This document shows positions 1-64,000 of a stretch of DNA of 64,000 nucleotides, one piece after another. The position numbers were made by a program, and so were the translations under genes. The stretch comes from an uncultured Nitrosomonas sp. (GTDB lineage: Bacteria; Pseudomonadota; Gammaproteobacteria; Burkholderiales; Nitrosomonadaceae), in assembly GCA_949281375.1 (NCBI GenBank), contig CASDLT010000010.1, positions 1 to 64,000 on the forward strand, given 5' to 3'. How positions within the stretch are numbered: position 1 is the first letter of the stretch; each line of letters begins with the position of its first letter. The notes under the pieces were generated by a model, which ran no database searches, had not been told where the DNA came from, and saw only the letters and a program-made list of their open reading frames with translations.

Positions 1-139
1 AACTCTTCGCTTCTCCGCCAAATTTCTTCGTCAATATCGTCGTTATCGCCGCCGTTAGCGTCGTCTTTCCGTGATCCACATGACCTATCGTTCCTACGTT
101 TACGTGTGGCTTCGACCGCTCAAATTTACTCTTTGCCAT
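1..139 (-). CDS. tuf: Elongation factor Tu, N-terminal part (runs off window edge)
   Basis: Reverse-strand translation [34 protein letters not shown]... is the EF-Tu N-terminus with P-loop GHVDHGKTT. Confidence 0.97.
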
Positions 140-192
140 GACCTTGCTCCCCTTTTACATGCTTTAGCCGTATTAATCCATTATCCATCCTA

Positions 193-267
<75 letters not shown>

Positions 268-312
268 AAGCATAACTACCACTACAACAAAAAATCAATT
301 TATCAACTTAAC

Positions 313-386
313 TGGAGCGGGTGAAGGGAATCGAACCCTCATCGTAAGCTTGGAAGGCTTCTGCTCTACCATTGAGCTACACCCGC
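313..386 (-). tRNA. tRNA-Gly(TCC)
   Basis: GCGGGTG...CACCCGCTCCA acceptor stem, anticodon loop CTTCCAA, encoded CCA. Confidence 0.95.
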
Positions 387-488
387 GTACACTTGCTTTT
401 CATTTAAAAATAAGGCTTGTCCATTGATGAAACTGAATTACCTTCTATTCTACAATATCACCCAACTGCCTACCGGTACTTTAACAAA

Positions 489-573
<85 letters not shown>

Positions 574-695
574 AAACGAAACGGGCGATTATGAATATAT
601 TGCCGACATAAGTCAATCACGTTTTGGTTTGATCTTATACAAACACATATAAAACCATCTTTGGCTGACAGCACATTACAAATTCGTAACCGGCA

Positions 696-1673
696 TTATA
701 ATATCCGAATACGCGGATCTACGATGGTATATGATATATCTGTCAGAACTAAGCCAATGATATAAAGAACTGATCCGAGAAAAACCATTGCTCGCACGAT
801 AGCGAAATCCTGCGAATTAATCGCATCAATGGTATAACTGCCCAGTCCAGGTATGCCAAAAAATGATTCAACCAACAAGCTTCCGAGAAACAATAAAGGC
901 ACCACTACAACCGCACCCGTCAGAATTGGAATCATCGCATTCTTCAGTACATGCTTGAATAAAACCAAACGTTCAGACAATCCTTTGGCTCTGGCAGTGC
1001 GCACATACTCCTTGTTCATTTCCTCCAGAAAAATTGTGCGGTACCAACGTATATTTGCTCCGGCGCTAGCGACAATCCCGATCACAACGGGTAGCAACAA
1101 GAATTTTCCGGCATCTACCCCTCCTTCATATCCAGAAATGGGTACAAGATGCCAGAGCTTGCTGATGAGAAATTGCCCTGCAATAATATAAAACAGACTT
1201 GAAATTGACATCACACCCACGCAAATCACCACACCCCAGAAATCGATATAGGTAGTCCGAAAAAAAACCATTAAAAGCGCGATAGAGATATACACCATCA
1301 ATCCTAAAACAAACACTGGCAGTGCTATCGCCAAACTTGGCAGCATGCGCGACTTGATTTCCTGTGTAATATCGCGCCCGTCATCTGCTTTTCCAAAGTT
1401 GAATACAAACATAGTTATCGATTTCTCAAAAAAGATAGTATCCGTGAGCTTATCAAACCCATCTTTCTCAAGATTTATAAACAAAGATTTATTATAACCT
1501 CGTTCCATTTTCCATTTTTCGATAGCTTCCGGTGTGACATATTTAATGCCCAATTGCATGCGAGCCATGTCATCCGGGGTGTTTACTACAAAAAATAAAG
1601 CAAAAGTGATCAGGTTAACTCCAATCAGGATAGGAATTGCGTACAAAATTCGGCGAAAAATATAATTCAGCAT
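696..1673 (-). CDS. Oligopeptide/microcin C-type ABC transporter permease (YejB/OppB-like)
   Basis: Multi-TM protein with the permease signature EYVRTARAKGLSERLVLFKHVLKNAMIPILT. Confidence 0.9.
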   Translation of the reverse strand: MLNYIFRRILYAIPILIGVNLITFALFFVVNTPDDMARMQLGIKYVTPEAIEKWKMERGYNKSLFINLEKDGFDKLTDTIFFEKSITMFVFNFGKADDGRDITQEIKSRMLPSLAIALPVFVLGLMVYISIALLMVFFRTTYIDFWGVVICVGVMSISSLFYIIAGQFLISKLWHLVPISGYEGGVDAGKFLLLPVVIGIVASAGANIRWYRTIFLEEMNKEYVRTARAKGLSERLVLFKHVLKNAMIPILTGAVVVVPLLFLGSLLVESFFGIPGLGSYTIDAINSQDFAIVRAMVFLGSVLYIIGLVLTDISYTIVDPRIRIL

Positions 1674-1697
1674 TGCCTTACAATCCTTTTTATTACT

Positions 1698-3884
1698 TTA
1701 TTTGGAGAGTTCTCGGCGGATTGCCGTGCTGCGCTCGCGTCTATAAAATGTATTTATCACTGGCATGAAGCTGATGATCAGCAACATTAAAATCAATCCC
1801 ATGGGCCATAATATCGGCTCATTCCAGGCAAGGCGCTGCTTTTCCCTAAAATTCGCATCGATTTTAAAATACTTGAGATTATTATTTGAGATTCTATTGG
1901 GTTTCACGTTTTGATACCAAGAATGGTACAACCCATAATCCTTCGGATGATATCCCCATAACCACGGCGCATCTTGGCGTAATATCATAAGCATTCGATC
2001 AATGATTTTTTGCCGCCTCGCTCCCTTCTCAAGATCTTTCATCTGCTCAAATAATTGATTATATTCTTTATTATCATAGTTGGCGGCATTCTCTCCATTA
2101 TTTCCCACCTTGCGTTGCGGCCCATACAACAAAAACAAAAAATTCTCTGGATCGGGATAATCTGCATTCCATCCCCACTCAAAAATTTGAGCGTTGCCCT
2201 TACGGATCTTATCTTGAAAACGATTATAATCCGTGCTTCTGACAATCAATTGGATGTTCAACTTCTGGAATTGCTTACGCATCCAATCCAGCTTAGATCT
2301 ATCCTCAGAACTGCGAGCAGTTACATCGAAATGCAAGATCAAGGGCGCTCCGGTTTTCCGATCAATGCCATTCGGATAACCAGCTTCAGCGAGTAATTTT
2401 TTTGCAATATCGATCGATTTTCGTTGCGGCTGCTCATTTACCCACTCGTACACCACCGGATTGATGCCTTCGTTTCCATCTCGGTAACCTTCAATTCCAG
2501 GTGCAATAGGACCTTGAGCCGGCAATCCTCGTCCATTTGCAAAAATAGAAATAAACTCCTCATAATCCACCGCAATCGATATTGCCTGCCTTAATTTTCT
2601 CGCCGACTCCCGCTGTCGTTCATTACTTCCCCCTACCACCGGATCCAGCATATTGAAGCCGATGTAATAAGTAGATACCGCCACCGTGGTTTCCAGGCGG
2701 ATACCTTGGGCAGCCATTTCTTCAGTAACTGTTGCTTCTCCTTGTCCCGCCATTTGTACTGCCTGATCAAAACTGTCGGATCCGATTCCAGTCGCATCAT
2801 AATACCCCTGCAAGAATTTGTTCCACCGCGGAATACTCTCCTTCTCGCGAGTAAAAACGATTTTGTCGATAAACGGCAACTCTTTTCCTGCATCAATTAA
2901 TAACCCATTGTCTTCGTCGCCCGGCATCCCTTCGGTGGGATAAAATTCTTTATGAAAATGCGGATTCTTTTCTAATATCATTCTTAAATTTGGATCATTT
3001 TCGGTAAGCATGTAAGGCCCTGTTCCAACGGGATACCAATCCAGAGTGATATTCTTCCGTATCAGCTCCGGCTGTGAATAAAACACATCGGCTTCCCAGG
3101 GAATCGGAGCAAAAAAAGGCATGGCTAACCAATAAATGAATTGCGGATACTTGCCTTTGATCGTTATGCGGTAAGTATATCTGTCAATCAATTCCACACC
3201 TTCCAATGCGTATTCTCTGAGGTCTAGATAAGTCTGCTGATCGGGCTGAATCTGTTGGGCTTGGCTCAGTACCTTGGCATAATCCCTGAGCCCCACGATA
3301 TAGTCAGCCATCAGCTCATAGATCGGCGAATGCAGTTTTGGATGTGCCAGACGTTTGATCTGATAGATATAATCTTCTGCAATCAGCTCACGTGTTGCAG
3401 TTTGAGGGAAATCCGTCAGCTTGAAAATTGTCGCCAGTGCTTGAGCGCTCAGATCGTGGTACATCCCATTCCCTGATTCATTCTTAGCAAATGCCGGATG
3501 AGGTTGAAATAATATTCCTGGCTTGATGGAAATGTCATAAACACTATAATCAATCTGATCCGCATCTACGTCATTGGGCAAGAGTTTGCCTGCTCGATCA
3601 AAATACTTTACGACAGGAAGTTTTCTCACCGTCAGGGGTATAAGTTCAAAGGGTCGTTTCAGATAGTGGTACTGCAACGGCGGCTCATAAATTTGTGCGG
3701 TGAACTGAATTTCGTTCGAACTATAGGATTGCACAGGATCAAGATGCTTAGGACGCTCACTAAAAACGCTATACAGTATATTTTTGCCGGAATCAGCCGC
3801 TGGGTAAGGGCTATTCCAATTATGCCCGCCACAAGCCGACAAAAGCAGAGCAGTTAATACAATTCCCAGACAAAATCTGCGCAT
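1698..3884 (-). CDS. Family 5 extracellular solute-binding protein with lipobox and C-terminal TM segment
   Basis: LLLSACGG lipobox; SBP_bac_5-like body ([32 protein letters not shown]); C-terminal [21 protein letters not shown]. Confidence 0.88.
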
Positions 3885-4016
3885 TATTTTCTCTCTATCA
3901 AAAATGACCCATCGACGTTAAGATCCACTGCGCCATTTATACCAGAAACTGGAACCCACGTTGTTTCACCCTTCCGTTATAATTCGGTAATACTTTCAAC
4001 TCTACAAGGGAATTTT

Positions 4017-4802
4017 ATGGGGTTTCTGGCCAATAAACAGGTACTCATCACCGGACTTCTCAGTAACCGCTCTATTGCCTATGGCATTGCTAAGGCAATG
4101 AAGCGTGAGGGAGCACAGTTGGCGTTCACATATCAAAGCGAAGAAATTCGCGAGCGCGTCGAGAAATTAGCCGCCGAATTTGACAGCACATTGTTGTTTC
4201 CGTGCAATGTGGCCAGCGATCAAGAAATTTCAGCATGCTTTGAAAAATTACAGCGACACTGGAGCGCACTGGATTGCATTGTGCACTCGATCGCATTTGC
4301 ACCTCGTGAAGCACTAGCCGGCGATTATCTGGAAAGTGTCAATCGCGAAGCTTTTCGCATAGCTCATGACATCAGCTCTTATAGTTTTTCAGCACTTGCC
4401 AAAGCAGCCCTGCCGTTGATGCAACAACGCAATGCTGCACTTCTGACGTTAACCTATCTAGGGGCGGTTCGTGTCATGCCCAGCTACAATGTGATGGGAC
4501 TTGCAAAAGCCAGTCTCGAGGCCAATGTTCGTTTCATGGCTTCTAGTCTGGGCCCCCAAGGCATACGTGTAAATGCGATCTCCGCTGGCCCCATCAAAAC
4601 CTTGGCGGCTTCCGGAATCGGAAGTTTCGGAAAATTATTGGGTTATACCGAAAAGGTTGCGCCATTGCGCCGTAATGTCACCATTGATGAAGTCGGCAAT
4701 GCAGCAGCTTTCTTGTGCAGTGATCTAGCAAGTGGAATTACCGGAGAGATCACGTATGTAGATGCCGGTTTCAGTACCGTGGCATTTGATTTGGTGGACT
4801 AA
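4017..4802 (+). CDS. fabI: Enoyl-[acyl-carrier-protein] reductase (NADH)
   Basis: FabI-type [21 protein letters not shown], catalytic Y-x6-K in [11 protein letters not shown]-terminal [13 protein letters not shown]. Confidence 0.95.
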
Positions 4803-4840
4803 ATCTGACCGGGCCTCATTTGCCCGGGCCCGGCAGATTA
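4802..4840. terminator. Rho-independent-like hairpin between convergent fabI and ppiD
   Basis: AATCTG-A-CCGGGC ... GCCCGG-CAGATT inverted repeat in the convergent gap. Confidence 0.6.
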
Positions 4841-4849
4841 TTCGATAAA

Positions 4850-6730
4850 TCAGAACGAATCCTGCTTCACTTTTACATCGTACTGCTTTCTGAGCACCGT
4901 AAGATAGGAGGACATTTCTTCTTGCGTAATCATTTGCTGCAGTTGCTTGTTAAAGTCAGCTAATTTAATTTTTTCAGTAGATTCTGGCTCAATCACTTTA
5001 TTGATTCGCGTCAGGATAAATCCACCGGAAGGACTTGTTGATCCCACAAAAGTTGGCAAATCCGTGGTCTGTTCTTTAAAAATAGCGCGCAAGGTTTCAT
5101 GATCAAGCCCTTGCGATTGCATATAAGAAATCTGTTTAGCTTCGGCCCAATCAATGTCCATGGTATCGCCAGCTTGCAGACGCTCAAGCTTCTTTTCTCC
5201 TTCTTCTACAGCTTTGGCTTGAGCCATTTCAATCTTAAGCTTATCAATGATCTGATCCTTAACCAGCGAAAGGGATTGTGAAGTCGCTGATTTATGATCA
5301 GTTACGCGAGCAGCAATAAAGGTATCTACCCCCACTTCGATAGCTTCGGTATTACTTTTATTGTTAATCACTTCCTCGGAAAAAAGAGCTGATATTAATT
5401 TATCATTTGCAAGGATTGGGGGTTCGATCACATTACGGCTAATCCAATCGCTGTGCTCAAGCGTCAATTCAAACTTTTTCGCGACTGCCTGAAGATCATC
5501 ACCCTGTTCATACACCACATTTCTAAAATCTTCGGCAATTTCTCCAAAAGTACTCGCCACCATTTGCAGTTTAAGTTGAGTTTCTATCTGTTCACGAACA
5601 TCCTCGAGTCTCTGCTGCCGCGCCTCCTTAATATCCGTCAACTTTATGATATGCAATCCAAAATCCGTCTCGACGATATCGCTTACTTCATTTATTTGCA
5701 TGGAAAATATTTGGTCTTCGAAGGGTTTGACCATCACACCTCGACCAAAAAAACCAAGATCTCCGCCCTGAGAGGCTGAACCCGGATCGTTCGAATATTC
5801 TTGAGCAAGTGAAGCGAACTGCTCGGGATCACGCTGGATCTGCTCCAGAATCTGTTGGGCTTTCTCACGAGCAACTCGCTTATCCTCTTCGGAGGCATCT
5901 GCAGTCAAAGCAATCAATATATGACTGGCCTTGCGCTCTTCAGGTTGACTGAATTCATCCTTATGCTCCGAAAAATAAGCATCAACGGCTTCATCGCTCA
6001 CTGTCTCATTCTTGGCTACTGCATCTAATGACAAGATCACATACTCAACCCGCACTTGTTCGGGCAGATCAAAATCATCCTTATGTTTTTCGTAATAGGC
6101 AGCTATGGCCTCTTCGGTGGGCGTCACTTCAGCGATAAACTGCTCAGGATCAATTAGATACTGATTAATTTCGCGCTTTACCTCGCTTAAATATTTGATA
6201 CGTTCGGCTACCGCCTTAGGGGCAAATCCGTACTCGCTATACCCATCCAATAATTGCTGCAACAATAACTCTTGCCGCACTCGCGATTCAAATACTTTAG
6301 GAGTAAGACCTTGAGCTTTGAGTAGCTCTTCGTACTGTTGCTTGGAGAATTTACTATCCTTCTGAAAGGCCGGTATTTCTCTGATCGTTTTGACTAATAA
6401 TGAGTCGAGAACGACAAATCCATTATTGACGGCCTCGCGCTGTAATAATCGCTGCTGGATTAATCGTTCAAGCACTGAATTTCTGATTTCGAAACTGTCG
6501 AGCATAGCGCTATCGAAATTTGCACCCATCATGGCACGCATTCTTTCTTGATGATCGCGCAATGCCTGCTCATATTCGCGCCGCGGAATTTCTTCGCCAT
6601 CAACAATGGCCACGAAACCTTCCTGTCCTGTATTACGATAAGACTCTACGCCCCAAAACAAAAATGGCAATACTGCCAGGCCCATGATAACTTGAACGAT
6701 ACGTTTTTTGCGATTTACGAAATCAAACAC
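4850..6730 (-). CDS. ppiD: SurA N-terminal / peptidyl-prolyl cis-trans isomerase D
   Basis: N-terminal TM anchor, parvulin domain ([10 protein letters not shown]...[40 protein letters not shown]), next to hupB. Confidence 0.93.
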
Positions 6731-6804
6731 GATTGGAACCTGAAAATGCTAGAAATGAAATGATCGGCAGAATAATTTTTCCCTACCGGTTGACATGCTT
6801 TATT

Positions 6805-6881
6805 TGGCGGAGTGGACGGGACTCGAACCCGCGACCCCCGGCGTGACAGGCCGGTATTCTAACCAACTGAACTACCACTCC
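6805..6881 (-). tRNA. tRNA-Asp(GTC)
   Basis: GGAGTGG...CCACTCCGCCA acceptor, anticodon loop CTGTCAC. Confidence 0.96.
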
Positions 6882-6900
6882 TACTACTTAATAATTTGAC

Positions 6901-6976
6901 TGGTGGGTGCTGACGGGATCGAACCGCCGACATTCGCCTTGTAAGGGCGACGCTCTACCAGCTGAGCTAAGCACCC
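6901..6976 (-). tRNA. tRNA-Val(TAC)
   Basis: GGGTGCT...AGCACCCACCA acceptor, anticodon loop CTTACAA. Confidence 0.96.
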
Positions 6977-6990
6977 AGTCACAAAGTGCG

Positions 6991-7263
6991 CTAGTTTACT
7001 GCATCTTTGAGTGCTTTACCAGCACTGAATTTTGGAACCTTGGCTGCCCTGATCTTGATGGCAGCTCCTGTACGGGGATTACGTCCCGTGCGTGCAGCTC
7101 TTGTACCCACTTTAAATGTCCCAAATCCGACTAAAGTTACACTCTCGTTTTTTTTAAGTGCACCTTTTATTGCAGATAATGCTCCATCTAACGCACTACC
7201 TGCTGAGGCCTTGGAGATATTGGCTGACTTTGCAATAGCTTCGATAAGTTCGGATTTGTTCAT
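6991..7263 (-). CDS. hupB: DNA-binding protein HU-beta
   Basis: [25 protein letters not shown]...[26 protein letters not shown], 90 aa HU family. Confidence 0.96.
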
Positions 7264-7501
7264 ATAATTCCCCTTCTAAGTTAATGGTAATTAAATCACA
7301 AGCAAGTACTGCAAACGCTCTTATATCAAGCTAACCGCACCTGGTCAAGCGAATTCAGGCTCTAAAGATCTATACAGATAAGTAGCTTAGCCACTTTCTC
7401 TTGAGCACGAGGCTCTGAAAAAAATTATATAATTCCATACAAACAAATAACTTAGTAAGAAGACTTAAAAATTACATGAAGTAAAACAGAGGGTTTGCTC
7501 A

Positions 7502-8494
7502 TTAATAGATTTCTGTCTTCTGTTCGCGATTTAACAACACTTCAACCGCGTTCCTAGCAGCCACGCCATCATGCAAGATACTGCACACCGCTTGCGTGAT
7601 CGGCATTTCTATATTCAGCTGACGACCCAATTGCAACACCGATCGAGCCGTATACACCCCTTCGGCGACATGTCCTAATTCATCAAGTATGTCTTGCAAG
7701 GATTTTCCGGCGGCAAGCATCAATCCCACCTGCCTGTTGCGCGACAGATCACCGGTGCTAGTAAGAATGAGATCTCCTACTCCAGCCAATCCCATAAAAG
7801 TGTTCATGCTGCCGCCCAAGCCCAATCCCAGTCTGGTAATTTCCATCAGTCCACGGGTAATCAATGCTGCGCGCGCATTATGCCCAAACCCGATTCCATC
7901 AGAAATCCCCGCCGCTATCGTAATGACATTCTTTACTGCGCCACCCGTCTCCACCCCTACGACATCGGGGCTGGTATATATCCGCAATTTCGGACTATGC
8001 AGTTCGCTAGCCAGATAACGAGAAAATTCGGCATTTATGGAAGCTAGCGTCAGCGCCGTAGGAAGACCTAGGGCTACTTCTTCTGCAAAACTAGGACCAG
8101 ACAATACACCACAATTCGTCAGTATATCTGGGAATTCTTCTGCAACAACTTGATGAGGCAATCTGGAGGATTCCGACTCGAATCCTTTACACCCCCAGAT
8201 AATGGGTTCACGGAATTTGCTCAGCGCAATCATACGCACTGTTTCACGCAACCCCGCAATCGGAACGACTAGTAGCGCTAGATCTACATTTTCTAAAGCT
8301 TTGGGAAGTTCAGCAGTAACTTCCAAGGATGATGGCAATGCATGCCCAGGTAGAAAGCTTCGATTGATTCGGTCCTCATTCATTTCCTGAGCATGAGCCG
8401 GATCTTTGGTCCATAGAGTGATTTGGTGCTTTTTTGAGAAATTAATTGCTAATGCTGAGCCCCATGCACCCGCACCCAGAATTGCAATTCTCAT
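7502..8494 (-). CDS. gpsA: NAD(P)H-dependent glycerol-3-phosphate dehydrogenase
   Basis: MRIAILGAGAWGSALAINF, GCKGFE, LSGPSFAEEVA, GGAVKNVITIAAGISDGIGFGHNARAALITRG; start placed at internal Met. Confidence 0.95.
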   Translation of the reverse strand: MRIAILGAGAWGSALAINFSKKHQITLWTKDPAHAQEMNEDRINRSFLPGHALPSSLEVTAELPKALENVDLALLVVPIAGLRETVRMIALSKFREPIIWGCKGFESESSRLPHQVVAEEFPDILTNCGVLSGPSFAEEVALGLPTALTLASINAEFSRYLASELHSPKLRIYTSPDVVGVETGGAVKNVITIAAGISDGIGFGHNARAALITRGLMEITRLGLGLGGSMNTFMGLAGVGDLILTSTGDLSRNRQVGLMLAAGKSLQDILDELGHVAEGVYTARSVLQLGRQLNIEMPITQAVCSILHDGVAARNAVEVLLNREQKTEIY

Positions 8495-8994
8495 GAACCC
8501 CAAACCTGAGTGACTTTGACATAACCCGTTTGACCGTCGGCGTGACGCACTTTCACCCAGCCCTGAGTATCAGAATCAATCCATTCCAGAACAGAGTTTT
8601 CCTCTACTTGATAAATAAGGGTGGAACTGGCGTTAGCTGACTGAAACACATCAGCCATTGGAACGATCACTACCACATAGCGTTGTTGACTGAGCGCTTT
8701 TTTTTCAACCCATGCAAGACTTCCGCTACTGTCGCGCACTTTCACCCAACCCTCAACATTAACGACGGCCTCAACCGGAAGATAGCGACTCGCCACAAAT
8801 AATTTATCCGCCTTTAACGAAGGAGCGTCATACATCACAACGGCATTTTCAGCTATTGAATAGTACTCGATCTCAGCATTTGCATAGCTTGAGAAAGAAA
8901 GCGCAATCACCAACAATGCCTTTTGCAAGCCATTTCCAAACCTGATCAATCCACGCAACAAGATTTTTCCTTGCGACTGATTCATACATAACAT
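8491..8994 (-). CDS. Secreted protein with SH3-like domains
   Basis: Signal peptide-like N-terminus ending SSYANA, two SH3-type repeats (GWVKVRDSSGSLAWVEKKAL, GWVKVRHADGQTGYVKV). Confidence 0.8.
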   Translation of the reverse strand: MLCMNQSQGKILLRGLIRFGNGLQKALLVIALSFSSYANAEIEYYSIAENAVVMYDAPSLKADKLFVASRYLPVEAVVNVEGWVKVRDSSGSLAWVEKKALSQQRYVVVIVPMADVFQSANASSTLIYQVEENSVLEWIDSDTQGWVKVRHADGQTGYVKVTQVWGS

Positions 8995-9003
8995 CCATAT
9001 TGG

Positions 9004-9441
9004 CTAATTCTTATTTGTTTCAGCGGTCTTTTGCTGATAGATACCCTCAAAATTGACAGGACTCAAAATCACCGGTGGAAAACCTGCCCGCGTCACCACG
9101 TCAGATATAACTTCTCGCAAATAGGGAAACAGAATATTGGGGCATCCAATTCCCAGCACTGGCCCTATTTCTTCTTCGGACAAATTCTGAATGCGAAAAA
9201 TACCGGCTTGCTGAGCTTCAACCAAGAACATGATTTTTTCCTTGATTTTTGCCGTCACCGTTACCGTCAGCAACACTTCGTACAAACCTTCGTCTACCGT
9301 TTGATTTTTGCCACCCAATTGCATGTTGATTTCGGGAGCTTCTCTTTCCAGAAAGATGTTAGGCGCATTTGGGATTTCCAGGGACATATCTTTCACATAA
9401 ATTTTTTCGATAGCGAAAATTGGTTGCAGTTGTTCATTCAT
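9004..9441 (-). CDS. secB: Protein-export chaperone SecB
   Basis: IEKIYVKDMSLEIPNAPNIFL, FPYLREVISDVVTRAGFPPVILSPVNFEGIY. Confidence 0.96.
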   Translation of the reverse strand: MNEQLQPIFAIEKIYVKDMSLEIPNAPNIFLEREAPEINMQLGGKNQTVDEGLYEVLLTVTVTAKIKEKIMFLVEAQQAGIFRIQNLSEEEIGPVLGIGCPNILFPYLREVISDVVTRAGFPPVILSPVNFEGIYQQKTAETNKN

Positions 9442-9504
9442 ATTGATCTCACCGAGTTTATTTTATTGTAAAAATTTTTAACCATTACTACTCTACTCGC
9501 ACGA

Positions 9505-9762
9505 TCAACTCGCCAGCAGTGCTGATAATTCTCCTTCCCGTTCAAGCTGGGTTAAATCGTCATAGCCACCCACATGTTTTTCACCGATATAAATTTGCGG
9601 AACCGTCCTTCGGCCGGTTTTATCCATCATTTCCATGCGGAGTTTCGGTTCCAGGTCGATGCGGATTTTTTCAATATTTTCGACACCTTTGGCGCGCAGT
9701 AAATTTTCCGCCATTTTGCAATACGGACAAAAACCAGTCGTATACATGATCACCTTTGCCAT
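9505..9762 (-). CDS. grxC: Glutaredoxin 3
   Basis: CPYCKMAENLLRAKGV, TVPQIYIGEKHVGGYDDL. Confidence 0.95.
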   Translation of the reverse strand: MAKVIMYTTGFCPYCKMAENLLRAKGVENIEKIRIDLEPKLRMEMMDKTGRRTVPQIYIGEKHVGGYDDLTQLEREGELSALLAS

Positions 9763-9777
9763 AATCGAATCTATTGC

Positions 9778-10218
9778 TTAACGCTTAACAATCGGTAAAT
9801 TTGCACGTTTCCAGGTATCTATACCACCCATCAGATTAAATACCTGGGCAAATCCATTTTTCTTGAGTATCAAGCTGGGATGGTTTGATCGAATGCCACT
9901 GCGATAGATCATCACGATGGGTTTTTCCTTGAATTTTTGTAACTCAACCCACCGCTCTTCGATCTTTTCAGATGGAATATGCTTGGAATTTGGTAAATGA
10001 CCCGCTGCAAACTCACTGTCATCGCGTACGTCAAGGATCACTGCCTCCTGCTGATTGATCAATTGTATGGCAACACGAGTATCAATCTCTTTGATGCCTC
10101 GTTGCGTAACCAAGGGCCACAACAGCAATGCCCCGCTGATAATCGCTGTAATAAGAAACAGCAGATTCTCCAGCTTTAACAGAAAATGACTTTGATCTTG
10201 AAAGAATGATAATTCCAT
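9778..10218 (-). CDS. Membrane-anchored rhodanese-like protein
   Basis: N-terminal TM then rhodanese fold AVILDVRDDSEFAAGHLPNSKHIP; predicted active-site loop is YRSGIRS, with Arg rather than the usual Cys. Confidence 0.85.
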   Translation of the reverse strand: MELSFFQDQSHFLLKLENLLFLITAIISGALLLWPLVTQRGIKEIDTRVAIQLINQQEAVILDVRDDSEFAAGHLPNSKHIPSEKIEERWVELQKFKEKPIVMIYRSGIRSNHPSLILKKNGFAQVFNLMGGIDTWKRANLPIVKR

Positions 10219-10543
10219 ATGCTTATTTTATATATCCAATTTTTAATAGTATCAGAAACGCGAGAGAAAATTTGGCCTGACGACCCTACGAGAAAAGCGC
10301 GAGCGAAAAACCAGAATTTTTACTCGCATGATTAAATCTTTTGTCATGGAGGTCCAATTCTAACAAAAACAGATTCACTTCGAGCGAGGTTTATTACTCG
10401 TCCATACAATTCCACAAAAAAGTATATTACCTGCATTATATTCACGCAGAAAATCAGTCAGATGCTGCATTAGCTCCCAAAATATAATAAAATAGCCAAC
10501 AATTTTCACCCACTTTACAACCTCCCTTTCAATAAATATCACT

Positions 10544-11293
10544 ATGAAGAAAATCGTTCTCCTGCGACATGGAGAAAGTACCTGGAACAAAGAAAATCGT
10601 TTTACTGGCTGGACGGATGTGGATTTAACGCCCAAAGGTTTGCAGGAAGCCCGTAATGCCGGCCAACTTCTGAGAGATCAGGGGTATGCATTCGATGTAG
10701 CTTACACTTCAGTTCTAAAGCGCGCCATCCGGACTTTATGGATTGCGTTGGACGAAATGGATCAGATGTGGATTCCGATTCATCACACATGGCGCCTGAA
10801 TGAGCGACATTACGGCGCATTACAAGGATTGAACAAAGCAGAAACCGCAGCAAAATATGGGGATGAACAAGTATTGATCTGGCGCCGCAGTTATGACACC
10901 CGCCCGCCCGCCTTGACGACCGATGATGCTCGTTTTCCTGGCACTGATCCGCGTTATAAGGATTTACCTAGTAGAGACATTCCATTGACTGAGTGCCTCA
11001 AGGATACGGTTGAACGATTTTTGCCGTATTGGAATACCACCATAGCTCCTCAGGTTCAGGCAGGTAAAAGTGTAATCATCGCAGCGCATGGCAATTCATT
11101 GCGTGCATTGGTTAAATATTTGGACGACATGTCTGAGGAAGAAATTTTGAATTGTAATATTCCAACCGGCATCCCTTTGGTTTATGAGCTTGAGAACAAC
11201 ATGAAACCAATTCGGAGTTACTACTTGGGAAATGACGCTGAAGTACGAGAAGCAATGCAACTCGTAGCCAATCAGGGAAAATCGAACGCATAA
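10544..11293 (+). CDS. gpmA: 2,3-bisphosphoglycerate-dependent phosphoglycerate mutase
   Basis: [60 protein letters not shown]. Confidence 0.97.
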
Positions 11294-11345
11294 GAATAAT
11301 CCATCATTCAACGAGGATTAAAATGATTGTTCGCAAGCACCTATA

Positions 11346-12566
11346 TTGAAAAAGAACCATCTAAAAAACAACACGTGTCAGACTACTCTTAAGGGGTATG
11401 GAAAAGTCTTTCTGTTTTGTGTTGTACTAACGTCACTTCAGTCATTGACCGCATTTGCCGACAATAAGGAAAATCTCAAGACCTTGCGTGAGCGAATCCA
11501 GTCTCTGCAAAAAGAACTAACTGCCAAAGAAGCACTTAAAAAAAACACATCCACTGCGTTGCAAGAAACTGAACGCGCCATTCATGCAATGAATGCAAAA
11601 TTATCCAAACTCAGCGAGAACCAGCGTCACGCGAATGCGGAATTGAAGCAATTACAAATTCAGTATGAGAAAACCAAACTTACAATCGAGACGGAGCAAC
11701 AACAATTAGAAAAATTGCTTTATCAGCAATATATTGGAGGTCAACAACACTACCTGCGCTTGGTGCTGAATCAACAAGACCCCAATCAATTGGCAAGGAA
11801 TTTCTATTACTATCAGCGTGTTTCATTGGCTCGATCAGAAAGTATCACCACACTACAGAACAACCAGTCCAACATTGAGACTCTAGTGCACGCAAGTAAT
11901 GCGAAAAAACAGCACATCGCTGCTCTTCAAATTGAGTACGCCGCACAGCAGAAAGCGCTGGAGCATGAAAAGCATAAACAACGCACGCTGCTATCCCAGG
12001 TTTCTGAACAAATCAGTCAGCAACAGCAAGAAATCACCACACTCAAAAATGACGAAAAACGCCTGACTGATCTGGTCAAAGAGATCAACAAACTCCTTGT
12101 CCAGGAAAAAAAAACCAAGGGTAATAGCATCAACAGCAAACTCCCAGATGCATCCACCACCGGGATGGCATTTACATCGCTTAAAGGAAAATTAAATTTG
12201 CCCGTTCGTGGGAAACTTCTGAATACCTTTGGCAGTCAACGTTCAGGTAAGCACGTAACTTGGAAAGGATTATTTATTCAGTCACCTAGCGGCAGCGAGG
12301 TAAAAGCGATTTCAGAAGGAAGAGTCGTATTTGCCGATTGGTTGAGAGGGTTCGGCAATTTGATCATTCTGGATCACGGGAATGGCTACATGAGTCTGTA
12401 TGGCAATAATGAGACACTGCACAAACAAGTGGGTAACATTATCCGCGGAGGCGATACAATAGCATCCGTTGGAAACAGCAGTGACAATTCAGATGCAGGC
12501 TTGTATTTTGAACTGCGCCATCAAGGCAAGCCATTTGACCCCTTGACATGGATAAAAATAGAATAA
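11346..12566 (+). CDS. envC: Murein hydrolase activator EnvC-like (coiled coil + M23/LytM)
   Basis: Long coiled coil followed by LytM fold GKHVTWKGLFIQSPSGSEVKAISEGRVVFADWLRGFGNLIILDHGNGYMSLYG. Confidence 0.88.
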   Translation: MKKNHLKNNTCQTTLKGYGKVFLFCVVLTSLQSLTAFADNKENLKTLRERIQSLQKELTAKEALKKNTSTALQETERAIHAMNAKLSKLSENQRHANAELKQLQIQYEKTKLTIETEQQQLEKLLYQQYIGGQQHYLRLVLNQQDPNQLARNFYYYQRVSLARSESITTLQNNQSNIETLVHASNAKKQHIAALQIEYAAQQKALEHEKHKQRTLLSQVSEQISQQQQEITTLKNDEKRLTDLVKEINKLLVQEKKTKGNSINSKLPDASTTGMAFTSLKGKLNLPVRGKLLNTFGSQRSGKHVTWKGLFIQSPSGSEVKAISEGRVVFADWLRGFGNLIILDHGNGYMSLYGNNETLHKQVGNIIRGGDTIASVGNSSDNSDAGLYFELRHQGKPFDPLTWIKIE

Positions 12567-12612
12567 CTGTGACTTGTATTTACATTAATTCGATCAATTC
12601 GGAGATAGGATC

Positions 12613-14052
12613 ATGAGTAACGTCGTTAAAAAAACAGGCTTAATTCTGATTGGCATCATTACCGGCATGATGCTCAGTCTGAATTTTTCCGCGATTGCCA
12701 AAAAAGATAACATCGAGGCAATCCACCCGCTTCCTATCGAAGAATTACGTACATTTGCTCAGGTGTTCGGCCGGATCAAAAGTGATTACGTCGAAACCGT
12801 GGAAGACAAGAAGCTGATTACTGAAGCCATCAACGGCATGCTGGTGGGATTAGATCCGCATTCGTCCTATCTCGACAAGGATGACTACAAAGAATTGCAA
12901 ATTGGCACGCAGGGTGAATTCGGCGGACTCGGCATTCAAGTAACGATGGAAGATGGCGTCGTTAAAGTTATTTCTCCGATAGAAGATACTCCCGCGTTTC
13001 GTGCCGGCATTAAAACCGGTGATTTGATTGTTAAACTCGATGACACCGTCGTCAAAGGCATGACGCTTAACGACGCCATCAAGTTGATGCGCGGCAAGCC
13101 CAATACCTCCATCAAGATTACGATTGTTCGTGAAGGCGAAACAGAACCCCTGGTTTTCAATTTGGTTCGCGATATTATAAAAATACAAAGCGTCAAATCA
13201 AAAATGATTGAACCTGGTTACGCTTATATTCGAATCACGCAATTTCAGGAACAAACTGGTGAAAATCTAGCACAAGCCATTAAAACGCTGTTCGCACAGA
13301 ATACCGGCACCATGAAAGGATTGATTCTGGATCTGCGCAATGACCCAGGTGGACTTCTGAACGGGGCTGTGGCTGTTTCCGCTGCATTCTTGCCCGAAAA
13401 TGCGCTGGTCGTTTATACCGAAGGACGCAGTGCCGACGCAAAAATGAAATTACATGCCAATCCTGAGTATTATTTGCGCGGTCCGGACGATGATTACTTA
13501 AAAGGCTTGCCAGCCGCAGTCAAAACCGTGCCGATGATCACTCTCGTCAATGGCGGCTCTGCGTCGGCCTCCGAAATTGTTGCGGGCGCTCTGCAGGATC
13601 ACAAACGCTCTATCGTGATGGGTTCCCAAACGTTCGGAAAAGGTTCGGTACAAACCATATTGCCCTTGGGCAACAATACAGCTATCAAACTGACCACGGC
13701 CCGTTATTACACACCTAACGGTCAGTCTATCCAGGCAAAAGGCATCACGCCCGATATTCTGGATGAAACTGACACCGGTGATGATCAGCGTTTGCGTGAA
13801 TCAGATTTGAATCGTCATCTGTCCAGCGGCAAGAAAAGTGAAGAAAAAGCGGCATCAGATAATGAAAAAGCAGCGCAAAAGAATGCCAACAACAAAAAAG
13901 GCAAAGAAAAAGACAAAAAAGATAACGACAAGAAAAACAAAGCCCCTCTGGAATTCGGATCGGCAGATGACTTGTTGTTAACACAAGCGATGAATTACTT
14001 CAAAGGTATTACTTCGGCTCCCGAGAAAAAAACCGCCGGAACAGATAGCTGA
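12613..14052 (+). CDS. ctpA: Carboxyl-terminal processing peptidase (S41)
   Basis: PDZ domain plus GGSASASEIVAGALQDHKRSIVMGSQTFGKGSVQTI; Lys-rich C-terminal tail. Confidence 0.94.
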   Translation: MSNVVKKTGLILIGIITGMMLSLNFSAIAKKDNIEAIHPLPIEELRTFAQVFGRIKSDYVETVEDKKLITEAINGMLVGLDPHSSYLDKDDYKELQIGTQGEFGGLGIQVTMEDGVVKVISPIEDTPAFRAGIKTGDLIVKLDDTVVKGMTLNDAIKLMRGKPNTSIKITIVREGETEPLVFNLVRDIIKIQSVKSKMIEPGYAYIRITQFQEQTGENLAQAIKTLFAQNTGTMKGLILDLRNDPGGLLNGAVAVSAAFLPENALVVYTEGRSADAKMKLHANPEYYLRGPDDDYLKGLPAAVKTVPMITLVNGGSASASEIVAGALQDHKRSIVMGSQTFGKGSVQTILPLGNNTAIKLTTARYYTPNGQSIQAKGITPDILDETDTGDDQRLRESDLNRHLSSGKKSEEKAASDNEKAAQKNANNKKGKEKDKKDNDKKNKAPLEFGSADDLLLTQAMNYFKGITSAPEKKTAGTDS

Positions 14053-14063
14053 TTCCGGGAGCC

Positions 14064-14810
14064 GTGAATGACGATCAACTTCTACGGTACAGTCGACACA
14101 TCCTGTTGCCGCAGATCGATATTGCCGGACAGGAGAAACTTAATCGCTCACGTGTACTCATCATAGGTGCTGGCGGCTTGGGTTCTCCGGTGGCGATGTA
14201 TCTCGCCGCCAGCGGCGTCGGAAACCTGATCATCTGTGATGGCGATCAGGTTGACCTGACCAATCTGCAGCGGCAGATCATTCATCGCACTCATTCCATT
14301 GGCCTTCCCAAAGCCGTCTCTGCCAAGCAAACCCTCGACGGCATCAATCCAAACGTCAAGATCACAGCAATCGAAGAACGCGTCGATGCGGCACGATTGC
14401 TGCAATTTATCGCGGAAGCCGATGCGGTGGTAGATGCAACTGACAACTTTACCGCGCGTCATGACATCAATCGGGCTTGTGTGATTCATAAAAAACCATT
14501 AATTTCAGGGGCTGCGGTACGGTTTGAGGGCCAGATAAGCGTATTTGATTTACGCACAGCGAACAGTCCGTGCTATCACTGCCTATATCCCGACATCGGT
14601 CAGCCGGATGACATGCCTTGCGCCATAATGGGAGTATTTTCTCCGCTGGTGGGCATCATTGGTTGCATGCAAGCGGCAGAGACACTGAAAATAATACTGA
14701 ATATCGGGCAAAGCTTGAACGGAAGACTACAGATTCTGGACGGCCTGACGATGAATTGGCGCACGGTAAAAATTCCTCAAGATCCCGGCTGCACAATATG
14801 CCACGCTTGA
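14064..14810 (+). CDS. MoeB/ThiF/HesA-family adenylyltransferase
   Basis: LRYSRHILLPQIDIAGQEKL, GAGGLGSPVAMYLAASGVG, paired CxxC zinc motifs (CYHC, CTIC). Confidence 0.92.
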   Translation: MNDDQLLRYSRHILLPQIDIAGQEKLNRSRVLIIGAGGLGSPVAMYLAASGVGNLIICDGDQVDLTNLQRQIIHRTHSIGLPKAVSAKQTLDGINPNVKITAIEERVDAARLLQFIAEADAVVDATDNFTARHDINRACVIHKKPLISGAAVRFEGQISVFDLRTANSPCYHCLYPDIGQPDDMPCAIMGVFSPLVGIIGCMQAAETLKIILNIGQSLNGRLQILDGLTMNWRTVKIPQDPGCTICHA

Positions 14811-14843
14811 ACCTTACAAATCGTCCTTTGAATCCGAAACGCC

Positions 14844-15455
14844 TCAATGGCGCACCAACAATTCATTCGGCAACACCATCAAGCGCTGCTTTTCCCAATT
14901 TGCCAATGGGTCACGAGTAAATTCGCTGTGCACAAACTGATACCACCTTCCTACCACAAAACACATTAGCACATTGGCTTGAGCCGCCACATTGATAGAT
15001 GTCTTGATCTGTTCTTCGCTGATGGCAAAACGCACTGCCTGCTTTAATGTTGCTTCCAGTCGACCATGCAGTTGATCGATTCGTGACTGCAAATGCGCAC
15101 TCTCCCCGATGAGAATGTCGCCGATGAGGATACGTGTCAGCCCCGGATTTTTGCGCGAAAAACCTAATAACAACAGTACCATCTTCTCAACTTTCTGAAG
15201 ACCTGACTGATCTTCCTGAAGCAGATTGCCAAGCAAAGGAAACACGGTTTTTTCAATGAATATGATAAGAGCTTCGAACATTCGGGATTTATTCGCAAAG
15301 CAACGATAAATCGAGGATTCGGAAATTCTCAGTCGAGCAGCTAAAGCTTTGATAGTGATAGTGTGCCTGGATGTATGCTCCAGCATTTCTGCCAGCGCCT
15401 GCAGAATCAAATCCTGTCTTTCGCTAAATGCTAAGGATGGGTATGAATGTTTCAA
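14844..15455 (-). CDS. slmA: TetR-family, SlmA-like nucleoid occlusion factor
   Basis: RQDLILQALAEMLE...ITIKALAARLRISESSIYRCFANKSRMFEALIIFIE. Confidence 0.75.
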   Translation of the reverse strand: MKHSYPSLAFSERQDLILQALAEMLEHTSRHTITIKALAARLRISESSIYRCFANKSRMFEALIIFIEKTVFPLLGNLLQEDQSGLQKVEKMVLLLLGFSRKNPGLTRILIGDILIGESAHLQSRIDQLHGRLEATLKQAVRFAISEEQIKTSINVAAQANVLMCFVVGRWYQFVHSEFTRDPLANWEKQRLMVLPNELLVRH

Positions 15456-15688
15456 GGAATAATCGAAAAAAATAGTAGATAAGTTCTAGCCCCAAAACCA
15501 TCATCTGGTTTTTGAAGCAATGCTTTCAGGCACTATTATAACTTCTCCGGGAAGCATTGAATCACGACGAATCCGATAGAACAATCCATCGTTCGAATAA
15601 GCTCTGAAAATCAATGCTGACCATCTCATACCGGGTAGACCAATTTACTGCAAACACGCTAGAATCAGCAATTTTTGGATTTCTGCTC

Positions 15689-16669
15689 ATGCACACTTGG
15701 CGCAAAGCATCGTTACGCACCCAACCAGCGACGCCGATTGCATTGACGATAGGCAATTTTGACGGTGTCCATCTAGGCCATCAAGCTATGCTTCATCGAT
15801 TAAGAGAAGCCGCTCATCGGCTGGCGCTGCCGGCGTGTGTGCTGACTTTCGAGCCTCATCCACGTGAATTTTTTTCTCCAGATCAGGCGCCGGTACGACT
15901 GAGCAGTCTGCGCGAGAAAATGACCTATCTGATCGACGCCGGCATCGATTGCATTCATGTATGCCAATTCGATTACGAATTTGCACAAATGACCCCGAAG
16001 CAATTCATAACGCACATTTTAAACCGGACATTGAGGGTTCGCTGGCTATTGGTCGGTGACGACTTTCGCTTTGGCGCACGCCGCAGCGGCGACTTCAACA
16101 TGTTGCAAGCATACTCGGCTGCTAATGACTTTACTGTTGAGACGATGCCCAGCATAACACTGAATGGTCAACGCATCTCGAGCACCGCAATACGGAAAGC
16201 ACTCACGGAAGGAGATTTGAATACGGCGCGGAAACTGCTGGGCAGGACTTATAGTATTAGCGGGCGGGTAATTCATGGGGATAAGCTAGGAAAGAAAATC
16301 GGCTTTCCCACCGCCAATATTCAGTTACAACACAACCGCCCACCGCTATCCGGCATTTTTGTGGTATCGGTAGCCGGCGCCCTGCGATCATCGCCCATGA
16401 CACCCTTGCCTGGGGTTGCTAGTCTCGGGGTGCGGCCTACTACGCATGAAAATGGCAAACCGGTGCTGGAAGTGTACTTATTTGACTTTGATGATGAGAT
16501 TTATGGACAGCATATACAGATCGATTTTCTGCACAAGCTGCGCGATGAAGAAAAATATACCGACATTGACGCTCTCATTCAGCAGATCAAAACCGATGTG
16601 GCACAAGCCAAGGATTTTTTCATGACGTCTCCCCTTCATTCAAGTAGCATGTGCAGCAACAACATATAA
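15689..16669 (+). CDS. ribF: Bifunctional riboflavin kinase/FAD synthetase
   Basis: TIGNFDGVHLGHQAML, SSTAIRKAL, GRVIHGDKLGKKIGFPTANIQL; precedes ileS-lspA. Confidence 0.95.
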   Translation: MHTWRKASLRTQPATPIALTIGNFDGVHLGHQAMLHRLREAAHRLALPACVLTFEPHPREFFSPDQAPVRLSSLREKMTYLIDAGIDCIHVCQFDYEFAQMTPKQFITHILNRTLRVRWLLVGDDFRFGARRSGDFNMLQAYSAANDFTVETMPSITLNGQRISSTAIRKALTEGDLNTARKLLGRTYSISGRVIHGDKLGKKIGFPTANIQLQHNRPPLSGIFVVSVAGALRSSPMTPLPGVASLGVRPTTHENGKPVLEVYLFDFDDEIYGQHIQIDFLHKLRDEEKYTDIDALIQQIKTDVAQAKDFFMTSPLHSSSMCSNNI

Positions 16670-16687
16670 TCTATTCAATTTATTTTC

Positions 16688-19477
16688 ATGACCGACTATA
16701 AGAAAACGCTCAATTTACTTGACACGTCTTTCCCCATGCGTGGCAATCTGGCCAGCCGTGAACCTGCCATGTTAGCCGCCTGGCAAGAAAAGAATCTGTA
16801 TCAAAAAATCCGCGATACCAGCAAAGGGCGGCCACTGTTCATTTTGCATGACGGCCCCCCCTATGCAAACGGCGACATCCACATCGGTCATGCCGTCAAC
16901 AAAATCCTCAAGGACATCATCATCAAGAGCAAGACGCTCTCTGGTTTCGATGCACCTTATGTTCCTGGCTGGGATTGCCATGGCTTGCCGATCGAACATC
17001 AGATCGAGAAAAAACACGGAAAGCACTTGCCTGCTGATAAAGTGCGCGAGCTTTGCCGTGCATTTGCAAAGGAACAAGTAGAGCGGCAAAAAAGAGATTT
17101 CATCCGGCTGGGCGTATTAGGAGATTGGGAGCACCCCTATCTCACGATGAACTTCGAGACTGAGGCGGGTATCATTCGCGCATTGGGCAAGATTTACCAG
17201 AACGGTTATCTGTATCAAGGCCAGAAGCCTGTAAACTGGTGCATTGACTGCGGCTCAGCATTGGCTGAAGCTGAAGTGGAATATGAAGACAAGCATTCGC
17301 CGGCAATCGATGTGGGCTTTGAAGTGCAATCCGCTGCGCATCCTTTGCTCAGCAAAGCATTTGAAGTTGATCTGCCAGCTGATTCCCGGGCCTATGCGAT
17401 CATCTGGACGACCACACCCTGGACATTGCCAGCCAATCAGGCAGTCAGCATACACCCCGATTCCGATTACGCCCTGATTCAATCCGATCGCGGCTTGCTG
17501 ATTCTGGCAGAAGAACTAAAACAAGATTGCCTGGAGCGGTATCAGCTAAGCGGAACAACGCTGGCGATATGCAAAGGCCAAGTGCTGGAACATCTCCCGC
17601 TGCAGCATCCTTTTGAAGCGCGCCAGGTCGGCATTATTTGCGGCAAGCACGTCACGCTGGACGCCGGCACCGGCTTAGTTCATACCGCTCCCGCGCACGG
17701 CCTGGACGACTATGTGGTCGGTCAAAAATACAACCTGCCGAGCGACAGTCCGGTAGATGGAAACGGCAAATTCCTGGACAGTACGGCTCTTGTCGGCGGT
17801 TTGTCCGTTTGGAAAGCCAACGACGTGGTCATTGATACGCTCAAGACCAGCGGTCACTTATTTTGCCTAAAAAAAATAGATCATAGCTATCCGCATTGCT
17901 GGCGCCATAAAACCCCCATCATTTTCCGAGCTACCCCACAGTGGTTCATAGGCATGAATCAACATCGCTCGAACGCTACGGAAACATTGCGCGAGCTGGC
18001 CATGCAAGCAGTCGAGTCGACTGCATTTTTTCCTGCATGGGGCAGAGCACGTCTGGAGGCTATGATCAAGAATCGTCCAGACTGGTGCATATCGCGGCAA
18101 CGGAATTGGGGTGTGCCGATGACTTTTTTTGTGCATAAGGAAACGCATGCACTTCATCCCCGTTCGCTCGAATTACTCGAACAAGTCGCACAGCGAGTTG
18201 AACAACAAGGCATAGAAGCCTGGTTTGCGCTGAAGGCTGCCGAATTGCTCGGCGATGAAGCCAGCGATTATCATAAGCTGACCGATACGCTGGATGTGTG
18301 GTTTGATTCCGGAACCACACATGACACTGTGGTCAAAACTGATACGCATATGAAATTGCCAGTTGATTTATATCTCGAAGGTTCTGATCAACATCGCGGC
18401 TGGTTTCAATCTTCTTTGCTGACCGGCTGCGCCATCAATGACCGCGCACCCTACGAGGCATTACTGACGCATGGTTTCGTCGTCGATGGCAATGGCCATA
18501 AAATGAGCAAATCCAAAGGCAACGTCATCGCACCGCAAAAAGTAATGGATACTTCCGGTGCCGATATTCTGCGTTTATGGGTCGCATCAACCGATTATTC
18601 TGGCGAGCTCTCGATTTCGGAAGAAATTCTGAAACGAGTGATTGAGAGTTACCGGCGCATTCGTAATACCTTACGTTTTCTGTTGGCCAATCTGATGGAT
18701 TTCGATCCTGAATCCGATATGATCGCAATCTCGGATTGTCTGGAAATCGATCGCTATATGTTGGCGTACACCGAAGCATTTCAGAAGGATCTCACGCAGA
18801 GCTATGACCGCTACGAGTTTCATCAGGTCGTTCATAAATTGCACAATTTTTGTTCCGAAGACCTGGGAGGATTCTATTTGGATATCCTCAAGGATCGTTT
18901 ATATACAGCAGGCCGCACTGGCTTGCCGCGCCGGTCTGCGCAAACCGTATTGCATCATATCACCCATAGCCTGGTGCGACTGTTTGCGCCTATTCTTAGT
19001 TTCACGTCCGATGAAGTATGGACGCATCTTGCCGGGGATGCCGAAGACAGCGTGCTGCTACATACGTGGCATGCTTTTCCTACTCAGTCTGACGATTCCT
19101 CCTTACAGCAACGCTGGTCGACGATACGAGCGATACGTTCACAGGTGCTCAAAAAACTCGAGGATTCTCGCACTCAAGGAGATATCGGCTCCTCATTGGC
19201 TGCAACGGTCGAAATTCGTGCAAACAAAGAAGATTTCAACGTGCTGAGTGCGTTAGGAAATGACTTACGTTTTGTATTGATAGTTTCTGAAGCGAGTGTG
19301 GTTGAGGCCAGCCATCCGGAACAGCAGGGCATATTGGTATCACCCAGTAAATACGAAAAATGTGAACGGTGCTGGCATTATCGTCATGATGTCGGTCAGC
19401 ACGCTGACCACCCGACATTGTGCGAACGCTGCATTACCAATCTCTACGGTGCAGGTGAAAGCCGGCATTTTGCATAG
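16688..19477 (+). CDS. ileS: Isoleucyl-tRNA synthetase
   Basis: [23 protein letters not shown] (HIGH), [10 protein letters not shown] (KMSKS), C-terminal [12 protein letters not shown]...CERC zinc site. Confidence 0.98.
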
Positions 19478-19508
19478 CTCAGGCTATAACTCCACGCGGA
19501 ATTGACTC

Positions 19509-20009
19509 ATGAGACTCTCGATTTGCTTAACCATTGCACTAATCATTTTGACGTTTGACCTGGCGACCAAGTATTGGGTGGAATCCGCGTTGACATTCGG
19601 CCAAATGATTCCGGTAACGAGCTTTTTCAACATCGTGCTAACCTACAATCCTGGCGCTGCATTCAGTTTGCTTAGCGACCAGCCGGGCTGGCAGCGCTGG
19701 TTCCTCAGTATTATTGCGGGCGGTGCTGCGCTGGTGATCGTATACATGCTCAACAAATATCATCAGGAAAAATTATTCTGCCTATCATTGAGCTTTATTT
19801 TAGGGGGAGCGCTGGGCAATTTATACGATCGCATCACCTTGGGTCATGTGGTCGATTTTCTGGATTTTTATATCGGTGAGAATCATTGGCCGGCGTTTAA
19901 CATTGCCGATTCTGCGATATTTATAGGAGCGGCATTGATGATTTACGACAGCTTTAGAAACAAGGAAAAAGAAAAACACCCAAGTTCAGAAAAAATAGCC
20001 AGGAAATAA
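19509..20009 (+). CDS. lspA: Lipoprotein signal peptidase
   Basis: FNIVLTYNPGAAFSLLSD, GGALGNLYDRITLGHVVDFLDFYIG, FNIADSAIFIGA. Confidence 0.97.
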   Translation: MRLSICLTIALIILTFDLATKYWVESALTFGQMIPVTSFFNIVLTYNPGAAFSLLSDQPGWQRWFLSIIAGGAALVIVYMLNKYHQEKLFCLSLSFILGGALGNLYDRITLGHVVDFLDFYIGENHWPAFNIADSAIFIGAALMIYDSFRNKEKEKHPSSEKIARK

Positions 20010-20072
20010 CCCGATCAAATCTACATCATGCGGCTTATTTGGATCGGTTCGCTCATCACTATGTGATTAAAA

Positions 20073-20267
20073 CTATTTGGTCGTTTTCTTTTCTTCCTTG
20101 GTTACTGGGTTTTGCAGCGTATATCCCTCTTTCTTCATTTGATATCCACCATACGCGCCAGCTCCAGCAGCGGCTACTGTCCAGCAGCCGGACAACAGTG
20201 GCATGACGATCACAATACTCAATACGATCATTGTCAGTTTTATATTCATTTTTACTCTCCTGTCCAC
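20073..20267 (-). CDS. Small glycine-rich lipoprotein
   Basis: Lipobox LLSGCWTVAAAGAGAYGGYQMKKEG, 64 aa. Confidence 0.6.
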   Translation of the reverse strand: MDRRVKMNIKLTMIVLSIVIVMPLLSGCWTVAAAGAGAYGGYQMKKEGYTLQNPVTKEEKKTTK

Positions 20268-20362
20268 AATGAAAACTGCCTATTGCAAGCTGAATATTGA
20301 AAGCACTTCCGCCCTTTCCAATAACCGCTTACTGATGTAGATTATGAAATCAGTTTTAGCCC

Positions 20363-20518
20363 TTAGGAAACGCTCATTAATTCGGCGAACGAGATGAATC
20401 ACAAGGCGCATGGAACGCAGCAATCCGAGACCTATCGACCCAATACAATAGGCGAGGAAGCGAGTACCATGCAACGAAGCAATTCATTCATGCAGCGAAG
20501 TAGTTAGCGTTTCCCTAA
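20363..20518 (+). repeat. Dispersed ~150-bp TIR element, copy 1
   Basis: TTAGGAAACGCTCATTAATTCGGCGAACGAG...TGCAGCGAAGTAGTTAGCGTTTCCCTAA; shares ends and internal ATAGGCGAGGAAGCGAGTACC block with other copies. Confidence 0.85.
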
Positions 20519-20646
20519 CGAAGCTCTGAAAATTACTGCCGTATCCAATGCTGTATTCGACCCACATCAATATTGGAAAATTGTCTGCTTAGTGACTGTA
20601 TTAATAATTGGTCATTGACTGACTTACAAAAGTTCAAAAGGAATTC

Positions 20647-21510
20647 ATGGACAACCAAACAGAACTCATCATTCATGCAATACAAAATCTCAAGCAAGAA
20701 ACCACTATTTTCAAGGATTATCTATTTCCCATTTTCAGTGCATTTCTTGCGGCTGTACTGGGCGCCGCCGCAGCGTATTTTGCGCTCAAATATCATGATT
20801 ACATCGAAATCGAAAAAGATAAACTGAATATCACCAACAAATGGTTTCTTCTCGCCGAAGAAGCGCGGTCAAATCTGATCGCCATTAAGCAAAATTATCA
20901 TGGCACGTTGAATAATCATCCCATTCAGCGAATGCTTGCGATACCCACCATTTTTTTCATCGCCGCGCCCATTGTTGAAGACTACTCAAAACTTTCCTTT
21001 CTGATTCCAGGGTCGAGTTCGAATACCGCACCAAAGTGGAGTCAGATCCCACGAATCAGAGCCATGATTCACAACTACAACTATTTACTTGAACTTTGGC
21101 GCAAGCGTAATGAAATCGAACGATCGATTAAAGAATCCATTCTCTACCAATTTCCCGCGCCAACGTATGATGCGATCGATCCGCATCAAGTCATGGAGTA
21201 TGCCGATAAGTCCAGTCTACAGCTCCTGATCGATCTTACTGAACATGTCATACGGCTCACCGATGATTTATTGATTGAATTTAATGATTTTCTAACAAAT
21301 TTTCCAGAATATGCATCGACATTGATCAACCTGAAACAGCTTCAACAGTACGGGTCTGTACTGAGCTATTCAAGTAACGGCAACAAAAAATTGATCCCAA
21401 TCCATACGAAATCCCCAGAAGCTGACTACCAGCCCCTCACTGAATTATTTGGAATGACCTTGGAGCAACTCAAACAGCGCCATACCACCGGTTATGAGAA
21501 CAAAGGCTAA
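20647..21510 (+). CDS. Hypothetical protein with N-terminal TM segment
   Basis: 287-aa ORF, TM DYLFPIFSAFLAAVLGAAAAYFAL then soluble helical domain; no family recognised. Confidence 0.65.
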   Translation: MDNQTELIIHAIQNLKQETTIFKDYLFPIFSAFLAAVLGAAAAYFALKYHDYIEIEKDKLNITNKWFLLAEEARSNLIAIKQNYHGTLNNHPIQRMLAIPTIFFIAAPIVEDYSKLSFLIPGSSSNTAPKWSQIPRIRAMIHNYNYLLELWRKRNEIERSIKESILYQFPAPTYDAIDPHQVMEYADKSSLQLLIDLTEHVIRLTDDLLIEFNDFLTNFPEYASTLINLKQLQQYGSVLSYSSNGNKKLIPIHTKSPEADYQPLTELFGMTLEQLKQRHTTGYENKG

Positions 21511-21850
21511 TGGCCCCTGAGAAATGGCGTCGCTTGATTGAACAACTTTCCCATAACTTACGTTAATGTCTGGCCTGCTTTTATTCATTTCCGATCGGGA
21601 AATTATCATTCCACCATAAAGAAAATTGATAGAAGCAGTGCAAATATGACATATAGCTCTATATCGACAAAGCTATCTCTTTAGAGCACGTTTCTCGCGC
21701 TCTAGCAGGAAAGCAACTTCGTTATCAGCTACCGTATGAGTCGCGATAATCAATAATAATCGGTTACTTTACATCGACACTATAGTGAATTTTGTAATAC
21801 AGCCAAGCCATTGAGGAGCTTGAATTGAATTGATATGCCATCTCTTAAGA

Positions 21851-22201
21851 CTATGATTTCGTTTTATTATTTTTTCCCATATCCTCTAATACCTCATCCA
21901 TTGATACATCTTCAATACTGAGTAGCTCTCCATTTTCATCAACCGTTATCCAGATCTTTTTCCGATCTAATTTTAGAACCTTAGCTAAATATATGTCTCT
22001 CACCTTTTCCCCTTTTTCTAATAAAACTATTTGCTCTTTCTTTAGTTTTTTAATCGATCCACCTTGAGCATGTTCATTGATTTTTCTTTCAATAATCGAT
22101 GGTATCGGCAACGATAAAACTTTCTCTTCTTGAGAATCAGCGTAACTTACATTTGAAAATGCCAGTGTTATACCAAGTAGCAAAAGAAACTTAATGTTCA
22201 T
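21851..22201 (-). CDS. Secreted small protein, PepSY-like character
   Basis: Signal peptide MNIKFLLLLGITLAFSNVSYA; IYLAKVLKLDRKKIWITVDENGELLSIED resembles PepSY; downstream of the galactose-oxidase-like gene. Confidence 0.6.
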   Translation of the reverse strand: MNIKFLLLLGITLAFSNVSYADSQEEKVLSLPIPSIIERKINEHAQGGSIKKLKKEQIVLLEKGEKVRDIYLAKVLKLDRKKIWITVDENGELLSIEDVSMDEVLEDMGKNNKTKS

Positions 22202-22264
22202 GAATCCTCCTGAAATTAATTAGTTATTATCAAATCTTAATTCATTAAAAGGCGCCATAGACGA

Positions 22265-23842
22265 TCAAGTATTTTCGCCAATTTGTATAATCTTTGCCTC
22301 TGATGGAAATCCCCAGGGATTCCAGGCAAATAGCATATAAAAACCAGGCGGAATTATTGAAGCTGATGCCGGAGATTTCACGGTCACAATCCTGCCTGCC
22401 TGGGAAACTGGCAGATCAAGAAAACGTGATTCGTTGTCAAAGCTGTGAGTGACTGTGCCCAAGCGGGTAAGCGTGATTCGTGCAATGGTATGAGTCGCTT
22501 CTACTGAAAAGCTCTGATTCCAGCCGATCATATGGGAAGGCGCATCAGTGATTTTCGGCCTAGCTGCAAACTGCCCACTTCCATCTTTTTTAAATAAATA
22601 CGGTGGAAAGTAAACTTCGCCATTAAGTTGGTTCACGGGGCCTGGCGCACCACCTCCGGCAGTAATTACGGTACCATCCGGAAGTAACATAGAAGCAGAG
22701 TGATATAAGCGCGATCTTGTCGCACTTGCAGCCGCTGACCAGGTACCCGTAGTAGGATTCCACAGCTCGGAATCGAGCGCTACCCCTGTGAGAGTATTTC
22801 CCGTAGAGGAACCTCCATTCATCCAGACATGACCATTAGCAAGCACCGTCGCATTACCATATTGCCGGTCTCTTATTGGTTGTCCAACTGGAGTGATAAC
22901 AGGCGCCCGGGCGTCATTGATATCGACCACAACAGCAACGCGATCTTTTCTGATCGAAAGAATGCGTCCTGGAGCAAACATAATGCTGGGCAAGCTTGGG
23001 CTGCTAGCTGCAGTTCTTTCTTTATATTTAGTAAGCGAACCGCTGCCATACTGATTAAGGTTGTACATGGCACCTGCATGGTTAATTATGAATATATTAC
23101 CCTGAGGATTTAACCAAGCCCGAGGATAATTCCACGACCCGCCTCCCAATTCACCATAAGCTTCCTCACTGGAGGCTGAGTATAAAGTACGCCAACTACC
23201 ATTTAAGGCACGAATTTCGGGGGTAGGAGAATAAGTCGCTTCTGTGCTTGGTTTAGTCGAAGTTCCTGCGAATGGTTTATTATTTCGACCTCCTAAAACA
23301 ATATGATTGCCGTTGGATAACGTAACTGCCGTTGCATACCAACGCTTATAAGTCATATTTTTGGTTTGCCGGATCAATGAATCCGTTGCAAAATCAAAAA
23401 TATTAACGTTGTTATTGGCATAATTTCTAATACCGTTCACTAGTGAATCACCTCCAAGGACCAGCGCATGACCCGTGGTTGGTATTATCGCTTGTGCGGC
23501 ACAGAAAATATCCGTTTCAGTGCTATTGCTTAAAACCTGAAAGGCTGCGGCACTTGTTCCTTTGGAAGGATCCCATATCACATAATTCAAATTAGCACTT
23601 TGTTTGCCATCGGTAGTTGTACCATACGCAAAAACTCGTCCATCAGGCATCAACATCATTGCCAGAGGTATGATGGGCCAGTTATGAACAGAGCCAAATC
23701 TGCCTTTTATATGTGCTTGTGATCCGGCTGCTGAAACCTCAGCACTAATCCCAATCGAGCAAAGGACTAAACAAGAAGATGATAGAAAAAAAGCGACATT
23801 CCGAATGTTATTAAAAATTAAGTAAAATATACTTAAAGTCAT
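22265..23842 (-). CDS. Galactose-oxidase-like copper radical oxidase (kelch + DUF1929)
   Basis: Kelch repeats; ETDIFCAAQAI (Cys), YKRWYATAV (Tyr), SRLYHSASMLLPDG (Tyr-His), TVTHSFDNESRFLDL (His) match the galactose oxidase active-site blocks. Confidence 0.85.
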   Translation of the reverse strand: MTLSIFYLIFNNIRNVAFFLSSSCLVLCSIGISAEVSAAGSQAHIKGRFGSVHNWPIIPLAMMLMPDGRVFAYGTTTDGKQSANLNYVIWDPSKGTSAAAFQVLSNSTETDIFCAAQAIIPTTGHALVLGGDSLVNGIRNYANNNVNIFDFATDSLIRQTKNMTYKRWYATAVTLSNGNHIVLGGRNNKPFAGTSTKPSTEATYSPTPEIRALNGSWRTLYSASSEEAYGELGGGSWNYPRAWLNPQGNIFIINHAGAMYNLNQYGSGSLTKYKERTAASSPSLPSIMFAPGRILSIRKDRVAVVVDINDARAPVITPVGQPIRDRQYGNATVLANGHVWMNGGSSTGNTLTGVALDSELWNPTTGTWSAAASATRSRLYHSASMLLPDGTVITAGGGAPGPVNQLNGEVYFPPYLFKKDGSGQFAARPKITDAPSHMIGWNQSFSVEATHTIARITLTRLGTVTHSFDNESRFLDLPVSQAGRIVTVKSPASASIIPPGFYMLFAWNPWGFPSEAKIIQIGENT

Positions 23843-24376
23843 AAATTACCTCGTATTAATTAACTCTAACCTAGAGTCCAGATCCTTTAAGTTATTTTTT
23901 ACAGCTTAAATCTTCAGAAATGACTGATCCATTCAGACGGATCTTGGATTATTCAAGCTTTTATTAAGAAACTGGCACTCTGATGCACAGGAGAGTTGAG
24001 AAAGAAAAAGCGATAGAAATAACTGCCATATCTAAACTGAACTAAAATCGGCCATTTAGGATATATTCCTCCATAATTATTTTTCTGTGCGGTTACGCAC
24101 ATTACAACAGGGTATATAGGCAAATCTTCCTAGATGACGAAGATGAATCTTGGGTATAAAGACACTGGGATTTACGGAACGCAAGATCATGCAGATATTG
24201 GAGCAAGCTGGGAGGAGCGTTTGTAGTTGACTTTTGATGAAAGCATGGAATGGGTGATCGACTTTGTGCTTGGTGTTTCATCCTAATGTTTCGCTTGATT
24301 TCCAGGTTCCAGTGAATACTCATCCTAATCTTGCTGCCACCAATGTAGCAGTGAAATCCAATCTGGCGTATTTAAC

Positions 24377-24523
24377 TTAGGGAAGCGCTGATTAACTCAA
24401 CGTACGTGATGAAGGGCGAGGCGCACCGAAGGCAACAACCGAGACATGTCAATCTGATAGGCGAAGAAATAAGTGCCGCGCAACGAAGCAATTCGCTCGC
24501 GCAGTCAACTCAGCGCTTCTTTT
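24377..24523 (+). repeat. Dispersed ~150-bp TIR element, copy 2
   Basis: TTAGGGAAGCGCTGATTAACTCAACG...CTGATAGGCGAAGAAATAAGTGCCGCGCAACGAAGCAATTCGCTCGCGCAG...CAGCGCTTC. Confidence 0.8.
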
Positions 24524-24693
24524 GGAAAACACTGATCAGTTCACTCCGCAGCAGGGACTCAACGAGCGGATTGGAGAGGGTTAAGGTGATTTACCATTCT
24601 GGCTTGAAGTGCGCTGTTTTTTTGCATTATCTTTTTTGTTTACTGAGTTTGTCTTTAAGGCGCAATCTACCTGTCAGAAGTTACATAATTTAT

Positions 24694-24932
24694 TGAGTTT
24701 TTATCATAAATTATTAATCACTGCCACAAGCAGTGCAATAATTCTTTTCATAGTTGGTTGTGTTGCGCAACCCGTTGTTTGAGTTCCTGTTGCAACTGTT
24801 ATACCTGCTGGTGTTACGTATGTTGCACCTGCCTACGTAAATCCAGGTTCAGGCTATTTATGGAATTATTATGTCCAACATGGATGGGGTTGGCACCATC
24901 CGCAACATGAATGGCATCAAGGCTGGAGATAA
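24694..24932 (+). pseudogene. Degraded small lipoprotein gene
   Basis: Frame reads ...SSAIILFIVGCVAQPVV*VPVATVIPAGVTYVAPAYVNPGSGYLWNYYVQHGWGWHHPQHEWHQGWR*: lipobox-like start, internal TGA at 24780-24782, low-complexity GWGWHHP tail; only a TTG start candidate. Confidence 0.5.
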
Positions 24933-25036
24933 TCTATTGAAATTGAAATGTTAACCTTTGATTTTCAAGTCAAGCAAATCAAATACTACGAAAAAGTTCT
25001 TTGCAGAATCGATCCAAATCTAGTTTTACGTTTTAA

Positions 25037-25282
25037 TTACCCTCTGTAGAAATCAGCCTTAACCTCAAGATTACCAATATCTTCATTTCTGTCTTTCCAA
25101 TGAGGTGTGCCGTGCGGCTTGGGTTGTGCATCTTTTCCACTAAACGGACAGTCCGAATGTGCGAGTCCATTCCTCTGCATGCACTTAGGAAAATTAGACC
25201 AACATTTCTTCATTGCCGACCTGGAGCAGATCACTTCAGTTTCCTGTTTGATCCAAGAAAATAGACGGTTTTTTGCCTTCAT
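25037..25282 (-). CDS. Small hypothetical protein, five Cys
   Basis: 81-aa ORF MKAKNRLFSWIKQETEVICSRSAMKKCWSNFPKCMQRNGLAHSDCPFSGKD...; plausible composition only. Confidence 0.35.
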   Translation of the reverse strand: MKAKNRLFSWIKQETEVICSRSAMKKCWSNFPKCMQRNGLAHSDCPFSGKDAQPKPHGTPHWKDRNEDIGNLEVKADFYRG

Positions 25283-25620
25283 ATCGAATCCTGATCAGTT
25301 ACCCTTCAATGATAATGTATGAACAGGTCATTTGATTCGTTTTCTAGGAAATTCTGAGAAATTACTCTGGTGTATTTGGACGGATTGTATTGAAATCAGA
25401 CTCATGCTCACTTGTGTCGTACAAACAGAGCATGGTAGCCAGATTTCACTTCATCGAACAGTCGCCTGTCAGTTTTTCCACAGCTTTCTAAAGCACTTGT
25501 GTACGGCTCTGAACACTGATGCCTTCGACGATGAGTCCTGAATCAAATGATGAAATTTTGCAGTACGAAAACATTAATCCGCAATTTAATCATTTCATTC
25601 ATATCACTGGAGACGCCTGC

Positions 25621-26493
25621 ATGAAACAACGCATGAAATCATTGCTCGTATTGGCTTGTACCTTCATTTTCCTCGGCAAGGTGAACTTCGCCTCGGCTGA
25701 ACTTGCGAGTGATACCGAAAGACTCCTGAACTGGGCGGAAACGACTTTTCCACAATATTTCCCCAGTCATCAAGGTACCCAGAGTATTGAGCCGTGGCTA
25801 TTCCGCTTTTATCCAGAATCTCAAATTTACGCGGGTGTGAATAAATCCGACAGCAACGTCTATGTACTTGGGGGCGCTTTTGGCGACGCCCCGACAAGAA
25901 TCGATTCTCTGGTCAATCTGATGTCGCAGGTAAACAATTCAGGAGGGGGGAACATTGCAGGATGCGATACCTCAACGGTACCTGTCGGTATCACATACAG
26001 TCAGAGTGGCAATGTCGTTTCAGTTTCGACGGGCGGCCAATGCGTGCCAGCGCCTGACCTGAGCAACAGTAATCTCTGTCAACCGCCCAAGCAAACCGCC
26101 GCCAGCGGCATTTCATTATTGGGCACCAATACGGTATCGAGTTCGCAAATAACCGGCATCAGTGTCACTGGATTTCCGATCGATCTCAAACAGATTATCG
26201 ATACAACCGCCAACGTCAAGCATTGCACTAAAAATGCGCCCGTTGATACCGCCAATATCATCGTCAATTCTGACCTGTGTTTTGATGTCACGACCGCCAT
26301 CACCAGCATGATCCCACCCGGTACTCCTGGTATCGAGACCAATCCACCCGTGCTCTATAGCACAAAAGGCACCTTTACTACCCAAACCGTTGCCGATTGC
26401 TTTGCTACCGATGCAACCACGGTAACCGATGCCTTTACAGGAGAAGTCTGGATCAGAAATCAGGCAGGTATTTTTGAAAAAATGAGCAGCTGA
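25621..26493 (+). CDS. Secreted hypothetical protein
   Basis: Signal peptide MKQRMKSLLVLACTFIFLGKVNFASA, LLNWAETTFPQYFPS...PWLFRFYPESQIYAGVNKSDSNVYVLGG domain. Confidence 0.75.
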   Translation: MKQRMKSLLVLACTFIFLGKVNFASAELASDTERLLNWAETTFPQYFPSHQGTQSIEPWLFRFYPESQIYAGVNKSDSNVYVLGGAFGDAPTRIDSLVNLMSQVNNSGGGNIAGCDTSTVPVGITYSQSGNVVSVSTGGQCVPAPDLSNSNLCQPPKQTAASGISLLGTNTVSSSQITGISVTGFPIDLKQIIDTTANVKHCTKNAPVDTANIIVNSDLCFDVTTAITSMIPPGTPGIETNPPVLYSTKGTFTTQTVADCFATDATTVTDAFTGEVWIRNQAGIFEKMSS

Positions 26494-26573
26494 TCCTTTC
26501 TCGAGAAAACTTCCAATCAATGACTCTCCCATTGATTGGAAGAAAAGAATCCAGTGCATGATCTAGTCACGCA

Positions 26574-26909
26574 TCACTCAATCAAATCCGCCAGCTCGCT
26601 TTTCCTCAATTTTATTTGATACAGCAACTTGTCGTAGAAGTGTATGCGCATGATTGCACGAACGATCAGATAGACACTCAACCCAACCAACGCAAGATTC
26701 AGTATTCCGAGCGGGATCAAGAAATGTAGAACGTTGATCACGTCATACAAACGTGACGTCGCCACCAGCACGCTCATGACCGAAAGGGGTAATGCCAGAA
26801 TCGCAATCCCAGTTCGCAATAATGAAAGATATGTGCGTTTCTCAGCCAGTATAAGCTGAATTTCATCCATTACAACAGTGGAATCAGTCTTATCAATGTC
26901 TTCGATCAC
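26574..26909 (-). CDS. DUF202/YidH-like small membrane protein
   Basis: ILAEKRTYLSLLRTGIAILALPLSV plus TM segments. Confidence 0.7.
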   Translation of the reverse strand: MIEDIDKTDSTVVMDEIQLILAEKRTYLSLLRTGIAILALPLSVMSVLVATSRLYDVINVLHFLIPLGILNLALVGLSVYLIVRAIMRIHFYDKLLYQIKLRKSELADLIE

Positions 26910-26968
26910 TTCTCTAAACCTTCTAAAGCTCCGAACTGCCTTACCTGAAATAACGCCCTGCTATGACG

Positions 26969-28558
26969 TCAGCTCACGAAGAAATTACGCATCATTCCCA
27001 TATCCTCGTGTTCCAGGTTATGGCAATGGTAGAGAAACAAACCTGTGTATTCATTGAAAGGTTTAATGATCTCGACCTCCTCTCCAGGCATCACTAGAAC
27101 GGTATCCTTCCAGCCGCTAGTGATGAAGCCCTCTTTAACGCTGTCGTACCCGTCGTCACGATTGGGTTGCCGGCGCGACAGGATTTGAAACTGCTGGCCA
27201 TGCAGATGAATCGGATGCGGCTGTGACATCATCATGCCCATGCCCCCCATTCCACCACCCATTCCTCGACCCATGCCCCGATTCTCATGGAAAATCCTGA
27301 TCCGTTGAATCGTGTTGACCGGAATCTTTTCAGCTGCCTGGTAATTCAGCATATCGAATGTTCTGCCATTCAATTGAAATCCCATATGACGCATGCCGAT
27401 CGCTATGGGAACGACTTTGTCGGAATCGGTGCAATCTTTGAGCGTCAATCGACGCATAGCAACCAGTTCAGCGGGTAGTTTCGGCGACTCTCCGACGTGT
27501 TCGGCAATATGAAAGCGTGCAATAGAAAGCGTTTCATTCTGACCTACTCCAGCCATCATGCCCATTCTGCCCATACCGCCGCCCATGCCTCTGTGCGCAG
27601 ACCCTTGATAAGGCAGACTCTGCAAAATCAGCTCTGAACCAACCTCACGACCACTGAAATCAACCCATAGCTCAACCCGCTCAGCCGGCGCGAGCATGAT
27701 GTATGGAAATGTCTCAGGTCTTTGCAATAATCCGCCATCGGTGGCAATCGCGGTCATCGGCGTACCATCATTCCAGCCCAGCTTATAGATTCTCGCATTG
27801 GAACCATTCAGAACACGAATTCTGTAAGCTCTTGTTTTTACTGGAATAATACCGTTTTCCTGACCATTTATCAAGAGCGTATCGCCCATGAATCCCGTCA
27901 TGCGCTGATGCATGCCCAGCATATAACGGAACTGGTTGCTACTGGTGAAGCTACGATCCTGAATGATCAGTGGAATATCATATTCCCCGCTCGGCAAATC
28001 CAGTTTCTGCTCGTGCTCATCGGAAATGGTAATGAGGCCGGCCAAACCCTGATACACCTGCGTCGCCGTCAATTCGTGCGTATGTGAATGGTACCAGTTG
28101 GTTCCAGCCGGGTTTTTTACCTCGAATTCATAGATATACTGTTCACCCTTCAAGATTGCATACATCGGATGTCCATCCATGATTTGCGGAACGTGCATGC
28201 CGTGCCAGTGCGTTACACAAGGTTCTGGCAGTTCGTTATAGAAGAATATCCGCACTTTCTGTCCATGCTGAAAATTCAGAATGGGTCCCAAATAACCCGG
28301 CAACACCTTAACCGTTTCGGGCGGTCCCTTCAGCAGTTTACCCTGGTATTTGAATACATGGGTTTGCGGCCCAGGCCGTATCGACACATCAGCGGCCTGA
28401 GCAGTCAACGCAATTTCAACATCTGCATTGAACGCCGGGTTGGGAGTCTGCCGCATCTCCCGGTCTTCCGCCCAGCTAAAACCAGGCAATGAGGCAGCGA
28501 GGGCGCTAGCCGCTGCGTAGTGTAAAAATTGCCGCCTTGAATTATCGATGTGAGTCAT
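26969..28558 (-). CDS. Tat-exported multicopper oxidase with Met/Gly-rich loops
   Basis: SRRQFLHYAAASALAASLPGFSWA Tat-like signal; HWHGMHV, NWYHSHTHE, HPIHLHGQQF, LYHCHNLEHEDMGMM copper motifs. Confidence 0.93.
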   Translation of the reverse strand: MTHIDNSRRQFLHYAAASALAASLPGFSWAEDREMRQTPNPAFNADVEIALTAQAADVSIRPGPQTHVFKYQGKLLKGPPETVKVLPGYLGPILNFQHGQKVRIFFYNELPEPCVTHWHGMHVPQIMDGHPMYAILKGEQYIYEFEVKNPAGTNWYHSHTHELTATQVYQGLAGLITISDEHEQKLDLPSGEYDIPLIIQDRSFTSSNQFRYMLGMHQRMTGFMGDTLLINGQENGIIPVKTRAYRIRVLNGSNARIYKLGWNDGTPMTAIATDGGLLQRPETFPYIMLAPAERVELWVDFSGREVGSELILQSLPYQGSAHRGMGGGMGRMGMMAGVGQNETLSIARFHIAEHVGESPKLPAELVAMRRLTLKDCTDSDKVVPIAIGMRHMGFQLNGRTFDMLNYQAAEKIPVNTIQRIRIFHENRGMGRGMGGGMGGMGMMMSQPHPIHLHGQQFQILSRRQPNRDDGYDSVKEGFITSGWKDTVLVMPGEEVEIIKPFNEYTGLFLYHCHNLEHEDMGMMRNFFVS

Positions 28559-28811
28559 GATGGCCTCTGAGCTATAACAAATTTTTTGAAAAACCGAGAT
28601 GAAAGGGTCACTAACATTGTTACTGCGCCGGAGCATGCAGCCGACAGTGTAATCACTTATGATTTAGTGTATCAGTTCAAACTGAATAAGCAATGGGAGG
28701 AGGATGATCGACTTCAAAATTCTGCGCAGGCTTGCGCACATCAAAACCTACAGGCATATATTCGACCGTCGGTGATCCTGAGGAAATCGCAAGGAGGTTT
28801 TCAGAGTGTCC

Positions 28812-30080
28812 CTAATCATCCGGAGAGGCTACGTCGATCAACGGCAATTCCAATCCTTCAATTTCCGGCAACGCGCGGCCCGCTATTCCCTGCAGATCAC
28901 CATACATGCCCACGGTAGACTCAATGACGCCTTGTATCTGCATTTCCCGCTTGGCCCAGAGCCTCGTCATGGCCTTGCGTTCCTTGTCAAGATCGGCCTG
29001 CATGTCGGAAAATTTCTCAACGATCGCCTCAATGCGGTGCTTGAACTTTGGTCCAGTCAAATACTGATAAATCAATTCCATTTTGGTTTCCTGACCTTCC
29101 TTAACCAAGCGCGTACTGGCGATATCTATCAGGGATTGCCGCAACGCAATGGCCAGCGGCAATGCCAAGCGTGATTCCGTGACCCAAACGCCATCCAGAT
29201 GACCGAATGTTTCGATGGTTTTAGGCAAGGCATTCGATACCAGAATGGCGATATCCGCTTTGGCAGCACGCTGATCGCCCCGCAGTTTCGTCAGCCAACC
29301 ATCGCTCCAGTGCTTGGTTCGTTTCGATTCCCATAAAATTGCACCACACTGCCCCATCGATCCCATGACCCGATGCAACACGTCGCCCCCGAGTTCACCC
29401 TTCGCGACAGGCTCGATGCCGTCCAATGGAAACTTGCTGCGCAACATGATTTCCAATTCCAGCTCAAGAACTTCACCTTGAAGCTGTTGCGAACCTTGCT
29501 CGGCTTTGCGCCGCAACTCTTCGATTTGGCGCTGCATTGAAGCGATCTGCTCTTCCTTTTCACTCACTTTGAGCCGCAAGCCATCTTCAGCCTCTTGCTT
29601 GGCTTTTTGCCGCACTATCGCGATGGATTCCTGCACTCGCTTTTCAATGGTCAGATCCAGTTCGCGTCTGGCATCGTCCAGTTCCCGCTGTTTACGCAAT
29701 AATTCCGCTTGAGTTTTTTGCGCCGCTTCAAGTTTTTCGGTGCGCTGCTGCAATACAACATGCAGTTCAGCCAATTCCTTTGATTTTTGTTCCAGATCAG
29801 AGGCTGCAGCCTGTCGCGCTTTTTTTGCTTCATCGGCGCTGATCGCGACGCGCTCGACTTTCAATCGCTCTGCAACTTGTTCTTCGAGCATTCTTTGCGC
29901 GTCTTCCAGAGCTTTTTGCCGTGACATGAGCGCCGCTTCGCGTTGAGAAACATCCTGATCCTTTTGCGCCAAGCGAGCTTCATATTCCTGACGCGTTGCT
30001 TTGATCAGAGGCGCAGCCAGCGATTCTGTCAATTTGATTTCTGTCGCGCAGTTCGGGCAGGTAATGGTTGGTTCGATCAT
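28812..30080 (-). CDS. DUF2130 family protein
   Basis: N-terminal CPNCATEIKL zinc-ribbon-like motif, coiled coil, SKFPLDGIEPVAKGELGGDVLHRV...CGAILWESKRTKHWSDGWLTKLR. Confidence 0.85.
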   Translation of the reverse strand: MIEPTITCPNCATEIKLTESLAAPLIKATRQEYEARLAQKDQDVSQREAALMSRQKALEDAQRMLEEQVAERLKVERVAISADEAKKARQAAASDLEQKSKELAELHVVLQQRTEKLEAAQKTQAELLRKQRELDDARRELDLTIEKRVQESIAIVRQKAKQEAEDGLRLKVSEKEEQIASMQRQIEELRRKAEQGSQQLQGEVLELELEIMLRSKFPLDGIEPVAKGELGGDVLHRVMGSMGQCGAILWESKRTKHWSDGWLTKLRGDQRAAKADIAILVSNALPKTIETFGHLDGVWVTESRLALPLAIALRQSLIDIASTRLVKEGQETKMELIYQYLTGPKFKHRIEAIVEKFSDMQADLDKERKAMTRLWAKREMQIQGVIESTVGMYGDLQGIAGRALPEIEGLELPLIDVASPDD

Positions 30081-30111
30081 GACAGGTTCTTGATAGACAG
30101 TGACATAGAAA

Positions 30112-31470
30112 TTAATAACCCATAAGCAATGAATGCGCCAAGCCGATCATCGCACAGGCGCTCATTACCGTGACGATGCCCACACGATAACGAAATAATG
30201 CGATAAACGCTGCGATGCCGATCAGGGCAGAGAGCCAATCAAACGAACCATCGATGCCATCCGGCCACAGCACATGATAAGCAAAGAATACCGCCAGATT
30301 AACAATAACCCCCACTACTGCGGCAGTGATGCCTGTCAACGGCGCCGTATATTTGATGTCATGCCGGGTTGCCTCAACCGCTGGCGCACCCAGCAGAATA
30401 AAAAGAAAGGAAGGCAGAAAAGTAAACCAGGTAGCAACCAGCGCACCCGCCATTCCTGCCAACACAAGCAATTCCGTACCAAACACCGCCTTAGTCCATC
30501 CGCCCACAAATCCGACAAAAGCAACGATCATGATCAGCGGCCCTGGCGTGGTTTCTCCCAACGCCAGCCCGTCGATCATCTGCACCGCATCCAACCATGC
30601 ATAATCCTCGACGCCGCCTTGATATACATACGGCAACACCGCGTAAGCACCACCAAACGTCATCATGGCGGCTTTAGTAAAAAACCAGCCCATTTGAGTC
30701 AACGTACCATCCCAACCGTATTGCAGCGCAAGCAATGACATCGCGCCTCCCCACATCAACAACCCGAACACTGCAAATACGATGCATCGGCTCCACAGAA
30801 AACGGGCATGTTCGGGAACTGGCGTGTCATCATCGATCAGTGCTGGGCCATAGCTGCTAATGCCGTGTGTTGAATGTCCGCCAGCTCTGAATTTCTCAGG
30901 CCAATACCGAGACCCCACATAACCCAGCAGGCCTGCAATTAAAACGATGTAGGGGAAAGGGATATCAAACACAAACATTGCGGTAAATGCCGCAACCGAG
31001 ACAGCCCGCAACAAGTTATTCTTCAAAGCTCTTGAGCCAATGCGGTAGGCTGCAAATGCGACAATGGCCGTCACTGCCGGCTTGATGCCATATAAAATCC
31101 CTGCAACTGCTGGAACTTCGCTATACACCAGGTAAATCCAGGTCAGGGCGATCAAAATAAAAAAAGAAGGCAAGACAAACAGTGCACCCGCCATAATGCC
31201 GCCCCAGGTACCATGCATCAGCCAACCGATGTACGTCGCCAATTGCTGCGCCTCCGGGCCCGGTAGCACCATGGTATAGTTCAGCGCATGCAAAAACCGA
31301 TACTCGGAAATCCAGCGCCGTTTTTCCACCAATTCCTGATGCATCAGGCTGATCTGGCCAGCCGGTCCGCCAAAACTGATAAAACCGAGCTTGAGCCAGT
31401 ACAAGAAGGCTTCGAAAAACGATACAGGTTCAGGCCGCTCCAAGTCCTGAGTGCTGGTTTGCATCTCCAT
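30112..31470 (-). CDS. chrA: Chromate transporter, two-domain ChrA
   Basis: SFFEAFLYWLKLGFISFGGPAGQISLMHQELVEKRRWISEYRFLHALNYTMVLPGPEAQQLATYIGW and second half GGAYAVLPYV...MIDGLALGETTPGPLIMIVAFVGF. Confidence 0.93.
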   Translation of the reverse strand: MEMQTSTQDLERPEPVSFFEAFLYWLKLGFISFGGPAGQISLMHQELVEKRRWISEYRFLHALNYTMVLPGPEAQQLATYIGWLMHGTWGGIMAGALFVLPSFFILIALTWIYLVYSEVPAVAGILYGIKPAVTAIVAFAAYRIGSRALKNNLLRAVSVAAFTAMFVFDIPFPYIVLIAGLLGYVGSRYWPEKFRAGGHSTHGISSYGPALIDDDTPVPEHARFLWSRCIVFAVFGLLMWGGAMSLLALQYGWDGTLTQMGWFFTKAAMMTFGGAYAVLPYVYQGGVEDYAWLDAVQMIDGLALGETTPGPLIMIVAFVGFVGGWTKAVFGTELLVLAGMAGALVATWFTFLPSFLFILLGAPAVEATRHDIKYTAPLTGITAAVVGVIVNLAVFFAYHVLWPDGIDGSFDWLSALIGIAAFIALFRYRVGIVTVMSACAMIGLAHSLLMGY

Positions 31471-31524
31471 GCTATGGTAATTCCCTCACGTTACAATAAC
31501 CTAATCTTACCACTGCAAGAATCA

Positions 31525-32619
31525 TTAATCCGAGCCGCGTTTGACCATCGTCCACTGCTGATGGCTGGCGGCCGCCTTTTGCAATGCCACGTGCCGTTCT
31601 TCTCTGGAAAGCTTGCTTAATTGGATGACATCCGCAAAAAACCGCATCATATCCTGTCCGTTATGTTCGAGTATGGCCTGGAAAGCCGGAACCCATTCAG
31701 TATAAATCGATACTGTTGCCAGCCGTGCATTATTCAATGGCTGATCAAACCATTGATCATAAGCTCCAAAATCTGCTCGCTGCGCTCTCAGATGCAGAAA
31801 TTCGGCACGCATTTCTTCAAAAATGCGCGCTTTCTGAGCAAGTTTTTCGTCATCGCTGGCGTTCGATCCAAACACAGCGCGCAAGCGTTCACGATGCCTG
31901 AACACTAATTCCACGAACAAGGCCTCTCTGTCTTGCCGGGAAGTCAATGCTGTTTGCTGCGAAGCCGTGCCATGATGCTCAAACCAGCGTCGCACTCCTT
32001 CGTGTTCAACCGCTGTGGCAAATGATTCGTTGAACACGCTGTCGTTCGGCACATAGACCACTTGGTGAGCCAGCTCGTGAAATATTAATCGGGCAAGATT
32101 CGTTTCCGAATAACCGATGAAGGTATTCAATACCGGATCGCTAAACCAACCTAAAGTAGAATAAGCACGAATGCCGCCGACATGCACGTCGTAGCCCTCA
32201 TTTCTGAGTTCTTCGGCATAACGCTCTGCTTGAACCTGAGAAAAGAAACCGCGGTAATTGACGCAACCAACCTGAACAAAACACCATTCTTTCAATTGGA
32301 GAGACAATTCTGGCGAAGCAAAAACATTCCATACGACATAGGGACGCTGCAAATCCGCGTAGCTGGTGTAACTCAAGTTATCAGGCAATTTAAGCTCGCG
32401 GCTGGCAAACTCGCGCAATTGCATCACCTTAGTTAGTGATTGTTTCAACTGAGGATCAACTTCGGGATTGGCAATCAGCCGCTCAATGGGCTGAGAACGA
32501 TGCACGACATCAAAATGACCACTGATGGCCTGTGCATAGTACGGCAAATTGGCACATGCCGTCAGTCCCCATAGCTGGCTGATCAGCAGGGTCAGTTTAA
32601 CGATATTTGGAAATTGCAC
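31525..32619 (-). CDS. Predicted zinc aminopeptidase lipoprotein
   Basis: LTACANLPYYAQAISGH lipobox/N-term, ARLIFHELAHQVVYVPNDSVFNESFATAVEHEG (HExxH). Confidence 0.85.
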   Translation of the reverse strand: MQFPNIVKLTLLISQLWGLTACANLPYYAQAISGHFDVVHRSQPIERLIANPEVDPQLKQSLTKVMQLREFASRELKLPDNLSYTSYADLQRPYVVWNVFASPELSLQLKEWCFVQVGCVNYRGFFSQVQAERYAEELRNEGYDVHVGGIRAYSTLGWFSDPVLNTFIGYSETNLARLIFHELAHQVVYVPNDSVFNESFATAVEHEGVRRWFEHHGTASQQTALTSRQDREALFVELVFRHRERLRAVFGSNASDDEKLAQKARIFEEMRAEFLHLRAQRADFGAYDQWFDQPLNNARLATVSIYTEWVPAFQAILEHNGQDMMRFFADVIQLSKLSREERHVALQKAAASHQQWTMVKRGSD

Positions 32620-32921
32620 AGCTCTCCTCGATGTCCATGAAATAATCCATCACAAAAGACGCTAAAAAACCCCCGCGTTCGGGCTTCAATCGATTTACAC
32701 ATCGCAACGAATCAATTCTAAGCACTTGGCTATGAGTCTATTTTTACTGATTAATTCCAGCACAAATTCTGCATTATAGTTGAATGGCTCTCCATTTTTC
32801 CGATGGTGCGCCGATAACAATATCCGTACTTAAGCATAATGATTTTTTATGATGAATAATGGATATCTCTACTCAATCCTGAGTTGTCTTGCTTCGATTG
32901 TCCCTGCGATCAAACTACTGC

Positions 32922-33073
32922 TGAGGAAAATGCTGATCAATTCGACGAACGAGTTGAAGTGCAAGACGCACGGAATTCAGCAAACGATACATATCAACAT
33001 GATAGGCGAGGAAGCGAGTACCACGCAACGAAGCAATTCGCTCGTGCTGCGAATTAATCAGCCTTTCCTTAGG
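32922..33073 (+). repeat. Dispersed ~150-bp TIR element, copy 3
   Basis: TGAGGAAAATGCTGATCAATTCGACGAACGAG...ATGATAGGCGAGGAAGCGAGTACCACGCAACGAAGCAATTCGCTCGTGCTGCGAATTAATCAGCCTTTCCTTAGG. Confidence 0.87.
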
Positions 33074-33080
33074 TGCGCAT

Positions 33081-33428
33081 ATGAAAATTAAATCTGAAGA
33101 ATGGTTGATTCTGGGCATTACTCCAGAAGGTCGAACATTTCGGCCCAGCGATTGGGTAGAGCGATTATGTGGAACACTCGCCCACTATGATCAAACCGGA
33201 CGCTGGGTATATTCAGATTACGCTCAACCGGTGATTCATGAAGGTCAGATGGGCATACGCTTGCAAACCGCACTTCAGAATATCAATCCCATCACTTATC
33301 AATTCATGATGGATTTTGCACTCAATAACCGACTGATAATGACTTCGACGCGAAAAATTATCTATCTGGATGAAATTATCCCAAGCATCGTGCATGCCCC
33401 TTTACCCAAAAAGTACAATCAGCGTTAG
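33081..33428 (+). CDS. DUF3579 family protein
   Basis: EEWLILGITPEGRTFRPSDWVERLCGTLAHY; compact 115 aa. Confidence 0.8.
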   Translation: MKIKSEEWLILGITPEGRTFRPSDWVERLCGTLAHYDQTGRWVYSDYAQPVIHEGQMGIRLQTALQNINPITYQFMMDFALNNRLIMTSTRKIIYLDEIIPSIVHAPLPKKYNQR

Positions 33429-33483
33429 CAGTATCATTCAATACGTTACTCCGATTTACTCGCCACCACAGTTCGAACCCTTC

Positions 33484-35532
33484 TTATAACGATTTCAGGT
33501 ACTCCAGCAAATCCAGCCGTTCTTCCTTGCTCAAAGCGGGTAAGTAAGTACCATCCAGTTGAGGCGATCGGCCTGAAGCATATTCATGCCCTTCATTGCC
33601 ATTTCCCCAAATGCTGGTGCGAAACAGAAAACCCTCATAGCCATCAATTCTGAAGCCCACTTTTATGGGATCAAATTCCCGTGATCCGGTGCGAAATTCA
33701 TCTGGTCGGTATTCCCCGTCGTTCGGATCGTTTGCTCTTTTCTTGGGCAACATTAGATCGTACAGCGTCGGAACTGAACCATTATGCAGATACGGAGCCG
33801 TTGCCCAAATACCATTCAACGGACGCGCTTTATACGCCTTTATCGAAGCAAAAGGCTCAACCGTCGAGTCAGGGGAATACAACCCATGCTTGAGTGAAGG
33901 CCGCACTTCATTGTCAAAAAAGGTATGCGCTAAATCGAACGAGCGCTCTGCCCAGCGACGTAAAAACCACTTGTCGGGATCGGGCGTTGTCACGACATTG
34001 CGAGTGGCAAGCGTCAACAGGGCCACGGCGGGAGCTTGCGGTTGCAATAACAAATTTCCGATCTGAGTCGCAACATACTGATTTTGCAGAATACCACTGT
34101 AGCCCAAAAATCCTCGGCTATTTTCTGCCATTTTAGAATCTGTGCCGACCGATGCCACCGAAATCATTTTAGCGACGACTCTGCGATCAGCAGCGGTAGG
34201 ATTGATCTGTACATGACATGAAGCACAATATTTCGCAAACAATCGTGTGCCATTCATCAATCGTGTTTTATCGATCGGCGGCAAAATATGCTCTGGCCAA
34301 ACTGGGGAGGTTAGTTTGCGCAGATGTTTTTCCACCCGACGCACATTGCGGATATCGATCGACGATTGGAAATCGATATGCGTGGAACTGTAACTCTGTC
34401 CTCCCAAAATAGAAGATAATGAAATTCCTTGTTTCTCTTGCCAGTCCAGAGTCGCAAATACGCCAATGACTTGTCCCGCATTACGCGCCATAGGCCCCAG
34501 CCCGCCGTTGGCAACTCTGCCATTCCACTGAATAAAATCATGGTAAGGCACATCCCACAAAAAGGGATAGCTGACCGGCGCATCGGCCGGATTAAACATT
34601 TTGTTGCGCAGCCTGATGATCTGCTTGTCGGTTAGATAAACCTGAATCCGCTCGAGAAGATGATCGCGATCAGTGGCGTTCAGAATCGGCTCGACATTCA
34701 TCATCACGTCAGCCAGTTCATCCGGAGACAACACGTCAGTCAACAGCTCACGCATTTGTTTCGCGCTCATGATGTGCTCCAGGACACGATTATAAATACG
34801 CCCGAAAGCATCGAGCCGTCCATAACCGTAATGCGTCAGCGGACGCTTGGCATCGCGTGGAAAATTAATGATCGTATAGGCTCTGATCCGAAGCGCATAC
34901 TTCTCGAGATCTGCTATGACTTCGTTTGCATTGTCATATTCTTTCTGTTTTATTACGTTTGCAATGAAGCGATTGCGTTTCTCCTCAGTCTCGAGAGTGA
35001 CAAACAAAGCCTTTGCCAGATCGATCATGAAATTTTCCATGTCCGCATTCGCCGGTCCACCGTCAATGCGAATTCCGATATGATCATAGTTGATTTGCGT
35101 GGTATGGCAAGCCGCACAAGTAAACCCCATGTAGGCCTTGTCTTGATATTCGTCTTTTACCATCCCCACAGGCAATCCGTTTGGGTTACGTGTAGTTGCA
35201 CGCTGCGGCAGATAACCATAACGGTCGATATTGCGATCATCTCGAAACAAATTCACCGAATCCGCTTGCTCCAGCATCAAGAAAAAACTGAACGGAAGTA
35301 AATTGGAACCTTGACTAGTATTGTAAAACCATAAACTGTCTGCAGCAGACCAGCCCTGATTCAGGTAAGCAATTCGAGAAAACCGAGCGCCAAACTTATC
35401 GATGCCACTCAGCAATGCACCGCGGTCAGGATCATCATCATGGAATTCATATAGGCGTGAAGCCATGCCGAGGATCATTCCAATACCGATCAACCCAACG
35501 AAACAGAACACGCACCATTTGATCAGTCGCAC
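33484..35532 (-). CDS. Dihaem cytochrome c, RoxA/CCP-like
   Basis: N-terminal TM; two CxxCH (CAACH, CASCH); C-terminal YKARPLNGIWATAPYLHNGSVPTLYDLMLP. Confidence 0.85.
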   Translation of the reverse strand: MRLIKWCVFCFVGLIGIGMILGMASRLYEFHDDDPDRGALLSGIDKFGARFSRIAYLNQGWSAADSLWFYNTSQGSNLLPFSFFLMLEQADSVNLFRDDRNIDRYGYLPQRATTRNPNGLPVGMVKDEYQDKAYMGFTCAACHTTQINYDHIGIRIDGGPANADMENFMIDLAKALFVTLETEEKRNRFIANVIKQKEYDNANEVIADLEKYALRIRAYTIINFPRDAKRPLTHYGYGRLDAFGRIYNRVLEHIMSAKQMRELLTDVLSPDELADVMMNVEPILNATDRDHLLERIQVYLTDKQIIRLRNKMFNPADAPVSYPFLWDVPYHDFIQWNGRVANGGLGPMARNAGQVIGVFATLDWQEKQGISLSSILGGQSYSSTHIDFQSSIDIRNVRRVEKHLRKLTSPVWPEHILPPIDKTRLMNGTRLFAKYCASCHVQINPTAADRRVVAKMISVASVGTDSKMAENSRGFLGYSGILQNQYVATQIGNLLLQPQAPAVALLTLATRNVVTTPDPDKWFLRRWAERSFDLAHTFFDNEVRPSLKHGLYSPDSTVEPFASIKAYKARPLNGIWATAPYLHNGSVPTLYDLMLPKKRANDPNDGEYRPDEFRTGSREFDPIKVGFRIDGYEGFLFRTSIWGNGNEGHEYASGRSPQLDGTYLPALSKEERLDLLEYLKSL

Positions 35533-35555
35533 ACAGTTCTACCTCATACTCGATC

Positions 35556-36458
35556 TTAGCTCGTTTGCTGCCACCAATCCGCAATAATTTTACCTACTGC
35601 AGGATTGACCAGATAGCCATATGAGCGGTGACAATTAAGTCCCGCCTCGTTACGGTAAAAATTATAAATCCCGTCGCAATGATCGACAATTGCATCAACA
35701 ATTCCCAGCGTTCGCATGGGCGCAAAATCGTCGGCAAAAACCCTGTCCAGCGCTGTGAGATCCCCAACCGAAGAAATATTCGCCCATTGCCTGATATTGG
35801 TCGGATACCGCTGCTCTCCTTTGTGCGAGTATCCCATCAAATGGCGTTGCACATAATTCATACCCAGGGGACTGCCCATCGTCAAAAACAAATCCACTTT
35901 TCCCGGTATCTGTTCCAGATGAGACAATTCCCACAAGGAATCGTAAGCAATGACAGATCCCAGGCTATGACCAATCAGTAAAATTTTATCGTTGTTCGCA
36001 AGCATTGGACGCAATTCACATTTGACCAAGTTCCGAATTTCATGAGCTATACCCTGCCTGTTTTCAAAATAACGCAATGTTTCTTTGGCGGTTGTCTGAA
36101 TGGGCTTAGCTGCCAACCCAAGTAACCAGGGAAAATGATCAACAACTGTGTACAGCAAACGATCGATTTGGCGATGCCAGCCCTCAGCTTCACGAATATC
36201 CTGATCGGTTGGGCCATGTTGGTTGATTAACGCATCGATCCAGGCAAGTTCGCTGCTAATGTCTTTGTGTTCGGAATAATAAAGGTAATTCCAGGCAATC
36301 AACTTAAAATGGTTGGCATGCTGACTTAATTGGTTGACTATTTGCGGCTCGGCCCGGCGAACACCTTCCAATAAAACACGCCATAACAGCTTTTCATGCT
36401 GTTCGACAGGCGGCTTAGGATTTTTCCCCGGAATGAAGATAATTTGTCGCTGAGTCAT
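35556..36458 (-). CDS. Alpha/beta hydrolase-like protein
   Basis: IFIPGKNPKP oxyanion region and nucleophile elbow ILLIGHSLGSVIAYDSL; 23 bp upstream of the dihaem cytochrome gene. Confidence 0.75.
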   Translation of the reverse strand: MTQRQIIFIPGKNPKPPVEQHEKLLWRVLLEGVRRAEPQIVNQLSQHANHFKLIAWNYLYYSEHKDISSELAWIDALINQHGPTDQDIREAEGWHRQIDRLLYTVVDHFPWLLGLAAKPIQTTAKETLRYFENRQGIAHEIRNLVKCELRPMLANNDKILLIGHSLGSVIAYDSLWELSHLEQIPGKVDLFLTMGSPLGMNYVQRHLMGYSHKGEQRYPTNIRQWANISSVGDLTALDRVFADDFAPMRTLGIVDAIVDHCDGIYNFYRNEAGLNCHRSYGYLVNPAVGKIIADWWQQTS

Positions 36459-36670
36459 TCATCATCTCGAGAAGATCATATTCCCTTTATTTTTCAATAA
36501 GAAGAAAATTTAGAAAAAGTAATCCGGGTGTTTTTTTACGTTCTCTTAGGATTTGAAAGTTAGACACTATGAATCGGAACAAGGAAATCGGTCCCATCCG
36601 TGACAAACCTGATGGATAAATGACTGTCGGGTTTGAATACAACCTGGGCCCGATCGGGTTTGCAAATAAT

Positions 36671-37162
36671 TTACAATCGGACAGATTTCCAGTAGTTGGA
36701 CTTCCAATAAGCATTATTCAAGCTGGATATAGTGACGCCTTTCTTTTGAGAAGCATGCAGAAATTTATTCTTCTCCAGATAGATTCCTACGTGGTTTGAA
36801 ATTTTTCCAGTTCGGAAAAAAATCAGATCTCCCACTTGCAGTTCATCTTTTCGGATTTCATTACCCAATCTGGCCTGCATCGCCGATGTGCGGGGCAAAT
36901 CCAGACCCAATCTCGATTTGAACGTCAAATGCACGAACCCAGAGCAATCAATCCCCGCCCGCGTCAAGCCGCCGAGCTGGTAACGCACACCCTGCCAGTC
37001 TTTATATTGAGAGTAGAGCGCTTGCCTAGTTTGATAGGAATTAATGGATCTATGGGCATTTAAGTTCACTTTAGAAGTGGGTCTTTTTTCCTGCAAAGAC
37101 CCACAGCCCACCAGGAAACTGATACAAATCAATAAAATGAGTTGAGAAAAATAGCCTTTCAT
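36671..37162 (-). CDS. NlpC/P60 family lipoprotein
   Basis: LVGCGSLQ lipobox; GLTRAGIDCSGFVHLTF, NHVGIYLEKNKFLHASQKKGV. Confidence 0.92.
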   Translation of the reverse strand: MKGYFSQLILLICISFLVGCGSLQEKRPTSKVNLNAHRSINSYQTRQALYSQYKDWQGVRYQLGGLTRAGIDCSGFVHLTFKSRLGLDLPRTSAMQARLGNEIRKDELQVGDLIFFRTGKISNHVGIYLEKNKFLHASQKKGVTISSLNNAYWKSNYWKSVRL

Positions 37163-37256
37163 AGATCAGGTATTCGCCTCGCGCAAGTCTGAATAGAAGA
37201 TGCGGCAAGTTAAAGAAATGTTGAGAAATCTCTATACCAGGAAGTATTGGAACTTC

Positions 37257-38348
37257 TCAAACCCGATTAGTGCGCATTCCCATGCTTGAGAGTTTGATGA
37301 GCACGCTTTTGGCCATATCCCTGAGAGGAACTACCTCATCAACACCACCTGCTGCAATGGCTTCCTTGGGCATACCAAAAACGACGCAACTTTGTTCATC
37401 CTGCGCAAAATTATAAGCGCCAGCCTTGTGCATCTCCAACATTCCCGCCGCGCCATCCTTTCCCATTCCGGTAAGTATGACACCAATTGCATTTTTACCA
37501 GCACAATTCGCCGCTGACCGAAATAGTACATCAACCGACGGACGGTGTCGACTTACGAGTTCACCTTGGTTCAATTCGGTCATATAGTTCGCACCATTTC
37601 GTTTCAACAGCAAATGTGAATGTCCTGGGGCGATGAATGCATGACCGGGCAGCACTCTCTCCCCTCCTTGGGCCTCGACGACGGCTATTCGGCAAAGACT
37701 ATTCAAACGGTTGGCGAATGATTTGGTAAAACCTTCTGGCATGTGTTGCGTAATCAAGATTCCTGGCGAATCCGGAGGCATATGAATCAAGAATTCTTTG
37801 ATAGCTTCTGTACCTCCCGTTGAAGCACCCACAATGATCAGCTTCTCTGTGGAGGCAATACGATTTGATATGGCAGGTAATATGGCATCAGCCGATGCGC
37901 TCCTTGAGATTTGAGAAGGCAGCGGCGTCAACCGCTTAATTCTTGCAGATCTGGCAATGCGAATTTTATTCGTAATTTCATTGCTATATTCTTTCAGTCC
38001 CGCGGCGATATCAATTTTTGGTTTTGACACAAAGTCGATTGCACCCAGCTCAAGCGCTTTTAGCGTTATATCGGAACCTCTCTCCGTCAGAGTCGATACC
38101 ATGATGACCGGCATGGGCCTAAGGCGCATCAATTTTTCAAGGAAGTCAAGACCATCCATTTTTGGCATCTCAACATCCAATGTCAGCACATCAGGATTCA
38201 TCTCACGAATCATCTCCCGGGCTGCCAATGGATCCGCAGCAGTACCGATCACTTCCATATCAGACTGGCTATTAATAATTTCAGTCAATAGCTTACGGAT
38301 CAATGCTGAATCATCAACGACCACAACTGTAGTTTTTTTCATCGCCAA
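37257..38348 (-). CDS. cheB: Chemotaxis response regulator methylesterase CheB
   Basis: REC domain ([21 protein letters not shown]) and methylesterase [14 protein letters not shown]...[17 protein letters not shown]. Confidence 0.97.
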
Positions 38349-38375
38349 TACTCGATTAGATTCCCATCAATCGTG

Positions 38376-38987
38376 TCAGGAGAACAGTTCTACTTCTCCG
38401 CCAGCGTCAGCTTTATACAGACGCTGCCTGTAATCCCGTTCACGTTGAGAAATGGTCGTGTTGTGGTGATTACGCAATTTTTTCACCATGACTTTGCTAT
38501 TTTTTGGGAAGAAATAAACCTTGCGCGGAAAAACATCAACCAAATCCTGAGCAACGACACGTATCCGCTCGGTCTGCAAAAATTTCAGCACGAAATCGGC
38601 GTTACGCTGCCCGACATTTGCAACGGTTAATCCATCGAGTACATTGCCGCCGCCGAATACTTTGGCTTCCAAATTGCTACGGCGAGCCCCCAGTTTCAAT
38701 AATTGATTGATTAATATTTCCATTGCATACGTCCCATACCGGGCCGACGCATTCAATGGACCGCCCGCATCTCCCCCATCAGGGAGCATGAAGTGATTCA
38801 TACCGCCAATTCCACTGTAACAATCCCGGATACATGCCGCAACGCATGAACCCAGAACTGTCACCAGCAACAGATCCTTATCGGTCACATAATATTCACC
38901 GGGCAATAGCTTTACAGCCTGACAATCGAAACTTTTATCAAAGTAAAAATTGGTTGCAAGTTGCTCGTCCCTACTAGTTTCAACCAT
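38376..38987 (-). CDS. cheD: Chemoreceptor glutamine deamidase CheD
   Basis: LVTVLGSCVAACIRD, GGMNHFMLP, KVFGGGNV. Confidence 0.96.
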   Translation of the reverse strand: MVETSRDEQLATNFYFDKSFDCQAVKLLPGEYYVTDKDLLLVTVLGSCVAACIRDCYSGIGGMNHFMLPDGGDAGGPLNASARYGTYAMEILINQLLKLGARRSNLEAKVFGGGNVLDGLTVANVGQRNADFVLKFLQTERIRVVAQDLVDVFPRKVYFFPKNSKVMVKKLRNHHNTTISQRERDYRQRLYKADAGGEVELFS

Positions 38988-38991
38988 GCTA

Positions 38992-39855
38992 TTACCTCAG
39001 TTTGTTGGCTAATTCATACACGGTTTTTTCCCGAAGCTTGAATAAATCACTTGCATGTTGAAAGCTTTCAGAATGACCTGCAAATAACAATCCATCCGAT
39101 GCCAACAAGGGCGCAAACCTCTTTAAGATCTTGTATTGAGTAGGCTTATCGAAATAGATCATGACGTTCCGACAAAAAATTGCATCGAATGGGCCGCGGA
39201 TCGGCCAGCTTTCATCCAATAAATTCAATTGCCTAAATGTAATCATATTTCTTAACTCGGGCCTCACTCTAGCAGAACCCGATTGAGGTCCTTTGCCCTT
39301 CAAAAAAAATTGCCGAAGTTTTTCTTTCGGAACCTTTTCCAGCTTATCTAATGAATAGATCCCAAGCTGTGCTTTTGCAAGCACATTCGTATCCAAATCA
39401 GTCGCTAAAATATGAACGGGGGGCGTGAATGTCTTAAACACTTCGACCATCGCCATGGCCATTGAGTACGGTTCTTCTCCAGTTGAAGAAGCACTGCACC
39501 AGAGCTGAATTTTTTTCTGATTTTTGCGTTTGTCGACATGTTTTTCGAGAATGGGAAAATGATGTTGCTCCCGAAAAAAAGCCGTGAGATTGGTCGTCAA
39601 CGCATTGGTAAAGGCCTCCCATTCCGTGGGATTTCCTTTTTCCAGGAAATTCAGATAATCCTGAAAATTATTAAACCCATTTGCGCGTAAACGTCGAGCA
39701 AGACGACTGTACACCATGTTTTGCTTGCTGGAGGAAAGCGAAATACCGGCATGCTTGTAGATTAAATGTTTAATCCGTTCAAAATCTGCTTGAGTAAACG
39801 CGTATTCACGTGATTTGTTATCAGAAATTCTTTCCAGATTGGTAATTAATTCCAT
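38992..39855 (-). CDS. cheR: Chemotaxis protein methyltransferase CheR
   Basis: TNLTAFFREQHHFPIL, WCSASSTGEEPYSMAMAM, IFCRNVMIYFDKPTQ. Confidence 0.96.
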   Translation of the reverse strand: MELITNLERISDNKSREYAFTQADFERIKHLIYKHAGISLSSSKQNMVYSRLARRLRANGFNNFQDYLNFLEKGNPTEWEAFTNALTTNLTAFFREQHHFPILEKHVDKRKNQKKIQLWCSASSTGEEPYSMAMAMVEVFKTFTPPVHILATDLDTNVLAKAQLGIYSLDKLEKVPKEKLRQFFLKGKGPQSGSARVRPELRNMITFRQLNLLDESWPIRGPFDAIFCRNVMIYFDKPTQYKILKRFAPLLASDGLLFAGHSESFQHASDLFKLREKTVYELANKLR

Positions 39856-39892
39856 AATTCATTATCTCGATAGGGTCGCAGCATTTAATCAG

Positions 39893-42064
39893 CTATATCA
39901 TTTCCTGCTGCGAGGCGAGCACTAGCGCCGCAGTATCAAGAATAAGCGCTACTTTGCCGTCGCCCATGATGGTGGCTCCTGAGACTCCCTGAACTCTCCG
40001 ATAATTGCTTTCGAGACTCTTGATCACGACCTGATGTTGCCCTACCAGATCATCCACAAACAAGGCCGCCTTGTGCCCTTCCGCTTCAAGAATGACGAGA
40101 ATTCCCTCATGAACCGAAGTAACATTCGGACGCAAATTAAAAATTTCGTGTAAGGCAATGACGGGTAAATATTCACCCCGAACCTGGACAACGCGACCAT
40201 GGCCACTGACCGTTTTGATATCGGCGGCACGAGGTTGAAGTGATTCAACAATATAATTGAGTGGAACGATAAACATCTGATCCCCGACAGCGATCGACAA
40301 ACCGTCCAGTATCGCCAGTGTTAATGGCAGGCGAATCGAAATGCGTGTACCCACACCGAGTACCGATTCGATTTCTATGCGCCCTCCCATGCTTTGAATG
40401 TTCCGTTTGACGACATCCATACCCACGCCTCGGCCGGACACATCGGTAACTGTTTCGGCGGTTGAAAAGCCTGCCTCAAAAATCAATAACCAGACTTCTT
40501 GATCGGTCATGCCATCATGCACCGGCAATCCACGTTCCCGAGCTTTGGCAAGAATTTTTCCTCTGTTCAAACCGGCGCCATCGTCGTTGACTTCGATAAC
40601 GATGCTTCCTCCCTGGTGAAAAGCACGCAATGTGATAGTACCTTGGGCCGGTTTGCCAGCGGCAACACGTTTTTCAGGCACCTCGATTCCATGGTCCAGG
40701 CTGTTCCGAACCAAATGGGTCAACGGATCGGCAATTTTTTCAATCAATCCTTTATCTAATTCAGTATTTTCTCCAACGGTCTTTAGCTCAACACGTTTGT
40801 TCAATTTAGAAGCCAGATCGCGCACAACCCGTGGATAGCGACTAAACACGAAACTGATGGGCATCATACGAATCGACATGACCGACTCCTGCAGATCACG
40901 CGTATTTCTCTCCAACTGACTCATACCGCTGTGCAGTTTCTCAAATAGCACAGGATCAAACTGGGAAGCCGTTTGGGCCAGCATTGCCTGGGTAATGACT
41001 AATTCACCCACCAAGTTGATCATCTGATCCACTTTTTCGATACTTACCCGTATTGACGAGGTCTCGCTCGCCGCCGCTGCAGGGTTATTTTTAGTGGATG
41101 ATGATCTGGTCGAAACTGCTGGCGAGTCTTTTGCAGCGGACACTATCTCTGGCTGTGACAGAATGGCAGGCTCACTCGGTTCAGAATATTCTAAATCGAC
41201 GGGTGAGGCCGGTGCTCCAGGGAAAAACCCATAACCGAAAGTCGAGGCAGTCGGATTTTCTTCAACTGGTGATTCCGTGTGCATTACCCTTTCACTGGAT
41301 TTATCTCTCGCGCTTTCCTCTACTGCAGGAGCAATCGCTGATTGAGCGATCTCGATTTTCAGATTTGCCGGGTTGACCACAAAGGCTAAAGTCTCCCAGA
41401 CATCCTCCTCGCTGTTACTCGTCGTGAGCTTCAATTTACATAGATCATTCCCAGCCTGAGATTGATCATCCAGCGTCCCAAGGTTTTTCAAATTGAGAAA
41501 CAAATTCTCCAGAACCGCATCTCCCATACCTTTTCTGGAAAACTCGATGTCATAGGTCGATCCTGCTATTTTCTCGATGGATTTAGGCTGATCTCTGGTA
41601 ATTTCCGGTATTGGTTCTGACAGCATCGCTTTGGACTGAGCAGCATCATTCTCATTTTTTTTAACTGATCGTTGCGAATCATCACTGAGCCGTTTTAATT
41701 CTTCACAAATAGCCAATGCAGCCGCAGGATCGGCTTGTCCTTCTCCGCGATGTGCGGCTAGTTGTTCACGAATCACATCACCAGCTCTTAAAAATGCATC
41801 GATCATCTCGCTGCGTACCTCGAGCTCACCTTTGCGTAATTTATCCAGTAATGTTTCCAACATATGCGTTGCCTCCGTCATATCCGTAAAGCCAAACGTA
41901 CCCGCTCCACCTTTTATTGAATGCGCAGCGCGAAAAATAGCGTTCAAATCTTCCAAATCCGGTGAATTCACATCGAGTCTTAGCAGACACGCCTCCATAT
42001 CCGCCAGTAACTCTGAAGATTCTTCAAAGAATATTTCATAAAATTGTTCGAGATCAGTACTCAT
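39893..42064 (-). CDS. cheA: Chemotaxis sensor kinase CheA
   Basis: Hpt IFRAAHSIKGGAGTFGF, HATPase HLVRNSLDHGIE, GRGVGMDVVKRNI, C-terminal CheW-like domain. Confidence 0.97.
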   Translation of the reverse strand: MSTDLEQFYEIFFEESSELLADMEACLLRLDVNSPDLEDLNAIFRAAHSIKGGAGTFGFTDMTEATHMLETLLDKLRKGELEVRSEMIDAFLRAGDVIREQLAAHRGEGQADPAAALAICEELKRLSDDSQRSVKKNENDAAQSKAMLSEPIPEITRDQPKSIEKIAGSTYDIEFSRKGMGDAVLENLFLNLKNLGTLDDQSQAGNDLCKLKLTTSNSEEDVWETLAFVVNPANLKIEIAQSAIAPAVEESARDKSSERVMHTESPVEENPTASTFGYGFFPGAPASPVDLEYSEPSEPAILSQPEIVSAAKDSPAVSTRSSSTKNNPAAAASETSSIRVSIEKVDQMINLVGELVITQAMLAQTASQFDPVLFEKLHSGMSQLERNTRDLQESVMSIRMMPISFVFSRYPRVVRDLASKLNKRVELKTVGENTELDKGLIEKIADPLTHLVRNSLDHGIEVPEKRVAAGKPAQGTITLRAFHQGGSIVIEVNDDGAGLNRGKILAKARERGLPVHDGMTDQEVWLLIFEAGFSTAETVTDVSGRGVGMDVVKRNIQSMGGRIEIESVLGVGTRISIRLPLTLAILDGLSIAVGDQMFIVPLNYIVESLQPRAADIKTVSGHGRVVQVRGEYLPVIALHEIFNLRPNVTSVHEGILVILEAEGHKAALFVDDLVGQHQVVIKSLESNYRRVQGVSGATIMGDGKVALILDTAALVLASQQEMI

Positions 42065-42200
42065 AAGTCACCTTATTTCATAGTGAACTGCTAGCCTAGC
42101 ATTTGACGTAAACATACAAATGTAGAAAAAGAGGTAAAATCCTAACCCAATCCCAATGCATCAATGTGCAATGCTCAGAACGGGGTGCTTTTGCCGCGTA

Positions 42201-42566
42201 TCAATTGATCACTTTCGCAATGACTTCAAGTAAGCGTTTTGGGTCAAATGGCTTGACCAGCCAGCCGGTAGCGCCTGCTGCTCTTCCTTTTGCCTTCATC
42301 TCATCGCCAGACTCGGTCGTCAGCATCAGAATCGGAATCTTTTTGTAGTGATTCAACTCCCGCAACAACTCCAGCAGCTTCAATCCATCCATCCGCGGCA
42401 TATTGATATCCGTTAGAACGAGATTGACCTGGTGAAAATTCGCCTTTTCCAGCGCATCCTGACCATCCACTGCTTCAATGACCTCATAGCCGGCGCCTTT
42501 CAGGGTAAAAGCAACCATTTGCCGAATTGATGTTGAATCATCGACCGCTAGTATTGTTTTTGCCAT
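42201..42566 (-). CDS. cheY: CheY-type response regulator
   Basis: 121-aa single REC domain ILAVDDSTSIRQMV...LVLTDINMPRMDGLKLL...GWLVKPFDP. Confidence 0.93.
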   Translation of the reverse strand: MAKTILAVDDSTSIRQMVAFTLKGAGYEVIEAVDGQDALEKANFHQVNLVLTDINMPRMDGLKLLELLRELNHYKKIPILMLTTESGDEMKAKGRAAGATGWLVKPFDPKRLLEVIAKVIN

Positions 42567-42634
42567 TTACCAACCTCCTCTTGCTTAGATCGTTAATCTG
42601 TCACTTACTTCTGCATCATTTCAATTCTGCCCGA

Positions 42635-43213
42635 TCAGAAAAGCTCAATATCACCCATCTGCATGCCTTGCTGCGCCACCGGCTTCTCTTTAATTCTGAT
42701 ATTTGCCGCACTGACCGCCTTGGAAATTTTCTGGTGTTTTGCCTGCCACGAAGTGCATTCATTATTAAAATTTTCCTTACCGTCTATTCGTTGCAATTCC
42801 TTGTTCAGGCTATCGACTTGTTTCACCGTATGGGCGAGTAATTGTGTGACCAAATCGCCGAACTGTAAGGAAGTCACGGTCATTTCCAACTCATGTTCAA
42901 TTTTGTCTGCAATGACCATCTGCTTTTGCAGCAACTCAATGATTGACTGCTTTTCTTCAGGCAATGCCAGTTTTTCGATGGCAAGCACCATGTCATGATG
43001 CGTTTTAGTTAATTGACTGATGTATTTAAAATTAATCACCAAATTATTCACTGCATCACTCACCAGTCGATCAACCTGGGTGAGATCTTCCTTAATGTTC
43101 ACGAAATACTCTTCCGCATTGGCGCTACAAAGCATTTCATACAAACCATTCGTAACCAGCTCATCTACATTGGAAATAGCACTACTATGATTCTCAGGTT
43201 TAAGATCAGTCAC
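42635..43213 (-). CDS. CheZ-like chemotaxis protein
   Basis: Helical protein upstream of cheY with EHELEMTVTSLQFGDLVTQLLAHTVKQVDSL; acidic C-terminal tail MGDIELF. Confidence 0.65.
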   Translation of the reverse strand: MTDLKPENHSSAISNVDELVTNGLYEMLCSANAEEYFVNIKEDLTQVDRLVSDAVNNLVINFKYISQLTKTHHDMVLAIEKLALPEEKQSIIELLQKQMVIADKIEHELEMTVTSLQFGDLVTQLLAHTVKQVDSLNKELQRIDGKENFNNECTSWQAKHQKISKAVSAANIRIKEKPVAQQGMQMGDIELF

Positions 43214-43541
43214 TTTGTTCTCCCTGTCACTCAGCTTGGAAGCTTTTAATGCTGCCCATTGCCTCAGTCAATTCAATCGCAAGGAATTCATCATGAATTG
43301 CACAATGCAAGAGTTCCAGGCAGTTTGGTTGGTAGACATCTATTAAAGGCCTGATTTTTGAGGAATCTACGTCCATGACTCATGATTCCCACTTGATTCA
43401 AAAATCATATTTACTCAATGGGTTAACGTCAGAACCCAAGATAACTTTAGTTCTGGCAAGCCATAAAATCACTAATTCTTGAAAAAGATGAAATGCTCAA
43501 ATTCTCATCACTAATAGATGATGCTGCAACGTCACCATCTA

Positions 43542-43690
43542 TTAGGGAATGCTGATTAATTCGGCGAACGAGATGAGGCGAAGGGCGCTCGGAACGTAGC
43601 AGCCGGGACTTATCGACACGATAGGCGAGCGAACGAGTGCCGCGCAACAAAACGATTCGCTCGTGCAGCGAATTAATCAGTGTGTCCTTG
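43542..43690 (+). repeat. Dispersed ~150-bp TIR element, copy 4
   Basis: TTAGGGAATGCTGATTAATTCGGCGAACGAG...CACGATAGGCGAGCGAACGAGTGCCGCGCAACAAAACGATTCGCTCGTGCAGCGAATTAATCAGTGTGTCCTTG. Confidence 0.87.
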
Positions 43691-43753
43691 GCGATGGCAA
43701 AGAGGTTGGTGGAGAAGGATATTGATTCAGCTGAAGTAATTGGAGAAAAACGA

Positions 43754-45004
43754 TCAGTTTGTGACATCGCCAATTCGACTGGCCCAACCGACGGCCTGTA
43801 TCTCGATATCCGACAGCTCGGCTAAGCTCAGAAAACCCAGCTCATGCAAGAGAGACTGGATCAGAGTGATATCGCCTTTTTCATTGGCCTCGACGAGCTT
43901 GAGTTCCTGACCCAAGCGCCCTTCGCGGGTTAACAACGCCTGGCTCATATCCTCGGGTATACCCAGCTTGTCGATGATCTGCTGCATGTCAATTCCCAGC
44001 AGCACATCGAGTAGGGAAAGAATGCCGACCATAAAGGCTCTTTCATGATGATTTTTATCATGCGGGCGTTCAGAGGTAGCAATCAGCTCCATCAGCTTTC
44101 CTCGAGTGGCCGCGGTCTGCATCAGCGCGTTCGACATGCTATCGTCCGACTGATTGGCGCTATACAGTAACAATTGTATCCATCGCTGAAGTTGTTTGCG
44201 GCCTAAAATCATGATGGCATGTTTAATTGAATTAATTTTCTGCGGCATGCCACTGGCAACCGAATTGACCATGCGCATCAAGTTATAACTCAATCCGGGT
44301 TGATGCTTGAATTCTTTTTCAATTTCTTCAATGTCTGTCTCACCCATCACCAACGTCAGTAACTTTAATAGCGACAATTTTCCTGGATCGGCGCGTTTTA
44401 CCGTCATGACTTCAGGTTTAGCGAAGTAATAACCCTGGAACATTTGGAAACCCAGTTGCATACAGAGCGTTTCCTGCTCACGATTTTCTACTTTTAAAGC
44501 CAGCAGCAAAACCGGCCAGCGATTCAACTCGTGCACAAGCTTGATTAACTGCTCTTTCTCCAGCGCCAGAATATCGACTTTTGCGACGCTCACGATAGGC
44601 AGTAACTGCTCGATCTGGTTATTCATAGCGACAACATTATCCAGCGCAAACTGATAACCCTTTTGTTTCAATTCATTACAACGCTGAACAAATTCGCGAC
44701 TAATTGTCGGGGTTTCTCTTATTTCCAGAACAACATGTTTACAGGGCAGCAAGCTGATAATGTCGCTCATGACGAGATCAGGATCAGCGTTGATGAAGCC
44801 ACGCTGCCGTCCCAGGACATTTTGGATGCCTAATTGGCCATAAGCATTAACGATGACGTTCGCCGATGCGGAAAAATCGTTGGTGACATTGACCGATTCA
44901 TCAGTCTCTTCTTGCCTGAAAAGCAATTCAAATGCAACAAGATTATGATTACGATCAAGAATTGGCTGCCGACCAAGAAAAAAACCACCCATGAACTCCT
45001 CCAC
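43754..45004 (-). CDS. EAL/HDOD-domain protein (YuxH-like, degenerate EAL)
   Basis: FFLGRQPILDRNHNLVAFELLFRQ; MFQGYYFAKPEVM; HDOD QPGLSYNLMRMVNSVASGMPQKINSIKHAIMILGRKQLQRW. Confidence 0.88.
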   Translation of the reverse strand: MEEFMGGFFLGRQPILDRNHNLVAFELLFRQEETDESVNVTNDFSASANVIVNAYGQLGIQNVLGRQRGFINADPDLVMSDIISLLPCKHVVLEIRETPTISREFVQRCNELKQKGYQFALDNVVAMNNQIEQLLPIVSVAKVDILALEKEQLIKLVHELNRWPVLLLALKVENREQETLCMQLGFQMFQGYYFAKPEVMTVKRADPGKLSLLKLLTLVMGETDIEEIEKEFKHQPGLSYNLMRMVNSVASGMPQKINSIKHAIMILGRKQLQRWIQLLLYSANQSDDSMSNALMQTAATRGKLMELIATSERPHDKNHHERAFMVGILSLLDVLLGIDMQQIIDKLGIPEDMSQALLTREGRLGQELKLVEANEKGDITLIQSLLHELGFLSLAELSDIEIQAVGWASRIGDVTN

Positions 45005-45108
45005 GCTAACTTACGATGTAATGCAAAACTTCTTGTTCATCGGCTGCACGAAAAATTTCTTAATGAGTTTTTTTGAAAAATTTGCTTGATGCGCTAATAA
45101 AATTCTTG

Positions 45109-45255
45109 AGGTAACGCTGATCAATTCGACAAACGAGAGGACGGCACAGACGCGACAGACATGGTAACCAGAATATATCAACAGGATAGCCGAACGAGTG
45201 AGCTAGTAGCACCAAAGCGACTCACGCCTGGATTCGAATGATCAGCGTTTCCCCA
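45109..45255 (+). repeat. Dispersed ~150-bp TIR element, copy 5 (diverged)
   Basis: AGGTAACGCTGATCAATTCGACAAACGAG...CAGGATAGCCGAACGAGTGAG...ATTCGAATGATCAGCGTTTCCCC. Confidence 0.75.
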
Positions 45256-45385
45256 GCAATGTCACAATCAATCCTGGAAAGATTCCCATCCGTGAGAGGA
45301 TATTTATCTGTTCTACCCTATCAATCAATGAAACCGGAGAGTGGCCGAACCCTCAGCCATTTCCGCTTCAGCTTGCTGACCAGAC

Positions 45386-46186
45386 TCAGAGTAATGCCGG
45401 AATTGCACGGTTCTTGCCCGTTCGTTTTGCTTGATAAAGCGCCTGATCCGCGCGGCTGATGACTGAATGCTGATGCTCGCCGAATGAACGCAATGCCACG
45501 CCGGCACTGAAAGTTATAGAAGTCAACTGGTTATCGACATTCAACAGAGTGTTTTTAGTCAGATTATTCTGCAGGCGATGAATAATCGTCAACGCTTCTT
45601 CTATCTCGACGTCAGGCAGTAGAATCACAAATTCTTCGCCGCCAAAACGTGCCACGATATCGGTGGGTCGTAACGTTTCTTTGGCTACCGTAACGAGATT
45701 TATCAGCACGCTATCCCCGTAAGGATGACCCAAACTGTCATTGATTTGCTTGAAATTATCCAGATCGACCAACACGACGCCCAGCGATTGCGCATTTCTG
45801 TCAGCGCGCGCAGCCTCACGCTTGAATATCTCATCGAGACCACGGCGGTTAAATGCGCCGGTCATCTGATCGGTATGCACGAGTCCGCGTAACTGCTCAA
45901 TCTCATCTTTCAAGGCTTCGATTTTCAGTTCCGCGCGTTTCACCTGCTCCTGGGCGGCAAACACTTCATCACTGAACCTCAATCCCCGGGTTTCGGAAAG
46001 TACGATATCAAGAATTCTAATAATTTCGTCAGCGCTGTTGGTTTTGCGGATTTGCTCGGCATAACGCTCGACCTGCTTATAATAGTCATCTGTATCAATC
46101 ATATTTTTCTGTTCGCTTAAAATAGAATCCGATGATTTAACCAATCTCAGCATTCCTTTGCGCCTCGATGTAATAACTTCTTGCAT
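45386..46186 (-). CDS. GGDEF diguanylate cyclase
   Basis: TDQMTGAFNRRGLDEIF, RPTDIVARFGGEEFVILLP (I-site RxxD plus GGEEF). Confidence 0.92.
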   Translation of the reverse strand: MQEVITSRRKGMLRLVKSSDSILSEQKNMIDTDDYYKQVERYAEQIRKTNSADEIIRILDIVLSETRGLRFSDEVFAAQEQVKRAELKIEALKDEIEQLRGLVHTDQMTGAFNRRGLDEIFKREAARADRNAQSLGVVLVDLDNFKQINDSLGHPYGDSVLINLVTVAKETLRPTDIVARFGGEEFVILLPDVEIEEALTIIHRLQNNLTKNTLLNVDNQLTSITFSAGVALRSFGEHQHSVISRADQALYQAKRTGKNRAIPALL

Positions 46187-46413
46187 AATGGTGCCATCCT
46201 CCTCTTAAAACATCACGATATCGATTTCAACCACAGTCATACCAGCGTGGGAGAGATTCGTTGGATTGCGAAGGAGAACCCATACCCGGTATTTTCTGCT
46301 ATGGAAACAAAGTTAACAGAGCAAAACAGAAATGAATCGAATGAATAAAACAGGAAATTAGGGCTATTTACAAAAAATGCACAGCTTATGTTGTTCAAAT
46401 ATGGCCAGAGACA

Positions 46414-47910
46414 TTATTCAGATGTAAGTATCTGGTTTTTACCACCTTTTTTAGCACGATACAAAGCTTCATCAGCTCGTTTAAAAATACTTTCAGGTGT
46501 TTCACCGGGTTGAAATTGTGCAACACCCGCACTGAATGTGATCAATAAACGCTTATTCTCATGCAAGAAAAACTTTTTGGTGAGGCTGCGCCTGATTCTT
46601 GACAATACCTGCACGGCTTCGTCCAGCGAAGTTTTTGGCAACAGAATGACGAATTCCTCACCGCCATAGCGTGAAACAACATCCTCCGGCCGTGTCGTTT
46701 CCTTGACTGCGTCCACCAGATAGATCAATGCATCATCGCCTACCGTATGTCCATACGCATCATTGAGCTGTTTGAAATTATCAATGTCCAGCAACGCGTA
46801 ACACAATGGAATCCGATGACGCACCGAACGAGCCGTTTCACGTCCAAACGCCTGGTCAAGTCCGCGCCGGTTCAATACACCGGTGAGATGATCTTCGTGT
46901 ACTTTTTCACCAATCTGCTGCAATTCAATTTCCAGCCGGTTAATCTTGTCCTGTGCCAGATTGACTTCAACCCGGGCAGCCAATAGATCATCGCGATAAT
47001 TGAGGGCATTTTTCTGCATTTGCCTGGTTTCCGTCATGATCTCGCCTAGCAACTGATTAAGCCCGTTGATATCCTCGGTTTTGCTGATCTTTTCGGCATA
47101 GGATTCGAGTTTCTCGTGATACCCACCGGCTGTGTCGGACAATTCCTCTATATTGGCGATAATGAAAGTAACCATCTGCTTGAGCGTTTTTTTGGCCTGG
47201 CTTAAGTTCTGGCCAATTAAATCCTGGCGTTCCGCAAGTTCTTTCAGATTCTGCTCTGCCTGCTCGATCACGGACAAATCCAAAGGACGGGAGATCGTTT
47301 GCCGGAGTTTACTGAACTGCACTCCAATCCATTGATCCTCCGATAGCAATCCTCCCGTGCTATCCATCAGCATATTCAAAAGTTTCAGCAATCCTTCCTC
47401 CAATTGCATATCTGACGCTAGAGAGATGTCGGGCGTTTTTGCATCCTGGCGGGATTTTTTTGACGGAGATTCCTTCACGGGCTGATCTTCCCGCAACTTC
47501 TCTGAAACCTGGGGTGGCACTACCGCCGAGCTTGCCCATGAATCAACCAACCCCCTGAGTTTGTGATGCAACTGATTGGAGTCTTTGAAAAATTTAGTAA
47601 GCACCCGGTTAATCCCCTCGCGCTTTTGGGCAATGGTCAACGTGCTGTGTTTGGTCTCGAGCTGTTTTAGGAGAATTCTCAACGTTTCTCCCCAGTGGAT
47701 TGAATTCACCGAACTATCATCTTGAGACTTGGGCTGCTCCATCGACGGCGATGCAGCCAGATTCAGCTTCGTGCTGGCGCCTCCGGAAATTTCATCATAA
47801 ATCTTGAGGTAGTTATCGGGCGTTGGAGGAATCTTCAGTAAAGCCAGTCGCCGCAGTGTTTCCCGTGCAAAAACCGTTGGATTGGAGTGACTAATCTGGT
47901 TCATAAACAT
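46414..47910 (-). CDS. GGDEF diguanylate cyclase with long N-terminal region
   Basis: EDHLTGVLNRRGLDQAF, RPEDVVSRYGGEEFVILLP (I-site RxxD plus GGEEF). Confidence 0.92.
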   Translation of the reverse strand: MFMNQISHSNPTVFARETLRRLALLKIPPTPDNYLKIYDEISGGASTKLNLAASPSMEQPKSQDDSSVNSIHWGETLRILLKQLETKHSTLTIAQKREGINRVLTKFFKDSNQLHHKLRGLVDSWASSAVVPPQVSEKLREDQPVKESPSKKSRQDAKTPDISLASDMQLEEGLLKLLNMLMDSTGGLLSEDQWIGVQFSKLRQTISRPLDLSVIEQAEQNLKELAERQDLIGQNLSQAKKTLKQMVTFIIANIEELSDTAGGYHEKLESYAEKISKTEDINGLNQLLGEIMTETRQMQKNALNYRDDLLAARVEVNLAQDKINRLEIELQQIGEKVHEDHLTGVLNRRGLDQAFGRETARSVRHRIPLCYALLDIDNFKQLNDAYGHTVGDDALIYLVDAVKETTRPEDVVSRYGGEEFVILLPKTSLDEAVQVLSRIRRSLTKKFFLHENKRLLITFSAGVAQFQPGETPESIFKRADEALYRAKKGGKNQILTSE

Positions 47911-48548
47911 TAATCAACGAGCTTGTTTTTGATGGCATAGCGAATTAATTCCGAATTATTTGTCAACTTGAGTTTTTCGAGCAAGCGCGCCCGGTAAACA
48001 CTCACTGTTTTGGGACTCAAAAACATCTCTGCCGAAATTTCAGACAAAGTTTTTCCTGCAGCAATGAAACATAAGGTTTGATACTCACGATCGGACAAGG
48101 TGGCGTGAAGTGGTTTATCTGCGTCAATGTTGATTGTGTTGGCCAGTTCCTGGGCAACGGCCGGGCTTACGTATTTGTCGCCGCCCGATACCTGGCGAAT
48201 TGCAATAACAAGCTGTGCTGGCGCACTCTGCTTGTTGAGATACCCGGCAGCCCCTGCTTTTAACGCGCGAATGGCGAATTCATGTTCGTTGTGCATACTG
48301 AGCATCAGCACGGCAAGATGCGGCCGGTCCTTTTTTATCTGTTTCAATATTTCGATGCCATTTCGATCCGGTAAGGAAATATCCAGCAACATGACGTCGA
48401 AATCCTGCTGACGCGCGATTTTGACGGCCTGAAATCCCGTTTCCGCCTCGCCGGTTACCTTGATGTCGTCCGTTTCGCTGAGTATTTGCTTCAGGCCCTG
48501 GCGCACAATTGCGTGATCATCGGCGATCATTACATTGATCATGCCCAT
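47910..48548 (-). CDS. NarL/FixJ (LuxR-type) response regulator
   Basis: REC MIADDHAIVRQGLKQIL...DVMLLDISLPDRNG and HTH LSDREYQTLCFIAAGKTLSEISAEMFLSPKTVSVYRARLLEKL. Confidence 0.94.
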   Translation of the reverse strand: MGMINVMIADDHAIVRQGLKQILSETDDIKVTGEAETGFQAVKIARQQDFDVMLLDISLPDRNGIEILKQIKKDRPHLAVLMLSMHNEHEFAIRALKAGAAGYLNKQSAPAQLVIAIRQVSGGDKYVSPAVAQELANTINIDADKPLHATLSDREYQTLCFIAAGKTLSEISAEMFLSPKTVSVYRARLLEKLKLTNNSELIRYAIKNKLVD

Positions 48549-48554
48549 CTCCAG

Positions 48555-50126
48555 CTATTCAAAACCGTGGAACTTTCTTTTTCTCACGCCATACTCAAAT
48601 TCAGGAGAGGGGTGAAACTGGCTTTCTGCATCATCTGACGGCTCGCCCTGCTGCTCGAGAAGGCCGGTTGGGATGAGGATCGTTACTTTAGTGCCTTTCT
48701 CGGAATCACCTGAAATATGAAAATTTCCCTTCAGTTGCTGGCAGCGCTCCCGCATGCCGCGAATGCCGAATGAATTTCTTTTTTCCACATCATTTCCTGT
48801 AATCCCTCGTCCATTATCCGCCACTTCAAGGAGAATCAGATTGTCCAGTTCCACCAGCTTGACCTGAACCCGCGAAGCTTGGGCATGCTTTGAAATATTG
48901 GTGAGTGTTTCCTGAAAAACACGAAAAATGGCAATCGCCAGATCCGAATCCAACGAGACTTCCTCATTGTCACAGGCGACTTTACAGGCAATCCCAGTGC
49001 GGTCACTAAATTCCTTCGCCTGCCACTGAATCGCAGCAACGATGCCGCAATCCAGAATTCCCGGGCGCAGATCCAGTGAAATCCTGCGCGTGCTGTCGAT
49101 CACGCGATCAACCAACGCTTCGACCGATTTCGCTTTTTGTTGATAAAACTCGGGCTTTCGCGTTGAATCCATCAGTGGAAACAATTCACATTTGATGGCC
49201 GTCAGCGTTCCGCCGATATCATCATGAATCTCGCGCGCGATCCGCGCCCGCTCCTGTTCCTTGATTTTCTGCAAATAGGACGACAGCTCTGCCAGTTGTT
49301 CCCGGGATTGGGCAATTTCGCGCTCAGCCAGTTTATTGCGCGTGATATTGATCATGATGCCATCCCAGATGGTGACATTTTCAGCCACCCTTCTCGGCGT
49401 TGCTCTGAGGCTGATCCACTTGATGTCGCTGTCGCCCTTCACCTGTATGCACCCTTCCCAGTTCCATGTCGAAAGCTGTTCGGCGGACGTTGTCATGAGC
49501 TGATGATAAGACTTCCGATCGTCCGGCAGGATCAATTCAGGAAACAACGTCGGATTATTCATCAGTTTCTGCGGCGATAATCCCAGCAAGGTTTCGCTGG
49601 CGTCGCTGACATACGGAAAGCTCGTCTGATGGTTTGCCAGCAGGATGAACTGGAAGACAACTCCGGGCAGATTCGAAGTGATGGCTTGAAAAAGCGTTTC
49701 GCTTTTCTGGAGGGCAAGTTGCGTACTGATGAATCGCTGATAATTTTCGACTTCGTGCAGGCTGCGCCGGATTGCCGGCGCCAGCCGGGCGAGATTTTCC
49801 TTTGTCATGAAATCATAAGCGCCGGATGCCATAATATGCGCAGCCGCCTCTTCGCCGGCATGGCTCGAAACGACGATGACGGGAACATCCAGATTGTGCT
49901 CTCGAATGGCCTGCAATACATGCTGCGCCGTGAGCTGCGGCAGATCGTAATCCGACAGAATAATGTCCCAGTTGCGCGTTGCCAGTGCATCTCCCAACGC
50001 GGTGTCTGTCGCAACGCGCAGACTGTCCACCTGAAATCCGCCTTGTATCAGCGCCTGCAATACCCGTTTGGCATCCTCATCAGAACGCTCAACCATCAAT
50101 ATTTTCAGTTTCTCTTCATTGACCAT
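48555..50126 (-). CDS. REC-PAS-HisKA_3 sensor histidine kinase
   Basis: N-terminal REC (NWDIILSDYDLPQL), ARIAREIHDDIGGTLTAIKCEL, NSFGIRGMRERCQQLKG. Confidence 0.93.
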   Translation of the reverse strand: MVNEEKLKILMVERSDEDAKRVLQALIQGGFQVDSLRVATDTALGDALATRNWDIILSDYDLPQLTAQHVLQAIREHNLDVPVIVVSSHAGEEAAAHIMASGAYDFMTKENLARLAPAIRRSLHEVENYQRFISTQLALQKSETLFQAITSNLPGVVFQFILLANHQTSFPYVSDASETLLGLSPQKLMNNPTLFPELILPDDRKSYHQLMTTSAEQLSTWNWEGCIQVKGDSDIKWISLRATPRRVAENVTIWDGIMINITRNKLAEREIAQSREQLAELSSYLQKIKEQERARIAREIHDDIGGTLTAIKCELFPLMDSTRKPEFYQQKAKSVEALVDRVIDSTRRISLDLRPGILDCGIVAAIQWQAKEFSDRTGIACKVACDNEEVSLDSDLAIAIFRVFQETLTNISKHAQASRVQVKLVELDNLILLEVADNGRGITGNDVEKRNSFGIRGMRERCQQLKGNFHISGDSEKGTKVTILIPTGLLEQQGEPSDDAESQFHPSPEFEYGVRKRKFHGFE

Positions 50127-50160
50127 CTCAGCCCCTTACAGGTTGAAGCCGATACACAAC

Positions 50161-50210
50161 CGAACAAAACCGAACACAAACGAATGAAATCGAACAAGAA
50201 CGAACTGATT
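50161..50210. repeat. Five imperfect 10-bp direct repeats, CGAA(C/T)-type unit
   Basis: CGAACAAAAC CGAACACAAA CGAATGAAAT CGAACAAGAA CGAACTGATT, all in exact 10-bp register. Confidence 0.85.
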
Positions 50211-50350
50211 CCGGTTCATTGACCCGCCGAAAAAATGAGCCGGATCAGCAACGCATTTTACAAGATAATATCATGAAAACGAAACAAATTTTTACATTTA
50301 CCCGCAACCACGGACAACCGGTTTCCCTTATGGCAGGAAACAGCAAACCC

Positions 50351-50377
50351 TAAACTTTTAAAAATGAAATCCGATAA
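50351..50377 (+). promoter_or_regulatory. Sigma-28 (FliA)-type promoter for fliC
   Basis: TAAA-N15-TCCGATAA (consensus TAAA-N15-GCCGATAA), about 100 bp upstream of fliC ATG. Confidence 0.85.
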
Positions 50378-50477
50378 CTGGAATCAACGGCGGTTACTAA
50401 CCTTCACGGATTGCAAGGGAAACCAACGGAACCGGCAATTATGCCAAACACAAAGTGTATTATAAAGGAGAACCCAA

Positions 50478-51644
50478 ATGCCACAAATCATTAATTCTAA
50501 TATTGCCTCACTGTCAGCACAACGTAATCTGAATACTTCACAAAGTTCACTGAACACTTCACTGGAACGTCTGTCATCCGGTTTGAGGATCAACAGCGCC
50601 AAAGACGATGCAGCCGGTCTGGCCATTTCTGAACGCATGACGTCACAAATCCGAGGACTCAACCAAGCAATTCGAAATGCCAATGACGGCATTTCATTAT
50701 CACAAACGGCAGAAAGCGCGTTGGCTGAAGTCGGCAACAACCTGCAGCGCATGCGTGAACTGGCAGTTCAATCTTCCAACGGCAGCAATACTCAGGAAGA
50801 TCGCGATGCATTGAATGCTGAATTCACCCAGTTGCAAGCCGAGATCCAGCGCGTTGCCGAGCAAACCAAGTTCAATGGCACGAATTTACTGGATGGATCT
50901 TTCGCCGGCGTCGCTTTCCAAATCGGCGCGAATGCGGGAGAAACCATCGATATCTCTAGCATCGCCAATGCACAAACTGCATCGTTAGGAGGCACACTAA
51001 CTCGTTATACCTCAACCGTTAATGCGACAGCCATCACAGGCTTTGCCACAGCCATTTCAGCGGGAGACATCGAAATCGGCGATGGTACTACTCAAGTGGA
51101 TATTGGTGCTATCGCTGGCGCAGCCAATTCACAAGAACGCGCCGGCCAGCTCGTAGAAGCCATCAACCGCGTATCTTCTCAAACTGGCGTTAGTGCATCA
51201 TACGATAAAGTAACCGGCGATGTGACACTAACCAGCGAAGCTGATTTCGAAATTAGTGGTGCTCTTGATGACGCTACTATCGGTGGGTTTGCAAACGCTG
51301 CTACGGGCACACTAACCGCTACAACCACCACTGGTATTAATGGATTAAGCGTATCTGGTTTCGCGGATGCTCAACTGTCTATTGATCAACTGGACAATGC
51401 GCTGAAAGAAATCAATACCAACCGCGCGGATCTGGGTGCGATTCAAAACCGCTTCAGCTCAGTGGTCGCTAACTTGCAGACGACCAGCGAAAACCTGTCC
51501 GCATCGCGCAGCCGCATTCGTGATACCGACTTTGCTTCAGAGACAGCCAGCCTCACTCGTTCGCAAATTCTGCAACAGGCAGGCGTCGCGATGCTCGCCC
51601 AGGCCAATGCATTGCCCAACAATGTATTGTCGCTGTTGAGATAA
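50478..51644 (+). CDS. fliC: Flagellin
   Basis: [57 protein letters not shown] and flagellin C-domain; RBS AAAGGAG. Confidence 0.97.
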
Positions 51645-51706
51645 ACGATTCCCTTCAAGCAGTTTTACAGGTAACACTAACACCCGTCAGCAGTCCATCA
51701 GGCTAA

Positions 51707-51744
51707 GGCGGAGCGACGAAACAGCGCAGCATGGCCGCTCCGCT
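51707..51744 (+). other. Intergenic hairpin between fliC and flaG
   Basis: GCGGAGCG ... CGCTCCGC perfect 8-bp inverted repeat without U-tract. Confidence 0.55.
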
Positions 51745-51775
51745 ACCTGATCTGCTCAAGAAGGAGGAAATTGAA

Positions 51776-52117
51776 ATGAACATCAACACAGTAGCCGCTG
51801 CCGCTCCCGTTCAATCGGCAGCGCCTGTCGCTCGATCTGGCAGTTTCGAGACGGCTGCCGCTGCTCCGGCGACCGTCAACCCTGACCCTGTCAAACCAGA
51901 TCAGGTCAAGGACGCCGTTCAACAGATCGAGAAATTTACACAGAACATTGCCCAGAATCTGAAATTTTCGGTCGATGAAGATACCGGCAAAACCGTGGTC
52001 AAGATTGTCGATACGCAAACCCAGGAAGTGATCCGCCAGATCCCTTCCGAAGAAGCGATTTCGATTGCCCGCACACTGGACAAGGTACAGGGGTTGCTGC
52101 TCAACGGCAAGGCTTGA
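51776..52117 (+). CDS. flaG: Flagellar protein FlaG
   Basis: LKFSVDEDTGKTVVKIVDTQTQEVIRQIPSEEAISIARTLD; strong RBS AAGGAGG upstream of ATG 51776. Confidence 0.93.
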   Translation: MNINTVAAAAPVQSAAPVARSGSFETAAAAPATVNPDPVKPDQVKDAVQQIEKFTQNIAQNLKFSVDEDTGKTVVKIVDTQTQEVIRQIPSEEAISIARTLDKVQGLLLNGKA

Positions 52118-52161
52118 CCGGCAGCAATAAACAGAATCACACCCTACAATAGGATAGAACC

Positions 52162-53598
52162 ATGATTTCATCACCGGGAATCGGCTCAGGACTGGATGTC
52201 GACGGCATCATCAACAAGCTGATGGAACTTGAACAGCGGCCATTGACCCAGCTCAATAATAACAAAGCCGAACAGAAAGCCCAGCTTTCTGCATTTGGCA
52301 GCCTGAAAAGCGCGCTATCGACGTTTCAGGATAGCGTTCAGGAGCTGGCAAAGCCTGCTGTGTTCAATGGCTACAAGGCAGCTCTGGCTGATACGACGAT
52401 GGCCACGGTGAGCGCTTCATCGAGTGCGGTGGCAGGTAAGCACGACATTGAAGTGCAATCAACGGCTCAGTCACAAAAAATCAAATCGGAAGCGTTCGCC
52501 AGCACGGACACGACCATAGGCAGTGGAACATTGACGATCGCGTTTGGCACCTATAACGGTGATGGCAGTTTTACCGCCAATACCGAAAAATCGGCCAAAA
52601 CGATCACGATCGACTCTGGCAAATCATCGCTAGCCGATATCCGCGATGCAATCAATGACGCCAATGCCGACGTAACGGCAAGCATCGTCAACGATGGCAG
52701 CGGCAATCGGTTAGTCATTGCCTCCAAGGATAGCGGACTCGCCAATGCGTTAAAAATTACCGTCAATGACGCGGATGGCGATCATACCAATAACGCCGGA
52801 TTATCAAAGCTCGCTTTTGATGCGTCCACCGGTGGCGTGACCAATATGACCGAGACGGTGGCAGCAAAAAACGCCATTCTGGTCATTGACGGCATTACCA
52901 TTCAGAAATCGTCCAATACCATCGACGATGCGCTGGAAGGCGTCACGCTCAATCTGCTGAAGGCCGAACCTGGCACGACCTCGACGTTGACGGTAGAAAA
53001 AGACAACAGCAGTATCGAGGAAGCCCTCAAGTCACTGGTTTCAACTTATAACGACCTCGATAAAACGATCTCCAAACTCTCACGCTACGATAGCGCCAGC
53101 AATCAGGGCTCGATTCTGACAGGTGATTCCACGGTACGCATGGTGCAGTTCCGGGTGAGATCGATGCTAAACGAAAGTCACTCAGCCGGAGGAATCAACT
53201 CGTTGTCGGAACTGGGCATCAGTTTTCAGAAAGACGGTTCGCTAGCGCTGGATAGCACCAAGCTGAGCGAAGTGCTGGCCGATCCGGAAAAAAACATCTC
53301 CACATTTTTCGGGGACATTTCGGGGACTCCTACTTCGACACCTGGGTTCATCACGCAACTGGATCAGTTGGTCGAAGGCATGACCACCAGCGATGGCTTG
53401 ATTGATAGCCGCATGGACGGCATCGACAGCGTTCTCAAGATCATGGACAGGCGGCAGGAATCGCTGGAATATCGCCTGGGAGAGGTTGAAAAACACCTGC
53501 GCGCTCAGTTTACGGCGCTGGATACCATGATTGCCGGTATGACCCAGACCAGCAATTTCCTGCAGCAGCAATTGGCAAGTCTGCCAAGGAACAACTAG
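52162..53598 (+). CDS. fliD: Flagellar hook-associated protein 2 (filament cap)
   Basis: MISSPGIGSGLDVDGIINKLMELEQRPLTQLNNNKAEQKAQLSAFGSLKSAL; flaG-fliD-fliS order. Confidence 0.95.
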   Translation: MISSPGIGSGLDVDGIINKLMELEQRPLTQLNNNKAEQKAQLSAFGSLKSALSTFQDSVQELAKPAVFNGYKAALADTTMATVSASSSAVAGKHDIEVQSTAQSQKIKSEAFASTDTTIGSGTLTIAFGTYNGDGSFTANTEKSAKTITIDSGKSSLADIRDAINDANADVTASIVNDGSGNRLVIASKDSGLANALKITVNDADGDHTNNAGLSKLAFDASTGGVTNMTETVAAKNAILVIDGITIQKSSNTIDDALEGVTLNLLKAEPGTTSTLTVEKDNSSIEEALKSLVSTYNDLDKTISKLSRYDSASNQGSILTGDSTVRMVQFRVRSMLNESHSAGGINSLSELGISFQKDGSLALDSTKLSEVLADPEKNISTFFGDISGTPTSTPGFITQLDQLVEGMTTSDGLIDSRMDGIDSVLKIMDRRQESLEYRLGEVEKHLRAQFTALDTMIAGMTQTSNFLQQQLASLPRNN

Positions 53599-53641
53599 AG
53601 CGGCTAGGCCTATTTAATTTCCACGAACAAGGATCTCTCAA

Positions 53642-54070
53642 ATGTACTGCACAGCAAACAGCGCAATCTCGGCCTATCAGCGCGTAGGCGTGGAATCAGG
53701 TGTGGAATCGGCCAATCCGCACAAATTGATCCTAATGCTTTTCGAAGGTGCGCACGAAGCGCTCGCAAAAGCAAAAATTCATCTCCAGCACGGCGAAATC
53801 GAATCCAAAGGACAAATGCTATCCAAAGCGATCATGATCATCGATCATGGTCTGAAAGCAAGTCTGGATATGAATGCCGGAGGTGATCTGGCGATCAAGT
53901 TGCAATCACTTTATGACTACATGTCCCACCGGTTATTCCTGGCAAATATTCAGAATAATCCTGAAATTATTGATGAAGTACATAAATTATTATCTGAATT
54001 ATATGAAGCCTGGAAAAGCATCAAGGAATTTAGCAATACTAAAACGCCAGCAGAAATAACCGCGGTTTAA
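53642..54070 (+). CDS. fliS: Flagellar export chaperone FliS
   Basis: YQRVGVESGVESANPHKLILMLFEGAHEALAKAK; YDYMSHRLFLANIQNN. Confidence 0.96.
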   Translation: MYCTANSAISAYQRVGVESGVESANPHKLILMLFEGAHEALAKAKIHLQHGEIESKGQMLSKAIMIIDHGLKASLDMNAGGDLAIKLQSLYDYMSHRLFLANIQNNPEIIDEVHKLLSELYEAWKSIKEFSNTKTPAEITAV

Positions 54071-54121
54071 ACAAAATCAGTTCACTCATAAAAACGACTT
54101 AGGCAAAAACAGGCAAGAAAA

Positions 54122-54457
54122 ATGACTGGAACAGAAATAATTTCAATGTACGACGCTATCCTGGCCATTACTCGCAAGATGCTGATTGCTGCACAAAACA
54201 ATCAATGGGATGAGTTAATATCGCTGGAACAGGAGTGCAGGCAATTGACCCAAGCGCTTACAAAAGAAGAACTGGTGCCTCTTTCCGATCAGGAACTGTT
54301 ACAAAAGAAAATATCCATCATTCGCCAGATACTGGATGATGATGCCCAGATTCGGGCAATTACTGAGCCCTGGATGAGCCGATTGCAGGAAATGCTGAAT
54401 ACCAGCAAGCACACGCGCAATCTACAACACGCCTATCAAACCATCAGCAACAGCTAG
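54122..54457 (+). CDS. fliT: FliT-like flagellar chaperone
   Basis: Small helical protein directly after fliS; YDAILAITRKMLIAAQNNQWDELISLEQECRQL. Confidence 0.75.
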   Translation: MTGTEIISMYDAILAITRKMLIAAQNNQWDELISLEQECRQLTQALTKEELVPLSDQELLQKKISIIRQILDDDAQIRAITEPWMSRLQEMLNTSKHTRNLQHAYQTISNS

Positions 54458-54517
54458 GCATTGCTGATGTATATTTCAACCTAGTTATTTCCGAATGCAT
54501 GAAATGCATAGATTGCC

Positions 54518-55531
54518 GTGATCCCCATCATCACTAAAAATGATTTAATTACTTCGTTAACACAAATCAAATCTGTTACTCCGGTAACAGCCATACCTGA
54601 TTCTCATTCTTCGACCGAATTCGAATTAGATCAAAAATATCAAGCTGTCGTTGAAACACGCCTTCCTAATGGAAATTCCACAGTTCTAGTTGCTGACAAG
54701 CTTCTACAAATGCATCTCCCAGAAAATTTTAAGCCTGGGCATACATTGGAGCTTGTTTTTATTTCCTCTGAGCCTGATCCGAAATTCCTGCTGCTTGACG
54801 AGGCATCGGCAAACATGCAAGAAAAAAATACCACGTTGAGCGCCACAGGCCGGTCACTGGCTTTTTTGATGCAGAATGCGACGAAATCGCCGACAGCAAA
54901 CACCCTTGAGCCGCTCACCAGTCCTGCCCCCATTGTTAACGGAGTAGCTTTAAATAGTGCTGAATTACCCTCTTTATTACAGAAAGCAATTTCTCAAAGT
55001 GGATTATTCTATGAATCTCATCAGGCACAATGGTTGAATGGAGAAAATACCCTGGAAAATCTGCGCCAAGAACCTCAGAGCAAGTTAATGTCCTCAATGG
55101 CAGACATGTCAGCGGTCAGGACAATTGCGGCTTCTTCGCTAACTAACGAGATGCTGCTCAACGCCCAAAGCATTCCTCTGGTAATGCAGCAGTTGGCGGC
55201 TCTGGAAACCAATCACCTGGTCTGGCAAGGAGAAATCTGGAAAAATCAGCCTTTGGAATGGGAAATCCATGAACACCCGGAAGGCAACCAGCATCCGGAC
55301 GCGGATTCTTCCTCTCAGTGGAATACCCAGTTACGTTTGACTATGCCCCGCCTTGGAGATATCACTGCAAAAATTGTGCTGAATTCGCATGGTGTCCATA
55401 TCAGACTAAATGCGGCAGACGTTGAAACGGCCAGTCTACTGAAGAATAATGAATTACTTCTTGCCAAGGATATGCAATTCGCCGGCTTGAATATCCAGTC
55501 ACTAGAGGTTCAACAGGATGCCCCCCAGTGA
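54518..55531 (+). CDS. fliK: FliK-like hook-length control protein
   Basis: C-terminal Flg_hook-like domain LRLTMPRLGDITAKIVLNSHGVHIRLNAADVETASLLKNNELLL. Confidence 0.75.
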   Translation: MIPIITKNDLITSLTQIKSVTPVTAIPDSHSSTEFELDQKYQAVVETRLPNGNSTVLVADKLLQMHLPENFKPGHTLELVFISSEPDPKFLLLDEASANMQEKNTTLSATGRSLAFLMQNATKSPTANTLEPLTSPAPIVNGVALNSAELPSLLQKAISQSGLFYESHQAQWLNGENTLENLRQEPQSKLMSSMADMSAVRTIAASSLTNEMLLNAQSIPLVMQQLAALETNHLVWQGEIWKNQPLEWEIHEHPEGNQHPDADSSSQWNTQLRLTMPRLGDITAKIVLNSHGVHIRLNAADVETASLLKNNELLLAKDMQFAGLNIQSLEVQQDAPQ

Positions 55532-55811
55532 ACCGTTTCCAACGGCCGTAGCCCTGGCTTATCGTGAGGGTCAGATTGCGCCTAAGGTTGTTGCAAAAGG
55601 ACGGGGGCTCATCGCCGAGGAAATCATCAAACGCGCAAAGGAAGCCGGCATTTATGTCCACGAATCAAGTGAGCTGGTGTCATTGCTGATGCAAGTCGAT
55701 CTGGATGACCGCATTCCGCCCCAATTGTATGTGGCAGTCGCAGAGCTTTTGGCATGGCTCTATCGTCTGGAACGGGAAGAAGCGAAACCTTCAGTCATGG
55801 AAAAGCTGTAA
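55518..55811 (+). CDS. Stand-alone FlhB C-terminal-like protein
   Basis: TAVALAYREGQIAPKVVAKGRGLIAEEIIKRAKEAGIYVHESSELVSLLMQVDLDDRIPPQLYVAVAELLAWLYRL; overlaps fliK-like ORF by 14 bp. Confidence 0.9.
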   Translation: MPPSEPFPTAVALAYREGQIAPKVVAKGRGLIAEEIIKRAKEAGIYVHESSELVSLLMQVDLDDRIPPQLYVAVAELLAWLYRLEREEAKPSVMEKL

Positions 55812-55846
55812 CGCAATTGCGGCACATCATCGGGGAGTAATGAATA

Positions 55847-56629
55847 ATGCAAGATACTGATCCAAAAAACATGACCATTGAGAGACTTGAACCCACCCAA
55901 TTCTCGCAAGAGGGCACAGAAGAAGATTTCCGAATCCATTCTGAAATAGACATTCTGTTTATTCTACGTGGAATCATGCAGGCCAATTCCCTGATCACGC
56001 TATATTCAGAGCCTGGAAAACATTTCTTTCTTACCTCCATTCTGAGCATCAATACTGACAGTAAAACGGTGATAATCGATTATGGCGCAGATGAAAAAGT
56101 AAGCCAGCAAGCCCTGAATTCCCAAAAACTGACATTCATTACCACTCAGAACAAGATTAAGATCGAATTTATCTGCACGGGAATCAAAAGTATCGAATTC
56201 GAAGGAAAAAAAGCATTTTCCGTCAATATTCCTGCGTCATTATTACGAATACAAAGGAGAGATAATTTTCGGATTACCACTCCGATTACCAGACCTCTCA
56301 AATGTATCGTTCCCGTCGTGATTCAGGAAAAATCGATGATGGCAGAAATTACTCTGCTTGACATAAGCTGCGGCGGAATAGGCGCCATCGATCAAAACCC
56401 AACCGTTCATTTTGAGCCTGGAACAGTCTATAACAATTGTCAGATTTCCTTGCCTGATATCGGAACCGTCAGTACGACCATCAAAGTAAAAAATATCCAT
56501 GCAACGAAATTGCACAGCGGCGGAACCTATCAGCGCATTGGATGTGAATTTATCGGCCTCCCCGCCAAAACGGAAGCAATGATCCATCGATATATCATCA
56601 AACAAGAACAAACGCGGAAAATGAAGTAA
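55847..56629 (+). CDS. ycgR: YcgR-type flagellar brake protein (YcgR-N + PilZ)
   Basis: PilZ motif RRDNFR...DISCGGIG (RxxxR / DxSxxG). Confidence 0.9.
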   Translation: MQDTDPKNMTIERLEPTQFSQEGTEEDFRIHSEIDILFILRGIMQANSLITLYSEPGKHFFLTSILSINTDSKTVIIDYGADEKVSQQALNSQKLTFITTQNKIKIEFICTGIKSIEFEGKKAFSVNIPASLLRIQRRDNFRITTPITRPLKCIVPVVIQEKSMMAEITLLDISCGGIGAIDQNPTVHFEPGTVYNNCQISLPDIGTVSTTIKVKNIHATKLHSGGTYQRIGCEFIGLPAKTEAMIHRYIIKQEQTRKMK

Positions 56630-56884
56630 GGCGATCCGCATTGACTTCATTTCCAGGCGCCATCCCATCTCATTTCATAACAGTTTACTATCATTCAGCG
56701 ATCATTCAGGATAGAGCCTTTACATTCTCCAATCGATCGCATTGTTAACCAGAATAATACACATAATCACAGAAACAACGGTTGGGCTTCATCCTGCCCA
56801 AGGTTGCCGAAACTCAGAATTGGTATATTATTGGCAGCTCATTTTTGTGAAAAAGATGTGAAGTTCACTTAACGTAAGGACGTT

Positions 56885-58150
56885 ATGCAAATCTCTTCAT
56901 TATGGTATTTATTGCTTAGTTTAGGCCTCATAGTTTCTTCACCCCTGATAGCTCAACAGAAAACCAGAGTAACCATCGAAGAAGTTCAGCGTCTTGGATT
57001 ACAGGCCAATGGCTTGGTGCTTGCCGCGCGTTCTCAGGTGGATATGGCCAGAGCGGGCGTGGTCGCTGCATCGGCGTATCTCAATCCGGAAGTGCTGGTG
57101 CAAGCTGGCCCTGATGACCGGCGACGCCCCATCATCGACACCGGGCCTGCAACCATGCAGCGTTCGATCACGGTAACTCAGCCGATCGAAAATCCCTTCA
57201 TGCGCAGCGCCCGGATCAATGCTTCTGAAGCAGGCGTTGATGCCAGCCGGGCCAATTTTGATCAGGTTCGGGCCGATCTGGCAGCGCAACTGCGTATACG
57301 TGCCTATGAATTATTACTGCGCCAGGAGCAATTCGCAGTAGAACAGAATATCTATGATCTCGTGGAAAATGTGCGGCAGCGAATTAAAATCAACGTTGAA
57401 AGCGGTGAAATCGCTCGTTTCGAGTTGATCAGGGCCGACACTGAAGTGCAAAATGCCGCTAACCGGAAAGAAGCAGCCAGACTAGGCGTCGAACGCGCCC
57501 GAATTGCACTTCGTCAATTCACAGCCGGGGCTATTCCCGTTGACTTTGAAATCACTGCTTCATTGAAGGATCCGGTTAATTTGCCATCGCATGAAGAACT
57601 GCGCAATCAGATTCCCAATGTCAATCCTGAAGTGATTCGTCTGCAAGCTGAGCAGGAGCGGGCCGTTCAACGCATCAGCCAGGAAAAAGCATCAATATTG
57701 CCACAGATCAATGTTCTGTACACAAACTACCAAGATGCTCAATTTACCTCAAACATTGCTGGCGTGGGCGTTAGAATACCACTATGGTACCGTCGTCGCG
57801 GTGAAATTGATACTGCCATTTACGATTCCGCACGGATTCGTGACACGCTCGAATTCCGTCGCTATGAAGTCAGCCAGCTGTTCGAATCTGCTTGGCAGGC
57901 GTTACAAATTGCACAGCGTCGCGTCGATATGTTTGAAGGCGGACTGATCAAAGAAGCTGAAAATGCTGTTGAGGTTGCCAGAGCTGCGCACCGGTTTGGC
58001 GAACGGGGACTGATCGAGTTCCTGGATACTCAACGCATACTTCGTGGAATTCTGGGCGATTCCTTACTCGCTCGTTTTGATCTGCAAGCGGCAGCAGCAG
58101 AGATTGACCGTTTACGTGCACACTATCCCAAGGAGTTACTTGTCGAATGA
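56885..58150 (+). CDS. czcC: TolC/CzcC-family outer membrane protein
   Basis: Signal peptide, OEP repeats, FGERGLIEFLDTQRILRGILGDSLLARFDLQAAAAEIDRL; overlaps next gene. Confidence 0.88.
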   Translation: MQISSLWYLLLSLGLIVSSPLIAQQKTRVTIEEVQRLGLQANGLVLAARSQVDMARAGVVAASAYLNPEVLVQAGPDDRRRPIIDTGPATMQRSITVTQPIENPFMRSARINASEAGVDASRANFDQVRADLAAQLRIRAYELLLRQEQFAVEQNIYDLVENVRQRIKINVESGEIARFELIRADTEVQNAANRKEAARLGVERARIALRQFTAGAIPVDFEITASLKDPVNLPSHEELRNQIPNVNPEVIRLQAEQERAVQRISQEKASILPQINVLYTNYQDAQFTSNIAGVGVRIPLWYRRRGEIDTAIYDSARIRDTLEFRRYEVSQLFESAWQALQIAQRRVDMFEGGLIKEAENAVEVARAAHRFGERGLIEFLDTQRILRGILGDSLLARFDLQAAAAEIDRLRAHYPKELLVE

Positions 58151-59310
58151 AGTTCAAATTTCCGCTGATTTATTCTATTGTTCTTCTCGCATTGCTGGTG
58201 TCGGGATGTGATAAAAAAACCTCTGAAGCACAACCCCAGCCCGATCCGGCAATCTCAGAAGAAAAAGATATCAACAGCATTATAGTTCGCCCTGAATTAG
58301 CGGCCCGATTAAAAATCGGACACCCCACCTTCATTGATTTGGCGGATAAGATACTCGTTCCCAGCCGGGTTCAGGTCGACGAAGAACGCACGGCACAGAT
58401 CGGTTCTTATGTCACCGGACGTATCATCAATATGTTCGTCATACTGGGTGATTACGTAAAAGTCGGGGATCGCTTAGCACGAATTACCAGTCCTGATTTG
58501 ACCCAAGCCCAGCTCGCTTATTTACGTTCGCTATCCCGTGTCATCGTGACTCAGAAAGCCTCCGAACGCGCACGCCATCTGCTTGCTGCCGATGTCATTC
58601 CTCTGGCAGAAGTTGAGCGCCGTCAGTCAGAATTGGAAATAGCCCAGGCCGAATTAAGCGCATCAACCGATCAGCTCAGATTATTCGGCATGGGTGATCA
58701 AGAATTGAATGAACTCAAGAAACAGGGAAAGATTCTGCCATGGATGGATATCAAAGCGACGCGCGAAGGCTATGTCATTGCACGCAATGTGATTGTAGGT
58801 CAGGTGGTTCAACCTTCGGATCCACTTTTTCAAGTTGCAGATCTTTCTCATGTCTGGGTAACGGGAGATGTACCCGAACAAATCGCTCGTGATGTAAGGC
58901 TCGGCCAACATGTCGAAATCGATGTACCTGCTATAGACATTAATAATTTTGATGGGGTCATCATTTTTGTGTCGGACACCATAAATCGCCAGACTCGCAC
59001 GGTAATGACTCGGGTGCTGGTAGAAAATTCCGAACGAAAGCTCAAGCCGGACATGCTAGCCAACATGCATATCACTGACCCTCAGCACAAAAGTCTCGTG
59101 GTGCCTGAAGGCGCCGTAGTTCGTGAATTAAATCAGGATTATGTATTTGTAAAAGTCAAACCAGGCTTTTTCCAGCGAGTACCAGTTAAGCTTGGGCCCG
59201 AGGTTGCCAATTTCCGGCCGGTCATCAGCGGATTGAGTATTGATCAGAAAATTGTGATGGAAGGTGCATTTCATTTAGACAGTGAGCGCAAGCTCGCCGA
59301 ATTGGAGTAA
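58147..59310 (+). CDS. czcB: RND periplasmic adaptor (CzcB-like) lipoprotein
   Basis: LLVSGCDKK lipobox; GSYVTGRIINMFVILGDYVKVGDRLARITSPDLTQAQ. Confidence 0.9.
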   Translation: MKFKFPLIYSIVLLALLVSGCDKKTSEAQPQPDPAISEEKDINSIIVRPELAARLKIGHPTFIDLADKILVPSRVQVDEERTAQIGSYVTGRIINMFVILGDYVKVGDRLARITSPDLTQAQLAYLRSLSRVIVTQKASERARHLLAADVIPLAEVERRQSELEIAQAELSASTDQLRLFGMGDQELNELKKQGKILPWMDIKATREGYVIARNVIVGQVVQPSDPLFQVADLSHVWVTGDVPEQIARDVRLGQHVEIDVPAIDINNFDGVIIFVSDTINRQTRTVMTRVLVENSERKLKPDMLANMHITDPQHKSLVVPEGAVVRELNQDYVFVKVKPGFFQRVPVKLGPEVANFRPVISGLSIDQKIVMEGAFHLDSERKLAELE

Positions 59311-59316
59311 TTAGCG

Positions 59317-62300
59317 ATGCGTCTAATAGTAAGCGCCATGCTCAGACAACGCTTGTTGGTTTTAGTGATTGGACTTGCGCTCTGTATAGCCGGGGGATTC
59401 GCTGCAAAAAATCTTTCTGTGGACGCCTTTCCTGATGTCACCAATATTCAGGTACAGGTCGCAACCGTTGCCATTGGCCGTAGTCCAGAAGAAATGGAAC
59501 GATTGGTCACAGTCCCGGTAGAAATCGCAATGACTGGCCTTCCAGGACTGGTCGAAATGCGTTCCATGAACAAGAGTGGATTATCTCTTATTACATTGGT
59601 CTTTACAGACAAAACCGATGTATTTTTTGCGCGCCAACTGGTCATGGAACGCATCATTGACGTAACACCGCGATTGATACCCGGCATCACGCCCGTGCTC
59701 GGTCCCGTTTCTACGGGCTTGGGCGAGGTTTATCAATACACGATTGAACATCCTGATGATGGAAAACGCGAACTAACCATAGAAGAACTGATGGAACGCC
59801 GCACCATACAGGATTGGGTGGTGCGACCATTGTTGCGTTCAATTCGTGGCGTAGCTGAAATTAATTCGATTGGTGGACATGTCAAAGAATACCAGGTGTA
59901 TGCCGACCCCAACAAGTTACGCCATTATGATTTAACGCTAATTGAAGTAGATCGGGCATTAGCCAGTAATAACGCCAACGCCAGCGGTAATATCCTAGCG
60001 TTGCATTACGAGCAGTACCTGATCCGCGGCGTGGGCCTGATCTCTTCCCTCGAAGACATACGCAATATCGTCCTTAAAGAAATGGATGGCGTGCCTGTTT
60101 ACGTACGAGACGTTGCTGAAGTTAAATTTGGCGGTGAAGTTCGTCAGGGCGCAAGCATAAAAAATGGCTATACAGAATCCGTGACTGGAATCGTAATGAT
60201 GTTGCGCGGCGGTAATGCAAAAGAAATTGTTGGTCGAGTAAAAGAAAAGGTTGCTGAAATCAACGAAAAAGGAATGCTACCAAATGGCTTACAGATCGTT
60301 CCCTTTTATGATCGAACTGATCTGGTGGATGGTGCCTTATCGACTGTTCAAAGCACGTTAATTGAATCATTGATTCTCGTGATTATCGTGCTGTCGGTTT
60401 TTCTCGGCACGGTGCGGACCAGCATTGTCGTATGCTTCACATTGATCATTACGCCCCTTGTTACCTTCATGGTAATGAACCATTACGGTATGCCCGCCAA
60501 TTTGATGTCACTCGGAGGATTAACCATTGCTCTGGGTATGATGGTGGATCCTACGGTTGTGGTGGTTGAAAATATTTATCAACGATTGGGTGAAGCAAAA
60601 GGTACTGGAAAATCGAAATTTGACGTGATCGTTAGCGCCGTTTCTGAAGTCGGCACGCCTGTCATATTTGGCGTATTTGTTACGATACTGGTGTTTATAC
60701 CGCTAATGACCCTCGAGGGAATGGAGGGAAAAACATTTAGCCCTCTCGCTATGACAATTGCGATTTCACTATTGGTTGCGCTGTTCGTATCAGTATTGTT
60801 ATCCCCAGTATTGAGCGATTACTTATTAGAGGGTGGTAGTGAGCAAGACACGCGGATTGTGGCGGCGTTTAAAAAAGGCTATTTGCGTATTTTTGATTGG
60901 GCTCTCCGCAACCAAAAAATGACGATGATTATTGCAATCAGTTCTTTAATGTTTGCGTTCGCGCTTTTCCCGTTACTCGGTAAATCCTTCATTCCAATCA
61001 TGAAAGAAGGCGCCATTACTCCAGTAATTATCCGTGCGCCTTCCATTTCACTAGAAGAAGCCATCAAACTTGAGACTGAAGCAATGAAAATGATTGCAAT
61101 GATTCCGGGGGTCAAGAATGTGGTATCAAAGCTTGGGCGGGGGGATACGCCTGCAGATCCGGCTTCCCAAAACGAATCTGATCCGATCGCTGATCTCGAT
61201 TTGGAAGGATCGGGACGAACCCAAGCTGAAATCGAAGAAGATATTCGCAAAGCTTTAGCTGCATTACCTGGAGTCAATATTGTAATTTCTCAGCCAATCG
61301 CACAACGGGTGGATGAAATGGTTACTGGAGTACGCTCACAAGTTGCCATTAAAATTTTTGGCGATGATTTGGAAGAATTACGCAAACTCTCAGAACAAGT
61401 CGCACGAATTGTCAAATCTACCCGCGGTGCCAGAGATATCCGCATTGAACGACTATCAGGACAACAAGAATTGACCATCAACATCGATCGACGCGCCATT
61501 GCACGGCATGGCCTCAATGTTTCCGATGTTAATGAATTAATTTCCACTGCCATTGGCGGTAAAGCCGTAACACAGGTCTTCGAAGGAGAACGCCGCTTCA
61601 CCTTGTTACTACGATTCCCCGCGCAATTTCGTTATGACGTGGAAGCCATTAAGGAACTTCTATTACGGCCAGCAAGTATTGCGCCGGGAACACAAGCTGG
61701 GGTAGGTACGGGTGGTAGGCTAATCCCCTTAAGCGCCATCGCAGATATTCAGGTTGTCGATGGCCCAGCTATTATTTCACGGGAATTTGCCAAGCGACGT
61801 GTAGTTGTTGGTGTGAATGTGCATGAGCGCGACATGGGGGGATTCGTTGCAGAACTCCAGGCTCGTACGGCAAAAGAAATTAAATTACCACCAGGATATT
61901 ATTTTTCTTGGGGTGGTCAATTTGAAAATATGGAACGAGCAATGGCCACCTTATCCGTTATTGTACCTGTAACGTTGGCAGCCATCTTCTTCCTGTTATT
62001 CATGTTGTTCAGTTCAGTCAAAATGGCCGTACTCATTTATTTAGCATTGCCTTTTGCGTCTGTTGGCGGTGTGATTGGACTTTTTGTTACTGGTCAGTAC
62101 CTATCGGTGCCCGCTTCAGTAGGCTTTATTGCGGTATGGGGTACATCCATTTTAAATGGCGTCGTGCTCATCTCATTCATCCGAGAGTTGCGCGATCAGG
62201 GATTAAGTGTTGAGGAATCAGTCAGAAAAGCCTGTGCTCAGCGTTTTCGTCCCGTTATGATGACTGCGGCGACCACTGTTCTGGGATTAGCTCCTTTTCT

Positions 62301-62511
62301 AGTGGCTTCAGGTCTTGGTTCAGAGGTTCAGAAACCGCTAGCCATCGTAGTGATATTCGGATTAACCACAGCAACCATAATGACGATGGTCATTATGCCT
62401 ATGTTATATCGATGGTTTGATGATAAACCTGACCATGCTGCTGCCTCATCTGCCACGGTCAATCCATCTTCCCTCGATAATATAGCGCCTGAGCACGTTA
62501 AGGGTCATTGA
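59317..62511 (+). CDS. czcA: HME-type RND efflux pump (CzcA/CusA family)
   Basis: 1064-aa RND: NLSVDAFPDVTNIQVQVATVAIGRSPEEMERLVTVPVE; TM4 LSLGGLTIALGMMVDPTVVVVENIYQR. Confidence 0.9.
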   Translation: MRLIVSAMLRQRLLVLVIGLALCIAGGFAAKNLSVDAFPDVTNIQVQVATVAIGRSPEEMERLVTVPVEIAMTGLPGLVEMRSMNKSGLSLITLVFTDKTDVFFARQLVMERIIDVTPRLIPGITPVLGPVSTGLGEVYQYTIEHPDDGKRELTIEELMERRTIQDWVVRPLLRSIRGVAEINSIGGHVKEYQVYADPNKLRHYDLTLIEVDRALASNNANASGNILALHYEQYLIRGVGLISSLEDIRNIVLKEMDGVPVYVRDVAEVKFGGEVRQGASIKNGYTESVTGIVMMLRGGNAKEIVGRVKEKVAEINEKGMLPNGLQIVPFYDRTDLVDGALSTVQSTLIESLILVIIVLSVFLGTVRTSIVVCFTLIITPLVTFMVMNHYGMPANLMSLGGLTIALGMMVDPTVVVVENIYQRLGEAKGTGKSKFDVIVSAVSEVGTPVIFGVFVTILVFIPLMTLEGMEGKTFSPLAMTIAISLLVALFVSVLLSPVLSDYLLEGGSEQDTRIVAAFKKGYLRIFDWALRNQKMTMIIAISSLMFAFALFPLLGKSFIPIMKEGAITPVIIRAPSISLEEAIKLETEAMKMIAMIPGVKNVVSKLGRGDTPADPASQNESDPIADLDLEGSGRTQAEIEEDIRKALAALPGVNIVISQPIAQRVDEMVTGVRSQVAIKIFGDDLEELRKLSEQVARIVKSTRGARDIRIERLSGQQELTINIDRRAIARHGLNVSDVNELISTAIGGKAVTQVFEGERRFTLLLRFPAQFRYDVEAIKELLLRPASIAPGTQAGVGTGGRLIPLSAIADIQVVDGPAIISREFAKRRVVVGVNVHERDMGGFVAELQARTAKEIKLPPGYYFSWGGQFENMERAMATLSVIVPVTLAAIFFLLFMLFSSVKMAVLIYLALPFASVGGVIGLFVTGQYLSVPASVGFIAVWGTSILNGVVLISFIRELRDQGLSVEESVRKACAQRFRPVMMTAATTVLGLAPFLVASGLGSEVQKPLAIVVIFGLTTATIMTMVIMPMLYRWFDDKPDHAAASSATVNPSSLDNIAPEHVKGH

Positions 62512-62515
62512 ACCA

Positions 62516-62545
62516 AAAGGGTTGAAATTCATTTCAACCCTTTTC
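62516..62545. terminator. Bidirectional hairpin between convergent czcA and antiporter genes
   Basis: AAAAGGGTTGAAAT-TC-ATTTCAACCCTTTT perfect 14-bp inverted repeat with A/T tracts on both sides. Confidence 0.9.
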
Positions 62546-62590
62546 CATATAATTGCAAGAATAATTAAGGCTATGTTCTATTTTGCTAGC

Positions 62591-63847
62591 TTAAAAAACT
62601 CGAAAGGCAATGATTGTCACCAATGTTGGTGGTAAAGCCGCCAATAGCAACCCTACAGGATGAATCGATTGCTCTTCAAATTTACTTTTTAAAATAGAAA
62701 AGCCGGCAGGATTGGGCGCATTCGCAATGACTGTCAGCCCTCCACCGGTTACTGCACCGGCAACCAGGGCAATTTTGAATTCCTCGCTCAATCCCTCCAC
62801 CAACGAACCCAGATAGGTCAATGCCGCATTATCGGTTACCGCGGTCAACAACGTCGCCCCAAAATAGACGGTTGTATCGTCCATATCCATCAATAACGGC
62901 TGAAGCCACCACTGCTGCTGCCCGCCCAGCACCACCAGTCCGGCCAGAAAGAAAGCAACCAGGAGGGCTTCCCGCAAGATCAATGGATTTTGATACTGAT
63001 GATATGCCGCCGTGAATCCGAGGAAGAAAAGAAAAATACCCATAAATGCCACAGCATGATGCGCCAATAGCACTACCAATAGCAAAAAAAGCACATGAAT
63101 CAATACAATCCATCCCGGCGTTTTAGAGACTGAGGATTCGGTTTTTTGATGAACATGCATCAATTCATGCCGGAATAACCAGGTGACGGCCAACGCATTC
63201 AGCATTACCGCCAGCGCAGCCCTCCAGCCAAACGTAGTCATCATGAAAGCAATGTCCCAGTTCCATTTTCCCGCCACCATCAACACGGGTGGAGCTGCAT
63301 AGGGAGTCAGCGTGCCCCCGATCGACACATTGACGAACAGCACGCCGATGGTGGCATATTTCAAACGAGTGGATACATCTTTACTAAAAACAATATCCCG
63401 CAGCATTAATGCCGCCAGCGTCATCGCAGCAGGCTCAGTTATAAATGAACCCAATAGCGGAACAAATGACAATAATAAACAATATGTCGCAATGCCTGTA
63501 TTGATAGGCAGCCGATGCGCGATTTGCTGCACCAATGCCGCCGCAAGATCCAAAATGGGCCGAGTTCCAGCCATGACCATAATCACGAACACAAACATAG
63601 GTTCGGTAAAATCCCGTGATTCGAGATAACCGATTGCCTCATGCTTACCACCTGCCATGAAAATAATCATAATCAATACCATGGCCCAGAATCCGAATAC
63701 TACTTCTACTTCACCCAGTAAATGCCAGACACCGGCATGTTGCGGTTGACTATGTGCCAGGTGCTCAAAAAATTTGGTTGAGAAAGTGTGAATTACCGCG
63801 ATTGCAAACAACATCGCAGCGATTAGTTGGATAAATGTTGGATTCAT
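62591..63847 (-). CDS. Putative Na+/H+ antiporter-like membrane protein
   Basis: Multi-TM ion-transporter-like protein: SFITEPAAMTLAALMLRDIVF, SIGGTLTPYAAPPVLMVAGKWNW, LTAVTDNAALTYLGSLVEGL, GAVTGGGLTVIANAPNPAGF. Confidence 0.85.
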   Translation of the reverse strand: MNPTFIQLIAAMLFAIAVIHTFSTKFFEHLAHSQPQHAGVWHLLGEVEVVFGFWAMVLIMIIFMAGGKHEAIGYLESRDFTEPMFVFVIMVMAGTRPILDLAAALVQQIAHRLPINTGIATYCLLLSFVPLLGSFITEPAAMTLAALMLRDIVFSKDVSTRLKYATIGVLFVNVSIGGTLTPYAAPPVLMVAGKWNWDIAFMMTTFGWRAALAVMLNALAVTWLFRHELMHVHQKTESSVSKTPGWIVLIHVLFLLLVVLLAHHAVAFMGIFLFFLGFTAAYHQYQNPLILREALLVAFFLAGLVVLGGQQQWWLQPLLMDMDDTTVYFGATLLTAVTDNAALTYLGSLVEGLSEEFKIALVAGAVTGGGLTVIANAPNPAGFSILKSKFEEQSIHPVGLLLAALPPTLVTIIAFRVF

Positions 63848-64000
63848 GAGGGTTTTTAGTTTTTTGATAACAAAATTATGACACCCAACAATAATAGCAT
63901 TATCGAGGTGCGTTTCATGCGTTAAGTTCCTCTCAATGCTCTATACCAGTGCGATAAAAATTCCCCGTCTCGAAGCCACCGCCTGAATGTAAACCTGCAA

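What the first reader, a model, noticed from the sequence alone, without database searches (positions are those of the whole stretch)
22265..23842. Bacterial copper radical oxidase with the complete galactose oxidase active site
By motif alignment, Cys114 (ETDIFCAAQ), Tyr169 (KRWYATA), Tyr380-His381 (SRLYHSASMLLPDG) and His466 (VTHSFDNESRFLDL) correspond to the Cys-Tyr cofactor and copper ligands of galactose oxidase (C228, Y272, Y495, H496, H581). This implies an active secreted Tyr-Cys radical enzyme; the family is mostly known from fungi and from actinobacterial GlxA. The N-terminus suggests export. Substrate and physiological role in this presumed chemolithotroph are unknown.
Basis: partly seen in the sequence, partly recalled or inferred. 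Interest (0 to 1): 0.6.

Follow-up and report, generated by a model that had tools for sequence, protein, structure and literature searches.

The report
Nitrosomonas secreted copper radical oxidase
An ammonia-oxidizing bacterium of the genus Nitrosomonas carries genes for a secreted copper-radical enzyme of the galactose/glyoxal oxidase type, and one detail of its active site suggests that it oxidizes small aldehydes, making hydrogen peroxide, rather than galactose; no paper found here describes such enzymes in these bacteria.

Summary
The ORF is real: 22265-23842 on the minus strand, 525 aa. They are invariant in 46 of 46 stand-alone Nitrosomonas homologues. An AlphaFold model (pLDDT 86, pTM 0.85) has its 27 best PDB matches among galactose, alcohol and glyoxal oxidases. 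Atomic geometry of the site could not be measured.

One correction: the galactose oxidase site is not complete in the second shell. The stacking-Trp position (W290) is N187, and no Arg aligns with R330. Instead W168 directly precedes the cross-link Tyr, as in Streptomyces GlxA (W288) and fungal FgrAldOx (W509). An H2O2-forming aldehyde oxidase is therefore the better prediction.

The stand-alone clade was found only in Nitrosomonas (28 of 125 family genomes, mostly 2-4 copies). No gene neighbour is shared with the window copy; the genome lacks cellulose synthase and DyP peroxidase, so the GlxA model does not transfer. The same genome also encodes a CRO fused to a multicopper oxidase, 2 kb from a tyrosinase gene. 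This is a new subfamily of a known enzyme kind; substrate and role remain open.

The parts
22265..23842 (-). Stand-alone copper radical oxidase gene, 525 aa
   Evidence: ORF, Pfam, PDB sequence matches, AlphaFold model plus Foldseek, tree
23729..23842 (-). N-terminal export signal, about residues 1-38, with candidate AxA cleavage near EVSA-AG
   Evidence: Hydrophobic 15-mer then AxA; low-confidence helix in model; no SignalP run
23501..23503 (-). Cys114 codon, cross-link Cys (GalOx C228)
23336..23338 (-). Tyr169 codon, cross-link Tyr (GalOx Y272)
23339..23341 (-). Trp168 codon, second-shell Trp in the GlxA W288 / FgrAldOx W509 position
   Evidence: Invariant in the clade; GlxA wild type RWY versus W288A mutant RAY; PMC13094651
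23282..23284 (-). Asn187 codon at the GalOx W290 stacking position (no Trp here)
   Evidence: Alignment to 9g8h and 6ryv/6ryw/6ryx (Y334 position); N/D/S/R across the clade
23114..23137 (-). Clade-specific motif S-W237-x-Y-P-R241-x-W243 in the region aligned with GalOx R330
   Evidence: W237, Y239, P240, R241 and W243 invariant in the stand-alone clade; W237 and W243 not found in the more distant relatives
22700..22705 (-). Tyr380-His381 codons, axial Tyr and Cu ligand (GalOx Y495-H496)
22445..22447 (-). His466 codon, Cu ligand (GalOx H581)
21851..22201 (-). Downstream 116-aa secreted protein gene (PepSY-like by eye), 63 bp from the CRO stop; probably incidental
   Evidence: No Pfam match; relatives in 45 of 125 family genomes, none seen next to a CRO elsewhere

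Best explanation
The gene encodes an exported mononuclear copper radical oxidase (AA5-like; seven-bladed kelch propeller plus E-set domain). Copper is bound by Y169, Y380, H381 and H466; Y169 is cross-linked to C114 and stores a radical under W168. By the ping-pong mechanism of this family, a small aldehyde or its hydrate (glyoxal, methylglyoxal or glycolaldehyde type) is oxidized to the acid, and O2 reoxidizes the site to give H2O2. Shown here: fold, residue equivalence, invariance, purifying selection in relatives, and absence of the galactose-oxidase markers. Inferred: cross-link, activity, aldehyde preference, location (periplasm or outside), and the physiological role, for which removal of reactive carbonyls and/or supply of H2O2 is the working proposal.
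For: Five ligands invariant in 46/46. Profile-PDB matches along the whole catalytic unit. AlphaFold pLDDT 86.1, with the top 27 PDB hits all galactose, alcohol or glyoxal oxidases. R167-W168-Y169 invariant; GlxA has the same RWY, and its W288A mutant chains read RAY; in FgrAldOx W509 precedes the cross-link Tyr510, and both enzymes prefer aldehydes (PMC13094651, PMC4736821). [quoted passage not shown] dN/dS 0.06-0.21 in close pairs. Export signals in 43/45. The genome has SCO1/SenC-type copper chaperones.
Against: By overall profile score and tree the protein lies nearer to galactose oxidases (E 4e-98) than to GlxA (5e-57) or fungal AA5_1 (1e-35), so W-Y may be an ancestral bacterial trait rather than a marker of specificity: it is present in nearly all bacterial homologues sampled. 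No operon partner supports any substrate. Copper geometry was not measured.
Confidence: 0.6

Rival explanations
1. An alcohol or galactoside oxidase of the AA5_2 type that makes aldehydes from primary alcohols of sugars or extracellular glycans.
For: Best sequence and fold matches are AA5_2-type enzymes; the tree places the clade on the side that holds GalOx and CgrAAO, though with open forks.
Against: W290 and R330 equivalents are absent, and RWY replaces the RGY of 9g8h and CgrAAO.
Confidence: 0.2
2. A GlxA/FbfB-like enzyme that modifies a cell-surface glycan during aggregation or biofilm formation.
For: The characterised bacterial relatives GlxA and FbfB act in morphogenesis (PMC3543389, PMC4736821); the protein carries an export signal.
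Against: The window genome has no CelA/BcsA match, and full-length CelA was found in none of the stand-alone-CRO genomes (one partial match in G066). No DyP peroxidase in the window genome. No glycan gene next to the window copy, and no Pfam-scanned or recurrent neighbour of a stand-alone copy that was inspected looked like a partner.
Confidence: 0.15
3. A kelch-propeller protein that keeps the ligands but is not a catalyst, for example a copper-binding or copper-sequestering protein.
For: Nitrosomonadales have unusually many copper proteins (PMC6769254); a CueO-like multicopper oxidase lies 3 kb away.
Against: Besides the copper ligands, C114 (cross-link) and W168 (radical shielding) are invariant, which copper binding alone would not require.
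Confidence: 0.05

Closest known systems
Galactose oxidase (Fusarium 1gof; bacterial Pseudoarthrobacter siccitolerans 9g43/9g8h), AA5_2
   Same: Fold, C/Y/Y-H/H ligand set, E-set domain; best sequence and fold score
   Different: No N-terminal carbohydrate-binding domain; N187 at the W290 position, no R330 equivalent, RWY instead of RGY
GlxA of Streptomyces (4unm), bacterial glycolaldehyde-oxidizing CRO
   Same: Ligand set, W directly before the cross-link Tyr, exported bacterial enzyme
   Different: About 16% identity; not in an operon with a cellulose synthase; NCBIfam GlxA equivalog 124 bits against a cut-off of 800
Fungal AA5_1 glyoxal/aldehyde oxidases (FgrAldOx 9n3u)
   Same: W-Y second-shell arrangement, partial Glyoxal_oxid_N match above cut-off
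   Different: Only 20% identity, weaker profile score (E 1e-35); no WSC domain

Membership tests
Copper radical oxidases (AA5-like) | Kelch propeller followed by galactose-oxidase E-set domain | tested here: met
Copper radical oxidases (AA5-like) | First-shell Cys, Tyr, Tyr-His, His | tested here: met
   Alignment and invariance; three-dimensional distances not measured
Copper radical oxidases (AA5-like) | Tyr-Cys thioether cross-link, radical, H2O2-forming turnover | not testable with these tools
   Needs protein
Galactose 6-oxidase (AA5_2) | W290/R330 pair | tested here: not met
   N187 and no aligned Arg; criterion from PMC11267884
GlxA equivalog (NCBIfam NF052501) | Score at or above 800 bits | tested here: not met
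   124 bits, residues 304-521 only
GlxA / AA5_1 aldehyde-oxidase type site | Trp immediately before the cross-link Tyr | tested here: met
   W168-Y169 invariant; GlxA RWY; FgrAldOx from PMC13094651
Fungal AA5_1 | Full-length Glyoxal_oxid_N similarity and clade membership | tested here: inconclusive

The most novel reading that the evidence does not exclude
Nitrosomonas and related ammonia oxidizers run a multi-copper-enzyme oxidation system: secreted stand-alone aldehyde-type CROs plus a fused multicopper-oxidase/CRO protein linked to tyrosinase, coupling O2, H2O2 and phenol/quinone chemistry in an autotroph.
Probability: 0.15. Interest if true: 0.65.

Novelty: new variant of a known kind. Interest (0 to 1): 0.42.

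Why it matters
A well-resolved, genus-restricted CRO clade in ammonia oxidizers appears undescribed: in a β-proteobacterial copper-proteome survey the words galactose and glyoxal do not occur (PMC6769254), and full-text searches found no paper linking such an enzyme to Nitrosomonas. It would add a copper- and O2-consuming, H2O2-producing reaction to organisms whose copper budget matters for nitrification, and it offers compact bacterial CROs without extra domains and with a new pocket motif.

Tried and rejected
Operon logic: no conserved neighbour shared with the window copy. The downstream 116-aa gene has relatives across the family but none seen beside a CRO. GlxA-CslA-DtpA model: no CelA in the window genome, no DyP. 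Decay of the window copy: only 3 otherwise clade-invariant positions are changed, within the range of the others (0-5). Recent import: GC3 is low (0.365 against 0.50-0.57 in the neighbours checked), but no close donor was found, so this stays unresolved. Promoter and terminator scans were no better than shuffles. amoA was not found in the draft window genome, but it was also missing in about half of the genus drafts sampled, so this was not used. A structure job for the MCO-CRO fusion was not run because its locus came from a tool whose sequences the predictor does not accept.

Full report
1. The gene. ORF 22265-23842 (-) encodes 525 aa, starts with ATG preceded by GAGG, and has no internal stop. 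Pfam finds Glyoxal_oxid_N (107-198), Kelch_6 and GO-like_E_set (428-521). NCBIfam's GlxA model matches residues 304-521 at 124 bits, far below its 800-bit cut-off. The best PDB matches are bacterial galactose oxidase 9g8h/9g43, Colletotrichum CRO variants and Fusarium galactose oxidase.

2. Residues. A profile of 26 relatives aligns over the full catalytic unit with 9g8h (E 3e-125) and 1gof (4e-98), and more weakly and partially with GlxA 4unm (5e-57) and FgrAldOx 9n3u (1e-35). C114, Y169, Y380-H381 and H466 fall on the GalOx ligands C228, Y272, Y495-H496 and H581. In an alignment of 46 stand-alone and 19 more distant Nitrosomonadaceae sequences, all five are invariant, except that one distant row does not align over the first two. 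Chance is not a reasonable explanation.

3. Fold. AlphaFold2 gives mean pLDDT 86.1 and pTM 0.85. Foldseek against the PDB ranks 27 copper radical oxidase chains first (E 1e-36 to 1e-26), then unrelated kelch propellers at 1e-11.

4. The second shell differs from galactose oxidase. The W290 position (Y334 in CgrAAO, varied in 6ryv/6ryw/6ryx) aligns with N187; across the clade it is N, D, S or R. No Arg aligns with R330. [quoted passage not shown] Instead W168 precedes the cross-link Tyr. GlxA has RWY at this place while its W288A mutant chains read RAY, so GlxA W288 is the same position; in FgrAldOx W509 precedes Tyr510, and that paper notes the flipped Trp shared by these aldehyde-oxidizing enzymes (PMC13094651). 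The Nitrosomonas clade also has its own invariant W237-x-Y-P-R-x-W243 motif. The aldehyde prediction therefore rests on a structural analogy, weakened because RWY occurs in most bacterial homologues sampled (34 of 39 rows outside the clade have W).

5. Distribution and descent. A scan of 84,980 genomes gave 31 loci; the 24 at 54% identity or more are all Nitrosomonas. The next relative is a Rubrivivax MAG (41-44%). In 125 family genomes the stand-alone type occurs in 28 (27 clear, one as fragments), all in one genus; about two thirds of these carry two to four copies. None of 369 class genomes has it beyond the window's own. The clade has 100% SH-aLRT support, and the window copy sits on its own branch near the base without a close orthologue. 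Close pairs show dN/dS 0.06-0.21. Genomic sites differ between copies; some are conserved between species, none matches the window's.

6. Role. Nothing in the neighbourhood names a substrate. GlxA of Streptomyces works with a cellulose synthase and needs Sco and the DyP peroxidase DtpA (PMC4736821). The window genome has SCO1/SenC proteins but no DyP and no CelA. Reactive-carbonyl removal or H2O2 supply is the working proposal, marked as inference; the former has been reported for a fungal glyoxal oxidase (title and abstract of PMC11315307).

7. A related find in the same genome. Contig C40 encodes a 1023-aa protein with an N-terminal multicopper oxidase (His motifs HSLHVHG, HDH, HNFHLH, HCHVEMHMMEG) and a C-terminal CRO with all five ligands. 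A tyrosinase gene lies about 2 kb away on the same strand. Comparing, a CRO-family match (in two cases only a short remnant) lies within 5 kb of a tyrosinase in 12 genomes of two genera. No export signal was evident in the fusions. This was not pursued further.

8. Verdict. It is a new subfamily of a known kind, with moderate interest.

Noticed in passing
G000 contig C40:156027-159098 (L090:6028-9099, minus strand): 1023-aa fusion of a multicopper oxidase (N-terminal) and a copper radical oxidase (C-terminal) with apparently intact copper motifs in both halves; similar fusions in at least 11 other Nitrosomonadaceae genomes of two genera.
   Followed up: partly
G000 contig C40:153364-153939 (inside L090): Tyrosinase gene about 2 kb from the MCO-CRO fusion on the same strand; CRO-family matches lie within 5 kb of a tyrosinase in 12 genomes.
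   Followed up: partly
G000 contig C24:64402-65874 (L091:5916-7475): Second stand-alone CRO copy in the same genome, 61% identical to the window copy and syntenic with Nitrosomonas sp. JL21.
   Followed up: yes
window 24376-24528: Interspersed repeat of about 130-150 bp with roughly 30 copies in the genome, in the gene-poor 1.7 kb upstream of the CRO.
   Followed up: no
window 26969-28636 (-): CueO-like multicopper oxidase with a weak Tat-signal match and Met/Gly-rich stretches, 3 kb from the CRO.
   Followed up: no
L094:3556-7464, L095:5850-9746, L096:4199-7456: About 1,100-1,300-aa CROs followed by Ig-like (Big_7) and CARDB repeats, next to a secreted PEP-CTERM-like protein gene.
   Followed up: no
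L109:6043-9414: CRO-like protein preceded and interrupted by near-identical FG-GAP-like repeats (PGWFGAENQGAGIALADISGNGRPDLI), an unusual insertion within the propeller.
   Followed up: no
L111:9619-10080, L122:8622-9080 and others: His-rich secreted protein of about 153 aa (8 loci) and a membrane protein (5 loci) upstream of the CRO in a subset of genomes; possible copper handling, no Pfam match.
   Followed up: partly
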